Positions 1 to 50,253 of a stretch of 50,253 nucleotides of DNA are shown in pieces. Position 1 is the stretch's first letter, and each line of letters opens with the position of its first letter. The notes below the pieces were generated by a model, which searched no databases, was not told where the DNA came from, and saw only the letters and a program-made list of their open reading frames with translations. Source of the DNA: Thermoanaerobacteraceae bacterium (GTDB lineage Bacteria; Bacillota; JADQBR01); contig JACDOG010000015.1 in NCBI GenBank assembly GCA_017656305.1, positions 1 through 50,253 of the forward strand, read 5' to 3'. Made by a program: the position numbers and the translations under genes.

Positions 1-152
1 AGTATCTCCTGTAATTGTTTTCTATTTATGTTATGTAACTTGTTAATGAATTTGTGGCGATTGGGATATATAAATAGTTATTTACGTCGAAAATCCGGCG
101 TAATTTGTTTGGTTTTTATCCTCGTGTTGCGACAAAAATTAAAAAGAGATGC

Positions 153-161
153 TGGTATAAT
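153..161 (+). promoter_or_regulatory. Extended -10 promoter for the signal peptidase gene
   Basis: TGG-TATAAT (153-161) is an extended -10 element. No good -35 is visible at the usual distance, which is common for extended -10 promoters. Transcription would start near 168 and leave a leader of about 120 nt before the coding region at 287. Confidence 0.5.
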
Positions 162-241
162 ATTCCATGTAATGTAAACGCTGACGGGGCGATGAAACGT
201 AATCTGTAGGTGGGCATCTGGATTGCGGGGAGCCAGTTATG

Positions 242-270
242 CAACCGACCAGCTGAGACGGTTGGTTTTT
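242..270 (+). terminator. Hairpin plus T-run in the leader of the signal peptidase gene
   Basis: CAACCG (242-247) pairs with CGGTTG (259-264), followed by GTTTTT. It lies directly before the ribosome site (ggagg near 275) of the gene at 287, so it looks like an attenuator and not an end-of-gene terminator. An upstream helix can form between CGTAATCT and GGATTGCG with G-U pairs. I could not match the leader to a known riboswitch class. Confidence 0.4.
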
Positions 271-286
271 CTATGGAGGTATTCCT

Positions 287-826
287 ATGAAACGCTGGTC
301 CAGCCTTTGTCTATCTGTTTTTATTATCCTCTTGTTTTGTAGCTTGCTGCTCATGTTTTACGGGGTAAGTACGAATGTGTTTGGGTACAGATTTCTGGTG
401 GTAATCAGCGGCAGCATGGAACCGGAAATACCTGTAGGGACCTTGGTGGCTGTTAAACCCGTATCTCCTGGCAGCATCCGGGAGGGTGATGTCATTACCT
501 TTCGTGATCATGATAACCCGGAAGTGCTGGTGACGCACAGGGTTGTCGGCCTCACGGATAACGGGTACTTTGTAACTAAAGGCGATGCCAATGAAGCAGC
601 GGATCCTGTCCCGGTGTCTGCAGGGGATTTGGTGGGGAAGAATTTTTTTAGATTACCCTATATCGGGTATTTGGCAATTATTTTTAAAAGAAGCGGCGCG
701 GTGTTTTTAGGCACGGTGGTGGTAATACTTGCCCTTATCGGTGGAGCCAGCAGTGTCATTAAACGAATCAAATATTCAAAGATCAAACAACTGGAAGGAC
801 CGGTTAGACGTTTGGAGATTAGATGA
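287..826 (+). CDS. SipW-type signal peptidase I
   Basis: Membrane serine protease that removes signal peptides from exported proteins, of the ER/archaeal (S26B) type found in sporulating Firmicutes beside the usual Lys-dependent enzyme. N-terminal membrane segment at about residues 7-27. Catalytic Ser43 lies in SGSMEP, and His84 in VTHRVVG replaces the lysine of ordinary bacterial enzymes. The conserved KGDAN box is at 98-102, and a second membrane segment is at about 145-157. The length of 179 aa fits the family. The start is ATG 11-12 bases after ggagg. In Bacillus, SipW processes biofilm or spore-coat proteins (TasA, YqxM); no such substrate gene is visible here. A zinc-ribbon gene follows 47 bp downstream. 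Confidence 0.88.
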   Translation: MKRWSSLCLSVFIILLFCSLLLMFYGVSTNVFGYRFLVVISGSMEPEIPVGTLVAVKPVSPGSIREGDVITFRDHDNPEVLVTHRVVGLTDNGYFVTKGDANEAADPVPVSAGDLVGKNFFRLPYIGYLAIIFKRSGAVFLGTVVVILALIGGASSVIKRIKYSKIKQLEGPVRRLEIR

Positions 827-873
827 CTTTCCGGCACTAATTTTAAGTACACTAAAAGTTTAGGAGGGTGTTC

Positions 874-1095
874 ATGCCTTATAAAATCTGCCCCCATTGC
901 CAGGGTAAATCATATTCGGCCAGCACTGCCGGAAGATGGATTTGTCCTTACTGTCGCAGGGATATCAGCAACTCCCGAGTATTTTATCATAAATGGAAGG
1001 TGGTCCTGGGAAACATATACTTGATGCCCTGGGTGCAGGAAATTGAAGATGAAAAAAAAAAAAAAGAAGCTTCTCAGTTAATGCCACGGAGATAA
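874..1095 (+). CDS. Small zinc-ribbon protein
   Basis: 73 aa protein with two CxxC knuckles (CPHC at 6-9, CPYC at 24-27) that should bind one zinc. The rest is basic and aromatic, with a lysine-rich tail. I chose ATG 874 because aggagg (862-867) sits 6 bases before it; a GTG at 868 directly abuts that site and is unlikely. A run of 14 A bases (1052-1065) encodes the Glu-Lys stretch near the C-terminus and could cause polymerase slippage. It probably shares a transcript with the signal peptidase. Function unknown. Confidence 0.7.
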   Translation: MPYKICPHCQGKSYSASTAGRWICPYCRRDISNSRVFYHKWKVVLGNIYLMPWVQEIEDEKKKKEASQLMPRR

Positions 1096-1102
1096 AGATT
1101 TT

Positions 1103-1131
1103 TTGACACAGTAGATGATTTTTGTTATCAT
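1103..1131 (+). promoter_or_regulatory. Strong sigma-A promoter
   Basis: TTGACA (1103-1108), 17-bp spacer, TATCAT (1126-1131). It points toward the tRNA gene at 1317, but a hairpin with T-runs begins only about 8 bases after the -10. Confidence 0.65.
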
Positions 1132-1138
1132 GATGAAG

Positions 1139-1180
1139 ACAACGAAACAGCTGCAGAGATGCGGTTGTTTTTTCTTTTTT
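1139..1180 (+). terminator. Hairpin with double T-run just after a promoter
   Basis: ACAAC (1139-1143) pairs with GTTGT (1164-1168) around a loop holding CAGCTGCAG, followed by TTTTTT C TTTTTT. It could end the zinc-ribbon transcript or attenuate the promoter at 1103. It resembles the hairpin at 242-270 (CAACCG ... CAGCTGAGA ... CGGTTG). Confidence 0.45.
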
Positions 1181-1316
1181 ATTTTACCTGTCACAGGACT
1201 AGTTTTTACAATTGGCAGTGGCGTAAATTATTACTAGAAGAATACTCTTGCAAAATTGCTGCATTTATGGCATAATAAATGTTGCGCTGAAAAAGAAGAT
1301 AAATAGAGTTTTCAGT

Positions 1317-1392
1317 GGGGATATAGCTCAGCTGGGAGAGCGCTTGACTGGCAGTCAAGAGGTCACGGGTTCGAGTCCCGTTATCTCCACCA
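1317..1392 (+). tRNA. tRNA-Ala (anticodon GGC)
   Basis: Full 76-nt cloverleaf with encoded CCA (1390-1392). The acceptor stem carries the G3-U70 pair that identifies alanine tRNAs. The D arm is gctcagctgggagagc. The anticodon stem CTTGA/TCAAG encloses loop CTGGCAG with anticodon GGC at 1350-1352, reading GCC and GCU. The T arm is CGGGTTCGAGTCCCG. A terminator follows at once. Confidence 0.97.
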
Positions 1393-1406
1393 GCTTTGAA
1401 AGCAGT

Positions 1407-1438
1407 AATGGCAAGGGTTTGAGGCCCTTGCCATTTTA
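1407..1438 (+). terminator. Terminator after tRNA-Ala
   Basis: AATGGCAAGGG pairs with CCCTTGCCATT (11 bp, 7-base loop) and is followed by a short T-run. Confidence 0.8.
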
Positions 1439-1553
1439 CTTATATTTTCTCTCTAAAGCCAAAATTTTCTCCTTTTTCTCTCCTTTAGTCTGCTAAAGTG
1501 TTTTTCTCTCCAGAGTTCTCTCAACAAGTTTTCAAATTTGTCAGTTACCTCTT

Positions 1554-2066
1554 TTATGCTCCAGGATTATATTGTGGAGGAATTTGTAACCAACCCTTTA
1601 TTTTTCCATAATCAGTCATCTTAGTAAAAGCATAAAGTTCCTTTTTGTGCATTTTTATAAAAATGTTTCTTAATTCATGGTTTTGCATTGCCAATATACT
1701 ATTTGTATGTAGGATTAGGAAGTTTTGTATTCCCATATAAATAATACGAAACATTAACTGATCTCTAAGTATATCTGTATTAGTTGGTGAATTAATAGAC
1801 TTTGGTGGTCGTGGAGGTAAAGGAATACCAAAGTAATCCAACTTTTTTTCAATAATACTTATTTCTTCGTTTAACAATTCCAGTCCATAAGTTAATAAAG
1901 CCTTAAATTCAATATCACTAGCAAAATTTTGAAACACATCTGTTAATTCGCGAACATCATAACGAGTTATTAAATGTTGCCATAGTTGAAATATTTCACC
2001 TGAATGAACTTTATCCTGATTTTCTGGAGACTTATCCCCTAGTAAACGTTCCCAAACAGACGGCAT
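1554..2066 (-). CDS. DUF3231 family protein
   Basis: 170 aa, soluble and mostly helical. The C-terminal pattern GWLQIPPQY and the PPRPP segment are typical of DUF3231 proteins, ferritin-like helical proteins of spore-forming Firmicutes with no settled function. I use ATG 2066 because AAGGTG lies 9 bases upstream; a TTG at 2084 overlaps that site. The promoter at 2096-2124 matches forespore sigma-F/G promoters, so expression in the developing spore is likely. The gene stands alone between a tRNA gene and an IS21 remnant. Confidence 0.75.
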   Translation of the reverse strand: MPSVWERLLGDKSPENQDKVHSGEIFQLWQHLITRYDVRELTDVFQNFASDIEFKALLTYGLELLNEEISIIEKKLDYFGIPLPPRPPKSINSPTNTDILRDQLMFRIIYMGIQNFLILHTNSILAMQNHELRNIFIKMHKKELYAFTKMTDYGKIKGWLQIPPQYNPGA

Positions 2067-2095
2067 TGTGAAATTCACCTTCAAGATTTTTTATT

Positions 2096-2124
2096 TAGTA
2101 TATACCTTGAAATGAATATTATTC
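2096..2124 (-). promoter_or_regulatory. Sigma-G/F-like promoter of the DUF3231 gene
   Basis: On the minus strand: GAATA (2124-2120), 17-bp spacer, TATACTA (2102-2096). This fits the forespore consensus GHATR-N17/18-CATHMTA with one mismatch, and the position 30 bp before the start codon is right. Confidence 0.45.
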
Positions 2125-2254
2125 ATATTAACTTAAATGTTTATTACACATTCCAAAGAGAGCGTAGGAGGCACGTATGATAAGGAATCCTAGAACTGGG
2201 GAGAAGTACATCTTCAGCAATAAAAATACGGCCATCACAGGAGTGGGGAGATCG

Positions 2255-2469
2255 TAAGTGTTATCAGGGTAGCCGTATTCCTCTTTAAGCTGCCGATAGA
2301 TGGCGGCTGCGGTGCGGCGTTCCTTGCGGGGTTTAAGCATGTCTTCCATGAGCCACATGTCTGCGATATGGGCATACGGCCCCATAACCGGTTTGCGGCG
2401 CTTTGGGTTCTCAGTTGACTTGTTCCAGTTTTCCTTTTTGGCGTACTTGGCAGCAGTTCGCCAGGACAA
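2255..2469 (-). pseudogene. IS21-family transposase (IstA) fragment
   Basis: About 70 codons resemble the start of IS21 IstA: the end of the helix-turn-helix (WRTAAKYAKKENW), the linker with RRKPVMGPY, and the region PRKERRTAAAIYRQLKEEYG. Homology then stops and the frame runs into unrelated sequence to 2128. The DDE catalytic domain, istB and the terminal repeats are absent. A dead remnant. Confidence 0.7.
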
Positions 2470-2503
2470 TTAACCGGGTGCTGAAGCAAAAGGACTGTTG
2501 TAC

Positions 2504-3121
2504 TTAGCAGCTTTCCTCCAGCAGCAATGCCATGGGTCCCCGGGGATTAACGATATTTACCAGGTAGCTGTAAGGAATGAAAAATTTTGGCGGCCCGACG
2601 TAATGCGGCGTAAATACCAGCTCTTGAAAATACACCACTAATGTATCTTCAGTCAGGTAGTAGCTTTGAGTGTCGGTTATGGGCGGTACCGGGCCCAATA
2701 CCGGTAAATCTTCTTTTGCTATTTGTTTTTCGATCAGGTCTTTTATTCTTAACCTGTAATTGCTGTTCAGCTTGAATAATTCATAAAATTCCCAGCGCCT
2801 GCCGTTTTCCAGGCTTACTGTTAAAGACCGCAAAATGGTGGAGCCATTAGCTGCCATTCGCGGCATTTTAAAAACTTCTATCCACAGACTGAGGACGCTT
2901 TTCTCGTTTGCCGACACCGTATACCTGCCTGTGACACTTGCGGTACATCCGGCCTCATCGCGGATATTTGTCGGAATAAGGTTAAAGACAATATCCTCAA
3001 TCATGTCATTGATTTTTGTTTCCACCGCTTTATTTTTTAGTCTTACCTCGGGATAAATAAAATCCACACACTCCGTTTTAATTTTTTTCTCCCTGATTTC
3101 GGCACGGTTCTGGCTTGGCAT
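2504..3121 (-). CDS. DUF3298 domain protein
   Basis: About 205 aa. Residues 15-90 resemble the DUF4163-like N-terminal part (FIYPEVRLKNKAVETKIND, then TGRYTVSANEKSVLSLWIE). The C-terminal half fits DUF3298 (YYLTEDTLVVYFQ ... FFIPYS), a domain also found in the anti-sigma factor RsiV. No signal peptide or membrane segment is seen with this start, so the protein appears cytosolic. The frame is open to 3352 but the extra N-terminus looks random; ATG 3121 and ATG 3175 are both possible, neither with a good ribosome site. Function unknown. Confidence 0.65.
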   Translation of the reverse strand: MPSQNRAEIREKKIKTECVDFIYPEVRLKNKAVETKINDMIEDIVFNLIPTNIRDEAGCTASVTGRYTVSANEKSVLSLWIEVFKMPRMAANGSTILRSLTVSLENGRRWEFYELFKLNSNYRLRIKDLIEKQIAKEDLPVLGPVPPITDTQSYYLTEDTLVVYFQELVFTPHYVGPPKFFIPYSYLVNIVNPRGPMALLLEESC

Positions 3122-3364
3122 AAGGTTCACATCCCGGTAAGTAATCCATCTGCCTTGCAAGCAGTTACAGTACATTTTATTCAACACGGGCAAAAAATGT
3201 TTTCGCGAACAAATAAAAATTGTTTGTTTGGGTAGTCTTGTATAATAGGTGGACTTTTCGGAAGGCTTTTCATGGCTTTTTGCCAAAAGTGGATACCGTT
3301 TTTTCCGGGGTAGTCCGCACCAGGTAGAAAGATAAATCCCGTGCAGCAGCACGGGATTTAATCT

Positions 3365-4276
3365 TTACAGGACCAGTCTTAAACCCAATTGTTCGGCGAA
3401 CCGCAGTGCTTCCCGGTATTCTCCGGGGCTGATTCTTCTTGCTATTTCCGAAAACATAAAAGCCTGGTGAGCCGGGTAATATTGGTCCATTAAGTTAACC
3501 AGGCAGTCCGGCGACAGTTCTTCCTTGATAAATCTTAATACTTCTTTAGTATTTTCCAAACCTCCCGGCATTATCAGGTGTCTGATAAGCAGTCCCCGGT
3601 AGGCGATGCCCCTGTCATCCGTTTTTAGCCCGCCTACCTGGCGGTCCATTTCTTTTAGTGCCCTTTTTACCTTTTCGGGATAGTCTTTGACACGGGAATA
3701 TTTTTCAGCCCATTCTCCAAGGTGGTACTTAAAGTCCGGCATATAAATGTCTATCACTCCGTCTAACAGTTTCAAGGTTTCCACTCTTTCATAGCCGCCG
3801 CAGTTGTAGACCAGCGGCAGTTTCAGACCTTGTTCTGCGGCCAGGGAAAGTGCTTCCAGAATATTAGGGACAAAATGTGTGGGGGTGACCAGATTGATAT
3901 TGTGACATCGGTACCGATTTTGCAGTACCAGCATGATTTGCGCCAAATCCTTGTTGGCAATTATGCTCCCTTCACCGCCAAAACTTAATTCGCAGTTCTG
4001 GCAGAAAACACAGCGCATGTTGCAGTAGCCGAAAAATATGGTCCCGGAACCGTTTGTTCCCACCAAGGGTTCTTCCTCGCCGAAATGGGGACCGTAGCTG
4101 GCTACTATGACCTTATCCGCGGCCCGGCAGAAGCCCAGATTTTCTCTGCGGTTGACGCCGCACCGGTGCGGGCATAAATTGCAATCCGTCAAATGTTTTC
4201 GGGCTTCTTTTACTCTTTCCGCTAGCTTGCCGTTTTGTAATAGTTTGAGGTAACTAGGCTTAAAGTCTTTTGGCAT
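3365..4276 (-). CDS. PflX-like radical SAM protein
   Basis: 303 aa protein of the COG1313 group, related to pyruvate-formate-lyase activating enzymes. The radical SAM cluster motif CNMRCVFC is at about 87-94. An additional N-terminal cysteine set (CNLCPHRCG ... FC) precedes it. Later conserved blocks include VTPTHFVP, PLVYNCGGYE and DIYMPDFKY. Its target protein is unknown. ATG 4276 lies 6 bases after GGTGAG; ATG 4279 directly before it is the alternative. The short gene at 4307-4504 lies just upstream on the same strand, probably co-transcribed. Confidence 0.85.
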   Translation of the reverse strand: MPKDFKPSYLKLLQNGKLAERVKEARKHLTDCNLCPHRCGVNRRENLGFCRAADKVIVASYGPHFGEEEPLVGTNGSGTIFFGYCNMRCVFCQNCELSFGGEGSIIANKDLAQIMLVLQNRYRCHNINLVTPTHFVPNILEALSLAAEQGLKLPLVYNCGGYERVETLKLLDGVIDIYMPDFKYHLGEWAEKYSRVKDYPEKVKRALKEMDRQVGGLKTDDRGIAYRGLLIRHLIMPGGLENTKEVLRFIKEELSPDCLVNLMDQYYPAHQAFMFSEIARRISPGEYREALRFAEQLGLRLVL

Positions 4277-4306
4277 CATATACTCACCATTTGAAATTAC
4301 CAAATG

Positions 4307-4504
4307 TTAATCGGTTTTTTGTTCCAGCCGGTTGGAAAAGTAATCTTCCTGCTGTTCGGAAAGCCGGGTTAAATTCTTGGCATATGTTTGGTCCTTACGT
4401 TGTTTGACATCTGCCAAAACCGGGGCTTCCAGGTCCCGGGTTAATTCGGGAGTCAGTCCTTGGGCTGCCTTTTGCCTGTACCTGTCATAGTCTTTTTCTT
4501 TCAA
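4307..4504 (-). CDS. Small charged hypothetical protein
   Basis: 65 aa, highly charged, rich in Gln/Glu/Lys/Arg, without cysteines or membrane segments; likely helical. It starts at TTG with GAAGGT 7 bases upstream. It lies about 30 bp upstream of the PflX-like gene. Not recognised. Confidence 0.6.
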   Translation of the reverse strand: MKEKDYDRYRQKAAQGLTPELTRDLEAPVLADVKQRKDQTYAKNLTRLSEQQEDYFSNRLEQKTD

Positions 4505-4598
4505 CGCTGTTACCTTCTTTGTTTTTGTGAATTTATTTATAGAATTAGAAAAACCCTTCCAACTTATGTGGCCCGATTTCCGGCGGCTTTTAAAGTTT

Positions 4599-5957
4599 TC
4601 ACATGAGTTGGGAAATAAACAGCGTTGCCGTACCGAAATATACGGACAGGGAGAATATATCGTTCAAGGTGGTTATTAGGGGTCCAGAGGCCACGGCTGG
4701 GTCAATGCCAAACCGGTACAGCAGCAGGGGGATTACGGTTCCGGCCAAGGTGCCGATGATTAGGGTCATAAATAATGAGCCGCCCACTACTACTCCCAGC
4801 ATCATGTTTCTCTGCCAGATATATGCTGCTGCCGCAATTAATGCGCCGCAAACACTGCCGATAATCAGTCCCACCCGCAGTTCACGGAAAATCAACCTGA
4901 TTATTGCCTTGCGGTCAATATTATCGGTGACCAGCCCGCGAACCACCACGGCCAGTGACTGGGTGCCCGTATTTCCCGTCATACCGGCAATCATGGGCAT
5001 GAAGAAGGCCAGGGCCACCACTCTTTCCAGTGTTTCCTGAAAAGTACTGATAATGCTGCCGGAGATTAAGCCCAAAAAGAGCAGTAGGATCAGCCACGGC
5101 AGGCGGCGGAAAGAGGCCGTCAGGGAACCGGTATTAAAGTCGATTGCCTTGCCGGAGGCCGAGAGCTTTTCAATGTCTTCGTTGGCTTCCTCAATGACCA
5201 CGTCAATAATGTCATCGACCGTTATGATACCGACCATGTGGTTTTCCTTATCTACCACCGGAACAGCTATAAAGTCATATCTTTCAATTATACGTGCCAC
5301 TTCCTCCTGGTCCGTATCAACGGGTACGGAGATTACCCGGGAGAACATGATGTCTTCTATCTTGTCATCCAGGTTGGCTAGAAGCAGGTCGCGGTATGAG
5401 ACCACGCCAACCAGTTTTTTGTGTTCGTCCAGGACATAAAGGTAGTAGATGTTTTCCGCAATTTCGGCAAAGGATTTCAGCTTGTCAATGGCTTCCTGGA
5501 CGGTGTAGTAAGTGCGGATCCACACGTAGCGGTTGGTCATGATGCCTCCTGCCGTGTCCGGCGGATAGCGCATCAAATTCTTTACTGCCTGGGATTCCTC
5601 TGCCTGCATGGAGGCAAGAAACTCTTCCGTCTCATCGGTGGAGATTTCATTGAGCAAATCGGCCAGCTCATCGTTAGCCATAAAGTCCATGATTTTGGAG
5701 GACTGTTTGCTGCCCAGCTTGTGCAGGATGTCCACCTGTGTTTTCCGGTCAAGCTGCTGAATCAGGAGAGCGATCTGCTTGGGCTCTAAAAATGTCAGGA
5801 ATTTGTAATGATGCTTTTCCGGCAGGTTTTTGTAAAGTCGTGCAATGTCGTAAGGCTGCAGTTCTTCGATGATTTGCTGAAACTGGTCCTGCTTAAATTC
5901 CTTCAAGTATTTGATTATCAGCAGGGTAATCTCGTTCTCGCTTAACTGCTGTATCAT
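4599..5957 (-). CDS. mgtE: Magnesium transporter MgtE
   Basis: Mg2+ channel of the inner membrane, 452 aa, the usual length. The N-terminal helical MgtE_N domain is at about 20-120. Two CBS domains (about 125-250) sense internal Mg2+. Five membrane helices (about 285-450) form the pore, with the family motif MPMIAGMTGNTGTQS. ATG 5957 is chosen because GGTGGTGA lies 8 bases upstream; an upstream GTG overlaps that site. No Mg2+ riboswitch is visible in the short upstream gap. Confidence 0.93.
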   Translation of the reverse strand: MIQQLSENEITLLIIKYLKEFKQDQFQQIIEELQPYDIARLYKNLPEKHHYKFLTFLEPKQIALLIQQLDRKTQVDILHKLGSKQSSKIMDFMANDELADLLNEISTDETEEFLASMQAEESQAVKNLMRYPPDTAGGIMTNRYVWIRTYYTVQEAIDKLKSFAEIAENIYYLYVLDEHKKLVGVVSYRDLLLANLDDKIEDIMFSRVISVPVDTDQEEVARIIERYDFIAVPVVDKENHMVGIITVDDIIDVVIEEANEDIEKLSASGKAIDFNTGSLTASFRRLPWLILLLFLGLISGSIISTFQETLERVVALAFFMPMIAGMTGNTGTQSLAVVVRGLVTDNIDRKAIIRLIFRELRVGLIIGSVCGALIAAAAYIWQRNMMLGVVVGGSLFMTLIIGTLAGTVIPLLLYRFGIDPAVASGPLITTLNDIFSLSVYFGTATLFISQLM

Positions 5958-6049
5958 CCATTTGGTCACCACCTTTAATTATTAGTATGGTTTAGTTTAT
6001 GATTGCTTTATTAGTATAGGAAAAAAATCATTATTTGGAAATAATTTTT

Positions 6050-6080
6050 AAAAAAAACACCGCCGGATATATTGGCGGTG
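6050..6080 (-). terminator. Terminator of the ger operon
   Basis: Read on the minus strand, CACCGCC-(9)-GGCGGTG is followed by a long T-run (forward A bases 6050-6057). It comes directly after the last small gene of the ger operon. Confidence 0.8.
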
Positions 6081-6082
6081 CG

Positions 6083-6298
6083 TCAGGACATTAGGGATAA
6101 AAAGTACTTCACTAGGACTTCTATACCTTTTACCGGGTTCGGGATTTTTACTCCTAGCACCTGCAGGAGGGCCAGAATAAAGGCAGCCACCAGGAAAAGC
6201 AAAAATGCTGTCAGTTCTCGCCAGTATTTTCTTTGCACGAGACCGGGTGCTTCAAATAATGCTATGCCGATAAATGCTGCAATTAACAGGATTATCAT
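6083..6298 (-). CDS. Small membrane protein of the ger operon
   Basis: 71 aa with two hydrophobic segments (about 2-14 and 28-48) and a hydrophobic C-terminus. Its start overlaps the end of gerB by 4 bp, so the two are translationally coupled. Small membrane proteins are known partners of some germinant receptors (GerD-type or fourth-subunit proteins), so a role in the receptor complex is a reasonable inference. Not assigned to a named family. Confidence 0.75.
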   Translation of the reverse strand: MIILLIAAFIGIALFEAPGLVQRKYWRELTAFLLFLVAAFILALLQVLGVKIPNPVKGIEVLVKYFLSLMS

Positions 6299-7395
6299 TT
6301 GGATCCCTCTTTCGCTTTTTTTGGCAGCCCGCGAACCACTGCTACTATAAGAGAAAACAGGGGGATGCCAAATTGAAAAGGAATAACGTAATAGGGGTAG
6401 ATGTCAAAAGCAAAATGTATATTTTCGATAGTACTTTCAAACTGCAGGATGCTTAAGATGACCATGAGAATGCCGATAGGAAGTACCAGGGGTAGGTAAG
6501 AACGCAGGTTTAACAACTGGGCAGTGCCCAGGACCGTACCATAATAGAGAACGGAAATTTTCAGAAATCCCATGGCTAAAAAGTTGCCTACTACTATAAT
6601 TTCCAGCCTGGTTAGAATTTCTCCTATATTTATTAAACGTACCGCTTGATAGGAATCGTAGGTATGGATGGGTTCGGTAACTCCTAGCACGGATATGTTG
6701 CGCACGGAAGCTACAACCAGGAGGATACCGGCAAGGATTAATCCTAATGTAACAGAAGGTTTGGCCTGTTTGGTATTTTCCAAAAAGGCGATAACCATGA
6801 GAAAAACCACTGTTTCACCAAAGGGAAAGGTGGTTGCAGCATAACTGGCCTTGATAAACTGTTTTAGGGGAAGGTCCAAAACCGGTAAAAGGTTAGTGAA
6901 TTCCATGTCTTTTACCAGCAGCACCGTTGTAAGAAAAGTTGCACAAGCTGTGACGAAAAGCAATATTATACTGGTCCGGGCTATTACTTCAATGCCGTTT
7001 CGTACCGCCGATGCGCAGGTCAGGGTGATGAAAATGAGAAATACTATTATGGGAGTTTCCGGGTATATTAGTCCTACAAAAAAATCACTGAAATTTCGCA
7101 GCACCAAACTGGCAAGATGAAAAAAATACCACAGGTAACCTATGGTGATTAGCTTGCCCAAGTAGGGGCCGAAAATGATATCATTGATCTGGACTAGGGT
7201 TTTGCCGGGAAACTTTACCGCCAGGGTTGTGTAAATAAAGGCAATTAAGAGACTGCTGCCCAGCCCGGCCAAAACGGCTAGCCAGGCATCGTGCCCTGCA
7301 ACCAACCCGGGGCTGAGGATTAAGCTGGACCCCAGGGTAAATCCGGCTATTAAAAATGTTAATTGCGAACTGGAGATTTTACCTTTTTCAAGCAT
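6295..7395 (-). CDS. Spore germination protein GerB (transporter-like subunit)
   Basis: 366 aa with about ten membrane helices, of the spore-germination permease family (GerAB/YndE, within the APC transporter superfamily). The opening KISSSQLTFLIAGFTLGSSLI and the later SFGETVVF-like region (TTFPFGETVVFL) are typical. In the germinant receptor this subunit sits in the spore inner membrane and binds the nutrient ligand. It follows gerC by 14 bp. Full length. Confidence 0.9.
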   Translation of the reverse strand: MLEKGKISSSQLTFLIAGFTLGSSLILSPGLVAGHDAWLAVLAGLGSSLLIAFIYTTLAVKFPGKTLVQINDIIFGPYLGKLITIGYLWYFFHLASLVLRNFSDFFVGLIYPETPIIVFLIFITLTCASAVRNGIEVIARTSIILLFVTACATFLTTVLLVKDMEFTNLLPVLDLPLKQFIKASYAATTFPFGETVVFLMVIAFLENTKQAKPSVTLGLILAGILLVVASVRNISVLGVTEPIHTYDSYQAVRLINIGEILTRLEIIVVGNFLAMGFLKISVLYYGTVLGTAQLLNLRSYLPLVLPIGILMVILSILQFESTIENIHFAFDIYPYYVIPFQFGIPLFSLIVAVVRGLPKKAKEGSK

Positions 7396-7409
7396 TATCT
7401 TTCCAACTC

Positions 7410-8576
7410 CTATTCTGGCCGGGGCGGTTTGACCGTCAGTCCTGACCTGCGTAACTTGGACTCTACCTTTACTGTTACTTCAATATTCGGGAAAAATTCA
7501 TCCCACTGGTCTTCTATGTCCTTCCAGAGCCTGGAATATTTTTTGTGGACAGCTTCACCAAAACCAAAAATATCCGCGTTGAGCTGCCTGGCCTTTTTTA
7601 GTGCCGCTAGCACCTCGCTGCGGATGGCCTCCGACTGGCGCTTTTCCAGGGAGTTCCATGCCGGTATTTGTGTCAAATCCTCAAGGCACATCTGGCTGCC
7701 CAGGTGCCCTTCTGCCTTGACTTCCACCGTGATATGTATGTCATTATCCTTTATTTCTGGCTTGATTTTACTGCTGGCCTGGATGATTTCCAAACTGGCT
7801 TTGCCTTTGCCGTCAGGGCAGCTTACTGTAATAATACCGCTTTTGATTTCGTTGATAACCCACAATAATCCCCTTGTTTCGGTTTTATTTAAGAAACCTA
7901 CTAACTTGTCATCCTTGAAAACCGCCGTACCGGTAAGTTGCGCTGTTTTTTCCTTTGCCGAGACCTCAATGAGCGAGGCAATCGGTGCCGTGGTTTTGCT
8001 CATCAGACGGGTTAAAAATTCCTGCATATTAACGGCACTTACTTCTGAGGTAGCCGACCGGGCTTTGATTAATTCCGCGATATTTCGCGCCGGTAATTTT
8101 GCCAGCTCGGTTTTGGTTTCCAACACTTCGCTTGCTTTATCTTTTGCAACAACAATCCAGGCCAGGCGGCGGAATTCGGGGTCGCGGATAAGAAAGTCTA
8201 TATACTTGCGCACCCCTTCTCTGGCGATATCTTGGCTGAAGATGATTACCTCGTTATGGGGGAAAAATAACTTGCGATTAGACTTGAGAGTCATTGCCCT
8301 AACGGTACTAAAAACGGTATTTCCAATTTGGGATATGTTCCAGTAGGGCTTACTTCCACCCATGCCGCCGCCTCCCGCTTCGGGGGCTTTTATCTCCCCG
8401 GGTTTGATAATTTGTGCTGTCAACTGAAGCTTACCTGGTTCCCGGGCTTTATCAATTCCCAGGCCGGAGACGAAGGCCAAAGTGTCCAGCTCCCTGCGGT
8501 TCCAGCATCCGGTGATGCCCAGCATGACGATTAATAAGAAGATTATGGTTACTGTATTTTTTCTAAATTTTTGCAT
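7410..8576 (-). CDS. Spore germination lipoprotein Ger(x)C
   Basis: 388 aa lipoprotein subunit of the germinant receptor. The signal peptide ends in the lipobox GITGC, followed by WNRRELDTLAFVSGLGID, the family signature. The rest covers the three-domain C-subunit fold, with PHNEVIIFSQDIAREG conserved. ATG 8576 is preferred: AGGTGA lies 5 bases upstream, while the GTG at 8585 overlaps that site. It lies 18 bp after gerA. Confidence 0.9.
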   Translation of the reverse strand: MQKFRKNTVTIIFLLIVMLGITGCWNRRELDTLAFVSGLGIDKAREPGKLQLTAQIIKPGEIKAPEAGGGGMGGSKPYWNISQIGNTVFSTVRAMTLKSNRKLFFPHNEVIIFSQDIAREGVRKYIDFLIRDPEFRRLAWIVVAKDKASEVLETKTELAKLPARNIAELIKARSATSEVSAVNMQEFLTRLMSKTTAPIASLIEVSAKEKTAQLTGTAVFKDDKLVGFLNKTETRGLLWVINEIKSGIITVSCPDGKGKASLEIIQASSKIKPEIKDNDIHITVEVKAEGHLGSQMCLEDLTQIPAWNSLEKRQSEAIRSEVLAALKKARQLNADIFGFGEAVHKKYSRLWKDIEDQWDEFFPNIEVTVKVESKLRRSGLTVKPPRPE

Positions 8577-8594
8577 CGCTGTCACCTGCCAAAA

Positions 8595-10202
8595 CTATTC
8601 CTCAGGCTTTTCCGGAGGTGGTTCGGGATTTAACTTGAACTCCTGACGCTGCGGGTCATGCCAGCCAATAGTTCTGGGCCGGGTCAGCATGACCCACCAG
8701 GGTGACCGGACAAACACGTCCTTTAAGTCGCTGAAACTCAGGGGAGCCAAAGGCGACAAGTAGGGTGTTCCAAAAGACCGCAATGCTGACAGGTGAATTA
8801 AGACCCACAGTAGTAAGATAATTATGCCGAAAGCTCCCATGAAACCGGCAAAAATAGTCATTACCACTCGCAGTATGGCGGTGAGGTCCGATTGAGACGG
8901 GACTACAAAAGAAGAAATGGACGTTATCGCCACCACGATAACCATAGGAGCGCCGATGAGCCCGGCGGACACGGCTGCCTCGCCTATTACCAAAGCCCCC
9001 ACAATACTGATGGCTGAACCCACAGGGCGGGGCAGCCGGATGCCGGCTTCCCGTAGGATTTCGTAAATGACACCCATGCCCAGGGCTTCCGCTGCGGCGG
9101 GAAAGGGAGTACCTTCCTTGGCGGCCGCCATGGTGATCAGCAGGTTAGTGGGAATTAACTCCTGGTGAAAGGTTGTCAGCGCCACGTACACTGCCGGCGC
9201 CAGGATTGTTATGAAAAATGCCAGGAATCTTAGCAGCCTGATTAGCGTGGCGTAATAAGGCCGGGAGTAATAATCTTCCGCCGTTTGAAAACTTTCAATG
9301 AACACCATGGGTACCGTCAGTACCATGGGAGTGCCATCCACCAGAATGGCCACCCGGCCTTCCAGAATTTTGGCCGCAACAACATCGGGTTTTTCGCTGT
9401 TGGCAATGGTGGAAAAGGGGGAAAAAGGGGCATCTTCAATAAACTGCTCAATATAGCCGGACTCCAGAATGGCATCGGTATCAATTCTCTTTAAGCGGCG
9501 CTTGACTTCCTCCACTAGTCGGGGGTTGACCACACCTTTCAGGTAAGCTATGCAAACGTCCGTACGGGTTCTCTTGCCTACTTTGATTACTTCCAGGGTA
9601 AAATCCGGGTTGCGGATTTTACGCCGCAGCAAGCTCGTATTGGAACGCAGGGTTTCGGTAAATCCCTCCCGTGGCCCCCTGACCACGGCTTCGGTTTTTG
9701 GCTCTGTGATGCCTCGGGATTCCCAACCCTTGGTGCTGATAACCAGGGCTTCGCGGGCACCGTTAACGAGTAGAACGGAATCCCCGTACAGGCAGCCGTC
9801 AATGATTTTTTCCACAGAACCGGTTTTTTGTACCTCACCGACGGAAAGCATGGCTCTGCAAATGTAGTCGATATTACTGGAAACATTTGTTTCATCCAGA
9901 CTGAACAGGTGGCTGTCGTACATTAAGGGCTTGATAATACTTTGGTTTACGGTGGTTTTTTCTATCAACCCGTCCACAAAGATAAGTGCGGCGTTAATTT
10001 TCCTGTCACGACCGAAGCTGAATTCCCGAATAATAATGTCGTTGCTGGTACCCAAAATATCCTTGAAAAGTTTCAGGTTTTGGTCAAGATTGCGGGAAAT
10101 GGTGGCCTGAGTTAATTCGGGAGAGTGATTATCTTGCTTGTTCCTTTCGCGGTTCAACAGCACATGTAAAAAACGCAACTTTTGAGAAATAAAGCCAAAC
10201 AT
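8595..10202 (-). CDS. Spore germination protein GerA (A subunit)
   Basis: 535 aa GerA-family subunit of the germinant receptor: a large hydrophilic N-terminal domain (about 1-310) and a C-terminal membrane domain (about 315-495). Conserved blocks include LLVNGAREALVISTKGWESR, GPREGFTETLRSN, EGRVAILVDGTPMVLTVP and the PxPVGxAISIVGALVIGEAAV region. The open frame extends to 10427, but its first 75 codons look non-coding; ATG 10202 gives the usual family length. A sigma-G-like promoter lies 32 bp upstream. Operon order is A-C-B plus a small membrane gene. Confidence 0.92.
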   Translation of the reverse strand: MFGFISQKLRFLHVLLNRERNKQDNHSPELTQATISRNLDQNLKLFKDILGTSNDIIIREFSFGRDRKINAALIFVDGLIEKTTVNQSIIKPLMYDSHLFSLDETNVSSNIDYICRAMLSVGEVQKTGSVEKIIDGCLYGDSVLLVNGAREALVISTKGWESRGITEPKTEAVVRGPREGFTETLRSNTSLLRRKIRNPDFTLEVIKVGKRTRTDVCIAYLKGVVNPRLVEEVKRRLKRIDTDAILESGYIEQFIEDAPFSPFSTIANSEKPDVVAAKILEGRVAILVDGTPMVLTVPMVFIESFQTAEDYYSRPYYATLIRLLRFLAFFITILAPAVYVALTTFHQELIPTNLLITMAAAKEGTPFPAAAEALGMGVIYEILREAGIRLPRPVGSAISIVGALVIGEAAVSAGLIGAPMVIVVAITSISSFVVPSQSDLTAILRVVMTIFAGFMGAFGIIILLLWVLIHLSALRSFGTPYLSPLAPLSFSDLKDVFVRSPWWVMLTRPRTIGWHDPQRQEFKLNPEPPPEKPEE

Positions 10203-10233
10203 AGCCACGCCCCGTTTACTAAAACTTTTTTGG

Positions 10234-10263
10234 TAGTATTGCACAAAACAGGTATTAATATGT
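10234..10263 (-). promoter_or_regulatory. Sigma-G-like promoter of the ger operon
   Basis: On the minus strand: ACATA (10263-10259), 18-bp spacer, AATACTA (10240-10234). It matches GHATR-N18-CATHMTA at 10 of 12 positions and lies just upstream of gerA. Germinant receptor operons are sigma-G genes in Bacillus, which supports the reading. Confidence 0.45.
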
Positions 10264-10359
10264 ACATGGCAAAAAATATGGATGAGCTTAAAAACCGGCA
10301 GGATAAATTGTTTTATGCTAGAATATAGAGAGCAAGTATTATACGGGAGGCGATAAATC

Positions 10360-10512
10360 ATGAAAGGAAAACTCTGGATTGTGATGATTATATGGATTGT
10401 CCTTGGTTTGGTTGGCACATTTATCAATAATTATCATGCCGGCGGTGGGCATGGTGAGACGGAGACCGGCCACGGCGGGCAGCAGGTTGAACAACACCAG
10501 GAAGCACATTAG
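10360..10512 (+). CDS. Short membrane-anchored His/Gly-rich protein
   Basis: 50 aa. An N-terminal hydrophobic segment (about 5-22) is followed by a hydrophilic tail with seven histidines, glycines and glutamines, which may bind metal. Ribosome site ggagg at 10345-10350, 9 bases before ATG. It is divergent from gerA and convergent with the hydrogenase operon, whose last gene ends 14 bp away. Not recognised; the ribosome site and anchor-plus-tail composition support a real gene. Confidence 0.6.
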   Translation: MKGKLWIVMIIWIVLGLVGTFINNYHAGGGHGETETGHGGQQVEQHQEAH

Positions 10513-10526
10513 CAATTTCTCACAAG

Positions 10527-11114
10527 TTAAGGCTTGTTTTGCTCAATATAGCCGGTGACCATGGCCTGCACTTTGGCCGGGTCGGAAGTTACTGCCAGGT
10601 AGATGTGGACGGGAATGGAGATGGCAAAAAAGACTGTCCCAAAGTAGATGATCATGCGCAGGGTGTTGACCAGCGCCAGGGGATAGAATATGTTTTGGGC
10701 CAGGTTGATAAAATACAGGACCAGGCCGTCACAAATCAACACCAGGGCAAGTAGAAACCAGGCAGTAAATAGCAACTTCTGTCCCGGATTGTACCGGCCA
10801 AAGTTGGGCTGCGTATTTTCCAAAAAGAATTCAAAGGCCAATAATCTTGGCATTTTTTTGATGTCACCGGGCATAAACAGTACTTCCGGGTACTTTCGCG
10901 TAATAGCATAGTAGTATGTATACAGGGTGAAGTTGGCAATAAAGAGAAAACTGAAGTAAAAATGCACCTTTCGCACCCACCAGAGTGGTAGGTCCAGAAA
11001 GGTTGGGTTGTTGATATAGAGCCCGGTAAGGACTAACGTGAAGACAATGGTTGCCGTAAGCCAGTGGAAGATGCGTACGGGCAAGGGCTGGACTAATTTT
11101 TTTTCAAGTGACAA
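10527..11114 (-). CDS. [NiFe] hydrogenase cytochrome b subunit
   Basis: 195 aa integral membrane di-heme cytochrome b of the HyaC/HupC family. It anchors the hydrogenase at the outer face of the membrane and passes electrons to the quinone pool. Four hydrophobic helices are visible (about 15-33, 50-70, 113-135, 155-175), with histidines in RIFHWLTA, KVHFYF and IPVHIYLA as heme ligand candidates. It overlaps the large-subunit gene by 11 bp and is the last gene of the operon. Confidence 0.88.
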   Translation of the reverse strand: MSLEKKLVQPLPVRIFHWLTATIVFTLVLTGLYINNPTFLDLPLWWVRKVHFYFSFLFIANFTLYTYYYAITRKYPEVLFMPGDIKKMPRLLAFEFFLENTQPNFGRYNPGQKLLFTAWFLLALVLICDGLVLYFINLAQNIFYPLALVNTLRMIIYFGTVFFAISIPVHIYLAVTSDPAKVQAMVTGYIEQNKP

Positions 11115-12513
11115 GAGAACCCCTCCGGTTTTTGTCGGTTTCGATTAAGTGTACGGCGCAGGCTAAGCAGGGATCAAACGACCGGATTACCCTACCTATT
11201 TCATGCGCGGATTTCACGTTTTCCACTGGTGTGCCTATCAAAGCTTCTTCTGCTGGTCCGCGCCTGTTTTTTTCATCCCTGGGCGACAGGTTCCAGGCGG
11301 TAGGTGTAATAATTTGATAATGCTTGATGCGCCCTTCATGAATTTCCATCCAGTGTCCCAGGGCACCGCGCATGGCATCGGTTAGGCCTACACCCAGGCC
11401 TTCTTTTTTTGTCTCATAGGGCTGTATTGAGGGCTGACCCGGCCGCAACTGCTCCAGCCACTGGCCCACTTTTTCGCACACGTACTTAAGCTCAAAGGCC
11501 CGGGCCAGCAGGCGGTCCATGGCGGAAATACCCCTGCGGTACTTGCCGTTAATCCACCAGCGGGCCAGGGGACCGCTTTCTACCGGCTGGTCCTGGTACC
11601 TGGGCGCCTTAGTCCAGGAATAGGCATCCGGTTTATTATTTTGCGGAATGGTGGTTTCCTTCAGTGGTTTACCGCCGGACACGGGTTCCCGGTACCAGGC
11701 GGCGGCAACACTTTCCCTGATGTACTTGGGATTTAATTTTTCCACCTTTTTATTGCTGTCCAGGTAGAGGCCGCCTTTGATTTGCAGTTCGCTGTTGTCG
11801 GGGTGGGGAAACATGCCGAAGCTCATGAGGTTGCCGTAGCCGCGGCCAATTTTAAGGTATTCGGGATAATAGTGAGCGATGATTTCAAAGTCTTCCTGAA
11901 CTTTGTTGGCGGCGAAATCATACAGGTCCTGTTGTATTGCCTGGGCCGCCTTGATCTTACCGGCATCGGGTGCCACGCTGACACCGGTGGGATAAATGGC
12001 CTGTTGGTGCGGTGCCTTGGCACCGAAAATGGCTATTAATTGATGGGCCCTGGCACTCAGCTCGGCTGCCTCCCAGTAATGTTTCATCAGCTGGTCGTTA
12101 ATTTGTTTGGGCAGTCGGTAGTCAATGGCCGGTTTGGGATTAAAGGGCGGTATATCCGGTCCCTCTACGTAATCGGGCATGACCAGCACGTACAGGTGGC
12201 GCAGGTGATTTTGGATGATATCTGCACCGAAGATGATGTTCTGCAGCAGCACCCCGTTGGGAGTGGCCGTGACTCCGTAAGCGTCCTGCAGGGCGTAGCA
12301 GGCCGCAATGGCATGGGCGGACGAGCAGATGCCGCAGATGCGCTGGGTGAACCAGATTGCGTCCCTGGGGTCGCGGTTGTACATCATTTGTTCAAAACCG
12401 CGGTACAGCATGCTGCTGCACCAGGCATCGGTGACCGCACCGTTTTTTATTTCTACTTCTATTGATAGAGGTTCATGTATCCGTGTGACGGGAAATATCC
12501 TTTTACGTACCAT
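11104..12513 (-). CDS. [NiFe] uptake hydrogenase large subunit
   Basis: 469 aa catalytic subunit of a group 1 membrane-bound hydrogenase. The Ni-Fe site is bound by RICGIC (about 59-64) and DPCLACAVH near the C-terminus. The 13 or so residues after that His form the tail that a HyaD-type protease removes after nickel insertion; no such protease or hyp gene is in the window. All four ligands are cysteines, with no selenocysteine. The start overlaps the end of the small-subunit gene by one base, so translation is coupled. Confidence 0.95.
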   Translation of the reverse strand: MVRKRIFPVTRIHEPLSIEVEIKNGAVTDAWCSSMLYRGFEQMMYNRDPRDAIWFTQRICGICSSAHAIAACYALQDAYGVTATPNGVLLQNIIFGADIIQNHLRHLYVLVMPDYVEGPDIPPFNPKPAIDYRLPKQINDQLMKHYWEAAELSARAHQLIAIFGAKAPHQQAIYPTGVSVAPDAGKIKAAQAIQQDLYDFAANKVQEDFEIIAHYYPEYLKIGRGYGNLMSFGMFPHPDNSELQIKGGLYLDSNKKVEKLNPKYIRESVAAAWYREPVSGGKPLKETTIPQNNKPDAYSWTKAPRYQDQPVESGPLARWWINGKYRRGISAMDRLLARAFELKYVCEKVGQWLEQLRPGQPSIQPYETKKEGLGVGLTDAMRGALGHWMEIHEGRIKHYQIITPTAWNLSPRDEKNRRGPAEEALIGTPVENVKSAHEIGRVIRSFDPCLACAVHLIETDKNRRGSLVT

Positions 12514-13748
12514 CAGTCAGTTTCCTCTCCGCTATCTTTTCCCAGTAGTTGCTTAGCTTTAGCAATCAGACCTTTTTTATTCCTGCTTTTTTGCCTGGCA
12601 TGGGTTAATTCTTGTTCAAGATTATCGAACTTTTCCAACAAGGCATCTACTTTATCTTCCAGTTCTTTTGCTGGGTAGGTCTTTTTGGTTACAATTGATG
12701 CTTTGGGTTTGGTGCCGGAAATCAAATTTTTACCAATACGGCCGGTGAAAATGTTGCCTGCCAGGTGGGTGCCCAGTCCCACTGCTGTTCCTATGCCCAG
12801 GGCTTTAGCCAGCCTGTCCGGTGCTGCCGTGGCACCATGAAGCCTGATGTCCGGCAGGTGCTTGAAGTAAGGCATCATACCGTCGGGAAATTCGGGACTG
12901 GTGCAGCCGATACAGGGACTGCTGGCTTCTACTGGCCAGTTGACATGGTCATTCCACTGGCGCACGGGACAGTCAGCGTATGTTACCGGTCCCTTGCAAC
13001 CCAGCAGGTACATGCAGCTTTCTTCACCCGGGTTCCGGGCAAAAATGCCATTTTCAAAGTACTGGCGGCGGGTGCAACGGTCATGCACGGTTCTACCGAA
13101 AAAGATTTTTGGCCGGTAAGCGCTGTCCAGTTCCGGTTCTCCGTAATTTATCAGGTGGTACAGGGTGCCTACGGTCCAGTCCGGATGTGCCGGGCAGCCC
13201 GGGACGTTTATCACTGGCCGGTGTATTACTTCGGCCACTCCCTTACATCCCGCAGGATTGGGATAGGCCGCGGCAGGCCCGCCCCAGGTGGCGCAGCTCC
13301 CTACGGGCATAACCCAGCGGGCGTGTTCCGCCAGGTACTTGAGCATGTCAATGCCGGTTTTTAAACTTCCGTTTTTCTGCAGTATGTAGTTGTATTTTCC
13401 CTGATCTGCCGTGACAACGGAACCTTCAATTACGAGAATATACCTGTTTTTATCCCTTTGTACCGTATCTTCCAGTGCCTTGACTGACTGCCCGTCCTGG
13501 GCTGCCATGTGCAGCCAGTGATAGCGCAGGTCTATGATCTCGGAAAACAGCTTTTTCTGGGAGGGGTCCATGGTGTTGGCCAGAGAAATGGAGTCTCCCG
13601 TGCAGGAACCCAGCTCAATCCATATTACCGGCAGCTTGTCGATGGCACCGCTTTTGGCAGCCAGAGCCAAATCCGGTAGCAGCACCGATACCAGGCTGAC
13701 TGAGGCTCCGGCGGCACAGAGCTTCAAAAATTCCCTGCGGGTCAGCAT
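12513..13748 (-). CDS. [NiFe] uptake hydrogenase small subunit, Tat-exported
   Basis: 411 aa. The N-terminal twin-arginine signal TRREFLKLC plus hydrophobic stretch sends the folded dimer across the membrane. Iron-sulfur ligands are visible in ELGSCTGDS, GSCATWGG, NVPGCPAHPDW, the CMYLLGCKG region, DCPVRQW and SPCIGCTSPEFPD. Oddly, the C-terminus (about 340-411) has no membrane anchor. It is a charged, probably coiled-coil tail rich in Lys, Glu and Gln. The membrane link must then come from cytochrome b or from the small membrane protein encoded upstream. Confidence 0.93.
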   Translation of the reverse strand: MLTRREFLKLCAAGASVSLVSVLLPDLALAAKSGAIDKLPVIWIELGSCTGDSISLANTMDPSQKKLFSEIIDLRYHWLHMAAQDGQSVKALEDTVQRDKNRYILVIEGSVVTADQGKYNYILQKNGSLKTGIDMLKYLAEHARWVMPVGSCATWGGPAAAYPNPAGCKGVAEVIHRPVINVPGCPAHPDWTVGTLYHLINYGEPELDSAYRPKIFFGRTVHDRCTRRQYFENGIFARNPGEESCMYLLGCKGPVTYADCPVRQWNDHVNWPVEASSPCIGCTSPEFPDGMMPYFKHLPDIRLHGATAAPDRLAKALGIGTAVGLGTHLAGNIFTGRIGKNLISGTKPKASIVTKKTYPAKELEDKVDALLEKFDNLEQELTHARQKSRNKKGLIAKAKQLLGKDSGEETD

Positions 13749-14245
13749 TATTCGTTCCCTCCACTTTTAAAAGGACGCCAGAGGCTGAGTGCAAAGGCCG
13801 TAAAGGCGATAAAGGTCCAGATGCCGCCGGTTACCGCGATAAACGCACCGGTTTGCTTGCTGCCCATGGTTTCTAGGAACACGCCAAACGGCAGGAGAAA
13901 GCCGCCACCAATGTAAAGCAGGCTGACAGCGCTCAATAACCTGCTCTTGAAGGAAGAATGGCCAGCCAGCATGGACATAAAGACGGCGATAACGCCGAAC
14001 AGTGTCAGATGGCTATGTACATCACTGTGTTGGTCAGCAGTTTCCTGGGTGACTTCCCACTGTTTCAACCAGCGCAGGGCTGCATCCTGCTGTCCCTGGT
14101 TGGTTTTTTCCAGTGCTGTTTCCATGGCTGTCAACCGTTGGACCCGTAAGTCGTTTAAAATAAAGCTGGTGTAATACAGTCCGTAAAACATGCCCAGAAT
14201 AATGAGAATAATCCCGCCAGTGAGGAGAATTTTGCTGGATTTAAT
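13748..14245 (-). CDS. Membrane protein of the hydrogenase operon, apparent ATT start
   Basis: 165 aa with four hydrophobic segments: about 5-25, 79-95, 103-125 and 131-153. From the first in-frame ATG (14191) the protein would lose its first membrane helix and have no ribosome site. A perfect AAGGAGG (14260-14254) lies 8 bases before an in-frame ATT at 14245. Between the upstream stop (14335) and 14191 there is no ATG, GTG or TTG in frame. ATT initiation, as in infC, is therefore the best reading. The gene ends at the small-subunit start and is likely an anchor or assembly partner. Family not recognised. Confidence 0.7.
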   Translation of the reverse strand: MKSSKILLTGGIILIILGMFYGLYYTSFILNDLRVQRLTAMETALEKTNQGQQDAALRWLKQWEVTQETADQHSDVHSHLTLFGVIAVFMSMLAGHSSFKSRLLSAVSLLYIGGGFLLPFGVFLETMGSKQTGAFIAVTGGIWTFIAFTAFALSLWRPFKSGGNE

Positions 14246-14369
14246 TGGTGCCGCCTCCTTTTCTGTATAGTATTTGTGATAGCGGCTGGAAAAATGCGTG
14301 GCACCAGGGTAACAAATAAAATATTGGGTAAACTAAGTTAAGAAATTCAAAAAGGGAGGCTGGTGTGGC

Positions 14370-14522
14370 TTGACTCAAACAATTGAATGTTCAGTAAAAC
14401 GTTGCAAGTACCAGAGCGATGACATGTGCACGCTGGACAGCATTGAAATAAGTCCCTGTCCCCATAATTACTCTGGCACCGTTGATGAAACGGATTGTGC
14501 AACCTTTCAACCGGAAGAATAA
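14370..14522 (+). CDS. DUF1540 mini-protein 1
   Basis: 50 aa. The Cys pattern (ECSVKRCKY, MCTLDSIEISPCP, ETDCATFQ-like ending) is that of DUF1540, a short cysteine-rich domain common in Clostridia, probably metal binding. It starts at TTG with GGGAGG 10 bases upstream. Its stop overlaps the ribosome site of the next DUF1540 gene. Confidence 0.75.
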   Translation: MTQTIECSVKRCKYQSDDMCTLDSIEISPCPHNYSGTVDETDCATFQPEE

Positions 14523-14535
14523 GGAGGTGGGATTT

Positions 14536-14691
14536 GTGGCAAGAATTCGCTGCTCGGTTACCAGCTGTTTTTACCAGGATAGAGACTGCTGTACCCTGGA
14601 CTCAATTAAAGTCCGGGATAGTGAAACCGGAGACCCGTTGGAAACTGATTGTGCAAGCTACAAGAGCAAAGATGCATTTGTAACTGATTAA
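14536..14691 (+). CDS. DUF1540 mini-protein 2
   Basis: 51 aa, a diverged tandem copy of the preceding gene (RCSVTSCFYQ, CCTLDSIKV, LETDCASYKS). GTG 14536 follows AAGGAGG (14521-14527) by 8 bases; that site shares bases with the upstream stop codon, so translation is coupled. A strong terminator follows. The frame is open further upstream but without a ribosome site. Confidence 0.75.
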   Translation: MARIRCSVTSCFYQDRDCCTLDSIKVRDSETGDPLETDCASYKSKDAFVTD

Positions 14692-14692
14692 T

Positions 14693-14741
14693 AAAAAAGT
14701 GCCTTTACCAGCAGCAGTACCTGCTGGACGGGCACTTTTTT
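14693..14741. terminator. Bidirectional terminator
   Basis: The outer stem AAAAGTGCC/GGCACTTTT encloses an inner stem CCAGCAG/CTGCTGG, with A- and T-runs on both sides. It ends the DUF1540 pair on plus and the gene ending at 14740 on minus. Confidence 0.85.
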
Positions 14742-15270
14742 ACGTACGGTAAATAACGCTTATGGTGACATTTCTTTCCATTCTGTTACGGGAATCCCAC
14801 GCCACCAGGTCTTTTATCAGGGGAGCCCGAATTAGCAGTTTCCATGCTTGATGGAGATTGTGCAGATATTCCCGCTTTAAAGTGCATTCTAGCAACGGGC
14901 AGTGATAGGGAAGTTCCAGGGTTTCCCTGATTAAATATAATTTGCCGGCATGGATGTGTGGAGCAGCGGGAAAGGTACGGCACTGGATGGGACGCAGGTG
15001 ACGCTGGCAGGCCCCGCTGCATTTGGCGAAAATAACCTGTTTTCCCCGCCAGCTGGGCGGGAAGTCGTATTCATACGCGCGGTGTCTTTCAAAGGTCAAC
15101 CAGGATACATTTTCGATCAACTGTTCTTCACCAGGTAAGAGATAAATGCCCAAATCTCCGGGCTGGTTGCAGCAGGCTTTAGCACAGATAGTGCCGCAGT
15201 CAAAGTCTACCGGGTTAACCTTATTGGTCAGCGCGTAAATGTATTTAAACTGTTCTTTTGTCAGCGTCAT
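14740..15270 (-). CDS. Cysteine-cluster protein (YkgJ/UPF0153-like)
   Basis: 176 aa. Cysteines lie in the pattern DCGTICAKACC near residue 25 and CSGACQRHLRPIQCRTFP near 85-102, like the zinc/iron-chelating YkgJ family (CxxCxxCC). A further Cys pair lies in YHCPLLEC. The role in the family is unclear. ATG 15270 follows AGGGTGA by 5 bases; the GTG at 15279 overlaps that site. Confidence 0.7.
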   Translation of the reverse strand: MTLTKEQFKYIYALTNKVNPVDFDCGTICAKACCNQPGDLGIYLLPGEEQLIENVSWLTFERHRAYEYDFPPSWRGKQVIFAKCSGACQRHLRPIQCRTFPAAPHIHAGKLYLIRETLELPYHCPLLECTLKREYLHNLHQAWKLLIRAPLIKDLVAWDSRNRMERNVTISVIYRT

Positions 15271-15368
15271 CGTTATCACCCTTATGTATTATAGTTCAGA
15301 TGGAGAGGAGTTGTCCAACAGTCACAATAAAATGACTATTCTTAATATTTTAACATATTTGTGAAATA

Positions 15369-15397
15369 TTGCACAAATTTTGGAAATGCAGTATAAT
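15369..15397 (+). promoter_or_regulatory. Sigma-A promoter of acuA
   Basis: TTGCAC (15369-15374), 17-bp spacer, TATAAT (15392-15397), located 38 bp upstream of the acuA start. Confidence 0.75.
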
Positions 15398-15434
15398 TGT
15401 ATACAGGAAAAGTAAAATTTTGGTGGTGCTTTGC

Positions 15435-16097
15435 ATGCTTGCCGAAAAGTTTTTGCCTGCCGGCCGTAAAGTTCCCCGTCACGTTAATGAAAGGGTATTA
15501 CACGTTGGTGGCGCTGTCGTCCGTGTTGAAGGACCGGTACGACCGGATGTTCTGAAGAAATTACGGCTGCATGAAGATATGAATACATTCCGCGAGCCGG
15601 CCAAACAGCACGCGGCGCTGGTGGAAATAGCTGCTTTGGAACAAGGGAGGATTTATGTTGCGCGGGTAGGAGAGCTGGTTGTCGGTTACGTGACGTTCCA
15701 CCCGCCAGACATCTATGAGCGGTGGGGACAGACCGGGTTGAACAACCTTATTGAATTGGGTGCCATTGAAGTTACTCCCCGGTGGCGGGGCAAAGGACTC
15801 AGCACCGCTTTGCTTGAGCAGGCTTTTTCCGGCAGCTGGGTAGAGGAAAAAATTATTTTTGCTACCGAGTATTACTGGCACTGGGACCTCAAGGGAACGG
15901 GTCTCACCGTATGGCAGTACCGTGACCTGATGGAAAACCTGTTCCGCAAGGTAGGACTGGAACCCTGCAATACTGACGACCCGGAAATCTGCAGCCATGC
16001 GGCAAATATGCTGATGGTGCGGATTGGTAAAAAAGTCTGCCGGGAAGATATTCTGGAATTTGAAAGGGTTAGAATGCGTGGCTTTTCAGTTATATAG
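15435..16097 (+). CDS. acuA: AcuA-type protein acetyltransferase
   Basis: 220 aa GNAT enzyme. In B. subtilis, AcuA acetylates a lysine of acetyl-CoA synthetase and so switches it off. The match covers the full length, with blocks I recall from that protein: VRVEGPV, QHAALVEIA, NNLIELGAIEV, TEYYWHWDLKGTGL, TDDPEICSHAANMLM-like and RIGKKV. ATG 15435 follows GGTGGT by 7 bases; the frame is open upstream but would begin inside the promoter. The usual neighbours acuB, acuC and acsA are absent, so it is monocistronic, with its own promoter and terminator. Confidence 0.88.
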   Translation: MLAEKFLPAGRKVPRHVNERVLHVGGAVVRVEGPVRPDVLKKLRLHEDMNTFREPAKQHAALVEIAALEQGRIYVARVGELVVGYVTFHPPDIYERWGQTGLNNLIELGAIEVTPRWRGKGLSTALLEQAFSGSWVEEKIIFATEYYWHWDLKGTGLTVWQYRDLMENLFRKVGLEPCNTDDPEICSHAANMLMVRIGKKVCREDILEFERVRMRGFSVI

Positions 16098-16106
16098 GCA
16101 ATAATC

Positions 16107-16132
16107 AAGGAGCCGAATACCGGCTCCTTTTT
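16107..16132 (+). terminator. Terminator of acuA
   Basis: AAGGAGCCG-(5)-CGGCTCCTT followed by T bases. It can also serve the convergent transporter gene on minus. Confidence 0.8.
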
Positions 16133-16145
16133 GTTACTCGGTGGG

Positions 16146-17894
16146 TTATTTTATTACGGCCCAGTCGGGGAGATGGGTGAAGTCAATTCCCCATACTGCG
16201 GGCAGCCAGAATGTACCCAGGATGGTAATCAGTATGATGCCGACCACGTTCAGCCAGAAACCGGCTTTGGCCATCTGAGGGATGGTAATATACCCGGTGC
16301 CGAAGACGATGGCGTTAGGCGGTGTGGCTACCGGCAGCATAAAGGCGAAGGAAGCTGCAGTGGCTGCCGTAATCATCAAAGCATAGGGGTGAACCTGCAT
16401 TGCAATGGCCATTGACGCCATGATGGGCATCAGCATGGTGGCGGTAGCAGTATTAGAAGTAACCTCGGTCAGGAAGATTGTCAAGGTTACCACAGCCAGT
16501 ACGATTAACATCATGCTGGCACCTTCCAAACCGGCCAGTCTCATGGCTATCCATTCCGCCAGGCCGGTGGTCTTGAAGCCGGAGGCGATTGACAAACCAC
16601 CGCCGAAGAGCAGCAGGATACCCCAGGGAATTTTATTGGCTGTTTTCCAATCCAGCAGGTATTCGCCTTTTTCCCTGTCAACGGGAATGAGGAACAGGAT
16701 CACTGCACCCAAAATGGCAATGGTGGTATCGTGAATCATGGGGAATATTTTTTTCAATACAAAGGAACGTAAAATCCAGGCAATTGCCACACAGCTGAAA
16801 ACTATCATAATCTGTGTCTGCTGCTTGGTTCTGGGTCCAAGTTTTCTCAATTCTTCGTTGATGACGGACAAACCGCCCGGGATTTCCTTTAGCTTGATGG
16901 GGAAGGCGATTTTAACCAGGTAGACCCAAGTTATAATCAATCCGACAGCAGCAATGGGGACACCGTACATCATCCACTGGGCAAAACCAATATCCTTGCC
17001 AAACATTTCCTTGGCCACTCCGACAAAGACCGTATTAGGCGGTGTACCAATAATTGTAGCCACGCCGCCGATGGAAGCCGCATAGGCGATACCGAGCATC
17101 AGGGCTGTACCGAAATTGAATTTTCCTGGTCTTAAATCTAGTTTGGCTGCTGCGGAGGCTTCTTTCATATAATGAGTGTCGCCTTCTTTTCTTTTCTGCT
17201 CAATAAGAGTGGCTACCTGCAAAATTACCGCTAGAGCAATGGGAGTCATCATCATTGTAGTGGCGGTGTTGGAAATCCACATGGACAGAAATGCCGTTGC
17301 CACCATGAAACCGAGAACCAGGCGGTTAGGACTGGTACCGATGGCACGGATAATATTTAATGCGATGCGACGGTGCAGGTCCCACTTTTCCATGGCCATG
17401 GCAATTAAGAAACCGCCCATGAATAAGAATACCAGATGATTGGCATAAGGTTCGGTAGAAGCTTTGGAACTCATGGCTCCCGTTAGCGGGAATAGGAAAA
17501 TAGGCATTAATGACGTCGCCGGAATGGGTATTGCTTCCGTTATCCACCAGGTGGCCACCCAGGCGGTGCTTGCCAGTACAGCCTGGGCTTCCGGTGACAT
17601 ATCCTTTGGAGTAGGCATCAATAAGAGCACAAGGAACAGTATTGGCCCCAGGAACAAGCCTACTTTTTGGCGGGTTCCAAAACCTGTTTTATTACCGCCG
17701 TTGTTGTCACCGGTATTTCCGCCGGAACCACCGCCGGGAAGTACTTTTTTGGCGACCATCTTTTCATCCTCTGACAGGGAAGCGGATATTTCTGCCATAA
17801 CGGTAAAGTCCAATCTTAACAGTCTTTTTGCCTGGTGGTGCATCTTCCACAGGTGCTGCCAAAAACTTTTTAAGCTGACTGCAAGGTGACTCAT
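16146..17894 (-). CDS. DASS-family sodium/dicarboxylate transporter
   Basis: 582 aa membrane symporter of the SLC13/DASS family, for succinate, fumarate, malate or similar acids. Two SNT-type sodium/substrate motifs are visible (MWISNTATTMMM and TSNTATATMLM), each followed by family sequence such as ATPPNAIVFGTGYI. About 80 N-terminal residues are hydrophilic with a Gly/Asn linker, longer than in many relatives. ATG 17894 follows AAAGGAGG. It is divergent from the kinase/regulator pair at 18430, which probably controls it. Confidence 0.9.
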   Translation of the reverse strand: MSHLAVSLKSFWQHLWKMHHQAKRLLRLDFTVMAEISASLSEDEKMVAKKVLPGGGSGGNTGDNNGGNKTGFGTRQKVGLFLGPILFLVLLLMPTPKDMSPEAQAVLASTAWVATWWITEAIPIPATSLMPIFLFPLTGAMSSKASTEPYANHLVFLFMGGFLIAMAMEKWDLHRRIALNIIRAIGTSPNRLVLGFMVATAFLSMWISNTATTMMMTPIALAVILQVATLIEQKRKEGDTHYMKEASAAAKLDLRPGKFNFGTALMLGIAYAASIGGVATIIGTPPNTVFVGVAKEMFGKDIGFAQWMMYGVPIAAVGLIITWVYLVKIAFPIKLKEIPGGLSVINEELRKLGPRTKQQTQIMIVFSCVAIAWILRSFVLKKIFPMIHDTTIAILGAVILFLIPVDREKGEYLLDWKTANKIPWGILLLFGGGLSIASGFKTTGLAEWIAMRLAGLEGASMMLIVLAVVTLTIFLTEVTSNTATATMLMPIMASMAIAMQVHPYALMITAATAASFAFMLPVATPPNAIVFGTGYITIPQMAKAGFWLNVVGIILITILGTFWLPAVWGIDFTHLPDWAVIK

Positions 17895-17995
17895 GAAATA
17901 GTACCTCCTTTTGGTAAAATTTACAGGCTGCTAAGCTCCTGCCGACCACCTCCCGGGGAAATAACAATCAAGTCCGATATTATTTTCTGTAAAAA

Positions 17996-18130
17996 TGCCC
18001 TCTGGTAAAATGGTTGGTTAACAAACGACACTGTCTCGTACCTTCATGGGCATTTCTGATATTGGGCTATCGTTTCATCCTTCCGGTTTCTTGGTTTTGT
18101 TTGCCATAATTACCAATTTGCCAGAGGGCA
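17996..18130. repeat. Inverted repeat between transporter and kinase genes
   Basis: TGCCCTCTGGTAAAATGG (17996-18013) and CCAATTTGCCAGAGGGCA (18113-18130) are inverted copies with 2 mismatches in 18, separated by 99 bp. They may be paired operators, a long-range hairpin in the transporter leader, or the ends of a tiny mobile element. The intervening 99 bp contain no gene. Confidence 0.6.
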
Positions 18131-18300
18131 GTGGCCCTTTAATCGTACACTACTGAAATAACTTTAGCAACAGCATTTAACTTAAATAACTGGTACGAAT
18201 ATTAAAGATGAAGTAATAGCTATTTTACTATTATTATGTGTTTTCTGAAAATTTAAACTTAACTGTATTTTAAGAACAAGACTATAATGGGACAATAATT

Positions 18301-18324
18301 TGAACATATTGTTAATAATGTTCA
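18301..18324. promoter_or_regulatory. Palindromic operator candidate upstream of the kinase gene
   Basis: TGAACAT-N10-ATGTTCA is a perfect dyad, followed by a further half-site TGTTCA (18328-18333). A TATAAT at about 18282 lies just upstream. In the 535-bp gap 17895-18429 this dyad and the 17996/18130 repeat are the only structures I see. Binding of the regulator encoded at 20034 is an inference. Confidence 0.4.
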
Positions 18325-18429
18325 TTTTGTTCAAAGGATAATACTGGTAATAACCGGCCGAATAGAGGTATACAATGGCATTTTGTCGAAGTTAATTAAA
18401 TCAGCCATGTTCAAGGAGGACACAGGTTT

Positions 18430-20013
18430 GTGAAAGTAAAAAAAAATTTGAGTATTCAAACTCAAATCATACTCCTGGCTTCTGGACTGGTGTTTTTATC
18501 TATCCTTATCGGGGGTGTGTTTTTAGTAGAAAACTTTTCCGCGCAGCTGGAAAAGGAACTGGGTTCCAAAGCGCTGGCCATTGCCAGGACACTGGCCCAG
18601 CTGGAGGAAATTCAGCAGGCAGTTGGCAGGCCTGACGGCTGGAAAACAATTCAGCCCATAGCAGAGAAGACCCGGCTGGCCACAAACGTGGAGTATATTG
18701 TTGTGCTGGACATGAATAAAATAAGGTACTCTCACCCCCTGCAGAACAGAATTGGCACCCGGTTCAGCGGTGGGGACGAAGACCCTGCTTTTGCCGAACA
18801 CGAGTATATCTCACGGGCTGAAGGGGTGCTAGGCCCTTCTGTCAGGGCGTTTGTTCCCATAATGACCGACGAGGGCACCAAGCAGGTGGGGGTAGTGGTT
18901 GTCGGAATTTTGACTCCTACCATTTCCAAGCTGGTCCACGGAATGCGTTTTCAGCTGTACCTGTCCCTGCTGGCAGGATTAATAGTGGGTATTATTGGGT
19001 CGGTGATTTTGGCCCGCAACATTAAGCGCGCCATGTTTAACATGGAGCCGGCGGAAATAGCCCAGCTGCTGGAAGAGCGGGTGGCTGTATTTCAGTCTAT
19101 CGGTGAAGGGATTATTGCCATAGACCGCGAAAATAAAATAACCATTATTAATGACGAGGCCCGGAGGATTATCGGGATATATGATGATGTAGTGGGAAAG
19201 CATATTTACGAAGTGATTCCCAACAGCCGGCTGCCTGAGGTGGCGGCTACCGGTGTGGCGGAATACCAGCAGGAGATGATTATTAATAATATCAATATCC
19301 TGGCCAACCGGATTCCCATCCGTGTCAAAAATGAAATTGTCGGCGCCGTGGCCACCTTTCAGGATAAGACCGAAGTGAGGGAAATGGCCGAAGAATTAAC
19401 CGGCGTGAAAAAATTTATCGAGGCACTCCGGGTGCAGAATCACGAGCATTTAAATAAACTGCATACCATTGCTGGACTGATACAGTTAAAACAGTACGAA
19501 AAAGTACTTGATTATATCTATTCCATAACTGAAGAGCAGCAGGAAATTACCGGATTCATTACAAAAAGTATCAAGGATTACAGTATTGCCGGTCTGCTGC
19601 TGGGAAAATACAGTCGTGCCAAGGAAATGAAAGTGGAGCTGGATCTTGACAAAATTAGCAAGCTGACCAGGCTGCCCGGCGGTGTGGACAGCGGGGCCAT
19701 GGTTATGATCCTGGGGAATCTGCTGGAAAATGCCATGGAAGCAGTGACCGGCCTGGAGGCGGGACGTCGTTACGTCTACTGCCTGTTAAAAGAAGCGGAA
19801 GAAGGCGTCAGAATTGTGGTGGCGGACCGGGGGCCGGGAATAAAACCGGAATTAAAAGACCGCATCTTTATGACCGGTTTTTCAACCAAGGGCAACAAGC
19901 GGGGCTACGGTCTGGCTTTAGTTAAAAAATATGTTTCCGCAGCCTCCGGTACAATTAATATAGAATCAGAAGTTGGTGCCGGGACAAAAATCGAGATATT
20001 GCTGCCCTGGTAG
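18430..20013 (+). CDS. Dicarboxylate sensor histidine kinase (DcuS/DctS/CitA type)
   Basis: 527 aa membrane kinase. Helix 1 (about 12-32), an extracytoplasmic Cache/PAS-like sensor domain (about 35-175), helix 2 (about 178-198), a cytoplasmic PAS domain (about 215-325), a SpoOB-like dimer domain with the phosphorylated His in QNHEHLNKLHTIAGL, and an HATPase domain (NLLENAMEAV, DRGPGIKPEL, GYGLALVKKYV). GTG start with AAGGAGGA 9 bases upstream. The response regulator starts 20 bp later. Confidence 0.9.
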   Translation: MKVKKNLSIQTQIILLASGLVFLSILIGGVFLVENFSAQLEKELGSKALAIARTLAQLEEIQQAVGRPDGWKTIQPIAEKTRLATNVEYIVVLDMNKIRYSHPLQNRIGTRFSGGDEDPAFAEHEYISRAEGVLGPSVRAFVPIMTDEGTKQVGVVVVGILTPTISKLVHGMRFQLYLSLLAGLIVGIIGSVILARNIKRAMFNMEPAEIAQLLEERVAVFQSIGEGIIAIDRENKITIINDEARRIIGIYDDVVGKHIYEVIPNSRLPEVAATGVAEYQQEMIINNINILANRIPIRVKNEIVGAVATFQDKTEVREMAEELTGVKKFIEALRVQNHEHLNKLHTIAGLIQLKQYEKVLDYIYSITEEQQEITGFITKSIKDYSIAGLLLGKYSRAKEMKVELDLDKISKLTRLPGGVDSGAMVMILGNLLENAMEAVTGLEAGRRYVYCLLKEAEEGVRIVVADRGPGIKPELKDRIFMTGFSTKGNKRGYGLALVKKYVSAASGTINIESEVGAGTKIEILLPW

Positions 20014-20033
20014 TGTGTAAGGAGGTTGTTATT

Positions 20034-20708
20034 TTGCAGATCAGAACGGTGATTGTAGAAGACGACCCCATGGTAATGGAAGTAAACAGGCAGTACATAG
20101 AAGCCGTTGAGGGTTTTAAGGTTATCGGAACGGCAGAAACGGGTTTCGAGGCTATGACTCTTATTAAGGAAGAGAAGCCGCACCTGGTTATTTTGGATAT
20201 TTTTTTACCTGATAAGGACGGCCTGCAGACCTTGCAGGAAATCCGCAATTTAAATATCCCTACCGATGTCATTTTGGTCACCGCAGCCCGGGATGCGGAC
20301 ACCATCCAGCAGGTTTTGCGCCTGGGAGCGGTGGACTACATTATCAAACCCTTTAAATTCGAACGCATCAAGAGTGCACTGGAAAATTACAAAAGCTTAT
20401 TTAAAAAACTGAATCAAAAGGAGGCCCTGGACCAGGAGGATATAGACCAGATTACCGCAGTAAAGACCGAGCCGGTTGTGGAAGAGCTGCCCAAGGGATT
20501 GACCGAGGTAACCATGAAGCAGGTATTGCTGTACCTGATGAAGAGTAACAAGAGTTTATCGGCTGAAGAGGTGGCGGAAGGCATCGGCCTGGCGCGGGTA
20601 ACGGCGCGACGTTATTTGGATTACTTGGAGAAAACGGGTATAGTGAAACTGGAAGTCCAGTACGGTTCCGTTGGCCGGCCCGTTAATCGTTACAGAATTA
20701 TCAACTAG
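20034..20708 (+). CDS. Response regulator, CitB/DcuR/DctR type
   Basis: 224 aa. Receiver domain at about 1-120 with acidic pocket E9-D10-D11, phosphorylation site Asp55 (LVILDIFLPD) and Lys in IIKPF. A C-terminal helix-turn-helix (SAEEVAEGIGLARVTARRYL) matches the DcuR group. TTG 20034 is 8 bases after AAGGAGG, which lies just past the kinase stop; an upstream GTG at 20013 would precede that site. It likely activates the divergent transporter gene. Confidence 0.88.
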   Translation: MQIRTVIVEDDPMVMEVNRQYIEAVEGFKVIGTAETGFEAMTLIKEEKPHLVILDIFLPDKDGLQTLQEIRNLNIPTDVILVTAARDADTIQQVLRLGAVDYIIKPFKFERIKSALENYKSLFKKLNQKEALDQEDIDQITAVKTEPVVEELPKGLTEVTMKQVLLYLMKSNKSLSAEEVAEGIGLARVTARRYLDYLEKTGIVKLEVQYGSVGRPVNRYRIIN

Positions 20709-20720
20709 CGGAGGGTATTT

Positions 20721-21731
20721 ATGGTACGGAAAGTGGCTATTTTCCTTAGCGCTGTAATAATGCTGGTCTTTTTTATGGGAGGTTGCACTGACAGGGCGAG
20801 AGATATGGAACAGGTGTCGAAAAATGAGAGAATTATCATTCGCTTTTCTCATGTAGTGGCGGAATCTACCCCAAAAGGAAAGGCTGCCAAACGTTTTGCC
20901 CAGCTGGTGCATGAACGAACAAACGGCAGGGTGGAAGTCCAGGTGTATCCCAATTCCACTCTTTATAAGGACGGCGAGGAATTTAAAGCTCTTCTGGAAA
21001 ATAACGTCCAGATAATTGCTCCTGCTACTGCCAAGCTGACCAAGATGTTTCCCCAGTGGCAGGTGTTTGATCTTCCTTTCATCTTTGATAGTTATGACGA
21101 GGTCCACCGGGCCATGGACGGCCAGGTGGGCAAGCGGCTGTTTGCGCTTCTTGAACAGCGCAATGTACTGGGCCTGGCCATGTGGGATAACGGTTTCAAG
21201 CAGATGAGTGCCACCCGGCCCTTAAAATCTGTGGCGGATTTTAAGGGGCTTACCTTTAGAATCATGCCCAGTCCCGTGTTGGCCAGGCAGTTTGAGCTGC
21301 TGGGGGCGGAAACGAAAGAACTGCCCTTTAACGAGGTCTACGGGGCGCTGCAGGAAGGAGAGGTGGATGGTGCGGAAAATCCCCTGTCCAACTTTTACAC
21401 CAAGAAATTTCACCAGGTGCAGTCGCACCTGACAATCAGCAATCACGGCTACCTGGGATATGCGGTTTTGACAAACAAGACTTTTTGGAACAGTCTGCCT
21501 GAGGATGTGAAAAGGGTCTTGGAGGAAACCATGAAGGAAGTGACCCGGTGGGAAAGACAGGAAGCCCAGCGGTTAAATGACCAGGTGCTGGAGGAATTGA
21601 AAAAATCTCGGGAGATTAACATACATTATTTGACGGACAAAGAAAAACAGCAGTGGCAGGAAGCCCTGCATCCCATTTACCGGGAGTACGCCGATATCGG
21701 CGGGGAACTCTTGCGGGAAATCATGGAGTAG
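20721..21731 (+). CDS. DctP/DctB-type dicarboxylate-binding lipoprotein
   Basis: 336 aa extracytoplasmic binding protein of the TRAP (DctP/SBP_bac_7) family. The signal peptide ends in a lipobox (MGGCTD). Typical blocks: FSHVVAESTPKGKAAKRF, AQLVHERTNGRVEVQVYPN-like, LPFIFDSYDEVHRAMD, and GALQEGEVDGAENPLSNF. No TRAP membrane subunits (DctQ, DctM) are nearby. The set of transporter, kinase, regulator and binding protein is that of B. subtilis dctP/dctS/dctR/dctB, where the binding protein acts as a co-sensor. I infer the same here. Confidence 0.85.
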   Translation: MVRKVAIFLSAVIMLVFFMGGCTDRARDMEQVSKNERIIIRFSHVVAESTPKGKAAKRFAQLVHERTNGRVEVQVYPNSTLYKDGEEFKALLENNVQIIAPATAKLTKMFPQWQVFDLPFIFDSYDEVHRAMDGQVGKRLFALLEQRNVLGLAMWDNGFKQMSATRPLKSVADFKGLTFRIMPSPVLARQFELLGAETKELPFNEVYGALQEGEVDGAENPLSNFYTKKFHQVQSHLTISNHGYLGYAVLTNKTFWNSLPEDVKRVLEETMKEVTRWERQEAQRLNDQVLEELKKSREINIHYLTDKEKQQWQEALHPIYREYADIGGELLREIME

Positions 21732-21748
21732 TGTAAGGAATGGTAATT

Positions 21749-22858
21749 GTGGAGAGATTACGTGAATATGCTGCGCAACTGGGGTTATTAATTGGATGGG
21801 CACGGCCGGTAACGGATGAGCGAGTTGCCGGTTTACTGCAGGCCCGGATGACAAGCGGCAAGTACCCGCCTTTTGTTAATTATTCCTTAACGGAACGGGT
21901 TAATCCCCGGTTGCAGTTGAGAGATGTAAAAACCGTTATCAGCGTTGCCGTACCCTACGTTACCGAATACTTTCCCAAACCGGCTGACAGGCCCCGGGGA
22001 CAGCTGGCCAGGTTCAGCTGGGGTAAAGATTACCATGGTGTTGTAAAAAGAAAATTGGAACAGTTGGCAGACTTTTTACAAAAAGAGCTGGGAGCTAAAT
22101 CTTTTGCCTGCAGTGTTGATACCGGCCCCCTGGTGGACAAACACTGGGCAAGGCAGGCAGGGTTGGGCTGGTACGGCAAGAACACTACAATCCTAACCGA
22201 GCGTTACGGGTCTTGGGTTGTTCTGGGTGAGCTGCTGGTGGATGTGGAACTGGGCGATAACGGCCAGGAACTGGTGATGCAGGAGACCTGCAGGGGTTGC
22301 GACCGTTGCATTCGAGCATGTCCCACTGGTGCCATTGAGGCGCCGTATGTTGTTAACCCGTACAAATGCTTATCCTATCTTACCCAGGAAAAAGGAATTT
22401 TCCCTCGCCGGTACCGGGATTACCTGGGAGATAGAATCTACGGCTGCGATATCTGCCAGGAAGCATGTCCCCACAATCAAAATGTGGATGCAGGCAGGGT
22501 GGGAGAATTTTTGATTTCGCGGCAGGAACCGGATTTGGCTTACCCCGGTATCGACTTGCTATTGGGGTTATCCAACAAAGAATTTAGAGAAATATTTGGC
22601 CAAAGCACCTGCGGCTGGCGGGGTAAGATCGTCCTCCAGCGCAACGCGCTGCTTGCCGCCGGCAACATGGGCTATGTTTCCGAGCAAATTTACCGGTTGG
22701 CGGAAAACAGCCAGAGTAAGGTGTTGCGTTTACATGCGTTGTGGTCGCTATATAAATCCCAGGGCAAACGAGTTAGGGATTATTTCGCACGAAGGCTGTC
22801 ACGGGAGCTTGACCCGGAAATCCGGAGCGAGCTGACATGGTGCCTAAATCGCATGTGA
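21749..22858 (+). CDS. queG: Epoxyqueuosine reductase QueG
   Basis: 369 aa. Cobalamin- and Fe-S-dependent enzyme for the last step of queuosine synthesis in tRNA. Conserved blocks: DTGPLVDKHWARQAGLGWYG, GELLVDVEL, first cluster CRGCDRCIRACPTGAI, second cluster CDICQEACPHN, then HEAT-like repeats at the C-terminus. The GTG at 21749 has AAGGA 9 bases upstream; an ATG at 21740 directly abuts that site, so I prefer GTG. Confidence 0.92.
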   Translation: MERLREYAAQLGLLIGWARPVTDERVAGLLQARMTSGKYPPFVNYSLTERVNPRLQLRDVKTVISVAVPYVTEYFPKPADRPRGQLARFSWGKDYHGVVKRKLEQLADFLQKELGAKSFACSVDTGPLVDKHWARQAGLGWYGKNTTILTERYGSWVVLGELLVDVELGDNGQELVMQETCRGCDRCIRACPTGAIEAPYVVNPYKCLSYLTQEKGIFPRRYRDYLGDRIYGCDICQEACPHNQNVDAGRVGEFLISRQEPDLAYPGIDLLLGLSNKEFREIFGQSTCGWRGKIVLQRNALLAAGNMGYVSEQIYRLAENSQSKVLRLHALWSLYKSQGKRVRDYFARRLSRELDPEIRSELTWCLNRM

Positions 22859-22914
22859 AGCAACAGGGAAAATTTAACTCTTGGCGAAATAATAAAGGGC
22901 CGGGGGTTGAGAAA

Positions 22915-23847
22915 ATGCGATTGCTGAAACGGTTTTACCAGCTATTTATGAAATTCATAGCCGTGCTGTTAATCGCTGTCGCAGCAGTTCACCTGGTTTT
23001 GGTCAACATGGATTTTCATTCCTATGAAGAGGCGGCCATCCGCTTTCTTGCCCGGCAGGAACCGGCCAAATTTGCCTTGAGCGGTTCGGGTAACTGGTTT
23101 GGCGAATTGGGACACGTACCGGGGGAAAGCGGCGTAAAGGTTGAACCTGACATAGAAAAAACCTTTGAGTACAAGATGGAACAGTGGACTGCTTTCAAGC
23201 GCGACGTATCCGATACCTTATCCCTGCTGTTGAACGTGTGGCGGCTGGAAAGAACGGAAGCGGGAGAGGAATATGTAAACCCGGTGTATGCCAAAAGCTG
23301 GCTGGAAATTGCCCGAGATAACCTTTCTGCTGCGGCTGCAGCCCTTTACCGGATGATTACGGTGCGGGTGATGCGGGTAGGCGACCAGCCGGTAATGGTG
23401 GTGAAAAAGAAAGTACTGCCGTATGACCATACGGATAAAATTCTCCGGTGGGCGCCGCTAATTGAACAGGCGGCACGGAAATACGGCGTTGACCCGGCAA
23501 TAGTGGCTGCAGTTATGGAGCAGGAATCGGGAGGGGACCCGCGGGCGGTCAGCCCGGCGGGGGCTATCGGACTGATGCAACTGATGCCTGCTACGGCCAG
23601 GTTTCTGGGTGTAGACCCTTATGACCCGGTGGAAAATATTGAGGGCGGTACCAGGTACCTGGCCATGCAGTTAAAGGAATTCGGCAATTTGGAGCAGGCT
23701 CTGGCGGCATATAATGCCGGGCCGGGCAATGTCTACAACTCTCGTTACCTGTACATCTCGGAAACGAAAAACTACATCCGGCGGGTACCCGAGTTAATTG
23801 AAAAGTACCGGGAAAAACTGGCTGTAGAAGCAATGACAGCTAAATAG
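22915..23847 (+). CDS. Membrane-anchored lytic transglycosylase (SLT domain)
   Basis: 310 aa murein lytic transglycosylase. An N-terminal anchor or signal helix (about 14-32) leads into a spacer of about 165 residues without known domain. The SLT domain (about 190-300) has the catalytic Glu in MEQESGGDPRAVSPAGAIGL, then MQLMPATA, GTRYLAMQL and LAAYNAGPGNV. ATG 22915 is chosen because it begins the basic-hydrophobic signal; the frame is open to 22837, overlapping queG by 22 bp. Confidence 0.87.
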   Translation: MRLLKRFYQLFMKFIAVLLIAVAAVHLVLVNMDFHSYEEAAIRFLARQEPAKFALSGSGNWFGELGHVPGESGVKVEPDIEKTFEYKMEQWTAFKRDVSDTLSLLLNVWRLERTEAGEEYVNPVYAKSWLEIARDNLSAAAAALYRMITVRVMRVGDQPVMVVKKKVLPYDHTDKILRWAPLIEQAARKYGVDPAIVAAVMEQESGGDPRAVSPAGAIGLMQLMPATARFLGVDPYDPVENIEGGTRYLAMQLKEFGNLEQALAAYNAGPGNVYNSRYLYISETKNYIRRVPELIEKYREKLAVEAMTAK

Positions 23848-23995
23848 ACTGCAGTTTTTTTCTGGCGGCAGCCAGTTTTTTTTCTATCTTGGCTATTTTT
23901 CTGTCGTACTGCCCGTTGCGGTTGACTTTTTGCAACAGCTCCTTATAACTGTTTCCCTGCTTGATATATAATTGCAGGTCTTTTTTTGTTGTCAT
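23840..23995 (-). CDS. Small basic coiled-coil protein
   Basis: 51 aa, rich in Lys, with a predicted amphipathic helix (RKIAKIEKKLAAARKKLQ). A good ribosome site GAGGTGAG lies 8 bases before ATG 23995. Its 3' end overlaps the convergent transglycosylase gene by 8 bp. Not recognised. Confidence 0.6.
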   Translation of the reverse strand: MTTKKDLQLYIKQGNSYKELLQKVNRNGQYDRKIAKIEKKLAAARKKLQSI

Positions 23996-24139
23996 TGGTT
24001 ACACTCACCTCTCTTCTATAACTGTTACTGTCTACACGTGGTAATTATTACCATTTTGCCAAATTTAAAACCTGATTTTACACAAATTAATAATTAATTT
24101 TTCTTTCTTGTAGCAAACTATATACGTAGAGGTGATTGT

Positions 24140-25411
24140 ATGACCGACGGCAGATGGAGACTTGTATTAACCGTTTTCATAGGCGTATTAATCATACTGA
24201 CAGGATTTGGCTGCAGCAAAAAACCCCAGCAGAAACTGCAACTGCAGCAAAAACAGCTGGTGGGAGTCAGCCTGGCGGATATGAGCAGTGCCGGCGCCAA
24301 AACCATCAAAAAGGCCCTGGATAAATCCAAAGGGAAGCAGGTCAAATTTATCTACAAGGATGCGAAAAACGATGTGGCACAGCAGTCAATGCATGTAGAC
24401 GAACTCCTGGAACAAAAGATAAAAGTATTGCTAATAGAATTTATCAGTCCGACCGAAGCGGTGCGCTTGGCGGAAAAAGCAAAGGCAAAAGGCATCAAGG
24501 TTCTGGCTTTAAACATCCTGCCTGCCAATGTACCCGTTGACGGTTATATCGGTCCCGATTACACACGGGTAGGGCAATTACAGGGGCAGTACATTTTAAA
24601 CCAGAAGGACAAACTGAAATCACCGTCCGGGTTGACATTGATAGCCAAGGGCAGTCCCCGGGCAGTACCTATTGTTACCGGTCAAAAGCAGGTGCTGGGA
24701 GACAAGGTGGCAGTCACTACCAGGGAAATTTCTGACGAAAACCCCACGTTGACCAGGTCAGAGGTGGCAAAGGCTGTTTTGGAAGCGGGCAAAATGGGTG
24801 CGGTAACTGCTGAAAGCGAAACAATAACCAAAGCGTTGCTGGAGAATGCTGTTGATCCAACCCTGATCACAATTGGTACGGGCATTACCAAAGAAAGTGC
24901 TCAGGCAATGTTGATGGGGGTCCATGATGCTGATGTTGATTTGATGCCGGATTTGGTGGGAAGCCATGCGGCACGGGCGGTTTCCGAACTGCTGAAAAGC
25001 GAGGCGTGGAATGCCGAAACCATCATAGCCAACGGTAACTACGATATACCTGCCACTATTGTCCCGGTGCGCCTGATAACCAGGGAAAACCTGTTTTTGG
25101 TCAAGCAGCGTTTAGGGGACATCAAAGCCCAGCCGCCACAAAAAGGCTCTTCAGGCGAAAGCCAGGGGCAGAAACAGTCCCAGTCATCCTCCAGTTCGGA
25201 AAACTCGGGCGGTAGCCAGGGACAGAAAGGTTCCGGCGGCACCAAGCTCATCATTGAAACTACCGACGGTAAGAAAATGGAACTCCAGATTGACGGGGAG
25301 ATAAAATCGGTGCAGGTGGAAAAAGGAGGGCAGGGCAGGCAGGGACAGGGCCAGCAGCAGGGCGGTCAACAACAAGGGGGCGGCGGCCGGTCGGGAATGG
25401 GTGGTGCTTAA
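24140..25411 (+). CDS. Sugar-type substrate-binding lipoprotein with Gln/Gly/Ser-rich tail
   Basis: 423 aa. The lipobox region (LIILTGFGC) places it on the outer face of the membrane. Residues 30-330 fit a periplasmic-binding fold of the ribose/galactose type (GVSLADMSSAGAKTIKKAL, VDGYIGPDYTRVGQLQGQY). The last 95 residues are low-complexity Gln/Gly/Ser with a short ordered island (TKLIIETTDGKKMELQIDGE) between two such tracts. No ABC permease or ATPase is adjacent, so it may bind a ligand for sensing. ATG follows GAGGTGA. Confidence 0.8.
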   Translation: MTDGRWRLVLTVFIGVLIILTGFGCSKKPQQKLQLQQKQLVGVSLADMSSAGAKTIKKALDKSKGKQVKFIYKDAKNDVAQQSMHVDELLEQKIKVLLIEFISPTEAVRLAEKAKAKGIKVLALNILPANVPVDGYIGPDYTRVGQLQGQYILNQKDKLKSPSGLTLIAKGSPRAVPIVTGQKQVLGDKVAVTTREISDENPTLTRSEVAKAVLEAGKMGAVTAESETITKALLENAVDPTLITIGTGITKESAQAMLMGVHDADVDLMPDLVGSHAARAVSELLKSEAWNAETIIANGNYDIPATIVPVRLITRENLFLVKQRLGDIKAQPPQKGSSGESQGQKQSQSSSSSENSGGSQGQKGSGGTKLIIETTDGKKMELQIDGEIKSVQVEKGGQGRQGQGQQQGGQQQGGGGRSGMGGA

Positions 25412-25428
25412 AATCAAGCGTAAATAAA

Positions 25429-25455
25429 AACTCAGGTGTTTACCTGAGTTTTTTT
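25429..25455 (+). terminator. Terminator after the binding-protein gene
   Basis: AACTCAGGT-(4)-ACCTGAGTT followed by T bases. Confidence 0.85.
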
Positions 25456-26190
25456 CTATTTTAATATGGAAAAAGCTTCCGGGTTTTCCTTGAACCACTG
25501 GTACAGTCCCTTATCCAAGTCGAGATCCAGCGGCTGTTCCAAGGAAGGGGCAGCCATCAGCTTTAACCCCACCGAATTATGGTAGTTTTCGTTTTTTACA
25601 AATTCCCGCTTGCCGTTTTCGCCCTTGATACAGTAGTAGGCGGCGCCTCTCTTGTCGGCAAAAGGCTGGTACAGGGAGGAAAAATTGCTCTCAATCAGGT
25701 TGGCCATTACCAGGGGCCGCTCACCCGGATTGACGGTGATGTGCCCGTAATTGGGCGGGATAAACACTTTGTCACCTTTTTTGGCTTCTATGGCCATTAT
25801 TTCCTCCACTTCGCCGGCGCGGTTGTTTTTCTGGAGAATATACAGGGCCTCACCCTCCAGTACCTCGTAATATTCCGGATAGGTCTCCGAGGATTGAGGT
25901 TTGAGCGGGTGAAAGTGCCCGACGGTTTTTATGTATTCATGCCCGACAAGTCCCGGTAGAATCACCGTTATATCATAGCGAATATCATTGTCCAGGAATA
26001 GTGAACGGTCTTCGCGGTAATGCACGCCCCGGTACATGTAATACAACGGACGGTCGCTTAGCGGTACGGATTCGTACAGTACATCCGCGGCATCTTTCAA
26101 GCGCCTTACTGACGGCTGCGGTGCATAGATATTATCTGCAAACGTCAGGAGCCCATCAGCCGTAAGTTGAAAATCCTCATCAATTTTCAT
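25456..26190 (-). CDS. Cupin-type glucose-6-phosphate isomerase
   Basis: 244 aa enzyme of the archaeal-type PGI family (PF06560), interconverting glucose-6-P and fructose-6-P with a bound metal. The cupin metal motif is visible as VGHFHPLKPQSSETYPEYYE with GHITVNPG later; the flanking VGHEYIKT and PPNYGHITVNPGERPLV are also typical. ATG 26190 follows AGGAGGG; the track upstream to 26244 lacks a ribosome site. Its presence beside a bacterial genome suggests an ancient transfer from Archaea, known in other Firmicutes. Confidence 0.88.
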   Translation of the reverse strand: MKIDEDFQLTADGLLTFADNIYAPQPSVRRLKDAADVLYESVPLSDRPLYYMYRGVHYREDRSLFLDNDIRYDITVILPGLVGHEYIKTVGHFHPLKPQSSETYPEYYEVLEGEALYILQKNNRAGEVEEIMAIEAKKGDKVFIPPNYGHITVNPGERPLVMANLIESNFSSLYQPFADKRGAAYYCIKGENGKREFVKNENYHNSVGLKLMAAPSLEQPLDLDLDKGLYQWFKENPEAFSILK

Positions 26191-26364
26191 ATAAAACCCT
26201 CCTATGTAGGGTGAGTTTTCGAAATCCCGATACTTATTATACATCAGTGCCTGAAAAAAAACAAAGGTTTTAAAAAGGCCCGGTACTCAACCCGGAAACA
26301 GCAGTGAAATATGTAGCTTGCAGGAATTATTAACCGGACGGGTGAGTATCGGGTCAGTTGGAAA

Positions 26365-26523
26365 TTATACTTGTTTTAAAGGCTGGCTGCAGCAGTCTCC
26401 CGAAGTGTCGAAAGTAGAACCGCAGCTGTTGCAGTAATACTTACCTTCACTGAGCATGGGCTTTCCACAGCAGAAGTCAGGCAGTTTTTTTGTCTTGCCG
26501 CATTTGGTGCATACATATGCCAT
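26365..26523 (-). CDS. Small double zinc-ribbon protein
   Basis: 52 aa with eight cysteines: CTKCGK, FCCGKP, YCNSCGS and DCCSQP. It should bind one or two metal ions and resembles rubredoxin-like or YgiT-like knuckles. ATG 26523 follows AGGAGGTGA by 5 bases. It sits 20 bp after the gene ending at 26543, likely one operon. Function unknown. Confidence 0.7.
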   Translation of the reverse strand: MAYVCTKCGKTKKLPDFCCGKPMLSEGKYYCNSCGSTFDTSGDCCSQPLKQV

Positions 26524-26542
26524 GGTATCACCTCCTGCACAA

Positions 26543-26908
26543 CTATTTACCATACATCTCCTTGATTACTCTGCTGACCACTTCTCTTTCGTTATCGTCA
26601 AACATTCTCTTCAAGGAGAATTCCACTACTGTGGTTAATGAACCATCAGGCAATTCGTAAATTTCTGATTTTACAATTTTACCGATGCCAATGGTTTCCT
26701 GGCTTTTTGTGACGATCAGCACGTCCAGTCCTACGGGATAAACCAGCTTGTGTCCTTCGCGGAAAAAGCCCAGGATGATATTACCGGATGTTCTTTTCCA
26801 CAACAGCAGGTTTTCGTTATTGTCATCCTGTAATTTCTGCCCCGGTTCCTCGGGCAGTTCGTCAACAGGCAGCCGCAGTAACCATGTAAATTCAAATTTG
26901 TAACCCAT
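26543..26908 (-). CDS. Hypothetical protein (beta-rich, ~121 aa)
   Basis: 121 aa, no signal peptide or membrane segment. The middle (YPVGLDVLIVTKSQETIGIGKI) reads as beta strands, and the end is a charged helix. ATG 26908 has GGAGAGGTGG upstream. Not recognised. Co-transcribed with the zinc-ribbon gene. Confidence 0.6.
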   Translation of the reverse strand: MGYKFEFTWLLRLPVDELPEEPGQKLQDDNNENLLLWKRTSGNIILGFFREGHKLVYPVGLDVLIVTKSQETIGIGKIVKSEIYELPDGSLTTVVEFSLKRMFDDNEREVVSRVIKEMYGK

Positions 26909-27084
26909 ACATGCCACCTCTCCTTTATAGCTTTGCATAGAGATAAACTTATTATGCTTAAATTTACCATAAATTAGTCTGCTTGGCTAGTTTTTTGGAT
27001 AAAGAGATTACTTCTTTTTGCTAGTCAGGAGCATATATATTTATTAAACCGTGTTATGACGCTTAGCCTAGGGGGGTGGAATGC

Positions 27085-27990
27085 ATGGACGTCTTGGAAC
27101 GTTTGCAACAATATCGCGAACAGGAAAAAGCCTTGGCTTGGGAAGGCACTTTTCTGGATTACCTGGACCTGGTGAAGAAAAGACCGGAAATTACCAGATT
27201 AGCTCATGCCAGAATCTACGACATGATAGTCAGCGCCGGTGTGAAAAATACCGAAAACGGGAAAAAATACGCTTTTTTTGAATCCGAAATATTTGGTCTG
27301 GATAAGACGTTGGAAAGACTGGTGGAAGACTACTTTCATTCCGCGGCACGTCGCCTGGATGTAAGGAAAAGAATTTTGCTGCTCATGGGTCCGGTTAGCG
27401 GCGGGAAGTCCACCATTGTTGCCCTGTTAAAACGGGGGCTGGAGCGGTACACCCGCACCGAAGAAGGAGCGGTTTACGCCATAAAAGGATGCCCCATGCA
27501 TGAAGAACCGCTGCACCTGATACCCCACGAACTGCGGGAGGAATTTTCCAAGGAATACGGGGTTTATATTGAAGGTAACCTGTGTCCCTCCTGCCGTCTG
27601 AGAGTGGAAGAGGAATTTAACGGCCAAATTGAAAAGGTGCCGGTGGAGCGAATTGTCTTTTCCGAAGAAAACCGGGTGGGAATCGGTACTTTCAGCCCTT
27701 CTGACCCCAAATCCCAGGACATAGCCGACTTGACTGGAAGTATTGACTTTTCGACCATTGCTGAATACGGCTCGGAATCCGACCCACGCGCCTACCGGTT
27801 TGACGGCGAGTTAAACAAGGCCAACCGCGGAATCATGGAATTCCAGGAAATGTTAAAAGCGGACGAAAAGTTTTTATACAGTCTTCTCAGCTTGTCCCAG
27901 GAAGGAAACTTCAAAACAGGCCGTTTTGCTCTGATTTCCGCTGACGAGAAGAATGTATGCTCATTGCACCAAAATATTTATTTAAACTAA
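27085..27990 (+). CDS. prkA: prkA 5' part, interrupted by a 4.3-kb element
   Basis: Codes for residues 1-288 of the serine protein kinase PrkA, then 13 foreign codons to a stop at 27990. PrkA is a AAA-fold kinase made in the sporulating mother cell. The Walker A motif GPVSGGKST is at 102-110. Other signatures: RRLDVRKRILLLMG, AIKGCPMHEEPLHLIPHEL, GTFSPSDPKSQDIADLTGS, ESDPRAYRFDGELNKANRG. A cysteine pair (LCPSC) replaces the B. subtilis sequence there. ATG 27085 follows AGGGGGGTGG. Homology ends exactly at SADE (codon GAG 27946-27948) and resumes with MIVAHTNE at 32212. A short inactive protein may be made while the element is present. Confidence 0.93.
   Translation: MDVLERLQQYREQEKALAWEGTFLDYLDLVKKRPEITRLAHARIYDMIVSAGVKNTENGKKYAFFESEIFGLDKTLERLVEDYFHSAARRLDVRKRILLLMGPVSGGKSTIVALLKRGLERYTRTEEGAVYAIKGCPMHEEPLHLIPHELREEFSKEYGVYIEGNLCPSCRLRVEEEFNGQIEKVPVERIVFSEENRVGIGTFSPSDPKSQDIADLTGSIDFSTIAEYGSESDPRAYRFDGELNKANRGIMEFQEMLKADEKFLYSLLSLSQEGNFKTGRFALISADEKNVCSLHQNIYLN
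27932..27962. other. attL of the prkA element
   Basis: Left junction. prkA side TTTCCGCTGAC, crossover GA at 27946-27947, then the element arm GAAGAATGTATGC. The arm half-site AAGAATGT is the inverted copy of the one in attR. Confidence 0.8.
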
Positions 27991-29546
27991 AAGAACCTGG
28001 GATAAATATGCAGGTCGAACTTACCACGGCCTGTTTTATTTACTATAACCTGATCTACAAGCTCACGCAAGAGCTTGTTTCTTAATGTCTTGTTTTCTGT
28101 CTCTTTATATGCTTTGAGAAATGTTTTGATGTTTTCTTTCAGGGTTTTCAGGTCTTGTTCATATTCATTTTTATTATTTGCCGGCTGCTTATCTGAAATT
28201 TTTTCCAAGGTTTCCAGTTCTCGTTCAATATCCATTTTGCGGCGGAGGAACATTTCGTCATCATAAATACCGTTTTCATACTTTTCACAAATAAAGTCCA
28301 GACGGCGTTTTAATTCCGCCGCTCTTTTTTGTGCCAGTGCCTCGGTATCGGCGGCAGCTGCCGCTTCTTTCTGTTGGTTGTAAGTATCGTTGAAAAGCTC
28401 CTTTAATTTTTTCATGTCAAAGCTGCCGAGCATTTTCAGGTACTTGATGATGCTGTTTTCAACGTCACGATACTTGACGAAAGTGCATCCCGGAGTGCGG
28501 CACCAGAGAAATTCTTTTTTATAAACGCTTTTTTCTCCGTCTTTTTTTGTATAGTGCTGCACGGAATACTGGCGGATCATCCGGTTGCCGCATTTTGAGC
28601 AGGTTACCAGTCCTGCCAGTTCGCAGGGTGAAAAATCCAATTTGGTGTTGGGGAGTTTTCCAGACAGTTTATTAAGCTTTTTTTGGGCCAAATTCCACGT
28701 TTCATCGTCGATAAGTGGTTCGTGGGCGTTTTCAACGACTATCCATTCATTTTCAGGGCGGTCATAATACTTGTTGCCCACTCTTTTTCTAGTGCGGTAT
28801 TTAAGAGTGCCGTGATATACGGGGTTTTCCAATATCCGTTTAACGGTTAAATAGCTCCAGCTTTTTGCTTTTCGCGGGGTGGGTATTCCGAGGTTGGTCA
28901 GGTAAGTGGCTATAGCCCGGAATGACACATCTTTTTTAATACCGTTTTCATCTTCCAGGCCATAGACATATAACGTAAATATCAATCTAACGATTTGGGC
29001 TTCTTCCTCTGTGGGCTGCAGCCGGCTTGTACGGGAATTCAGTTCATACCCATAGGGGGCGGCGCCGACAACCCATTTTCCTTCTGCTGCAAGGTTGTAT
29101 TTGGCCCCCACCAGTCGTTCTTTAATCATTTCAAATTCTTCCCGGGCCAAAAAGAGTTCAAAACGAATTTGCCGCAGGTCGGAAGGGTTGGACGGGTCAT
29201 AAATTTTATGTGGAGTGATAATGAATATCCGTTTTTCCATGATCAAGTCATAGATTTGACCCATGTCACTGTAAGTGCCGCGGCCTATCCGGGGGATTTC
29301 CTTTACGGCTATGGCATTATATTTACCGGCTTTCAGGTCACTTAAAACTTGCTGGAAAACCGGTCGGGTTTCTATTTTATCACCCGACCCGATTTCTTCT
29401 ACTGTATCGAATGGAATTTCAAACTTATTAAGGGCTTGGAGCATGATATTTTTTTGGGTGGCTAGGGTGTCTTCGCCGGTCCGTTTTTCCTTTTCTATAT
29501 CCTGTCTGGAACGTCTGAGGTAGCATATTATTGAACTGATCTGCAC
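27987..29546 (-). CDS. Large serine recombinase of the prkA element
   Basis: 519 aa. Catalytic resolvase domain (about 1-145) with nucleophile Ser13 in CYLRRSRQD, Arg in EIPRIGRG, then the recombinase domain (GAAPYGYELN, SYLTVKRILENPVYHGTLKY), a zinc ribbon (CSKCGNR ... CRTPGC) and a long coiled coil (about 370-490). This is the SpoIVCA/phage-integrase architecture, able to integrate and excise. GTG 29546 is 8 bases after GGAG; the frame opens at 29555 but that codon overlaps the site. It ends 40 bp inside the left element border and overlaps the prkA read-through tail. No convincing sigma-E promoter was found. Confidence 0.92.
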   Translation of the reverse strand: MQISSIICYLRRSRQDIEKEKRTGEDTLATQKNIMLQALNKFEIPFDTVEEIGSGDKIETRPVFQQVLSDLKAGKYNAIAVKEIPRIGRGTYSDMGQIYDLIMEKRIFIITPHKIYDPSNPSDLRQIRFELFLAREEFEMIKERLVGAKYNLAAEGKWVVGAAPYGYELNSRTSRLQPTEEEAQIVRLIFTLYVYGLEDENGIKKDVSFRAIATYLTNLGIPTPRKAKSWSYLTVKRILENPVYHGTLKYRTRKRVGNKYYDRPENEWIVVENAHEPLIDDETWNLAQKKLNKLSGKLPNTKLDFSPCELAGLVTCSKCGNRMIRQYSVQHYTKKDGEKSVYKKEFLWCRTPGCTFVKYRDVENSIIKYLKMLGSFDMKKLKELFNDTYNQQKEAAAAADTEALAQKRAAELKRRLDFICEKYENGIYDDEMFLRRKMDIERELETLEKISDKQPANNKNEYEQDLKTLKENIKTFLKAYKETENKTLRNKLLRELVDQVIVNKTGRGKFDLHIYPRFF

Positions 29547-29904
29547 ATATATCACTCCAATTTTATTATTGGTGTTATATTTATATTAGCTGCATACCAA
29601 AATATATACTTTTCATGAAAAATAGAAAATTTACGTTTTCAGCCAAAAGCTGTTAAAAGATAGTTAATAGTGTAAATCCACTATATAACAAAACTATCAT
29701 GAGCCTCAGCTCACAGGTCTGAATGAAAATCCTGGTTCTTCTCCTGAACGATTTTCGTGTAAAAAAGCATTAAAAATTGTAACTCTTGAACAGAACCTGT
29801 TGATTTTAAGGTTTCCCTCCGGCGGAGGTTTTGGTAACATTACAATACTTAACTGCATTTACATTTTTTGGAGGATTTTTGTGTTGGGCGTTGAACTATA
29901 ACCA
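29547..29904. other. Intergenic region inside the element
   Basis: AT-rich divergent spacer between the recombinase and the SpoIID-like fragment; it must hold the recombinase promoter. A small hairpin CCTCC-GGCGG-type (CCCTCCGGCGGAGG) lies near 29815. A ribosome site (ttggagg, ~29868-29875) precedes a GTG that opens a six-codon frame GTG...CTA-TAA ending just before ATG 29905. I see no complete gene. Confidence 0.5.
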
Positions 29905-30294
29905 ATGGAAGCACTCAAAGCCGGAGCCATGGCTGTTAAAATGTATGGATGGTATCACGTAAAGTACCCGAAATATCCTGCTTGGGGTGCAGATGTAGAT
30001 AACACGATAAATAGCCAAGTATACAAGCTTGGTTCGAATTACTGGAAAACAAATGATGCGGTTGATGCCATTCATGGTCTGGGTTTTCGTAGGAACTGGA
30101 AATGGATTGATCCGTTTTTATTTGAGACATCGTATTACGCCGGTACTTATGATGGTTCGCGAACAGACGGTGAGCACATGACCCAAAATGGTTCGCATTA
30201 CTGGGCCGACCAGGGCAAGACATACTCTTGGATTTTAACGTACTACTATGACTCTTCAGACCAGTACGTTTTCGAGGAGTTCTTTAACTACTAA
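29905..30294 (+). pseudogene. SpoIID-like domain protein, N-terminally broken
   Basis: 129 codons resembling the C-terminal half of SpoIID/LytB-type proteins, which cut peptidoglycan during engulfment: MEALKAGAMAVKMYGWYHV, then NSQVYKLGS, DAIHGLGF, and MTQNGSHYWADQGKTYSWIL. The signal peptide and first half are missing. An in-frame TAA sits two codons before ATG 29905, preceded by VLGVEL, which looks like the lost family sequence. The ATG itself has no ribosome site. Most likely a decaying gene; re-initiation from the short upstream frame is possible. Confidence 0.6.
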
Positions 30295-30316
30295 GGTGCC
30301 ACGAATGGAGGTTACG

Positions 30317-30353
30317 CTCTGGCTTCCCAGTGCTCTTGATTGGGAAGCCAGAG
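30317..30353. repeat. Perfect 13-bp hairpin
   Basis: CTCTGGCTTCCCA and TGGGAAGCCAGAG with an 11-base loop. There is no T-run, so it may be a weak terminator or an mRNA-stabilising stem before the gene at 30386. Confidence 0.65.
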
Positions 30354-30385
30354 GATTGTGTTACGAATAAAAGGAGAATTCGCAC

Positions 30386-30871
30386 ATGTCAAAGAAGAGA
30401 GTTTTGCTGTTCATATTATTAGCGTTTCTAGGATTACAGATAATAGGGTGTGGGCATAGGAATGCAACTGGTGAAGGTGAAAACGCTTCAGACAAACATG
30501 AAAATAGTATAGATGTAATCTATTCCTTCGCGAAATTTGTTAACGAAAAGAACTACCCAGAAGCTTTGAGTCTATTGACCCTCCAGCTCCGAGGAGGGTT
30601 TTCCATGGGTAATAACGCTCCATTGCGTAACATTGAGCATATGGAAATAACGCGGGTAAAAGATATGAGTAATCGATGGTCTCCGGGACGCTCTGCCATG
30701 GGTGCTGCCGAGGTACGGATTTATTATGTTGAAATAGATTATAAAATAAAAGGGATCATATTTTCTTATTTAAAGGACGGTCCCTATTATCACAAAGTTG
30801 TTGTTTTGAAGGAAACCCCGGACAGCCCCTGGCTTATAGATGAAATGTCTACTGCACCGAAGCAGCCATAG
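30386..30871 (+). CDS. DUF4829-type lipoprotein
   Basis: 161 aa. A lipoprotein signal with Cys at residue 22 (LQIIGCGH), then a small NTF2-like domain starting VIYSFAKFVNEKNYPEALSLLT, as in DUF4829 proteins of spore formers. The end (VVLKETPDSPWLIDEM) is typical. A ribosome site AAAGGAG is present. Carried inside the prkA element; its role there is unknown. Confidence 0.72.
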   Translation: MSKKRVLLFILLAFLGLQIIGCGHRNATGEGENASDKHENSIDVIYSFAKFVNEKNYPEALSLLTLQLRGGFSMGNNAPLRNIEHMEITRVKDMSNRWSPGRSAMGAAEVRIYYVEIDYKIKGIIFSYLKDGPYYHKVVVLKETPDSPWLIDEMSTAPKQP

Positions 30872-31045
30872 AATCCGTTGAGTATATTGGCAAAGGCCTA
30901 TTAGTTTCTTAAGAGTAAAATTCTTGTCAAATGGAAAGAAAAATTACGAAGCAATAGGTTTAATCCCTGGTAACTCCGGTATGACAACCATATCTTTTAA
31001 TGATATAATACTGCTACAATAGAATTTGGGGGGAGGTAATTACTG

Positions 31046-31384
31046 GTGGCTGTCAATGTTCCAATATTGCAGGAAGAACTGAACAGGATAAGCAAAAAAA
31101 TTATTGAAATGTGTAAGCCGGAGAAAATAATCATGTTTGGTTCTTTAGCTGCTGGTAATGCCGAAGAATACAGCGATATAGATTTAGCGGTTGTTATGGA
31201 TACTGATTTAAGATTTGTTGAAAGAATTCTTCATCTTGTCGAACTCACGGACCCGCAGGTACCGGTGGATTTTATGGTTTATACTCCGAAAGAATTCCAA
31301 CAGATGATTGAAGAAGACAACCTGTTCTTAACGGAAGAGGTTTTAAAAAAGGGAGTTATCTTATATGACAGAAACTTCTCGTGA
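31046..31384 (+). CDS. MNT-domain nucleotidyltransferase (antitoxin of MNT/HEPN pair)
   Basis: 112 aa minimal nucleotidyltransferase. The motif GS at 32-33 followed by D44 and D46 (FGSLAAGNAEEYSDIDLAVV) holds the catalytic residues. In characterised pairs the MNT protein inactivates the HEPN ribonuclease by adding AMP to a tyrosine. GTG 31046 follows GGGGGGAGGT. It overlaps the HEPN gene by 20 bp, the usual tight coupling. Confidence 0.88.
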   Translation: MAVNVPILQEELNRISKKIIEMCKPEKIIMFGSLAAGNAEEYSDIDLAVVMDTDLRFVERILHLVELTDPQVPVDFMVYTPKEFQQMIEEDNLFLTEEVLKKGVILYDRNFS

Positions 31385-31757
31385 ATATAAGTTATGGCTT
31401 GAATATGCGGATGAAGACCTGAAGGCTGCGGAAGAATTGATAAAAGTGCAGTTGTATAATAGTGCCTGTTTTCATGCTCACCAAGCTGCAGAAAAAAGCT
31501 TAAAAGCTTTTTTGGTAAAAAACAAAGTCAATCCGCCGAGAATTCATAAATTGGTTGGCCTAATAAGGTTATGTAAAGATATAGATGAAAAATTTGAACA
31601 GGTGAGAAAAAAAGCGCTTCGGCTGGATGTTTATTACATTCCTACGCGCTATCCCAATGCACCTGTGGGCAGCTTGCCTGATGGGTTGCCAAACAAAAAG
31701 GATGCAGATGACGCTTTGGAAATTGCAAAAACAATCAGGGAGTTTATAGAAAAATAA
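31365..31757 (+). CDS. HEPN-domain protein (toxin of MNT/HEPN pair)
   Basis: 130 aa helical HEPN domain: YADEDLKAAEELI, then SACFHAHQAAEKSLKAFLV, the family signature, and a C-terminal helix DADDALEIAKTIREFI. The exact RNase motif RxxxxH is not clear to me, so activity is uncertain. It may act to keep the element in the population. A strong terminator follows at 31861. Confidence 0.85.
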   Translation: MTETSREYKLWLEYADEDLKAAEELIKVQLYNSACFHAHQAAEKSLKAFLVKNKVNPPRIHKLVGLIRLCKDIDEKFEQVRKKALRLDVYYIPTRYPNAPVGSLPDGLPNKKDADDALEIAKTIREFIEK

Positions 31758-31860
31758 CAGGCATTCAGATAGCCTCCGGTAGCGATCCCGGAGGTTATTT
31801 ATTTTTTCCAGGGTCTTATTCCGCAAACTTGAAGTATATTTTTGTCAAATATTTTTCATG

Positions 31861-31900
31861 CGCTGGTTATCAAGGTACTCATTGATGACCGGCGTTTTTT
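31861..31900 (+). terminator. Terminator after the HEPN gene
   Basis: CGCTGGTTATCA pairs with TGATGACCGGCG (12 bp including two G-U pairs), followed by TTTTTT. A second, weaker hairpin (CCTCCGG/CCGGAGG) lies near 31773-31795. Confidence 0.8.
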
Positions 31901-32014
31901 ATTAAAAAAAGAAAAGGATGGTGAGCGCAACTGGTTCTATACCATTACATAATTTTTATTAAAGCAGACAAGCTTTGCTGCATATGTTTTTAAAAATGAA
32001 AGGTGGTGACCCCG

Positions 32015-32179
32015 GTGAAGCCTCAAGTGCAAGAAGAAGGGAAAAAAGTGGTACAGTTGGAATCCAAGTTTGGAACGATTTATATATATCCACCTGAGAA
32101 GCCAGCGACGGAGGATGACGCGAAAAGGCTTTACCGGGTGTTGTTAGAGTGTTTGACGGAGAGAAAGAAAAGTAATTGA
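32015..32179 (+). CDS. 54-residue protein at the right end of the element
   Basis: 54 aa, starting KPQVQEEGKKVVQLESKFG, then TIYIYPPEKPATEDDAKRLY and a Lys-rich end. It is similar to small proteins I have seen beside recombinase genes in Clostridia, but I cannot name a family. A ribosome site AGGTGG lies 8 bases before GTG 32015. It ends 31 bp before the attR crossover, so it could be a recombination directionality factor. This is inference from size and position only. Confidence 0.6.
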   Translation: MKPQVQEEGKKVVQLESKFGTIYIYPPEKPATEDDAKRLYRVLLECLTERKKSN

Positions 32180-32194
32180 CGTTTTAGTATTATG

Positions 32195-32225
32195 AATAGA
32201 CATTCTTTGAGATGATTGTGGCCCA
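32195..32225. other. attR of the prkA element
   Basis: Right junction. Element arm ACATTCTTT, crossover GA at 32209-32210, then the prkA side GATGATTGTGGCC. The first in-frame codon after it is ATG 32212. Confidence 0.8.
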
Positions 32226-33243
32226 TACTAACGAAGCGGAGTACCGGGCGTTTATCAGCAATAAGAAAAACGAGGCGCTGCAGTCCAGAATTATTGTCAT
32301 GCCAATACCGTACAATCTCAAGGTTTCCGAGGAAGTGAAAATATACAAGAAATTAATTGACCAGAGTGATATGCATGACGTGCACATTGCACCGTACGCG
32401 CTGAAAGCAGTGTCAATATTTTCCATCCTGACACGTTTGAAGGAATCTCGCAAGCAGGGTATGGACCTGGTGAAGAAGATGAAACTGTACGACGGCGAGG
32501 ATGTGGAAGGTTTCAAACAAAAAGATGTGGAAGAGCTGCGTGCCGAAGCTGAGGGTGAAGGTATGAGCGGCATCGATCCGCGTTACGTGATTAACCGGAT
32601 TTCCAGCGCCCTGATTACCCAGGAAACCAAGTGCATCAATGCTCTGGACATCTTACGAGCGCTGAAGGAAGGGTTGGACCAGCACACCTCCATCACGAAG
32701 GAAGACAAGGAAAAATATCTTAATTTCCTGGCAATAGCTCGTAAGGAATATGATGAAATGGCCAAAAAAGAGGTACAGCGGGCTTTTGTTTATTCCTATG
32801 AAGAATCGGCGCGAACGCTGTTTAACAACTACCTGGATAACGTGGAAGCATACTGCAACGGGGTGAAAATAAGAGACCCCATTACCGATGAAGAACTGGA
32901 TCCCGATGAAAAGCTAATGCGCTCCATTGAAGAGCAAATTGGTGTTTCCGAGAATGCCAAAAAGTCCTTTCGTGAGGAAATACTCATCCGATTGTCCAGT
33001 TATGCCCGGAAGGGCAAGGCTTTTGATTACAATTCCCACGAACGGCTGCGCGAAGCCATCGAGAAGAAACTGTTTGCCGACCTGAAAGACGTGGTCAAAA
33101 TTACAACCTCCACCAAGACTCCTGACCCGGAACAGTTGAAGCGCATTAATGCTGTGATCGACCGGTTGATTAAAAGTCACGGTTACTGTCCCATCTGTGC
33201 CAACGAGTTGCTGAAGTACACCGGCAGCCTGTTGAACAGGTAG
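32212..33243 (+). CDS. prkA: prkA 3' part
   Basis: Codes for residues 289-631 of PrkA, starting [20 protein letters not shown] directly after attR. It carries the end of the AAA domain and the C-terminal kinase-like domain: [87 protein letters not shown] and [11 protein letters not shown] at the end. No ribosome site precedes the ATG, so without excision it is probably not translated properly. No damaging mutations are seen, which argues for selection on the rejoined gene. Confidence 0.93.
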
Positions 33244-33257
33244 CTGAGGTGGGAAGT

Positions 33258-34418
33258 ATGCCGGACTACAACTTGATTTCCCGGAATGACTGGTCTTTGC
33301 ACCGGAAAGGCCATATTGACCAGCAGCGGCATCGGGAGAAAGTAAAGGAAGCCATTAAAAACAACCTTCCTGACATTATTGCAGAGGAGGGTATCATTCT
33401 TTCCAACGGTAAGAAAATTGTCAAAATTCCCATCCGGTCGCTGCAGGAATACCGCTTTCGGTTCAATAGAGACAGGAACCAGCACGGCGGCCAGGGAGAC
33501 GGCGACAGCCAGGTGGGGGAGGTTCTAGGAACCGACGGGGCCGGTGGTTCTGGTTCTGGCAAGGAAAAGGGGGCCGGGGACCAACCAGGAGTGGACTATT
33601 ATGAAGTGGAAATGACAGTGGAGGAAATTTCCCAGATTTTGTTTGAAGAGCTGGCGTTGCCAAACATGAAAGATAAACAAAGCAAGCAGCTGGAAGTGGA
33701 GTTATATTACTTTAATGATATCCGCAAGAAAGGTCTCAGCGGCAATCTGGATAAAAAACGCACTCTGCTGGAAAATTTCAAGCGCAATGCCATTAACGGC
33801 AACCCGCATATCGGCGGCATCACTCCTGAGGATTTACGCTACAAAACCTGGACCGTGAAGCGCCGCTACGAATCCAACGCCGTGGTGCTGGCCATGATGG
33901 ATACTTCAGGGAGTATGGGAAATTTCGAAAAGTACATCGCGCGCAACTTCTTTTTCTGGATGGTCCGGTTTTTACGTACCAAATACATGAGTGTGGACAT
34001 TGTTTTCATTGCGCACCACACCCAGGCAAAAGTGGTGAGTGAGGAGGAATTTTTTACCAAGGGAGAAAGCGGCGGTACCAAATGTTCCTCCGCTTACAAG
34101 CTGGCACTGGATTTGATTGAGAGCAAGTATTTGCCGCAGGAATACAATCTCTACCCCTTTCATTTTTCCGATGGGGATAACTTGCCCTCGGACAATGAAT
34201 TGTGCGTACAGCTGGTAAATAAATTGCTGGACCATGCTAATTTATTTGGTTACGGTGAAATAGTCAATCCCTACTACCGCAGCAGTACGCTGATGAACGT
34301 CTACAAGAACATCAACCGGGAAAACTTCAAAACGGTCAGCATTAAGAATAAAAATGAGGTTTACAAGGCGCTTAAAAGTTTTTTTGGACCGGATTCCAAA
34401 GAAAAAACAGGCAGGTAA
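33258..34418 (+). CDS. yhbH: Sporulation protein YhbH (DUF444)
   Basis: 386 aa protein of the YeaH/YhbH family. It has a basic N-terminus ([20 protein letters not shown]), a glycine-rich loop (about 80-115) and a C-terminal von Willebrand A-like domain with metal site DTSGS in [13 protein letters not shown]. The family is co-expressed with PrkA and SpoVR in spore formers and in E. coli (yeaG-yeaH-ycgB). ATG 33258 follows GAGGTGGGA, 15 bp after prkA. It is intact although both neighbours are broken. Confidence 0.92.
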
Positions 34419-34457
34419 ACCGGTTTGCCGGTGTTTGGAGGGGAGGAGGTTTTGGTG

Positions 34458-34745
34458 TTGAATGAAACTCGAGAACTGCAGGTACTGGAAAAGGAAATGG
34501 ATAAGATTATAGAACAGGCCAGGGCATTTGGCCTTGATTTTTTTCCCATGCGCTTTGAACTGGTTCCCGCACACGTAATTTATAACATCGGTGCATACGG
34601 TATGCACACCCGATTTTCCCACTGGTCTTTCGGTAAGCTAAACTTTCCGTTAGTAACAGAAAAAACAGAATATAGATTTCATGTTGTTATTATGCTATCA
34701 GCAAGTTATCATATAAATAGCAGCAATGAAAAAGCTTACTTTTAA
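34458..34745 (+). pseudogene. spoVR: spoVR 5' fragment, homology lost after codon 60
   Basis: TTG 34458 follows GGAGGAGG by 8 bases. The first 60 codons are clear SpoVR ([20 protein letters not shown], then RFSHWSFGK). SpoVR proteins continue for about 400 more residues, but after AAG 34635-34637 the frame turns into unrelated AT-rich sequence and stops at 34745. SpoVR is a mother-cell protein affecting spore cortex. The 3' part is not in the rest of the window. Either a second intervening element starts here or the gene was destroyed by an island insertion. Confidence 0.85.
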
Positions 34746-35052
34746 CTAATAATTTTCGGTGGGCTATTGGAAAAAGATTAAACTATTTCCCAATATCCCA
34801 CTGTTTTATTTTTTAAATGAGAGGGGATGGAAAATGCTAAACAGAGTTATTTTAATTAAATTAATAAAAGAGTATTAATTATCTATTCGCCAAAAGAGTT
34901 TCATGAAGCATTTTCCAAAATCATACAAGATACCTAGTCATTCATTGAGGCAGAGTGGATAAATTTAGGGGGGCAGCCCGGTTTACTGGCCCCTTTTTTT
35001 AATTTTAGAAAAGGATTTTTGCATATTTTGTAGAATTACGATTTATGGAAAA
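34746..35052. other. AT-rich intergenic region after the spoVR break
   Basis: Contains small hairpins (near 34776-34812 and 34967-35001, the latter followed by a run of seven T) and a 14-codon open frame at about 34834 with a ribosome site (GAGGGGATGG). No recognisable gene. The first recognisable landmark is the operator at 35053. Confidence 0.4.
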
Positions 35053-35068
35053 ATGAAAAAGTTTTCAT
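35053..35068. promoter_or_regulatory. LacI-type operator, copy 1
   Basis: ATGAAAAAGTTTTCAT: 7-bp inverted arms around a 2-base centre. The same sequence recurs at 35114. Confidence 0.6.
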
Positions 35069-35113
35069 AAATAGCATTTAGCATCGATTTAAGTGGTTTT
35101 TATTTAAAAAAAT

Positions 35114-35129
35114 ATGAAAATATTTTCAT
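35114..35129. promoter_or_regulatory. LacI-type operator, copy 2
   Basis: ATGAAAATATTTTCAT is a perfect 16-bp palindrome, 61 bp from copy 1, about six helical turns, which suits looping by a LacI-family tetramer or cooperative dimers. It sits just before the ribosome site of the regulator gene. Confidence 0.65.
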
Positions 35130-35143
35130 TGAGGAGTAAATAC

Positions 35144-36142
35144 ATGGTCAATATCAAAGAAGTTGCAAAAAGGGCAAATACCTCTATTGCTACAGTTTCC
35201 AGGGTAATAAACAATTCCTCTAACGTTAAAGAAGAGACCAGGCAGAAGGTATTGAAGGCAATTAAAGAGCTTAATTACCAGCCGCTTACCCGCCAACCGG
35301 TAGTAAGGGAAAACCAATTTATAGGATTAGTGGTACCCGATGTTAGCAACCCTTTTTTTGGTAAAATGGCCAGAGGTCTAGCAGATGCTGCCGGTAAATT
35401 TGGTTACAGCATCATATTATGTAATATTGATGGAATTTGCGGAGGAGAAGACGATTACCTGTTAGATTTAATTGAGAATAGAGTGGACGGGGTTATATAT
35501 GCATCCTCCCATAGAATTAGAGAGGTTATAAAAAGAGCCAAACAAAAAAAAGTACCTCTTGTTATGCTGGATAGGGAAATTAAATATACTGATATAAATA
35601 CAGTAACCATAGATAACAACTATGGTGCGTTTTTGGCTACGGAACATTTGATTTCCCTGGGGCATAAAAAAATTGCTTTTATTGGAGGGCCAAAAAATTT
35701 TCAAATTTCGGAACAGAGAAGAATAGGTTACGAAAAGGCTTTAGAAAAGTATGGTTTATCCTACGACGAAGAACTTGTATATGCCGGTATTTTTACAATG
35801 GAAAGCGGATTTAAGGCTATGAAGCGATTATTAGAAGATAAGAAGAATTTTTCCGCACTCATAGCTGCTAACGACTTAATGGCTATAGGGGCAATTAATT
35901 GCTTGAGTCAGCACGGTATTAGTGTACCTGATGATGTTTCAGTAGTTGGATTTGATGATATTTCAATTGCATCTACAATGGAACCTAAACTTACAACTGT
36001 AGCTTACCCAATTGAGAGGATAAGTGAGAGGTCTTTGGAGCTGTTAATGAAACAAATTTCAAATGAAGATGTGAGTCCAGAAAAAATTACTTTATTCCCT
36101 AAACTAGCAGTAAGAGGAAGTACCAAGAGCCTAAAAGAGTAA
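35144..36142 (+). CDS. LacI-family transcriptional regulator
   Basis: 332 aa. N-terminal helix-turn-helix and hinge (NIKEVAKRANTSIATVSRVI, NYQP) and a C-terminal periplasmic-binding fold (GLVVPDVSNPFFGKMARGL, AANDLMAIGAINCL, SVVGFDDISIAS). ATG 35144 follows GAGGAG; a longer frame from 35114 starts inside the operator. It is the first gene of the transporter/purine operon, likely autoregulated. The ligand is probably a purine or nucleoside (inference from the downstream enzymes). Confidence 0.9.
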   Translation: MVNIKEVAKRANTSIATVSRVINNSSNVKEETRQKVLKAIKELNYQPLTRQPVVRENQFIGLVVPDVSNPFFGKMARGLADAAGKFGYSIILCNIDGICGGEDDYLLDLIENRVDGVIYASSHRIREVIKRAKQKKVPLVMLDREIKYTDINTVTIDNNYGAFLATEHLISLGHKKIAFIGGPKNFQISEQRRIGYEKALEKYGLSYDEELVYAGIFTMESGFKAMKRLLEDKKNFSALIAANDLMAIGAINCLSQHGISVPDDVSVVGFDDISIASTMEPKLTTVAYPIERISERSLELLMKQISNEDVSPEKITLFPKLAVRGSTKSLKE

Positions 36143-36158
36143 GAAAGAGGGGCTGGAA

Positions 36159-36980
36159 GTGAAAAAAAACGTATATGTCTATCTGTTGTTGCTACCAGGG
36201 TTAATAATTCTTCTGTTATTTTTAGCGGTACCTTTATTTAGTACGGTCTTTCGAACTTTTCAGGGTGATGAAGGGCTGACACTTACAAAATATATTGCCT
36301 TTTTCAAAGACAGTTATGACAGGGGAGTTTATATAAGGACTTTAAAGCTGGCCCTGCTAACTACCCTGATAGCTGTAATTTTAGGCTTTCCTACCTCTTA
36401 TTACATATCCAGAGTAAGTAGAAGAGTGAGGGGATTATACATTATCTTTGCAGTTTTCCCTTTATTAACAAGTCCTGTTGTGCGTTCCTTCAGTTGGATG
36501 GTCATATTGGGAAAAAATGGCATTATAAATTCGACACTGTTGAAGTTAAATCTAATTGAAGAACCATTAAGATTGCTCTATAACGAGTTCTCCATTGTAA
36601 TAGGACTTGTGTACTTATTTTTACCGTTAATGATAATGTCGTTAGTTGGTGTTATGGAAAATATAGACGAGGACTTGATTGAGGCAGCAGAAAGCCTGGG
36701 TGCTACAAGAAGGGAAGTATTTGCCAGGGTTATATTTCCACTAAGTATTCCTGGCCTCATAGTTGGAAGTGTATTGGTGTTTACAGGAAGCATAACTGCC
36801 TATACTACTCCCCAGTTACTGGGTGGAAGTAATACAACGGTACTAGCAACCTTAATTTATCAAAATGCCATGTCTTTATTTGACTGGGATAGTGCTTCTG
36901 TAGTGGCTACCATTATGATATTAACTACTGTTTTTGTTACCTTTTTAATTAATAAACTGTCAAGCAGGTTAAATGCTTAG
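36159..36980 (+). CDS. ABC transporter permease, PotB type
   Basis: 273 aa, six membrane helices, with the EAA loop EAAESLGATRREVFARVIFP. The group includes spermidine/putrescine and other small cation or amino-acid-like importers. GTG start. Works with the permease at 36993, the ATPase at 37798 and the binding protein at 38871. Confidence 0.87.
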   Translation: MKKNVYVYLLLLPGLIILLLFLAVPLFSTVFRTFQGDEGLTLTKYIAFFKDSYDRGVYIRTLKLALLTTLIAVILGFPTSYYISRVSRRVRGLYIIFAVFPLLTSPVVRSFSWMVILGKNGIINSTLLKLNLIEEPLRLLYNEFSIVIGLVYLFLPLMIMSLVGVMENIDEDLIEAAESLGATRREVFARVIFPLSIPGLIVGSVLVFTGSITAYTTPQLLGGSNTTVLATLIYQNAMSLFDWDSASVVATIMILTTVFVTFLINKLSSRLNA

Positions 36981-36992
36981 GGGTGAGGTTTT

Positions 36993-37778
36993 GTGAAGGG
37001 GAAAGGAAAATTTTTAACGTTGTTTGCTTTACTCGTATACTTTTTTTTGATAATACCTTTAATAATTATTACGGGAGCAGCCTTCGGTACAGATGAATTC
37101 CTCAAGTTTCCACCCCGGGGTTTTTCATTAAAATGGCTGGCTAATATTTTTAAAGTTGAGATGTTTGTAAGAACTTTTAAAATCAGCCTGGAAATAGCGG
37201 TATTAGGGACAGTACTGGCATTATTAGTTGGTATTCCGGCTGCATACGGACTTAGCCGCTATGATTTTGTGGGGAAAAATTTTTTGCAGGGTTTTTTTCT
37301 GTCACCAGTACTGGTGCCCGGAATAGTATTTGGTTTTTCTCTGCTTAACTTTTTAGTAATCAAGTATGAGATGCCGGTTTATACAAGCTTATTAGTAGGC
37401 CATACAGTTATAATAATGCCTTACATAATAAGAGTGATTTCTTCATCTCTCGAGAATTTTGATTATTCAATTGAAGAAGCTGCCATAAGCCTGGGAGCCA
37501 GTAAATTAAAAACTTTTTTTGTAATAGTACTTCCTAATATTGCATCCGGAGTTATAGCAGCTTTTATCCTGGCATTTATAAATTCATTTAACAATGTTCC
37601 TGTGTCTATTTTTCTTACTGGGCCAGGTATTAGCACTCTGCCCATACAGATGATGAGCTATGTGGAATATTATTTTGATCCGACGATTGCTGCTTTGTCA
37701 GTAGTGCTGATGGCAATGACTATTATTTTGATGTTCATTATAGAAAAGACACTGGGGTTGAGCTATTTTACAAAATAG
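36993..37778 (+). CDS. ABC transporter permease, PotC type
   Basis: 261 aa, six membrane helices, EAA loop EEAAISLGASKLKTFFVIVL. GTG start with GGGGTGAGG upstream, 12 bp after the first permease. Second half of the heterodimeric channel. Confidence 0.87.
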   Translation: MKGKGKFLTLFALLVYFFLIIPLIIITGAAFGTDEFLKFPPRGFSLKWLANIFKVEMFVRTFKISLEIAVLGTVLALLVGIPAAYGLSRYDFVGKNFLQGFFLSPVLVPGIVFGFSLLNFLVIKYEMPVYTSLLVGHTVIIMPYIIRVISSSLENFDYSIEEAAISLGASKLKTFFVIVLPNIASGVIAAFILAFINSFNNVPVSIFLTGPGISTLPIQMMSYVEYYFDPTIAALSVVLMAMTIILMFIIEKTLGLSYFTK

Positions 37779-37797
37779 CGGGGCAGGAGGAAATAAT

Positions 37798-38856
37798 ATG
37801 GCGTTATTGAGCTTGAAAGATATATCGGTGGCATACGGAAAAAATGTGGTTTTAAAGAACTTAAACCTGGACGTTGAAAAAGGTGAACTAGTTTCATTGT
37901 TGGGTCCCAGCGGGTGCGGAAAAACAACCACACTAAGATTGATCGGCGGGTTTGTTGAGGCGAAAAATGGAAGGTTTGTTTTTAACGGAAAGGATTATAC
38001 TAAAATTCCCGTACATAAAAGAAATTTCGGATTTGTTTTTCAGAACTATGCATTATTTCCGCACCTTACGGTATTTGACAATGTAGCTTTTGGCTTAAAA
38101 CAGAGAAATATTCCTAAGAATGAAATCAAAAAGAGAGTAATGGAAATTTTGGAAACCGTCGGTTTAAAAGATTATGCCGATAGATCTCCCCGAGAATTGT
38201 CAGGAGGGCAGAAACAGAGGGTGGCGCTTGCTAGGGCACTTGTTATACAACCTGATTTGCTTTTACTGGATGAACCACTCAGTAATTTAGATGCCAAGTT
38301 AAGGGTTAAGATGCGCCTGGAAATAAGAAAAATTCAGCAGGAATATAATATTACGGCTATATATGTCACCCATGATCAGGAAGAGTGTTTTTCTATTTCC
38401 GACAGGGTGGCGGTAATGAATAACGGCGTAATTGAACAGCTTGATACTCCTCAAAAGATATATAATCTGCCCAGAACGGAATTTGTTGCTAACTTTGTCG
38501 GTTTTGAGAACTTCATTGAGCTGGAACTTGAAGCAAAAAAAATAGACGGTGGCTTTTATAAATTGAAAAATAGTCAGAGATTTAAAGTTACACATTTTAA
38601 CGGTCGCGAGGATGAGAGGTATGTGAAGGGAGCCATACGCCCCGAAGAAATAGATATCCTTAATGAAGGGGGTGAAAAGGAAACAAATACATTAAAAGGC
38701 ATAATCGGAATTAGCACATTTCTAGGGAAGCATTATCAATATGTGGTGGAAACAGAAGTTGGCAGGCTTTTGGTAAATGGTAGTGCTCATAAGCGTTATG
38801 TAAAGGGTGAACGAGTGACTCTATATTTCCCGGAGGATAAAATAGTATTGGTTTAG
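37798..38856 (+). CDS. ABC transporter ATPase, PotA type
   Basis: 352 aa. Walker A GPSGCGKTT (about 38-46), Q-loop FVFQNYALFPHL, signature LSGGQKQRVALARAL, Walker B LLLLDEPLSNLD, switch His in VTHDQEE. A TOBE domain follows at about 270-350. ATG follows GGCAGGAGG. Drives import through the two permeases. Confidence 0.93.
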   Translation: MALLSLKDISVAYGKNVVLKNLNLDVEKGELVSLLGPSGCGKTTTLRLIGGFVEAKNGRFVFNGKDYTKIPVHKRNFGFVFQNYALFPHLTVFDNVAFGLKQRNIPKNEIKKRVMEILETVGLKDYADRSPRELSGGQKQRVALARALVIQPDLLLLDEPLSNLDAKLRVKMRLEIRKIQQEYNITAIYVTHDQEECFSISDRVAVMNNGVIEQLDTPQKIYNLPRTEFVANFVGFENFIELELEAKKIDGGFYKLKNSQRFKVTHFNGREDERYVKGAIRPEEIDILNEGGEKETNTLKGIIGISTFLGKHYQYVVETEVGRLLVNGSAHKRYVKGERVTLYFPEDKIVLV

Positions 38857-38870
38857 AAAGGGAGGAGAAA

Positions 38871-39965
38871 ATGAAAAGGACAGTAAGGATCATTACGGTT
38901 TTTACCCTGGTCTTAGTATTAGGGTTAATGTTGGTGGGATGTGGAACTCAAGGCGAAAATGAAACAGGGCTGGATAAAAAATCTGAAGAAAATGCAGATG
39001 AACCCAAAAAGTTAGTTATTTCTACTTGGGGATATAATGAGGACAAGTTAAGGAAAAACGTGTTTGAGCCGTTTGAAAAAGCAAATAATGTGGAAATAGT
39101 GTTAGAAGTAGGGAATAACGCTGACAGGCTCAATAAAATTAAAATGAACAAAAACAGTGAAGTCGATTTGATTTTCCTTGCTCAATCTTATGCTATGCAG
39201 GGTGTTAAAGAAGGGCTATTTGAAAAAATAAATAGAGAAAACATTCCCAATATCGATAAAATATACGATATTGCGAAGGCTCCTTTGGGAGAAGATTATG
39301 GCCCGGCATATACGATCAATAGAACGGGAATTGTTTATGACGCAGCAGCAGTTGACAAACCCATTAAGTCATGGGCAGATCTCTGGAGGGAAGATCTTAA
39401 GAATAATGTTGCTATACCAGAGATAAATACAACATCCGGTCCTGTCATGGTTATAGCTGCTGCCAATAAAATAGGAGTATCCCTAAAAGATGATTATAGG
39501 GCTGCTTTTGAAGAACTTAAGAAAATCAAACCAAATCTGGTAAAAACTTATGCAAGGTCATCTGAGCTTGTCAACATGTTTGCCCAAGGTGAAGTTGCGG
39601 TAGGAGTGGCAATGGATTTTGCATATGATAGTATTAAAAAAGCTGTACCTACGGCAAAATGGGTTGATCCTGAGGAGGGTTCCTTTGCAAACCTCAATGT
39701 TGTAAACGTAGTTAAAGGAACAGACAATAAAGAGCTTGCTGAAAAATTCATTGACTGGCTATTAAGTGAAGAGGTGCAGAAAGCTAATGCTCTTGATAAA
39801 ATTGATTCACCCGTAAATATTAATGTAGAACTAACAGAAGAAGAGGCCAAGGGCTTGACATATGGCAAAGACCTGATAAATAGTTTGCAGCCGGTTGACT
39901 GGGGTTATATCAATAATGTTAAGTCAGAATGGATAGACATTTGGAATAAAGAAATATTGCAGTAA
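38871..39965 (+). CDS. ABC transporter substrate-binding lipoprotein, PotD type
   Basis: 364 aa lipoprotein with lipobox LMLVGCG and a Glu/Lys-rich spacer. The fold is that of spermidine/putrescine-type binding proteins (LVISTWGYNEDKLRKNVFEP, APLGEDYGPAYTINRTGIVY). Aromatic and acidic residues that would define a polyamine site cannot be confirmed by eye. The enzymes downstream point instead to a purine or nucleoside ligand. ATG follows AAAGGGAGGAG. A hairpin follows the gene. Confidence 0.87.
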   Translation: MKRTVRIITVFTLVLVLGLMLVGCGTQGENETGLDKKSEENADEPKKLVISTWGYNEDKLRKNVFEPFEKANNVEIVLEVGNNADRLNKIKMNKNSEVDLIFLAQSYAMQGVKEGLFEKINRENIPNIDKIYDIAKAPLGEDYGPAYTINRTGIVYDAAAVDKPIKSWADLWREDLKNNVAIPEINTTSGPVMVIAAANKIGVSLKDDYRAAFEELKKIKPNLVKTYARSSELVNMFAQGEVAVGVAMDFAYDSIKKAVPTAKWVDPEEGSFANLNVVNVVKGTDNKELAEKFIDWLLSEEVQKANALDKIDSPVNINVELTEEEAKGLTYGKDLINSLQPVDWGYINNVKSEWIDIWNKEILQ

Positions 39966-39972
39966 TTTTTGT

Positions 39973-39999
39973 AAAGTATCCCTTTTAAAGGGATACTTT
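39973..39999 (+). terminator. Hairpin after the binding-protein gene
   Basis: AAAGTATCCC-(7)-GGGATACTTT followed by GTTTG. The weak T-run suggests partial termination before the adenine deaminase gene. Confidence 0.6.
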
Positions 40000-40004
40000 G
40001 TTTG

Positions 40005-40115
40005 CGTGAGCCTAGCACGGGTGTTGTCTATAAGGTGAAAGTCCTGAAAACGTGAAAATATGTTCGGTGTACTGCAGTGTGTAGAGCGAAACAGAGGAGC
40101 AGAGGAATTGATGAT
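40005..40115 (+). other. Group II intron-like remnant in the leader of ade
   Basis: Segments such as GAGCCTAGCACGGGTG and TATAAGGTGAAAGTCCTGAA resemble domain I of bacterial group II introns, in which 'GGTGAAAGTCC' is recurrent, followed by GTGTAGAGCGAAACAGAGG. No intron reverse transcriptase and no domain V/VI motif follows. Probably a 5' fragment of an intron, now part of the leader of the next gene. Confidence 0.35.
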
Positions 40116-40143
40116 AGGATGAAATTGTAGAAGGGGAATTACC

Positions 40144-41862
40144 ATGAAAGTTGATCTCTTGGTAAAAAATGCATATGTGTTCAATTCTTATATAAAAAAG
40201 TTTATAAAAGCAGATGTTGCCGTTTTGGGTCAAAAAATCTTTTACATAGGAAATGCGGACAGTTACAATTTCTATGCCAACGAAGTTGTAGATGCAGATA
40301 ATAAATATATGATACCCGGGCTAATAGATATTCATGTTCACATTGAAAGCTCCATGACTACCCCTTATGCTTTTTCCCATGAGCTCATAAAAAACGGGGT
40401 AACAACAGTTGTTGCAGAGCCCCATGAAATAGCTAACATATTTGGCGTTGAAGGAATTAAAGCGATGATAGAAATAGGTAAAGATTGCAATCTGGATATC
40501 TACTACGGAATTCCGAGTTCCGTTCCATCTACTTCACAAAAATATGAAACGACAGGAGCCTGTATTGATGTAGAAGATATTGAAGTGCTGGTACATGAAA
40601 ATAATGTTATCTGTTTGGGAGAGGTAATGAATTATTACGATGTGATAAATAGTCCGGACGCTAAAGTAAATAAAATACTTGAATATTTCAGGAAAAACCA
40701 TCCTGAAATGCCGATTGAGGGGCACTGCCCGGTGCTAAAGGGGATGGATTTAGCAAAAGTCGTTTATAATGGAATTGATTCAGACCATACCCATCAGACG
40801 GTGGAAGGTTTAAGAGAAAGAATTATGAATGGAGTATTTGTAGAAATCCAGGAAAAATCTATGAACCAACCGGTTATAGATTTTCTAGTCCAAAATAAGC
40901 TGTATGAGCATTTTTGTTTAGTTACGGATGATGTAATGGCGGACATTCTTATTGAAGAAGGACATTTAAATAAGCTCGTAAAAAAAGCGATTAAAATGGG
41001 AATTAGTCCTGAAAATGCCGTGTATGTATCCACATTTACGCCGGCAAGAAGAATGGGTTTAAAAGACAGGGGGAGCATAGCACCCGGTAGGCTGGCAGAC
41101 TTTGTCTTGCTGGAAGATATTGAGGACTTTAAAATCGTAAAGGTGTATAAAAAGGGTAAAAAGGTGTATGACAGAAAAGAGAGATATACTTTTACAGAAA
41201 AAAGAAAGTTATTTCCAGATCATTTTTACAGAAGTATAAAGTTGCCAAATATAACTGCTGACAAATTTCAAATTAAAGCTCCCATAAAAAGAGGGAATAT
41301 AAAATGCAGGGTTATCAAAGTGAATGACGGGAGTACTTTTACTGAAGAGAAAATATGCGAAGTGAATGTTAAAGATGGCTTTTTAGACTGGGAGAACTCA
41401 CCGCACTGTATTGTGGCAGTCTTTGAGAGATACAACAATACGGGCAATTTTGGGATTGGGCTAATAACTGGGGATATAATCAAAGAAGGTGCGGTTGCCG
41501 CCACCTATGCCCATGATCATCATAATCTAATAGTAGTTGGTAAGACTGTAAAGGATGCAGTTAAAGCGGCAAATACAATTATAGAAAGTCAGGGAGGCTA
41601 TTGTGCAGTACAAAATGGTGAAATCTTGGCACTCGTAGAGCTACCCGTTGCCGGTATACTGTCTGAAGAGAGCTTGAGTTCTATCGGTAAAAAGCTTTCT
41701 AGTCTCAGAAGCGCAATGCATAGATTAGGGTACCGGCACTATAATTCGGTGATGTCCTTAAGTACAATATCTTTGCCCGTTAGCCCATTGCTAAAAATAA
41801 CGGATAAGGGTCTTGTCAACCTAAATGAGAACAGAATTGTAGAATTATTTGTGGAGGAATGA
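40144..41862 (+). CDS. ade: Adenine deaminase
   Basis: 572 aa metal-dependent amidohydrolase that turns adenine into hypoxanthine and ammonia. Metal ligands in DIHVHIESSMTTP, AEPHEIAN, EGHCPVLKG and DDVMADILIEEGHL, with the family C-terminal part (TYAHDHHNLIVVGK, ESQGGYCAV). Full family length. The start has a ribosome site GAAGGGG before ATG. It overlaps the region before the phosphorylase gene, which starts 5 bp after its stop. Confidence 0.93.
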   Translation: MKVDLLVKNAYVFNSYIKKFIKADVAVLGQKIFYIGNADSYNFYANEVVDADNKYMIPGLIDIHVHIESSMTTPYAFSHELIKNGVTTVVAEPHEIANIFGVEGIKAMIEIGKDCNLDIYYGIPSSVPSTSQKYETTGACIDVEDIEVLVHENNVICLGEVMNYYDVINSPDAKVNKILEYFRKNHPEMPIEGHCPVLKGMDLAKVVYNGIDSDHTHQTVEGLRERIMNGVFVEIQEKSMNQPVIDFLVQNKLYEHFCLVTDDVMADILIEEGHLNKLVKKAIKMGISPENAVYVSTFTPARRMGLKDRGSIAPGRLADFVLLEDIEDFKIVKVYKKGKKVYDRKERYTFTEKRKLFPDHFYRSIKLPNITADKFQIKAPIKRGNIKCRVIKVNDGSTFTEEKICEVNVKDGFLDWENSPHCIVAVFERYNNTGNFGIGLITGDIIKEGAVAATYAHDHHNLIVVGKTVKDAVKAANTIIESQGGYCAVQNGEILALVELPVAGILSEESLSSIGKKLSSLRSAMHRLGYRHYNSVMSLSTISLPVSPLLKITDKGLVNLNENRIVELFVEE

Positions 41863-41866
41863 TAGT

Positions 41867-42631
41867 ATGCTGTATGATAAAACGTTGCAAAAACATATAA
41901 GGTGCAAGATAGGAGATATAGCTCCTTATGTCCTCATACCTGGGGACCCGGGTAGAGCAAAGAGGATTGCTGAACGGTTTGATGAGGCTGAAAAAATAGC
42001 AGAAAACAGGGAATACGTAGTTTATACTGGCTATAAGGATGGAGTGAGGTTAAGCGTTTGTTCTACGGGAATAGGAGGACCATCGGCTGCCATTGCTGTA
42101 GAAGAACTTGCCAATGTAGGTGCCCATACATTTATTAGAGTAGGATCTGCGGGAGCAAGAAGAGAGGACATCCCAGTAGGAAGTGTGGTAATTGTTAATG
42201 CTGCTGTTCGTGAGGAAGGAACTTCGCATGAATATTTGCCGGGTAGTTATCCTGCGATTGCAAATTTTCAAGTTACTCTGGCTTTGAAAGAAGCTACGGA
42301 AGAAAAATTAAAGGGAGAAAAGTTTTTTATCGGGGTCAGTTTGACCAGAGATGCCTACTATATGCAGAATAAGGAATTAAATAACATCTTACTCAACACT
42401 GATGTAGTAGTATCCGAAATGGAATGTGCTACTGTTTTTATTGTCGGTTCTAAAAGAAGATTCCGTGTGGGAGCAATAGTGGGAACTGACTCAAATATTT
42501 TACTAAAAAAACAGCTTACACTTGAGGAAAAAGAACGGCTGTTTTACCAGGCTGAGAAAAAAGTGATGGATATAGCTATAGATGCTCTAGTGAACTTGAG
42601 CAAAAAAGAAAATGACAACCCCGCAGTTTAA
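41867..42631 (+). CDS. Nucleoside phosphorylase (uridine/purine PNP-UDP family)
   Basis: 254 aa trimer/hexamer-type phosphorylase. Blocks: PGDPGRAKRIAERF (phosphate site), STGIGGPSAAIAVEELA, FIRVGSAG, EMECATVF (ribose site). It splits a nucleoside into base and ribose-1-phosphate; whether the base is uracil or a purine cannot be told by eye. With adenine deaminase next to it, adenosine or a similar purine nucleoside is likely. ATG 41867 follows GGAGGA; the frame opens at 41849 inside ade. Confidence 0.88.
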   Translation: MLYDKTLQKHIRCKIGDIAPYVLIPGDPGRAKRIAERFDEAEKIAENREYVVYTGYKDGVRLSVCSTGIGGPSAAIAVEELANVGAHTFIRVGSAGARREDIPVGSVVIVNAAVREEGTSHEYLPGSYPAIANFQVTLALKEATEEKLKGEKFFIGVSLTRDAYYMQNKELNNILLNTDVVVSEMECATVFIVGSKRRFRVGAIVGTDSNILLKKQLTLEEKERLFYQAEKKVMDIAIDALVNLSKKENDNPAV

Positions 42632-42643
42632 TGCTGCGGGGTT
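42617..42643 (+). terminator. Terminator overlapping the phosphorylase stop codon
   Basis: AACCCCGCAG-(7)-CTGCGGGGTT. The stop codon TAA (42629-42631) is in the loop, so the operon ends without any 3' UTR. Confidence 0.8.
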
Positions 42644-42851
42644 TATGATTGCCCAGCATATATAAAAAAATATTAAAAAACAACAACAAAAGGAATCTAG
42701 TAAACCAGATGTGTTAGTTTCTTACCGAGGGTTTTAAGTGCGAGCTGCTGTATGGCTTCACTACCGGTAATTTTTTCGTTTAAATCTTTTTTATGTTAAG
42801 TATTTTGTATATTCTTGTGATGGGAAAAGACGGTTGAAGGCAAAATTAGGT

Positions 42852-42892
42852 TAGGTCAGTAGCTGCAATATTTAACTGCAGCTACTGACCTA
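42852..42892 (-). terminator. Long perfect hairpin, terminator on minus
   Basis: TAGGTCAGTAGCTGCA and its exact inverted copy TGCAGCTACTGACCTA, 9-base loop. On minus it follows the small gene ending at 42906 and leads into a short T-rich stretch. Upstream, 42640-42850 has no gene; a 32-codon minus frame near 42720-42805 (ending LGKKLTHLVY) may be a relic. Confidence 0.7.
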
Positions 42893-42905
42893 GAGAAAAT
42901 TGGCG

Positions 42906-43094
42906 TTAAGTAGGTTTTCGAAGTATAAAAACAATGTATGCAATTAAACCCAGAGGGAAGAATAGTATTGTTATCAAGCTCCAGAATATTTTATTATAAC
43001 CTCTTTTTTGAGCGTCTATCCAAACAAAAATCCCGGATAAAAAAATTACGACAAGTATTACTGTGTTAAAGATCTGAAAAATTTTTACTACCAA
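42906..43094 (-). CDS. Small two-helix membrane protein
   Basis: 62 aa with two hydrophobic helices and a short basic loop (WIDAQKRGYNKIFW), resembling PLD-nuclease N-terminal-type membrane proteins. TTG 43094 is 8 bases after AAGGTGG; a GTG at 43106 overlaps that site. Role unknown. Confidence 0.6.
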   Translation of the reverse strand: MVVKIFQIFNTVILVVIFLSGIFVWIDAQKRGYNKIFWSLITILFFPLGLIAYIVFILRKPT

Positions 43095-43137
43095 ATTTAT
43101 CGCCACCTTAAAAAAACTCTAACTTTGCATTTTTAAG

Positions 43138-43307
43138 TAGCAATTTCCTGGTTGTTGAGATCCCAATAATACTTTAAAATCACTAGCTGCTTAAGTTTTG
43201 GCTCTAGTTTTGTAATTGCCAAACGCAAGTCTTGGCTTAACTCTGCTTGTTCCATGTGTTTATAAGGTTCATCACCAGCATTATTTTTTTTGGCTTATCA
43301 AAAATCC
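43138..43307 (-). pseudogene. Fragment of an ECF sigma factor gene (partial copy of 47501-48055)
   Basis: About 165 bp closely match, with scattered changes, the minus-strand region 47633-47805 of the sigma gene (CAATTTCCTGGTT, TTGAGATCCCAATAATA, GCTTAAGTTTTGGCT, AATTGCCAAACG, TTATAAGGTTCATCA are shared). It covers part of sigma region 4 and the linker. It is broken at both ends. The rest of 43308-43538 holds no gene I can see. Confidence 0.8.
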
Positions 43308-43538
43308 TGAAACGGGGATGGTGGTGGTTGGTCGGTCATAGTAAAATGTTACCACGTTGCCAATAATGTGCTTCATTATCACGTAAGTTAAGTTTTGTAT
43401 TATGAGGGTTTGTCAAGAATTTAGCGTAACCATTCTGAGGAAAATATATGCAAAATCTTTTATTATGAGTACAAGGGAGTTAGATAAAGCAACTTCCTTG
43501 TACCTTTGAGTTGTATTTTTTGGAAAAAAGTTTTTTTA

Positions 43539-44543
43539 TTAAGGGGCTCCAAACCACCAAACAGGCGCCAGCTCAATTCTCTTTATTTTACTTTCTTTCG
43601 TTAATTCTTCAGTATCTATATCCAGTCTTAAGCCATAGTCATCTCCCACATCAAAGTAGGTGGAGTTTTCATCAAAATTAGGGCCGTGTTCGATTACCGG
43701 ATAATGGGATTTATAATAGTCAATAGCTTCCTTTGCGTTGCTCCCCACACTAAATCCATCTGAAGTATAATAACCTTCACATTCTATTCTTATATACCAA
43801 ATACTATGCGTATATAAACTATAAAAAATATCTATACCGTCACCTAAAGTCATTAGCTTGCCGCTTCCATCCACTTTTCCGTAATGAATAAATCCCCCAT
43901 GATTTACCCCAAACTCAGCCTCTCTTACTTCAACATAATCCCTTCCTAACACACTTATAGCTTTTTCCAAAGAATCTCCAATCTTGATACCTTCTATGCT
44001 TATGGGGATATTTAATTTGGAATAATCTTTACTACTATATTCTTCTTCAAGTTCTTCAAGATGTTCTACTTTTACAAAGCCATAATTATTTCTGCGAGAT
44101 TCACGGAAATAAACTAACGCCCAGTGTTCATCATATTTGTTTCTCACCGTACTAATTACCTTTACCTTTGCAGGACGACCTTTGTTGACTTCAATCGCAT
44201 CTGAGTAGGGAAGTGCTCTTAATGGTTCTTCACCATTGTATTGCATATACCCTAACATGGTTTGTATCTCTTCTTCCTCATAGTAGTATTCATCTAAAAA
44301 GTACTGATAGTTAATCTTTTCTAGTTCATTAATCTTCATATTACGCTCTCTGATTGTTTCAGTAAGCCTTTCGTTCTCTTTTTCCAATTGTTTTATCTTT
44401 GCCTTTAAATTGCTAACAAAATTTTGATATTCATCTGTAGCTCCATCCATACTTACAGTGTGTTCTTCAGTACAGCCAGTTAATAATAGGACACAAAGTA
44501 AAAATAAAATATTAACCATGTACATAATATTTTTATGCTTCAT
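43539..44543 (-). CDS. Lipoprotein with coiled coil and SH3-like region
   Basis: 334 aa. Lipoprotein signal (LLCVLLLTGCTEE), a coiled coil (about 35-75: KAKIKQLEKENERLTETI), then a region like a bacterial SH3 domain (KVISTVRNKYDEHWALVYF, NYGFVKVEHL) and a C-terminal domain of unknown fold (IEGIKIGDSLEKAISVLGRD). ATG 44543 has GGTGGGA upstream. Surface-exposed, function unknown. Confidence 0.68.
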   Translation of the reverse strand: MKHKNIMYMVNILFLLCVLLLTGCTEEHTVSMDGATDEYQNFVSNLKAKIKQLEKENERLTETIRERNMKINELEKINYQYFLDEYYYEEEEIQTMLGYMQYNGEEPLRALPYSDAIEVNKGRPAKVKVISTVRNKYDEHWALVYFRESRRNNYGFVKVEHLEELEEEYSSKDYSKLNIPISIEGIKIGDSLEKAISVLGRDYVEVREAEFGVNHGGFIHYGKVDGSGKLMTLGDGIDIFYSLYTHSIWYIRIECEGYYTSDGFSVGSNAKEAIDYYKSHYPVIEHGPNFDENSTYFDVGDDYGLRLDIDTEELTKESKIKRIELAPVWWFGAP

Positions 44544-44854
44544 ATTTCTTCCCACCATATGACATTTTACTAAAAAGCCTTTTACGATCACCCTTTGGCC
44601 GGATACCTTGACGGTTTGTTTAGGGCATGTATTTTGTTTAGCGCACGGGAGTCTGAGAAATTACCCTATTCAATCCCTTGCTAATATACCCAATATCCAA
44701 AGGTCTTTTTGGTGTATGCGTACCCAAAAACCCGTAATCATTACAATTTTTCATCTTCATTCTATAGGTTTATACTAACCATGGACTCATATATTTTCCT
44801 TTGCAGTACTAAAAAAGAAAAGTACGTCTGTAAACACGTGCATTATTTATTATC
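44544..44854. other. Intergenic region
   Basis: 311 bp, AT-rich. A 40-codon minus frame (44638-44760) reads MKMKNCNDYGFLGTHTPK and ends ISQTPVR without a ribosome site; it may be a gene relic. No promoter or RNA recognised. Confidence 0.35.
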
Positions 44855-45055
44855 CTATTCTTGGTTTTTATGAATTGGCCACTTAGAAAAAGCTAAAAAA
44901 AATAATACAATTATATTTGCTATAGGAACCAATGTTAGTAAGCTTAACCAACCTGAAAACCCTGCTTTTGAAAATATCTTCCAAAAAGGTACAAGCGTGA
45001 TAAAACTAACAACAAGAAATGGAATAAATATCAATTCTGGCATTCCGAAGTTCAT
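44855..45055 (-). CDS. Small membrane protein
   Basis: 66 aa, two hydrophobic helices (about 8-24 and 35-57). It resembles DUF805/DUF5684-type small membrane proteins (KAGFSGWLSLLTLVPIANII). ATG follows AAGGGGGAG. Function unknown. Confidence 0.68.
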   Translation of the reverse strand: MNFGMPELIFIPFLVVSFITLVPFWKIFSKAGFSGWLSLLTLVPIANIIVLFFLAFSKWPIHKNQE

Positions 45056-45110
45056 TAACTTCTCCCCCTTTTTGCATTTACTAAATTATATAATGTTTTA
45101 AGTATATTAT

Positions 45111-45133
45111 AGCACCTCTTTCAAAGAGGTGCT
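45111..45133. terminator. Hairpin between two minus-strand genes
   Basis: AGCACCTCTTT and AAAGAGGTGCT separated by one base, so the loop opens to at least three. It follows the gene ending at 45146 on minus. T-runs are short. Confidence 0.55.
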
Positions 45134-45145
45134 TTATATTACAAC

Positions 45146-45935
45146 TTAATCAATGCCGGAATCATATGCATTTGCTCCGCCAGCATATACCCAAATGTCA
45201 AGCCAAGGATATCTATTCTGTAGTTTTTGGCCACTCAAAGGCTCACTCATATAGAAATATCCTTTGACCCATTTATAATATCTATAACCATCGTACTCAT
45301 ACCGACCTCCTTCTGCTATAATTCCATCGTAATGCCAAGTCGGATCATAAGCTTCGCCCCAGGTAGTGGGTGATACTGAAGTGATTTTATCCCCAGCCTC
45401 ATTCCACTCCCAATACATACGGGTAAAGAAAGTCCACAGCTTATAACCATAGACAGAATGGTATGCAGATACAGAAAAAGTTTTTTCTTCATTTCCTTCT
45501 GTTTGAATAGTTATTGCTTCTGTAGTATAAGAGGGTTGTTCTATACGCAATTGTTCTTTCATTATTTGATATAAATCGGGAAAGTAATGTCTAGCTACGT
45601 TTTCAACAAAGCCTTTATCCCAAAAAATAGAATTATCACCATTTCGTTTCAATGCAATAATTTTATTTAAATGTTCTTTAGTCAATTTTTTTATTTGTTT
45701 TTCAGTGAGCCCCTTAAAACTTTTTTTTTAGATTTTCAATTTCTAACTTTTGAAGTGTTTCAGTATCGGAAGTATTACTGTCAACAACTTCTACTTTATA
45801 GTAAGCAATAGAATTTAGCAATAAGTCATGTAGGTTTTGACTCGTAGGTTGGGCAATAGCAGTTAACGGCATCCCAGTTACCAAAATAGAAAATACTATT
45901 GCAGTCACAACAATATGGTTAAATAGTCTTTTCAA
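45146..45935 (-). pseudogene. Secreted hypothetical protein split by a frameshift at an A9 tract
   Basis: The first part (45935 to about 45714) has a signal peptide ending TGMPLTAIAQ and 73 codons. The frame then breaks in nine A bases (minus strand, forward T 45721-45729). Dropping one A joins it seamlessly (LKKSFKGLTEKQIKKLTKEH) to the second part ending at 45146, giving about 262 residues. The C-terminal part is rich in Trp/Tyr (YKLWTFFTRMYWEWNEAGD). This may be a real mutation, a sequencing error, or polymerase slippage. TTG start with AAGGA. Confidence 0.65.
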
Positions 45936-46340
45936 AATAAATCTTCCTTAAAGATTTTTTAGGCTAGATAGATTTTAATCATTTAAGCACAACCATAGAA
46001 CCACCTCCTTATTTAGGTTAATTATTTCAAATTAAATTACCGTAAATTGTGAACAGATTAACCTTATTAACCGGACCTATGCGTATTTAATAGTAACTAT
46101 ATTTGTTAAATACCATTTTACAAGTAAATGATTTCGCATTATTGCTTTAAATTAAATTTCCTTAGTCATATTTAGCAGTGCGTTCCTTAATTTCATTAAC
46201 TAGACAGAAGGTAGGTTCAGAGGGTTCTAATAATCGTTCGACAAATTATTTTCATAATCGCCAAAAAAAGTCAGAACCCTATACAAGCATTTTTTGTCAG
46301 TTTATTTGAAATGAAAACTTTACAAAGGAGAGTGGTTTAA
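45936..46340. other. Intergenic region with a five-codon minus frame
   Basis: On minus, AAGGAGGTGG (46010-46001) precedes ATG 45996 and a 5-codon frame MVVLK-stop (45979), 43 bp before the secreted-protein start. This could be a leader peptide. The rest is divergent promoter space for the genes at 45935 and 46341; no clear consensus promoter. Confidence 0.4.
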
Positions 46341-46730
46341 GTGAGAAAGGTTTTGACTACTATTTTGGTGACCTTATTAGTCTTGTTATTACATGGAGCA
46401 GCTTTTGCGGGAGAAAATATTCAGTTTGCCACTCAATCTTCCGATGTATTTGCTTCTTTTGGAAGTGGTATAGGAGAGATATCAGGAGAATTGGAAGCCA
46501 AAGCCTATTCAAGCACCTGGGGATTATACAACCAAACCATTAAGATGGAATTGCAGGAATACGATGGTGGTTGGAAGACAATAAAAACGTGGGAGCGTTC
46601 AGATTATACAAGTTCTATGACAGTTTTAGGATATTATCCATTAGTACCAGGTAAATACAGAGTTAAGTCAACTCACACTGCCGGAGGAGAAACAAAAACT
46701 TCTTACAGTGATATTTGGATAGTAGATTAA
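46341..46730 (+). CDS. Small secreted hypothetical protein
   Basis: 129 aa with a Sec signal peptide (cut after LLHGAAFAG). The mature part is about 105 residues, beta-rich, with no cysteines. GTG 46341 follows AAAGGAGAG. Probably a cell-surface or extracellular protein; not recognised. Confidence 0.68.
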   Translation: MRKVLTTILVTLLVLLLHGAAFAGENIQFATQSSDVFASFGSGIGEISGELEAKAYSSTWGLYNQTIKMELQEYDGGWKTIKTWERSDYTSSMTVLGYYPLVPGKYRVKSTHTAGGETKTSYSDIWIVD

Positions 46731-46743
46731 CACATAATCTAAG

Positions 46744-46772
46744 GGGGTTATCATTAAAGATAACCCCTATTT
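46744..46772. terminator. Bidirectional terminator
   Basis: GGGGTTATC-(6)-GATAACCCC between convergent genes, with a short T-rich tail on plus. Confidence 0.7.
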
Positions 46773-46779
46773 AACGTTC

Positions 46780-47511
46780 CTATAAACTGTCAATAATTTT
46801 CAATAGTTCCTGAAACGGAATATTTTTAGATGTTAATGTATACTTTATGGAATTGATTGTCCAAATAATTTGATAGTTATTTTCCTTTTTAATTACGATG
46901 CCTTCGGCTTGGTTATTAAACAAGTTTATTTTTTCAACTTCTAAGTTATTAGGTACATAAGTGTTGAATGAATTTTCTCCTATAAGGTTTTCTTGCCTCA
47001 GCGATAAAAAAGAATCGTCACCAATAAATTGCAAATCAGTAACAGAATGAGGATATTTTCCTACGTTAACATTAATATGAGGTGTTTTTTCCAGATTTTC
47101 TGGTAAGTAATTTGGAAACTTAATCTGGTAAATTGTTAGGCTCTGGGCTTCCTCAAGAGATAAATTTTCGTAAAAGCCTGGTTCTATTTCCGGATTAACC
47201 TTGTCTGTTAATATGGTATACTCTTCTCCCTCTGAAACCGAAAGCCACTGGAATATTTTGTCTTTAAAAGCCTGCACTTCTTTAGGTACGCTTGCAGATG
47301 CTACTATCAATGCTACTGCTACTACTGCAGCAACATAGGAGAAGCGTTTGAGTTTTAATAACTGTTTCAGGCTCGATCGTTCACGTCTTTTTTCATTTTC
47401 CAACCTTTGTTGAAATGTTTCCCAAGATTTTTCCATATCTACCGGTACAGGGCCGTCAATCATAGCTTTTAAATTATCTTTAATATACTTATCCAATTGT
47501 TTATCGTTCAT
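46780..47511 (-). CDS. Membrane anti-sigma factor with DUF4367-like domain
   Basis: 243 aa. A cytoplasmic N-terminal part (about 1-55) should hold the sigma factor; one membrane helix (about 57-75); an extracellular C-terminal domain (about 90-243) like DUF4367 (SLEEAQSLTIYQIKFPNYLP, YQIIWTINSIKYTL). ATG 47511 overlaps the sigma gene by 11 bp. It keeps the partner sigma at the membrane until a signal arrives; the signal is unknown. Confidence 0.82.
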   Translation of the reverse strand: MNDKQLDKYIKDNLKAMIDGPVPVDMEKSWETFQQRLENEKRRERSSLKQLLKLKRFSYVAAVVAVALIVASASVPKEVQAFKDKIFQWLSVSEGEEYTILTDKVNPEIEPGFYENLSLEEAQSLTIYQIKFPNYLPENLEKTPHINVNVGKYPHSVTDLQFIGDDSFLSLRQENLIGENSFNTYVPNNLEVEKINLFNNQAEGIVIKKENNYQIIWTINSIKYTLTSKNIPFQELLKIIDSL

Positions 47512-48055
47512 TGTTAGTCCCCTCAATTAACTTGAGATAGTCTTTATTAATTGACGGTAAAACTTTAGAAAGCGTTCTCCTTGCTCTGTGTAGGGAAGAT
47601 TTAACTGTTCCGATGGGTATTTGAAGCATGTCAGCAATTTCCTGGTTATTGAGATCCCAATAATATTTTAAAATGACCAATTGCTTAAGTTTTGGCTGTA
47701 GTTTTGAAATTGCCAAACGTAACTCTCGGCTTAATTCTGATTTTTCTATATGATTATAAGGTTCATCATTAGTATCTGATTTTTGATTAATCAAAAAGTC
47801 TAAGGTTTTATTGTCTTCGATATTGATAACTTTCTTGTTGCTTTTGTATAAGTCGATGGCACAGTTTGATGCGATACTGGCTACCCAGGGGCCGAACTTA
47901 CTGGGATCTTTTAACTTGTCAATATTTTTGTAGGCTTTAATAAATGCTTCTTGAGCAGCATCTTCCGCTAATGAATGGTTCTTTAGTATTAAAAGGCAGG
48001 TTAAATAAACTCTTTTATAATACGTTGTATAAAGGACTTTAAAGTAACCGCTCAT
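47501..48055 (-). CDS. ECF-type sigma-70 factor
   Basis: 184 aa. Region 2 (about 5-70: LAEDAAQEAFIKAYKNIDKL, SKFGPWVASIASNCAIDLYK) and region 4 (about 120-170: LNNQEIADMLQIPIGTVKSS, LHRARR). SigW/SigV-like size. A likely target promoter was not identified. A second, broken copy of part of this gene lies at 43138. It sits directly downstream of an IS3 remnant, so its own promoter may be displaced. Confidence 0.9.
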   Translation of the reverse strand: MSGYFKVLYTTYYKRVYLTCLLILKNHSLAEDAAQEAFIKAYKNIDKLKDPSKFGPWVASIASNCAIDLYKSNKKVINIEDNKTLDFLINQKSDTNDEPYNHIEKSELSRELRLAISKLQPKLKQLVILKYYWDLNNQEIADMLQIPIGTVKSSLHRARRTLSKVLPSINKDYLKLIEGTNNER

Positions 48056-48214
48056 TCCTTTCCTCCTTCATTAGACAAGCAGTTACTATAAAATTCCATT
48101 TTTGTGTCGATATTCCTGCATGTTATATGGTCGATATGTTTTATATATTGTCGAGTTTTTGCAGAAATTAAGATGATTAAATTTTTTTGAAAGAAGTAGA
48201 TTGGATTGCGTGTT

Positions 48215-48405
48215 AAAACAATTTCATTAATAATATCGGGTTTTCCTTTAATGAAGGCCTGGTTTAAGGCAGCATGAACAAAGGACCTCTCCAGTGTTTG
48301 CTCCAGTGCCCAACTGACAACGCAACGAGAATGCCAAGCTATTATTGCCACGAGGGACATCCAACCGTGAGTCAGCTCCCTGGCCTCCTTTTTCTTCTTT
48401 TTGGC
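48215..48405 (-). pseudogene. IS3-family transposase (OrfB) fragment
   Basis: A short piece of the rve/integrase core: LTHGWMSLVAIIAWHSRCVVSWALEQ-type sequence with KGKPDIIN at the end. In intact IS3 OrfB this follows the first catalytic Asp. Catalytic residues are lost and the frame is broken on both sides. Beyond it, 48406-48678 has no gene; a disrupted frame of about 60 codons is likely the same relic. Confidence 0.72.
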
Positions 48406-48678
48406 CCTGGTCTCTTTGCTGAATAAGGTTTTCCATGTTTTCTAAAACTATCTTTTTCCACTGCTTGATCTGGGATGAACACCGTAATCTGAGGCAATTT
48501 ATAGAAATACCCAGCTTAATTAAGTAATTAACATATAAAATGTATTTCGGAAATAAATCTGAAATTAGGGGTTGTTTTCAGAGACAAATCAGAAATTCAA
48601 GATTTTAATTATATATTCTTAATGAGATTGTTAGCCCTAGATTAAGCATAGAGTTTCTTGTGGGACGGGTGAGGCAAA

Positions 48679-49038
48679 ATGAAAAAGAAGGCAGTAGCAA
48701 TTATACGCGTCAGTTCCAAAGAACAGGCTCAAGATGAAAGACATTCCATTCCGCACCAACGCCAGCATATTGCTGAAGAGTGTGAGAAAAGAAATTTTGA
48801 GCTTGTGAAGAATTTTGAATTTGTAATGAGTGGCGCGAAGGTCATGAAATCCAGTGGGAATGAACAGAAAGAAATTCTTAATTATATAGAAAACAACAAT
48901 ATAGAAGTAGTAATTGTTCATGAACTTGACAGGTTAGCCCGTTCCATGATTGATACTCTTCTTTTTGTTGATGAGTTACACAACAGAAAAGTAACATTTA
49001 TTAGCGTACACGACGGCTTTGACATTTCAACATCCTAG
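48679..49038 (+). pseudogene. Serine recombinase, N-terminal fragment
   Basis: 119 codons of a resolvase-type catalytic domain: AIIRVSSKEQAQDERHSIPH (nucleophile Ser in RVSS) and ELDRLARSM. It stops where an IS3 orfA remnant begins at about 49036; all of the recombinase and zinc domains are missing. ATG 48679 has no clear ribosome site. It may be the decayed recombinase of the island that begins at the spoVR break. Confidence 0.78.
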
Positions 49039-49116
49039 GGTCAGCGCTGTATCTGTTTCCATTGCTTCCTTAACTACCTGTTGCTTGAACTCTGGAGAAT
49101 ACTTCTTTCTCTGCAT
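49036..49116 (-). pseudogene. IS3-family OrfA N-terminal fragment
   Basis: ATG 49116 with GAGGG upstream starts MQRKKYSPEFKQQVVKEAME, the N-terminal helix-turn-helix of IS3/IS911 OrfA. After 26 codons it runs into the recombinase fragment and stops. OrfB pieces are at 48215-48405 on the same strand, so the recombinase piece lies within or beside a broken IS3. Confidence 0.75.
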
Positions 49117-49274
49117 TCTTATTACCCTCTATACCTTAATTTTATGAATTAAGGCTCTCGTTGTCCAATTTGGTTAGGGGGTTAAATAGCTTGACGAAAT
49201 GTACGAATTGGCTAAAATGTCCAGACAATGAACGGGGCTGAAATTCTATGAATACATGAGGATTTAAGGCTTAC

Positions 49275-49294
49275 TGTCCAAAATTAGGGGGTCA
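49275..49294 (+). repeat. IS3-type terminal sequence, left copy
   Basis: TGTCCAAAATTAGGGGGTCA, an IS3-like end finishing in TCA. It has an inverted partner at 50207-50226. Confidence 0.5.
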
Positions 49295-49316
49295 GTCCGT
49301 GTTTAGTCATATAAGT

Positions 49317-49739
49317 CTAAGTTTTGTTTAACATTATAAAAATGCATAGGATTAACAGAACTCCAATAGAAATAATGGGTCCAGTTGTCATCCATACCAA
49401 CCAAGCCTGAAAATCAAGTCCTGCTCCATATGGAAAGAAAAGTTTCGGCAAGGCTAAATAAACTATAGTAGTAAGAGTAATTGCAGTAAACAACGAAATA
49501 AAGCTGAGAGATATATTTTTGTAAATATGCCCCAGCATAGCTGCAAAGATACCAAGTTGAACCCCTAATACTACCGAAGTAACGGTAAGGAATTCTTTGT
49601 AAGCAACGAACTCCATGGTATGATCTAGTGGTTCCACTCCTTTTAAATGGCCATATGTATATAAGCCATATGCTAATATGGAAACGAGTGAGATGCAATA
49701 ACAAATTATTATCCATGTAACTGTTTTTGTATTACCCAC
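49317..49739 (-). CDS. Four-helix membrane protein
   Basis: 140 aa, four hydrophobic helices (about 8-25, 48-70, 78-98, 112-136). GTG 49739 follows GAGGTG. Not recognised. It lies between two IS3-type ends. Confidence 0.62.
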   Translation of the reverse strand: MGNTKTVTWIIICYCISLVSILAYGLYTYGHLKGVEPLDHTMEFVAYKEFLTVTSVVLGVQLGIFAAMLGHIYKNISLSFISLFTAITLTTIVYLALPKLFFPYGAGLDFQAWLVWMTTGPIISIGVLLILCIFIMLNKT

Positions 49740-49851
49740 TTAATCACCTCAAATAATATGGTAATATTACAAAGTTATTAGCTTATGTCTAAAAAAATAA
49801 ATTCTCGTTTAGGGTTCTTTTTTTCATTAAAGTATACTTCTAACACTGACA

Positions 49852-50206
49852 CTATATTTCCTCGCCACAATTTGTCAAAATGATTTCTAATGGAAATATT
49901 TTGCAAGACGAAAAGAGGTCGGTAATCACATTTAAGTTTTCAGGAACAGCTATATCGATAACTTGTTTTTTACTGTTAATGTATTTTGCAGGATCTACTA
50001 AGTAAACCTCTGGGCTTTCCTGTAAATTATTTAGTTCTTCAACAGATCCCTTTACAATTAAAAAGTTGAGCTTGTTAATATTAATGTTAAAGTCTTCTTA
50101 AGTTTCTTTAATTACTTCTTGAATAGACTTATCAGGATATTTCAAGGCAACTCCAGAACCCTTGTCAGTTGCAAAACCAATCCAATTAACATTTACATTA
50201 TTGTAG
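49852..50206 (-). pseudogene. Broken open frame cut by an IS end
   Basis: Minus-strand codons from 50206 read VNVNWIGFATDKGSGVALKY, then an in-frame TAA (50098-50100), then resume EDFNININKLNFLIVKGSVE, VDPAKYINSKKQVIDIAVPE up to TAG at 49852. The start is missing, cut off by the IS-like end at 50207. Its end resembles the C-terminal domain of anti-sigma-type proteins, but this is weak. The rest of 49740-50253 has no other gene. Confidence 0.55.
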
Positions 50207-50226
50207 TGACCCCCAATTTGTCAACA
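50207..50226 (-). repeat. IS3-type terminal sequence, right copy
   Basis: TGACCCCCAATTTGTCAACA, inverted relative to 49275-49294 with 15 of 20 positions matching. The IS would continue beyond the window end. Confidence 0.5.
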
Positions 50227-50253
50227 CCTTAAGCGACATTTTTACGGAGACTG

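Follow-up and report, generated by a model that had tools for sequence, protein, structure and literature searches.

The first gene of a NiFe hydrogenase cluster, located on the minus strand of the window (the whole stretch of 50,253 nucleotides that was analysed), raises the question of whether a protein can be started there from an ATT codon and, if so, what such a start would mean for the amount of protein made. The original prediction placed the start at ATT 14245, 8 bases after a perfect AAGGAGG. The features discussed are listed in Table 1.

Table 1 Features of the hydrogenase cluster and of the start region under study, with positions counted in the window.
Feature	Position	Strand	Remarks
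Cytochrome b561-type subunit	10527..11114	-	Pfam Ni_hydr_CYTB; below the NCBIfam cut-off for hydrogenase cytochrome
NiFe hydrogenase large subunit	11104..12513	-	Gene after the small subunit
NiFe hydrogenase small subunit	12513..13748	-	ATG overlaps the preceding stop (TAATG, 13748-13750); own GGAGG 9 nt upstream
Membrane protein, 165 aa, four hydrophobic peaks	13748..14245	-	First gene of the hydrogenase cluster
First in-frame canonical codon ATG	14189..14191	-	Inside helix 1; rejected as start
ATT start codon (strongly supported)	14243..14245	-	ATT + AGGAGG + 8 nt in G004; ATG at the aligned residue in G386, G417 and G107
Shine-Dalgarno AAGGAGG	14254..14260	-	AAAGGAGG, 8 pairs to the anti-Shine-Dalgarno, 8 nt before ATT
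DUF1540 protein, divergent	14370..14522	+	TTG start
Second DUF1540 protein	14536..14691	+	GTG start, AAGGAGG + 8 nt

On the minus strand, AAGGAGG (14260-14254) is followed by the 8-nt spacer CGGCACCA and then by ATT (14245-14243), the reading around the start being ACAGAAAAGGAGGCGGCACCA ATT AAA TCC AGC AAA ATT CTC, so the ribosome site lies exactly where it had been predicted. Its spacing of 8 falls within the mode (7-8) of the canonical starts in the genome sample. The reading frame, 165 codons long from the ATT, is bounded upstream by TAG 14335-14333 and ends with TAA 13750-13748. It lacks ATG, GTG and TTG in the 29 codons that lead up to ATT 14245 as well as in the next 17, which agrees with the prediction that none of them is found in frame between the upstream stop and ATG 14191. 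Since gene-prediction programs as a rule recognize no starts other than ATG, GTG and TTG, the gene would be listed in a shortened form, without its first membrane helix.

The closest orthologue found comes from G004, a genome of another class of the same phylum; it is 36-39% identical and has the same hydrogenase neighbours. Its start region reads TGA CAGGAGGGAACGGCC ATT AAG ACT TAT, i.e. AGGAGG, 8 bases and ATT, with no canonical codon ahead of membrane helix 1. In G386 (AAAAGGAGGTATTCA ATG) and G417 (GGAGGTTTTTTCC ATG), in both of which the small subunit gene adjoins, an ATG stands at the residue aligned to ATT 14245, and the same is true of G107, while the N-terminus of the G160 protein is longer than that of the window protein. 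In G107 and G160 the gene does not share a contig with a listed small subunit. Four hydrogenase-linked copies were found (the genome under study, designated G000, and G004, G386 and G417), two of which have ATT.

The gene thus shows the three signs by which an AUU start was judged, namely no in-frame ATG, GTG or TTG before the conserved coding sequence, a Shine-Dalgarno sequence (8 bases) at the normal spacing of 8, and a start position backed by the orthologues described above. Judging from these sequence features, ATT 14245 is very probably a real and selectively kept start of the 165-residue membrane protein heading the cluster, which would be made at a low level varying with IF3. In mechanistic terms, the initiator tRNA would read AUU weakly, the strong Shine-Dalgarno sequence would offset this in part, and IF3 would reject part of the initiation complexes formed at AUU. 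By analogy with other systems, the ATT most likely holds the four-helix membrane protein at a low level under IF3, and the AUU would most likely set its amount relative to that of the hydrogenase subunits, which have ribosome sites of their own. A limiting effect of the ATT on the first gene would fit the published AUU/AUA starts (PMC13009471, PMC5472188). A leader structure masking the ribosome site was also considered and dropped, as three constructs, two from the window and one from G004, did not fold better than shuffled sequences (z 0.11, -0.64 and -1.31).

It might be argued that the ATT is indeed the start but a neutral one, with the strong Shine-Dalgarno sequence compensating for it, nothing being regulated and the codon persisting by drift. 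The Shine-Dalgarno sequence of this gene, with its 8 pairs, is the longest of all the rows in an exact-match pass (766 genes, 38 rows). However, the age of the ATT speaks against neutrality. When 31 small subunits are placed in a tree, the genome under study pairs with G004 (92/94, not starred), each branch measuring 0.47. This left plenty of opportunity for the third base to change, and yet both lineages have ATT, with about 0.94 changes per site between their versions of the neighbouring protein. A wider group also takes in family f123 (G386, G417, G303) and six further members, its deeper order being not firm. The 918 canonical starts found in the genome survey described below are divided into 616 ATG, 168 GTG and 134 TTG, from which we infer that the presence of ATT in both lineages by drift is unlikely. 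Given the pairing of the two genomes in the tree, both ATTs may go back to a single inherited event, and the simplest reading is that the codon changed to ATT once in an ancestor and was then retained for long, although two separate changes may have occurred. Moreover, PMC13009471 describes two Staphylococcus aureus genes with extended Shine-Dalgarno sequences, cvfC1 (AUU) and ccpN (AUA), which in reporters were expressed in poor medium at about 10% of the AUG level despite these sequences. A neutral ATT is considered unlikely.

A rather improbable extension of the preferred reading, in which the ATT lowers the amount of the membrane protein, is that it restrains the entire hydrogenase operon through translational coupling at TAATG. 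Such control, which the original prediction had suggested as a limit on hydrogenase production, is possible given the overlap of stop and start at 13748-13750, but the small subunit has its own GGAGG, and in G004 the stop of the membrane protein gene and the start of the small subunit gene are separated by a 13-nt gap with AAGGTG inside. As for the operon itself, the gene order (small subunit, large subunit, cytochrome b) fits the predicted hydrogenase operon, whereas no consensus promoter was found in 14200-14800. The small and large subunits downstream in G004 are 60% identical to those of the window, and an acetyltransferase (57% identical) and a symporter (73% over the part fetched) are also found nearby, with different genes between. 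Upstream of the cluster in the window there are two tandem DUF1540 genes in divergent orientation. Among the open-licence papers listed, none was found that describes a hydrogenase gene starting with ATT.

Initiation at ATG 14191, with the upstream ATT being an ordinary codon or left untranslated, is very unlikely. This is the first canonical codon in frame, and an in-frame ATG is present at the same residue in G107 and G160 too, where it is internal, both genes having canonical codons further upstream. The sequence ahead of ATG 14191 includes no Shine-Dalgarno sequence, and a start there would cut helix 1: the best 19-residue hydropathy mean is 2.17 for the full protein, whereas none of the first eight windows of the shortened form exceeds 0.32, so the first hydrophobic peak is removed, as had been foreseen together with the missing ribosome site. 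The residue is encoded by ATA in G004, G386 and G417, i.e. in all three hydrogenase-linked orthologues, which therefore cannot begin there. In addition, L7, G10 and G11, which precede this residue, do not vary among the five aligned sequences, one of them from the window, and three of the five begin with ATG at the residue of the ATT. ATG 14191 was ruled out as the start on the basis of the hydrogenase-linked orthologues and the hydropathy. The comparison of orthologues proposed with the original prediction thus came out largely in favour of ATT 14245, with ATT in G004, ATG in two others and none of the three beginning at 14191, the ATGs of G107 and G160 being the exception qualified above. 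It is hardly credible that an ATG was turned into ATT by a mistake in sequencing or assembly: the genome is a draft of 62 contigs and two of the four hydrogenase-linked copies have ATG at this position, but ATT recurs at the same place and with the same Shine-Dalgarno spacing in the separate genome G004 of another class, which makes either an error or a chance ATT unlikely.

The membrane protein itself has an HxH motif and an E that are invariant in the five-sequence alignment. Membership in the HlyIII family (PF03006) was not reached, the score being 19.7 bits (E 0.00073) with a gathering cut-off of 26.2; NCBIfam gave only a weak unrelated match, and the best hit of a profile search against PDB had an E value of 0.97. 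An AlphaFold model from the single sequence (pLDDT 66.5) matched no PDB fold at E ≤0.001. No relatives were found in plasmids or in viral contigs, and the only match in the genome-contig search was a tandem-duplicated distant relative on an acidobacterial contig (L002, 348-812). Matches were found in two of 61 related genomes, in two of 46 genomes of the class of G386 (G417 was found there) and in five of 398 genomes of a phylum sample, own genome included, with a profile search giving five of 397, one of which (G014) is weak; the two phylum samples appear to comprise largely the same genomes. A small-subunit match is present in 121 of the 398 genomes. Among the 30 small-subunit loci that were fetched from these matches with 1.5-kb flanks, some of which end early at contig ends, the gene is found upstream of the small subunit only in the window, G004 and G386.

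The genome was also surveyed for similar starts. AAGGAGG followed by ATT after 6-9 nucleotides occurs at 28 sites in the whole genome versus 73 for the reversed control pattern, so the pattern is not enriched. ATT 14245 is the only one of these 28 sites with an open frame of over 100 codons and no canonical alternative, i.e. a start upstream in frame or 4-13 nt after the same Shine-Dalgarno sequence, the other 27 failing the length or the alternative test. A simple codon-usage gene finder, applied to the 1.217 Mb that could be read (45% of the genome, made up of stretches and the window), produced 1145 genes, of which 918 have canonical starts at Shine-Dalgarno spacing. The remaining 227 yielded 57 Shine-Dalgarno-spaced non-canonical codons located at least four codons before the first canonical codon. 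These belong to 35 codon types, including six GGT, five AAA and three ATT, the expectation for ATT being about two from its codon frequency of 0.035, which is no enrichment. Most of these 57 rows are noise, and with ATT close to expectation the count alone proves nothing, so that the case rests on orthologues.

Two more ATT candidates from the survey of 45% of the genome have some support from relatives. The first is a gene for a YceG-like small membrane protein, with a weak Pfam match below the cut-off (L147, contig C2, 126387, plus strand; relatives' loci L148, L149, L155, L153 and L152). Its start reads AAAGGGGGAGATAGA ATT AAT TCT, a near-identical Shine-Dalgarno sequence and ATT being found in G001, G002 and G004, while G008 and G015 have GGGTGA, two codons and ATT. 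The search covered 21 genomes, 11 of which gave no match, and the ten loci, own included, comprise six with ATT, two with ATG (G019, G013), one with TTG (G009) and one unreadable (G006). A later start may be used in G001, G002, G004 and G008, each of which has an ATG 8-11 codons beyond the ATT. The gene lies in an apparent flagellar cluster: its neighbours, named by eye, are a sigma-factor-like frame some 0.4 kb upstream and, on the downstream side, flagellar rod-like frames. The sequence AGAATTAATTCT over the YceG-like start is a perfect palindrome in four genomes.

The second candidate is a 2-thiouracil desulfurase (PF04463; L117, contig C1, 86410, plus strand; relatives' loci L118 and L145), for which the exact-match pass gave GGAGG, 8 bases and ATT 86410, and the later survey of 57 rows an ATT one codon further on. 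At the aligned codon, 29 other loci have a canonical codon in 14 cases, ATT in two and another codon in 13. The ATT follows AAGGGGG after 8 nt in G002 and AAGGAGG after 8 nt in G049, where an in-frame GTG is present 13 codons upstream. The desulfurase frame could stem from a one-base insertion or error because GGAGGGATGA contains an out-of-frame ATG. On contig C5 (about 14942, minus strand), a gene recognized by eye as an ABC transporter ATPase has a seeming ATA start 8 nt after an AGGGGGG-like Shine-Dalgarno sequence, with a GTG alternative six codons on. It is tentatively conceivable, though somewhat doubtful, that AUU in this lineage forms a working, conserved class of weak starts (infC, the hydrogenase-linked membrane protein, the YceG-like gene and the desulfurase) whose output would move jointly with IF3 availability. 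With a conserved AUU outside infC, its counterpart in a relative and further candidates, IF3 tuning of metabolic and motility genes becomes testable, and such genes can be searched for by a strong Shine-Dalgarno sequence, ATT, no alternative and an orthologue with ATG at the same residue.

Several known systems can be compared with the present one. The E. coli pcnB gene has an AUU start that keeps its protein scarce, the gene and the organism being unrelated to those considered here. The infC gene starts with AUU, AUA or AUC and is autoregulated by its own product, IF3. It resembles the 13748-14245 gene in having a Shine-Dalgarno sequence, AUU and no canonical alternative, all of which are present in infC of the genome under study as well, but differs in its autoregulation, whereas the 13748-14245 gene encodes a membrane protein. 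The infC start consists of GGAGGTGA, two codons and ATT in five of the six genomes searched, own included, with no infC match in the sixth (G417, 89% complete). No canonical start lies between because the TGA in GGAGGTGA is an in-frame stop right before the two codons. The presence of ATT in all five genomes where infC was found suggests that ATT is usable as a start in this organism. For Xanthomonas, PMC5559785 gives peptide evidence of an ATT start of infC and cites a further ATT start in Deinococcus deserti.

Outside infC, the closest parallels are cvfC1 and ccpN of S. aureus, as described in PMC13009471, which likewise combine an extended Shine-Dalgarno sequence with a conserved non-canonical start, ccpN reaching up to 30% of the AUG level in rich medium; they are different genes, and the reduced expression was measured in S. 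aureus, whereas for the membrane protein it is inferred. The Streptomyces sigR gene, according to PMC5472188, has a GTC start repressed by IF3, which keeps SigR from exceeding its partner. By analogy, the ATT may also set the amount of one protein relative to a partner, with the differences that the sigR codon is GTC rather than ATT and that the partner of SigR is an anti-sigma factor. Read from its sequence, the 13748-14245 gene is a predicted new member of the already known non-canonical-start genes infC, cvfC1, ccpN and sigR.
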